This document shows positions 1-9,208 of a stretch of DNA of 9,208 bases, piece by piece. The notes beneath the pieces were generated by a model, which saw nothing but the letters and a program-made list of their open reading frames with translations, had not been told where the DNA came from and ran no database searches. Position 1 is the stretch's first letter. Each line of letters begins with the position of its first letter. The position numbers were made by a program, and so were the translations under genes. Origin of the DNA: Eubacterium sp. (GTDB lineage: Bacteria; Bacillota_A; Clostridia; Lachnospirales; Lachnospiraceae); NCBI GenBank assembly GCA_017475785.1, contig JAFVEX010000144.1, positions 1-9,208 of the forward strand. The letters are read 5' to 3'.

Positions 1-23
1 AAGATAAAAACAGGAGAGAAAAA

Positions 24-926
24 ATGTTAAAAGGAATCTACACCGCAATGGTAACTCCCTTTAAGGAAGACGGCAGCATGGACCGCGAGAAGGTCGAGTC
101 CCTGATCGAGGCAATGATCGCAGACGGTATCTCCGGCGTTGTCATCGGCGGCTCTACAGGTGAATTCTTCCTGATGAGCTACGAAGAGCGCAAGGCACAG
201 GTCAAGGCGATCTGTGAAATCGTCAACAAGCGGATCACAGTCGTGGCGAACGCGGGCTGCCTGAACACAGAGGACACTGTGGACATGGCGAAGTACTGCA
301 CGGAGGCCGGCGCGGATATCCTGCTGCTTGTCCCGTCCTGGTATGAGAAGCTCACGAACGATGAAATCGTCGCGCACTATAAGGCAGTCGGCGACGCTGT
401 CGACACTCCGATCATGCTTTACAACATTCCGGGCTCCAGCAGCAATGACATCACACCGGAAGTCGCGGCGCAGCTCGCAGAGGTCTGCAACGCGACCTGC
501 ATGAAGGACAGCACAGGCGACGTACACCGCCAGTATCAGATTACCTGGGCGACCGGCGGCAAGGTGCAGCCTGTCTGCGGAGCGGACTCCATTCTGATCA
601 ACGCGCTCGCGTACGGTACGCAGGCGACGGTTCTCGGCGTTACAAACGCGATCTCAAAGGAGTGTGTCGCGCTGTGCAAATACATGGAGAAAAATGACCT
701 CGACGCGGCAAGAAAGCTCTGGGATAAGCTGCTCCCGGTTCTTGAGTTCGCGGAGAACAACGAGTATATCGCAGTCACAAAGCGGATGTGCAAGCTGGTC
801 GGCCGTGACCAGGGCGATCCGAGACGTCCGGTTCTCCCGCTGAATGAAGAAAAGACAGCAAAGCTGACAGAGCTGATGGCCGGCCTCGCGGAAGTAAAGG
901 ATCTCGTTGACGCGGCTTTCAATTAA
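24..926 (+). CDS. DapA/NanA-family (class I aldolase fold) lyase, not a canonical dihydrodipicolinate synthase
   Basis: A 300-residue cytoplasmic TIM-barrel enzyme of the dihydrodipicolinate synthase / N-acetylneuraminate lyase family, full length for the family. These enzymes form a Schiff base between a lysine and a 2-keto acid and catalyse aldol cleavage, condensation, dehydration or deamination. Visible motifs are GGSTGEFF at residues 42-49 (the carboxylate-binding GxTGE loop), the catalytic tyrosine Y133 in YNIP, and the Schiff-base lysine K161 in MKDSTGD. GSTGE rather than GTTGE resembles sialate lyase and sugar-acid lyases. The segment after YNIP is GSSSND, where true DapA has SRTG with an arginine that binds aspartate semialdehyde, so lysine biosynthesis is unlikely. 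AGGAGAG at 12-18 gives good spacing to the ATG. The stop lies 24 bases before etfB, so the two are probably co-transcribed, pointing to a catabolic aldolase or lyase. Family assignment is firm; the substrate is unknown. Confidence 0.93.
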   Translation: MLKGIYTAMVTPFKEDGSMDREKVESLIEAMIADGISGVVIGGSTGEFFLMSYEERKAQVKAICEIVNKRITVVANAGCLNTEDTVDMAKYCTEAGADILLLVPSWYEKLTNDEIVAHYKAVGDAVDTPIMLYNIPGSSSNDITPEVAAQLAEVCNATCMKDSTGDVHRQYQITWATGGKVQPVCGADSILINALAYGTQATVLGVTNAISKECVALCKYMEKNDLDAARKLWDKLLPVLEFAENNEYIAVTKRMCKLVGRDQGDPRRPVLPLNEEKTAKLTELMAGLAEVKDLVDAAFN

Positions 927-950
927 GCACAGGTGTTGAAGGAGGAATGT

Positions 951-1739
951 ATGAATATTGCTGTTTGTCTGAAACAGACACTTGACCCGGAAATCCCGCT
1001 CAAGGATTTCAAGATTGATCCGGACACCAAAAAGGCCGTGCAGGGAAATGCGAAGCTGGTGCTGGATTCCTTCGCGGAGAACGCGCTGGAAGTAGCGATC
1101 CAGCTCAAGGAGCAGTACGGCGCGAAGGTGACGGTCATCACCGTCGGCGCGGATTCAACCGTCGATGTACTCCGCAGAGGCATGGCGCTGACCGCGGACG
1201 AGGCGATCCGCGTGTGGGACGAGAGCTATGAGGATCTCGATTCCGCGGCGCTCGCGTCCGTCCTTGGGGAGGCACTGAAAAACGCAGGTGATTTTGACCT
1301 GATTCTCACAGGGCGTCAGGCGGCAGATGTTGAGCGCGGAAGCACAGGCCCGATGCTCGGTGAGTATCTGGGACGTCCGGCAGTTACATTTGTCACAAAG
1401 GTAAACGCTGTGGAAGACGGTTCCGTCACAGTTGAGCGCGAGATCGAAGGCGCGGTAGAGGTCGTGCAGAGCAAACTGCCCGCAGTTCTGTCCGTTACCA
1501 GTCACGAGAGCAACATCCCGCGTCTGCCGAAAGTTCGGGATACCATGAAGGCGTCCCGCAAGCCGATCGGCGATGTCGGAGCAGATGCGCTTCCGGGCGC
1601 CTCCATTGAGGCGGGGATCGACACAACAGACGTGTTTGTCCCGGTCATGGAGAGCAACTGTGAGTACATCGAAGGCGATGACGGGGCAGAGAAGGCTGTC
1701 AACCTGGCTGCAAAGCTGCGCGCGTTAAAACTGATTTAA
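951..1739 (+). CDS. etfB: Electron transfer flavoprotein, beta subunit
   Basis: A 262-residue EtfB, a normal family length. With EtfA it forms a soluble heterodimer that carries electrons between a flavin dehydrogenase (often an acyl-CoA dehydrogenase) and another acceptor; some anaerobe ETFs bifurcate electrons to ferredoxin. The EtfB signature is clear at residues 161-206: an acidic/basic strand VEREIEG, then LPAVLSVTSHESNIPRLP and MKASRKPIGD. A nucleotide-binding loop with GRQAAD lies at 121-126. Whether the beta site holds AMP or a second FAD, which marks bifurcation, cannot be settled by eye. An upstream in-frame TTG at 933 is possible, but ATG 951 is preferred because AAGGAGG (939-945) lies five bases before it and the protein then begins MNIAVCLKQT, as EtfB proteins do. 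etfA follows after 13 bases. No dehydrogenase partner is present in the window. Confidence 0.96.
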   Translation: MNIAVCLKQTLDPEIPLKDFKIDPDTKKAVQGNAKLVLDSFAENALEVAIQLKEQYGAKVTVITVGADSTVDVLRRGMALTADEAIRVWDESYEDLDSAALASVLGEALKNAGDFDLILTGRQAADVERGSTGPMLGEYLGRPAVTFVTKVNAVEDGSVTVEREIEGAVEVVQSKLPAVLSVTSHESNIPRLPKVRDTMKASRKPIGDVGADALPGASIEAGIDTTDVFVPVMESNCEYIEGDDGAEKAVNLAAKLRALKLI

Positions 1740-1752
1740 GGAGGAACCCATT

Positions 1753-2730
1753 ATGAGTAAAGTTCTTGTATTTGCGTCTGTTCAGGGCGGCGCGCTGCCG
1801 AAGGGCTCCCGCGAAATCCTGAACGCAGGAAAAGAGCTGGCTGCCGCAATCGGCGCGGAAGTCGAGGCAGTCGTGGTCGGCGCGGACGCGGCGGCAGCTG
1901 CTGATGAGCTGGCTGCAAAGGGTGCTTCCAGAGTTTACTGCGCGTCTGACGCCTCCGTCGCGAACCTGGTGCCGGATCTGTATCTTAGCTGTATTGAAAA
2001 CGCGGTGAAGCAGAGCGAAGCATGCGCGGTTTTGTTTGACGCGGACAGCACAGGCCGTGACCTCGGACCGAAGCTGGCGTACCGCCTCGGCGCTTCCCTG
2101 ATTACAGAGGCGACGACCTTCCAGGCAGACGGCGGCAAGGTGATCTGGAACCGTCCGTGTTACGGCGGAAACGCGCTTTCAACTGTCATCGCGAAGAGCG
2201 ATGTACAGGTCGTCACGATCCGCCCGCACAGCTATGACGCGGAACTCGCGGACGCGGCTGCAGGCGAAGTCGTCAGCCTTCCGCTCACGATGGATGCTGC
2301 GGATGCGGCGACACGCGTGCTCGAAGTCATTCAGGAAGCAAACAAGGGGCTCGGCGTAGAAGACGCGTCGATCGTAATTTCCGGCGGACGCGGCATGGGT
2401 TCCGCAGAGGCGTTCGCAGGCCTGCAGGAGCTCGCTGATCTCCTCGGCGGAGCTGTCGGAGCATCCCGCGCGGCGACAGACGCGGGCTGGGCTTCCGTAT
2501 CCCAGCAGGTCGGGCAGACCGGCAAAATCATCGCGCCGGATCTCTATATCGCAGTCGGCATTTCTGGCGCGAGCCAGCATCTGACCGGCATCACAAACGC
2601 GAAGAACGTCGTCGCGATCAACAAAGACGAAAACGCGCCGATTTTCCAGCGCGCGACACTCGGCATCGTCGCCGACTACAAGAGCGTTCTGCCTCAGCTG
2701 ATTGAGGAATGTAAAAAGCTGATCGGCTGA
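1753..2730 (+). CDS. etfA: Electron transfer flavoprotein, alpha subunit
   Basis: A 325-residue EtfA, the usual length, with no added N-terminal ferredoxin domain. The N-terminal Rossmann-like domain (about residues 1-195) packs on EtfB, and the C-terminal domain binds FAD. The FAD-binding signature is intact: GGRGMGS at 211-217, SRAATDAGW at 238-246, [16 protein letters not shown] at 252-267, and the family block [16 protein letters not shown] at 269-284 followed by [12 protein letters not shown]. The ribosome site AAGGAGG at 1738-1744 overlaps the etfB stop codon and lies eight bases before the ATG, so expression of the two subunits is likely coupled. Its role is to pass electrons from an unseen flavoprotein dehydrogenase in this catabolic operon. 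The assignment is secure; the dehydrogenase partner and any bifurcating ability are inferred at best. Confidence 0.97.
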
Positions 2731-2748
2731 GTAAGACACATAAGTTTC

Positions 2749-2760
2749 AAAGGAAGGAGG
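2749..2760 (+). promoter_or_regulatory. Double ribosome binding site that decides the start of the racemase-like gene
   Basis: The purine tract aaaggaaggagg holds two Shine-Dalgarno cores. The stronger AAGGAGG (2754-2760) ends only one base before ATG 2762, too close for normal initiation, but seven bases before the in-frame TTG at 2768. The weaker AAGGA (2750-2754) is seven bases before ATG 2762. Either start gives nearly the same protein (250 or 248 residues), so start choice would affect efficiency more than function. Confidence 0.55.
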
Positions 2761-2761
2761 T

Positions 2762-3514
2762 ATGTGTTTGGAACAAAAGAAAAAAGCAGCTGTTGGCGGT
2801 TATCCTTTCTTCGGACAGGATCTGGGCGCAGTCATGCTGCCGGTTCAGTCTCCGGCTCTGCCGGGGAATGTCGGAAATGCCGCATCCTTTTCTTACCCGG
2901 TGCGGTACCGGACGCTGAAGGGGTTCAACCCGGACTGGTGGAATGATGAAGAAGGTCCCAGCGAGGAGCGTTATCAGACGATTCTCGGGGCGGCCAAGGA
3001 ACTGGAAGAAGAAGGGGTCAAGGCGGTCACATTTGGCTGTGGCTTCACGGGGGTCTACCAGAACAGACTTGCAGAGGAACTGAATATCCCTGTGATGGGT
3101 TCACCGCTGGTGATGGCGCCATTGATTCAGCGTCTGATCGGAAAGAACAAAAAGATCGGAATCTTCACAATTAACGCTGACGAATTGAGACCGGAGCTCT
3201 TTGAAGCAGTTGGGATCAAAGAGGAAGAGATCAATTACGTAGTTGGGGAGATGCAGGATGCTCCGGAGTTTCGCGCCGTGTACTGCGGCGGCGGAAAGAA
3301 AGAGCTGGACATCGAGGCGTTTCGTGAGGAGACGGTCGCGAACGCGGTCCGGATCAAGGAAGAAAATCCGGATCTGGGGGCGTTCCTGATCGAATTCCGG
3401 ACAATCGGCGCGTTCACGGCAGACATTGCCGCGGCAACAGGACTTCCCGTCTTCGACGGGACGGCACTCGCAAACTTTGTTCACCAGGCGACAAACCCGA
3501 AGCCATTCGTGTGA
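2762..3514 (+). CDS. Asp/Glu racemase-superfamily protein with only one of the two catalytic cysteines
   Basis: A 250-residue soluble protein of the aspartate/glutamate/hydantoin racemase superfamily, whose members include racemases, maleate isomerase and arylmalonate decarboxylase. The family layout is recognisable: a start resembling GG..FG..LGAVML, then PGNVGNAASFSYPVRY (34-49), the first cysteine motif FGCGFTG with C93, IGIFTINADELRP (132-144), and the closing ATGLPVFDGTALANFVH (225-241). Racemases of this group usually have a second cysteine in an ECTNM(P/A)P-like motif; here the aligned segment is EFRTIGAF (211-218), so F212 replaces it. A two-base racemase mechanism is therefore doubtful, and a one-cysteine isomerase, lyase or decarboxylase, or a binding role, is possible. 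It lies 31 bases after etfA. ATG 2762 is taken as the start, but TTG 2768 has better ribosome-site spacing. The superfamily is confident; the reaction is unknown. Confidence 0.85.
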   Translation: MCLEQKKKAAVGGYPFFGQDLGAVMLPVQSPALPGNVGNAASFSYPVRYRTLKGFNPDWWNDEEGPSEERYQTILGAAKELEEEGVKAVTFGCGFTGVYQNRLAEELNIPVMGSPLVMAPLIQRLIGKNKKIGIFTINADELRPELFEAVGIKEEEINYVVGEMQDAPEFRAVYCGGGKKELDIEAFREETVANAVRIKEENPDLGAFLIEFRTIGAFTADIAAATGLPVFDGTALANFVHQATNPKPFV

Positions 3515-3530
3515 GGGTGGGAACGCCGCA

Positions 3531-3558
3531 GGATCATCCGGCGATAAGCCGGGTGTCC
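3531..3558 (+). other. Intercistronic hairpin upstream of the binding-protein gene
   Basis: The inner stem CCGGC (3538-3542) pairs with GCCGG (3548-3552) around loop GATAA. Outer GGA (3531-3533) can pair with TCC (3556-3558) across an internal loop. No T-run follows directly, so it is not a standard intrinsic terminator. It may be an mRNA processing or stability element, or mark a boundary before a separate promoter for the transporter. I see no convincing -35/-10 pair in the 88-base gap. Confidence 0.4.
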
Positions 3559-3602
3559 GAAAACCAGGTAACAGCAAGTAGAAAAGAGAGAAGGTTTTTA
3601 TT

Positions 3603-4865
3603 ATGAAGAAAACAAAATCTGTTGTTGCTATGCTGATGGCACTTACCATGACGGCAGCACTTGCCGGCTGCGGATCAGGATCAGGCGGATCCTCTGCCGC
3701 AAGCTCAGGCGGAGCTGATGCCTCTGCCGCATCCAGCGCGGCTGCTTCCAGCGCAGAAGATACCAGCGCGGCTGCATCCAGTACCTCCGAGAGCGCTGCT
3801 CCGGCTGCAAGCGGCGAGACAGCTACCTACACACTGGCGGTCGTTGGACCGATGACCGGTGACTCAGCAAACAACGGAACACAGTTCCAGCGCGCCGCAG
3901 AAATGGCGATCGAAGAGATCAACGCAAAAGCGGACGGCTATCAGCTGGAGTTCGTAGTCGGTGATGACCAGGCACAGCCAAACCAGGGCCTGATCGTAGC
4001 TGAGAAATTCGCCAGCGATGACAGCATCCTCGGTATTGTCGGACACAACAACTCCGGTGTTACCATGGCTTGCCTTGAGACCTACAGCCAGTACGGAATG
4101 CCGGTCGTATCCCCGACCTGTACCGCTACAGACCTGACAGAAGCAGGCTATGACAACTTCTTCCGCGTCATCATGTCCGATAAAGACTACAAGGCACAGT
4201 ATGCCCAGATCGGTGTTGAGAAGTTTGGCGCTACGAAGCCGGCAATCTTCTGGGAGAACACAGACTACGGCAAGGGCGGCCGCGACGTCGTCGCAGGATG
4301 GCTCGAGGAGAACGGTATTGATCTCGTTGAGGATCTTTCCTACAATCCGTCCACAGACCGTGATTTCTCCGCGCAGATCACAAAGATGAAAGAGTCCGGC
4401 GTTGACCTTGTCTACGTCCTGTCCGGTGAGTACACAGCAGGCGCGCTGTTCACAAAGCAGGCTAAGACACTTGGTCTGGAAGCAACCCTGTTCGGCGCAG
4501 GTGACTGCTACAACCCGAACTTCCTTGAGATCTCTGAAGACGCAGGCGAAGGCTTCCACTGCCTGACCGCATTCGACGCGACGAACCCGGCTGAAAACGT
4601 ACAGGAGTTCGTAGAAGCTTATCACGAGAAATTCGATGAGATGCCTGGTGAGTGGGCCGCGCACGCATATGACACAGTTCAGGCTTACGCAAAGGCAATT
4701 GAGGCAGGCGCTACAGACAGAGCTTCCTGCATCGAGAAACTTCGTGACGTAACATTCGAAGGTGTTTCCGGACACATTGAGTTTGACGAGAAGGGCGACG
4801 TTGTCGGCAAAGAGACATTCCTGACCATTATCGAAGATGGAAAATTCGTAGCAGACGAGAGCTGA
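3603..4865 (+). CDS. livJ: ABC transporter substrate-binding lipoprotein, LivJ/LivK family
   Basis: A 420-residue extracellular binding protein for a branched-chain-amino-acid-type (HAAT) ABC transporter. It begins with a lipoprotein signal peptide: basic MKKTK, a hydrophobic core, and the lipobox LAGC with the lipidated cysteine at residue 23. Residues 24-74 are a low-complexity Ser/Ala/Gly linker tethering the domain to the membrane. The type I periplasmic-binding fold begins with YTLAVVGPMTGDSANNG (76-92) and contains GHNNSGVTMA (147-156), which resembles the ligand-contacting strand-loop of LivJ, and DYGKGGRD (221-228). The family also binds amides, urea, aromatic amino acids and organic acids, so the ligand is open. 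An AAGG site lies eight bases before the ATG. The gene stands between two GC-rich hairpins, an arrangement that often permits more binding protein than permease. Family is certain; use of the symbol for a leucine-type system is tentative. Confidence 0.93.
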   Translation: MKKTKSVVAMLMALTMTAALAGCGSGSGGSSAASSGGADASAASSAAASSAEDTSAAASSTSESAAPAASGETATYTLAVVGPMTGDSANNGTQFQRAAEMAIEEINAKADGYQLEFVVGDDQAQPNQGLIVAEKFASDDSILGIVGHNNSGVTMACLETYSQYGMPVVSPTCTATDLTEAGYDNFFRVIMSDKDYKAQYAQIGVEKFGATKPAIFWENTDYGKGGRDVVAGWLEENGIDLVEDLSYNPSTDRDFSAQITKMKESGVDLVYVLSGEYTAGALFTKQAKTLGLEATLFGAGDCYNPNFLEISEDAGEGFHCLTAFDATNPAENVQEFVEAYHEKFDEMPGEWAAHAYDTVQAYAKAIEAGATDRASCIEKLRDVTFEGVSGHIEFDEKGDVVGKETFLTIIEDGKFVADES

Positions 4866-4884
4866 TGTGCTCACATGACATTTG

Positions 4885-4914
4885 CGGGAGGGGCAGTCCT
4901 GCTGCTCCCTCCCG
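4885..4914 (+). other. Strong GC-rich intercistronic hairpin between the binding protein and permease genes
   Basis: Bases 4885-4896 pair with 4902-4914 in a 12-bp stem with one bulged T (4906) and loop TCCTG. No T-run follows, so full termination is unlikely. It fits a 3' mRNA-stability element or partial attenuator that raises the binding protein relative to the membrane and ATPase subunits. The function is inferred; the pairing is directly visible. Confidence 0.7.
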
Positions 4915-4938
4915 GCGGTGGGATGTTAGGAGGTTGCA

Positions 4939-5808
4939 ATGTTATTACAGTTTATTATCAATGGTCTGAGTATCGGCAGCGTGTACGCGCTGATCGCGCT
5001 TGGATACAACATGATCTACGGCATACTAAACCTGCTGAACTTTGCCCACGGTGATCTGTATACGATCGGTGTATTCATCGTGTTCTCGCTGGTAAGCGGC
5101 GGTATGAACGCGTTCCTGGCAATTCTGATTGCAGCAGTCGTCGTAGGCGTACTTAATTTGATTATTGAACGTGTCGCATACCGGCCGGTACGTTTTTCGG
5201 GTCGTGTAACCCCGACTATTTCCGCGGTTGGCGTCGCTTATATCTGCCGTAACTTCACGCAGCAGGTATGGGGACCGTCCACACGCGCGTTTACCCTGAT
5301 TAAGCTCGGACAGTTCCGTGTCGGCAATTTTGTCATTGGCCAGCTGCAGATCTTCATTCTCGCGATCGCGGTTGCCCTGATGATTGTCATCTCGGTGCTG
5401 CTGAAGCGCACAAAAGTAGGACAGGCAATTAATTCCATTTCACAGAGCATTCCGACAGCGTCTCTTATGGGAATTCCGGCAAACCGCATCATCTCCCTGG
5501 TTTACGCGGCAGGCGCGATCCTTGGTCTGGTCGGCGGTGTGCTGTACGCATCTTATTACGAGAACGTATACTTCGGTATGGGATTCATGAACGGTACCAT
5601 GAAGGCATGGATGGCAAGTATCATCGGCGGTATCGGAAGTCTGAAGGGCGGCGTCATCGGCGCGCTGATTCTCGGACTGGCCGAGAACCTGATCGCGGGG
5701 TACATCTCAACAGAATGGCGCGACGCGGTTCTGTGGGCGTTCTTTATGATCTTCATCCTGATCTTCCCGAACGGACTGTTTGGATCTCAGATTTCCGAGA
5801 AGCTATAG
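4939..5808 (+). CDS. livH: Branched-chain amino acid-type ABC transporter permease, LivH family
   Basis: A 289-residue, highly hydrophobic integral membrane permease, normal length for LivH. It pairs with LivM to form the transmembrane pathway for substrate delivered by the lipoprotein encoded just upstream. Recognisable features are an N-terminal helix pair, ALIALGYNMIYGILNLLNFAHGDLYTIG (17-44, with the family's NFAHG motif at 34-38), a cytoplasmic segment TKVGQAINSISQSIPTASLMGIP (158-180) matching the conserved region that ends in LMGI, and the ATPase-coupling GGIGSLKGGVIGA (230-242). It ends with a PNGLFG tail (278-282). The ribosome site AGGAGG at 4928-4933 lies five bases before ATG. livM starts 13 bases after its stop. 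No motif is missing. The family is secure; substrate identity is not encoded in an obvious way. Confidence 0.94.
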   Translation: MLLQFIINGLSIGSVYALIALGYNMIYGILNLLNFAHGDLYTIGVFIVFSLVSGGMNAFLAILIAAVVVGVLNLIIERVAYRPVRFSGRVTPTISAVGVAYICRNFTQQVWGPSTRAFTLIKLGQFRVGNFVIGQLQIFILAIAVALMIVISVLLKRTKVGQAINSISQSIPTASLMGIPANRIISLVYAAGAILGLVGGVLYASYYENVYFGMGFMNGTMKAWMASIIGGIGSLKGGVIGALILGLAENLIAGYISTEWRDAVLWAFFMIFILIFPNGLFGSQISEKL

Positions 5809-5821
5809 GGAGGTATGTGAC

Positions 5822-6829
5822 ATGAATAATTCAACAATAAAACGATTTGGCAAACAGAATCTTGTGCCGCTGATCGTCGTCATCCTTGCCATCCTGCTTC
5901 CGGTCGTGGTGACAAACGCTTATCTGATGCGCGTGTTTATCATGATGCTCTGCTACATGATCATCGCAATGTCGATCAACCTGATCGTAGGGTACTGCGG
6001 ACAGCTGGACTTCGGACGCTCCGCGTTTGTAGGACTTGGCGCGTACTTCTCGGCGATCGTCAGCATGCGTCTGGGCGTTCCGTTTATCATCTCATTTATC
6101 GGCGCGGGCGTATTCGCCGGCCTGGTGGGCGCGGCGCTCGGTATGGTCTGCCGCAAATCCACTTTTGACTATCTGACGCTGATGACCATGGGCTTCAATG
6201 AGATCTGCCGCCTGATTTTCATCAACTGCGACAAGTTGACGGGCGGCGCGCTTGGAATCAAAAAGGTTCCGAAGCCGAATCTGGGCTTTATCGTTCTGGA
6301 TACGCCCAGAAAGTACTATTATTTCGTCTTGATATTCGTTGTTCTGACATTTGTCATTATCAGAAACATCATCGGTTCCAAGTACGGAAGAGCGTTTATG
6401 GCGATCAGAGATGACGCGACCGCGACGCTTTACATGGGAATTGATGTTGCCGGTTACAAGGTGTTTAACTTCGCCGTGGCCTCTGTATTCTCCGGTATTG
6501 CCGGCGCGCTGATGGCACATTATACAGGATATGTTTCTCCTGCGTCCTACACGCTGGATGAGTCCATCCTGATGCTGCAGATGCCGATCCTCGGCGGTCT
6601 CGGAAGCCTTCCGGGCTCCATCGTCGGAACGATCATCCTGCAGGTGCTTCCTGAGATCTCAAGAACCTTCTATCAGTACCGTCTGATGTTCATCGGTGTC
6701 CTGATGGTCGTTCTGATGGGACTGGCGCCGAACGGACTGCTCGGCAAAGGTGGTATTGTCGATAAGATCCGCTTTGCGGTTATGAAGAAACAGAGCAGGG
6801 ACGAAGGTTCGAAGGCAGTAGAGAAATAA
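5822..6829 (+). CDS. livM: Branched-chain amino acid-type ABC transporter permease, LivM family
   Basis: A 335-residue integral membrane permease, the second half of the HAAT transporter channel. Family landmarks are INLIVGYCGQLDFGRSAFVGLGAY (52-75), the periplasmic TGGALGI (140-146), the cytoplasmic coupling region GRAFMAIRDDATATLYMGID (189-208), GGLGSLPGSIVG (258-269) and the C-terminal LAPNGLLG (301-308). The reading frame is open back to an ATG at 5780 inside livH. ATG 5822 is chosen because GGGAGG (5808-5813) lies eight bases before it and the upstream residues would overlap livH with no family support. The basic, polar C-terminal tail is cytoplasmic. livG follows after 17 bases. The C-terminal end is intact and nothing looks degraded. 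Confidence 0.94.
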   Translation: MNNSTIKRFGKQNLVPLIVVILAILLPVVVTNAYLMRVFIMMLCYMIIAMSINLIVGYCGQLDFGRSAFVGLGAYFSAIVSMRLGVPFIISFIGAGVFAGLVGAALGMVCRKSTFDYLTLMTMGFNEICRLIFINCDKLTGGALGIKKVPKPNLGFIVLDTPRKYYYFVLIFVVLTFVIIRNIIGSKYGRAFMAIRDDATATLYMGIDVAGYKVFNFAVASVFSGIAGALMAHYTGYVSPASYTLDESILMLQMPILGGLGSLPGSIVGTIILQVLPEISRTFYQYRLMFIGVLMVVLMGLAPNGLLGKGGIVDKIRFAVMKKQSRDEGSKAVEK

Positions 6830-6846
6830 GAAGGAGGTGTGACAAA

Positions 6847-7611
6847 GTGTCAATCATTCTGCAGACGAAAGGTCTCACAAAGAAATTTGGCGGCGTCACA
6901 GCGGTCTCCAATATTGACCTGACGGTCGAATCTGACCAGGTCTACTGTATTATCGGACCGAACGGCGCGGGAAAAACAACATTATTCAATCTGGTATCCG
7001 GTATTGAACCGCCCACGAGCGGGGAAATCTTCTTTCAGGATCAGAAAATAACCAGGCAGCCGGTCTACAAAATTGCCCGTCTGGGCATCGGCCGGACCTT
7101 CCAGAATATTCGCCTGTTCGGACAGCTGTCCGTGCTGGACAATATTCTGATCGGAATGCACTGCCAGATGGATGACAGCTTCCTCGGAAGCGTCGTATAC
7201 AACAAGAAACACCGCCAGGTAGAGCTGGACGGAAGAAAAGAAGCACAGGAGCTGCTGGATTTCGTTGGGATGGGAGATCTCGCGAACGAGAATTCCGCGA
7301 GCCTGCCGTACGGCGCGCAGCGCCGCCTTGAGATCGTGCGCGCGCTGGCCAGCAACCCGAAGCTGCTGATGCTCGATGAGCCGGCGGCCGGCATGAACGG
7401 CAAGGAGAAGAACGACCTCGTCGAGCTGATCCGCCGGATCCGCAAGATGGGTCCGACGATTCTGTTCATCGAGCACAATATGCCGCTCGTCATGGGTATT
7501 TCCGACAGAATCATGGTTCTGAACTTCGGCGAATGTATCGCAGAAGGTGTGCCGGAAGAAATCCAGAACAATCCACAGGTCATCGAAGCATACCTGGGCA
7601 AAGACAATTAA
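6847..7611 (+). CDS. livG: Branched-chain amino acid-type ABC transporter ATPase, LivG family
   Basis: A 254-residue cytoplasmic ATPase, one of the two nucleotide-binding subunits that power the LivHM permease. All catalytic motifs are present: Walker A GPNGAGKTT (37-45), Q-loop Q86 in GRTFQNIRLF, the ABC signature in the LivG form LPYGAQRRLEI (153-163), Walker B LLMLDE (173-178) with its catalytic glutamate, and the switch histidine H210 in FIEHNM. The GRTFQN segment and the tail VIEAYLG are typical of LivG rather than LivF. The start is GTG at 6847, with AAGGAGG (6831-6837) nine bases before it. No other good in-frame start has a site at that spacing. The gene ends 14 bases before livF. Family and role are secure. 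Confidence 0.95.
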   Translation: MSIILQTKGLTKKFGGVTAVSNIDLTVESDQVYCIIGPNGAGKTTLFNLVSGIEPPTSGEIFFQDQKITRQPVYKIARLGIGRTFQNIRLFGQLSVLDNILIGMHCQMDDSFLGSVVYNKKHRQVELDGRKEAQELLDFVGMGDLANENSASLPYGAQRRLEIVRALASNPKLLMLDEPAAGMNGKEKNDLVELIRRIRKMGPTILFIEHNMPLVMGISDRIMVLNFGECIAEGVPEEIQNNPQVIEAYLGKDN

Positions 7612-7625
7612 GGGGGTGCGGACTG

Positions 7626-8333
7626 ATGATGCTTAGTATCAAAAATCTTAGTGTAGCATATGGCATGATCCGCGCGCTGGACAATGTCAACATGGAAGTA
7701 GAAGAGGGGCAGCTGACGACACTGATCGGTTCCAACGGTGCCGGTAAGTCGACACTTCTGAAAACAATCTCCGGCCTGCTGAAACCACTCTCCGGCGAAA
7801 TTGATTTTATGGGGACGAAAATCAGCGGCTGGGAGCCGGATAAAGTCATCAAGCAGGGAATCTCGCACTGTCCTGAAGGGCGCAAGCTGTTTCCGAATCA
7901 GACAGTTATGGAGAACCTGCGCATCGGTGCCTATGTCCGGAAGGACAAGAAGGAAATTGATGACGACATCGAAAAGTATCTGGACATGTTCCCGCGCCTG
8001 CGGGAGCGCAGCAACCAGAAGGCGGGTCTCCTGTCCGGCGGCGAGCAGCAGATGGTTGCGATCGTCCGCGCGATGATGAGCCGCCCGAAGCTGGTCATGC
8101 TCGACGAGCCGTCCATGGGTCTCGCGCCGCTGCTGGTTCAGGACGTCTTTAACCTGATCAGAGAAATCAAGAAGTCAGGCGTCACGATCCTGCTGATCGA
8201 GCAGAACGCGCACCAGGCGCTCCAGGTGGCAGACTATGCTTACATCCTGGAATCCGGCAACATTGTGGCGCAGGATAAGGCGTCTGTGCTGCTGGAAAGC
8301 CCGGATCTGGTTGAGCGGTATCTGGGTGCGTAA
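7626..8333 (+). CDS. livF: Branched-chain amino acid-type ABC transporter ATPase, LivF family
   Basis: A 235-residue cytoplasmic ATPase that pairs with LivG to drive the LivHM permease. Motifs are Walker A GSNGAGKS (35-42), the LivF-type Q-loop region CPEGRKLFPNQTV (82-94), signature LSGGEQQ (136-142), Walker B LVMLDE (156-161), and the switch position Q193 in LIEQNA. Glutamine instead of histidine at the last site is the family norm for LivF. The frame is open back to 7533 inside livG, but the real start is ATG 7626 (or ATG 7629 right after it), with a G-rich site AAGGGGG at 7610-7616 nine bases before 7626. This is the last gene of the operon. No intrinsic terminator follows the stop; instead the sequence passes directly into the structured, gene-free region. 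Confidence 0.95.
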   Translation: MMLSIKNLSVAYGMIRALDNVNMEVEEGQLTTLIGSNGAGKSTLLKTISGLLKPLSGEIDFMGTKISGWEPDKVIKQGISHCPEGRKLFPNQTVMENLRIGAYVRKDKKEIDDDIEKYLDMFPRLRERSNQKAGLLSGGEQQMVAIVRAMMSRPKLVMLDEPSMGLAPLLVQDVFNLIREIKKSGVTILLIEQNAHQALQVADYAYILESGNIVAQDKASVLLESPDLVERYLGA

Positions 8334-8341
8334 AATATAAG
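8311..8341 (+). promoter_or_regulatory. Possible weak promoter for the structured RNA, inside the livF 3' end
   Basis: TTGAGC (8311-8316) resembles a -35 box, and TATAAG (8336-8341) or AATATA (8334-8339) resembles a -10 box, with 19- or 17-base spacing. A start near 8345-8348 would put the first helix strand (8345-8351) at or near the RNA 5' end. The match is imperfect and partly within coding sequence, so read-through from livF is an equal alternative. Confidence 0.25.
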
Positions 8342-8344
8342 TTT

Positions 8345-8555
8345 GTCGGGATCAGCAGGGTGACGAATTCAGTTTCCTCGTCTGCCCGCGAAAAGACCAT
8401 CGAACCGCAGACTAACCGTCTGTAGGCGTGCGGCCAATTCGTCATAAGCGTAACTCATTGCCCGCACGCTGACAGACGCTAAGCCTCCGTTTCTCCGATC
8501 TTTTCAGCAAGGGCATCCTCGGAAGCTGAAATTCGTCTAAACATGCCGTCCCGAC
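8345..8555 (+). other. RNA domain I: multi-branch domain at the 5' end of the candidate RNA
   Basis: The closing stem GTCGGGA (8345-8351) pairs with TCCCGAC (8549-8555). Inside it are three separate arms. Arm one is a perfect 9-bp stem 8361-8369/8436-8444, capped by a small hairpin CAGAC/GTCTG (8408-8412/8418-8422). Arm two is AGCGT/ACGCT (8447-8451/8466-8470). Arm three is AGACG/CGTCT (8474-8478/8534-8538) containing a perfect 7-bp stem 8502-8508/8525-8531. Together these make a four-way junction. All pairings were found by eye and are not energy-scored. Confidence 0.5.
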
Positions 8556-8605
8556 TGCACCCGTCGTAGGGCTGCAGGTGATTCGGTTTATCATTGTGCG
8601 CAGCC
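8555..8605 (+). other. Inter-domain hairpins with two mutually exclusive forms
   Basis: Two overlapping hairpins compete here. Form A is CTGCA-CCC (8555-8562) with GGG-C-TGCAG (8569-8577), loop GTCGTA and one bulged C. Form B is GGCTGC (8570-8575) with GCAGCC (8600-8605), holding an inner wobble-containing stem GGTGAT/ATCATT. Base 8555 also belongs to the domain I closing stem, so form B fits that stem better. Confidence 0.4.
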
Positions 8606-8615
8606 AGAAGCCAAA

Positions 8616-8804
8616 GTCATCAGGCGAAAACGAGTGCTCGGGTTCCTAAAAGTAAGAACTATGTGCCTGAGATCCGATCACTGGCACACCCTAACGTATG
8701 GTCGCGAGTATTTCTATTTATCATAAAGGGCAGTCAGATGCCCGGGGCATTAAGCAAGGGAAACCAACCTGTTCAGCAGGTAATTCAGATTTAAGCCCGA
8801 TGAC
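8616..8804 (+). other. RNA domain II: long-range stem enclosing three hairpins
   Basis: GTCATCAGGC (8616-8625) pairs with GCCCGATGAC (8795-8804), nine of ten positions, with a single A-C mismatch, across 169 bases. It encloses TGTGCC/GGCACA (8662-8667/8683-8688), GGGCA/TGCCC (8728-8732/8739-8743) and ACCTG/CAGGT (8767-8771/8777-8781). The joining strands are purine-rich, for example AAGCAAGGGAAACCAA at 8752-8767. Confidence 0.5.
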
Positions 8805-8805
8805 C

Positions 8806-8909
8806 TGAGCCTGGGCCGCTCAAAATGAGAAACTAAATGATCGGCGACCCTACAGACCGCCGCAGTCGGGATCGCTCTGCAGTGGTGTCAGATAGCATAC
8901 ATGCACGAG
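8806..8909 (+). other. RNA domain III: chain of three short hairpins
   Basis: TGAGC/GCTCA (8806-8810/8818-8822) has a seven-base loop. GCGA-CCC (8844-8850) pairs with GGG-A-TCGC (8868-8875) with one bulged A and an inner GAC/GTC. CTC-TGCA (8875-8881) pairs with TGCA-C-GAG (8902-8909) with one bulged C. The two single-base bulges in otherwise matched stems are typical of structured RNA. The A-rich strand 8822-8840 separates the first two. Confidence 0.45.
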
Positions 8910-8910
8910 G

Positions 8911-9208
8911 CGGATCAGTTTCCTCTGACGGTCTTCGGCGATAAAAAGACTTACAGGACGAGATGATTAGAGTCGGTTATTGCGCGAGGTGGTTGTTCCT
9001 CTCTATTCAAGTCCGGAATAATCCGGACTTGCGCCGGACTGCGAGCCAGCTTTGCTGGCAGTTTCCTTTATCGCAGTCCTGGCATCCTCCGGAGGATTGT
9101 CTCAGATGGTTGCCAACCATCTGAGACAGATAAACACCTCGCGCAATTAGCGGGTCTTATCATCTGGCCTGGAAGCTTTTTGCCGGATCGTCAGAGGAAA
9201 CTGATCCG
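8911..9208 (+). repeat. 298-base imperfect palindrome (RNA domain IV) closed by a perfect 20-base inverted repeat
   Basis: Bases 8911-8930 are the exact reverse complement of 9189-9208, the last bases of the window. The pairing continues inward with small bulges and wobbles (TACAGGAC/GGCCTGGA region, AGATGAT 8961-8967 with ATCATCT 9159-9165) to another perfect 13-bp block, 8979-8991/9135-9147. The apical 143 bases hold four arms: 9008-9016/9023-9031 (9 bp), 9033-9044/9071-9083 (12 bp with one bulge) capped by GCCAGC/GCTGGC, the palindrome 9084-9097, and 9098-9111/9115-9128 (14 bp perfect). It could be the 3' domain of a large RNA, a MITE-like element, or another hairpin-forming element. The right flank is missing, so target duplication cannot be judged. 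Confidence 0.85.

Follow-up and report, generated by a model that had tools for sequence, protein, structure and literature searches.

The DNA that directly follows livF in the 9,208-nt stretch analyzed here (the window), at positions 8334–9208, probably belongs to a multicopy family of MITE/ERIC-type palindromic repeats that lie between genes, as a large composite member starting at the livF stop codon. It extends to the window end at 9208, and the right boundary of the element lies beyond that point. Because a recognizable module of it recurs between genes of related bacteria, the stretch looks like a mobile-type DNA repeat and not like the giant RNA gene, akin to GOLLD, ROOL and OLE, that a first-pass annotation had proposed. 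The family was found only in three related genomes (G001, G003 and G004) and in the window. While the general kind of element is known, this family, its frequent docking at stop codons and its modular growth appear to be new. The parts of the window copy are listed in Table 1.

Table 1. Parts of the window element (positions are those of the window).
Feature	Position	Strand	Evidence
livF stop codon TAA, then degenerate left end AATATAAGTTTGTCGGG	8331..8350	+	Compared with the family end TAAATCGGGGTTTGTCGGG
Alpha hairpin module	8362..8527	+	Homologues in G001, G003 and G004; covariation
Beta-like segment, left copy	8549..8605	-	8570–8605 matches L088 (86% over 37 nt, E 6.4e-4); remainder by eye
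Spacer between the two beta-like segments	8603..8815		No family match found
Beta-like segment, right copy	8816..8873	+	Pairs with the left copy; beta of L115 similar by eye
Epsilon, 298-nt nested hairpin up to the window end	8911..9208		Folding z −18.8 (200 shuffles)

The strong folding described in the first-pass annotation was confirmed. The minimum free energy of 8334–9208 was −397.7 kcal/mol, whereas 20 shuffles averaged −280.0 (z −13.5). The opposite strand folded slightly better (−410.5, z −15.2, 20 shuffles), so folding does not single out the + strand, which had been implied as the structured one. The multi-domain layout held up in that large domains are present and fold separately, but we see three rather than the four that had been described: 8362–8530 (z −6.0, 200 shuffles), 8543–8910 (z −4.2, 100 shuffles) and 8911–9208 (Table 1). 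The claimed perfect stems of 20, 14 and 13 bp are present at 8911–8930/9189–9208, 9098–9111/9115–9128 and 8979–8991/9135–9147, and further perfect stems of at least 9 bp measure 11, 10, 10, 9, 9, 9 and 9 bp, some of them mutually incompatible. The outer parts of the beta-like segments form 17-nt arms (8549–8565 and 8855–8871) that are 82% complementary.

As the annotation had stated, this ornate stretch has no evident protein; it also lacks an Rfam match. No Rfam family reached its gathering score, those of GOLLD, ROOL and OLE included, and the sole match at E ≤ 10 was sucA, whose 16.3 bits fall short of its cut-off of 40. A group II intron reading was dropped, as Rfam gives it no support. Two tested open reading frames (66 aa, 8594–8794, + strand; 87 aa, 8182–8445, − strand) had no Pfam match, and the whole stretch had no match at E ≤ 1e-5 in phage and plasmid records.

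The homologous unit proved to be a hairpin of ~130–190 nt with several copies per genome, which argues against one giant RNA class. When 98 relatives were searched with window DNA, matches appeared only in G001 (three partial matches), G003 and G004, and the copies found in this way were 73–80% identical to alpha by blastn. A covariance model of alpha built from 11 sequences (R1) scored the window copy at 148 bits, alpha itself being among its training sequences. In the three genomes R1 gave 37 rows; subtracting 10 same-place rows on the opposite strand leaves 27 distinct places, 11 in G001, 4 in G003 and 12 in G004. Across 299 genomes drawn from the family, R1 matched two, G001 and G003. A wider model from 23 sequences (R2) matched 3 of the 40 nearest genomes and none of the other 37, and 1 of 391 genomes of the class, which was G001 itself, with none among the 390 others. 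Because the 299- and 391-genome searches used stricter filters and scored few candidates per genome, weak matches in them could be missed.

Alpha copies are intergenic, lie in either orientation, have a GC content of 39–55% and differ in their neighbors from copy to copy. In two G001 loci (L086 and L087) alpha occurs in both orientations at the contig start, and G001 copies at different loci are 94–95% alike over 453–482 bp (L115/L117; L086/L087). An alpha hairpin is found in each of the three genomes at one orthologous intergenic place (L118, L120), flanked by genes that we take to be gltA and rlmH. There, the G001 and G004 loci (L118 and L120) align in the same direction with alpha on opposite strands. 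Epsilon found only 16–28 nt matches in the three genomes (E 0.035–0.85).

Many copies of the family are framed by inverted end motifs, which again does not fit a single giant RNA gene. Ten of 15 diverged alpha copies start ~30–50 nt downstream of an end akin to TAAATCGGGGTTTGTCG (end motif AAATCGGGGTTTGTCG); one (L108) starts after a second type of end, and four (L103, L106, L118 and L120) show neither. With up to two mismatches, the first end occurs at 84 sites (52 in G001, 10 in G003 and 22 in G004), and a reversed control gave 0. A 16-nt version with up to one mismatch matched in 39 of 395 relatives, where the reversed control also gave scattered single or double matches; more than two matches occurred only in G001 (47), G004 (14) and G003 (3). 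In the regions examined, inverted pairs of the motif frame 14 palindromic elements of 121–479 bp, all of which fold as long hairpins or hairpin arrays, and the ends of the elements form GC-rich stems. The basic form of the family is a 123-bp imperfect palindrome. The second end, near AAGGGGGCTTTAA, bounds other elements, such as L092 1094–1695, with alpha oppositely oriented at its two ends. The left end of the window copy is degenerate: its alignment score of 8 was reached by 8 of 5000 shuffles but also at 47 of 18368 window positions. The assignment to the family end is suggestive; its position at a stop codon, which other copies share, also speaks for it.

The window genes have close relatives in Eubacterium sp. 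RGIG4369 (L001, genome G001), whose proteins are 91% identical to the window LivK and 93% identical to the window LivF. In G001, livF runs through TGA-TT-ATG straight into a short-chain dehydrogenase gene, without the element; in the window, livF ends in TAA, followed by the element. Since the right flank of the window is missing, this difference may reflect rearrangement rather than insertion at livF. A further open reading frame follows the dehydrogenase gene in G001. Upstream in the window (24–8333), a dihydrodipicolinate-synthase-family gene, two ETF subunits and one open reading frame precede a full branched-chain-type ABC transporter. This frame, with no Pfam match at E ≤ 1e-5, reads to us like an Asp/Glu racemase, and the set is possibly a catabolic operon.

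Placement at stop codons extends to other copies. The loci examined held 59 end-motif sites, of which 5 outside G001, G003 and G004 were dropped, leaving 54 that are part of the 84. At 17 of these 54 an open frame of at least 90 codons has its stop in the first triplet, and at 2 more such a stop lies one triplet earlier; frames were called mechanically and the count is uncontrolled. Other copies lie upstream of genes. One G001 element (L117 1406–1960) sits between a 12/12 promoter match and the following gene's ribosome-binding site, and a G003 element (L125 1440–2020) is likewise placed between a promoter, matched by eye, and a ribosome-binding site. This arrangement in two species suggests that the hairpins may form part of a transcribed 5′ leader. 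At this place, which follows a gene that is presumably uvrA, the G001 and G003 elements have a common left part and a different right part.

The family shares several features with MITEs. Its 14 paired elements have terminal inverted repeats in the ~4–30 bp range typical of MITEs and, at 121–479 bp, stay below the usual limit of 500 bp, and the family is dispersed, multicopy, intergenic and non-coding. Several observations stand against the repeat reading: the 14 elements show no target duplication, a trait of younger MITE copies, beyond AT letters inside their ends; the family is without the AT-richness typical of MITEs; the searches turned up no autonomous partner; and the window copy (at least 875 nt) exceeds the usual MITE size, has a degenerate left end and a right end outside the window, and contains epsilon, which is without a relative. 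No autonomous insertion sequence was seen between paired ends, the draft assemblies searched being broken at repeats of this kind. Two end pairs set far apart (L177 and L178) were considered as such an element and rejected because the enclosed genes look housekeeping; we take them to be an isocitrate-dehydrogenase-like gene in the former and hisF, hisH and ribF-like genes in the latter. Neither a 123-bp element searched against plasmids nor a 454-bp element searched against phages gave a match at E ≤ 1e-5. Two short patterns found 17 and 22 places in viral contigs, and blastn of the 17-place set gave only 16–19 nt matches around the pattern itself. No known transposon or RNA family was clearly matched, yet in its behavior the family resembles MITE-type repeats.

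Known palindromic repeats offer partial parallels. ERIC (RU-1) is a 127-bp enterobacterial palindromic repeat (PMC2759123), described as an imperfect palindrome, intergenic and multicopy, found at times at gene 3′ ends, where it is reported to change mRNA decay (PMC10969869). The basic form here is likewise an intergenic, multicopy imperfect palindrome of similar size; however, the likeness is one of size and shape only, and our family occurs in other bacteria, builds composites of at least 875 nt and has ends that start at stop codons. Prokaryotic MITEs such as Coxiella QMITE2 have inverted ends, no transposase gene and stable stem-loops, and QMITE2 lies mostly in 3′ untranslated regions (PMC10969869). 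Our family shares the first three features and differs in that no direct repeats were seen and no related insertion sequence was found, besides the differences in base composition and size given above. BIMEs are mosaics of small hairpin modules (PMC2817692). With modules of 120–300 nt compared with 20–40, our family is a mosaic on a larger scale. BOX elements, too, are mosaics of small hairpin modules, and the same likeness and difference apply. GOLLD, ROOL and OLE are large, ornately folded RNAs (PMC12286853) that the stretch resembles in size and folding, but it looks like a dispersed modular repeat and not one conserved unit. The letters of the end motif are absent from the literature searched, in which no description of palindromic or MITE-type repeats in Eubacterium or Lachnospiraceae was found either; subscription papers lie mostly outside its coverage.

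Covariation among homologues, which the first-pass annotation had proposed as a check, was seen for alpha. In a MAFFT alignment of 22 distinct, mutually related copies with 28 pairs (A3), 94.0% of cells pair, and 22 of the 28 pairs are changed on both sides (99 cells), values that none of 500 shuffles reached; 68 of the 500 attained the number of further pair types. When the partner was slid by 1–3 columns, pairing fell to 30–44%, a control that favors the tested structure because this was predicted from A3 itself. Compensatory change of this kind can come from either selection on the folded strand or arm-to-arm correction within palindromes. The strong covariation, and the retention of alpha hairpins by three genomes at one orthologous place, are compatible with a selected function too, and a functional structured RNA is the reading they would favor. 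In that reading alpha is a hairpin domain of an RNA, for example one that a protein binds or RNase III cuts, and the 875-nt stretch is a non-coding RNA of several domains or a 3′ leader. The conserved unpaired letters of alpha, the excess of G-U over A-C or C-A cells in its alignment (19 vs 11, a weak lean to the window strand) and the placement of the L117 element downstream of a promoter match point the same way. However, the two strands fold equally well, alpha differs in orientation at the orthologous place in G001 and G004 and in neighbors among its copies, the element is absent after livF in G001, and 8200–9208 contains no promoter-like match. We regard a functional RNA as unlikely, although it is the least improbable of the alternatives.

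Three other explanations bear on how the hairpins arose or moved. The exchange of hairpin cassettes, in which end motifs dock at stop codons or gene borders while their contents are swapped and flipped between species, seems to us improbable. Under such exchange, alpha, beta, other hairpins or GCATGC-type arrays would be the contents placed between ends at orthologous sites, and folded single-stranded hairpins would be recognized by some recombinase in an integron-like process at gene ends. Were content swapping between fixed ends true, it would offer a natural system for how hairpin DNA moves and stays paired. Bidirectional terminators or mRNA-end hairpins, repeated through convergence or local copying and not by transposition, could account for the GC-rich stems of the ends and for the 17 of 54 sites, in that uncontrolled count, at stop codons. 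Near-identical copies at unrelated loci, copies within a putative 5′ leader and the near-chance number of terminator-like matches (2 in the window region vs 0.9 expected; 0 in L117 1380–2000) make this highly improbable. We give slightly less credence still to a movement of single-stranded hairpins by Y1 (HUH) transposases, the way RAYTs have been proposed to move REP/BIME elements. All three genomes have Y1_Tnp matches (6, 5 and 3 rows), and conserved mismatches in the hairpins and the absence of target duplication would fit; but the six Y1 loci examined showed neither the end motif nor alpha, with one weak beta-like match in L221, and two Y1 proteins from these genomes look to us like ordinary IS200/IS605 TnpA.

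If, as we favor, the stretch belongs to a MITE/ERIC-type repeat family, the elements of that family would be spread in trans by some transposase or other recombinase, would be inserted or retained chiefly at the 3′ ends of genes, and would enlarge as modules nest and are swapped. If co-transcribed with the liv genes, the window copy would close the liv message with a highly stable hairpin; judging from its place and stability, this could influence mRNA decay, or read-through to the gene downstream. This reading removes one candidate from the list of giant bacterial RNAs and substitutes a repeat family with clear compensatory evolution and frequent docking at stop codons. The case is also a warning: nested palindromic repeats that lie at a sequence end may be mistaken for an ornate RNA.

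Some elements depart from the alpha/beta plan. In G003, near 1500 of L137, a lone 10-bp hairpin containing the end motif was seen by eye at the stop codon of a gene that is presumably icd; it is a remnant or a minimal form, and near the equivalent place G001 and G004 carry longer elements. Elsewhere in G003 (L131 1501–2190, L134 and L195 714–1134), the same end motif accompanies GCATGC-rich imperfect tandem repeats that replace the alpha and beta hairpins. The same ends in G004 (L186 446–840) hold ~64-bp tandem repeats rich in GGGGCGGGTGAAAAGCTGAAATTCG, and an array of ~86 bp imperfect repeats of the GCATCCGCATCC type (L090 991–1376) adjoins a G003 alpha copy.
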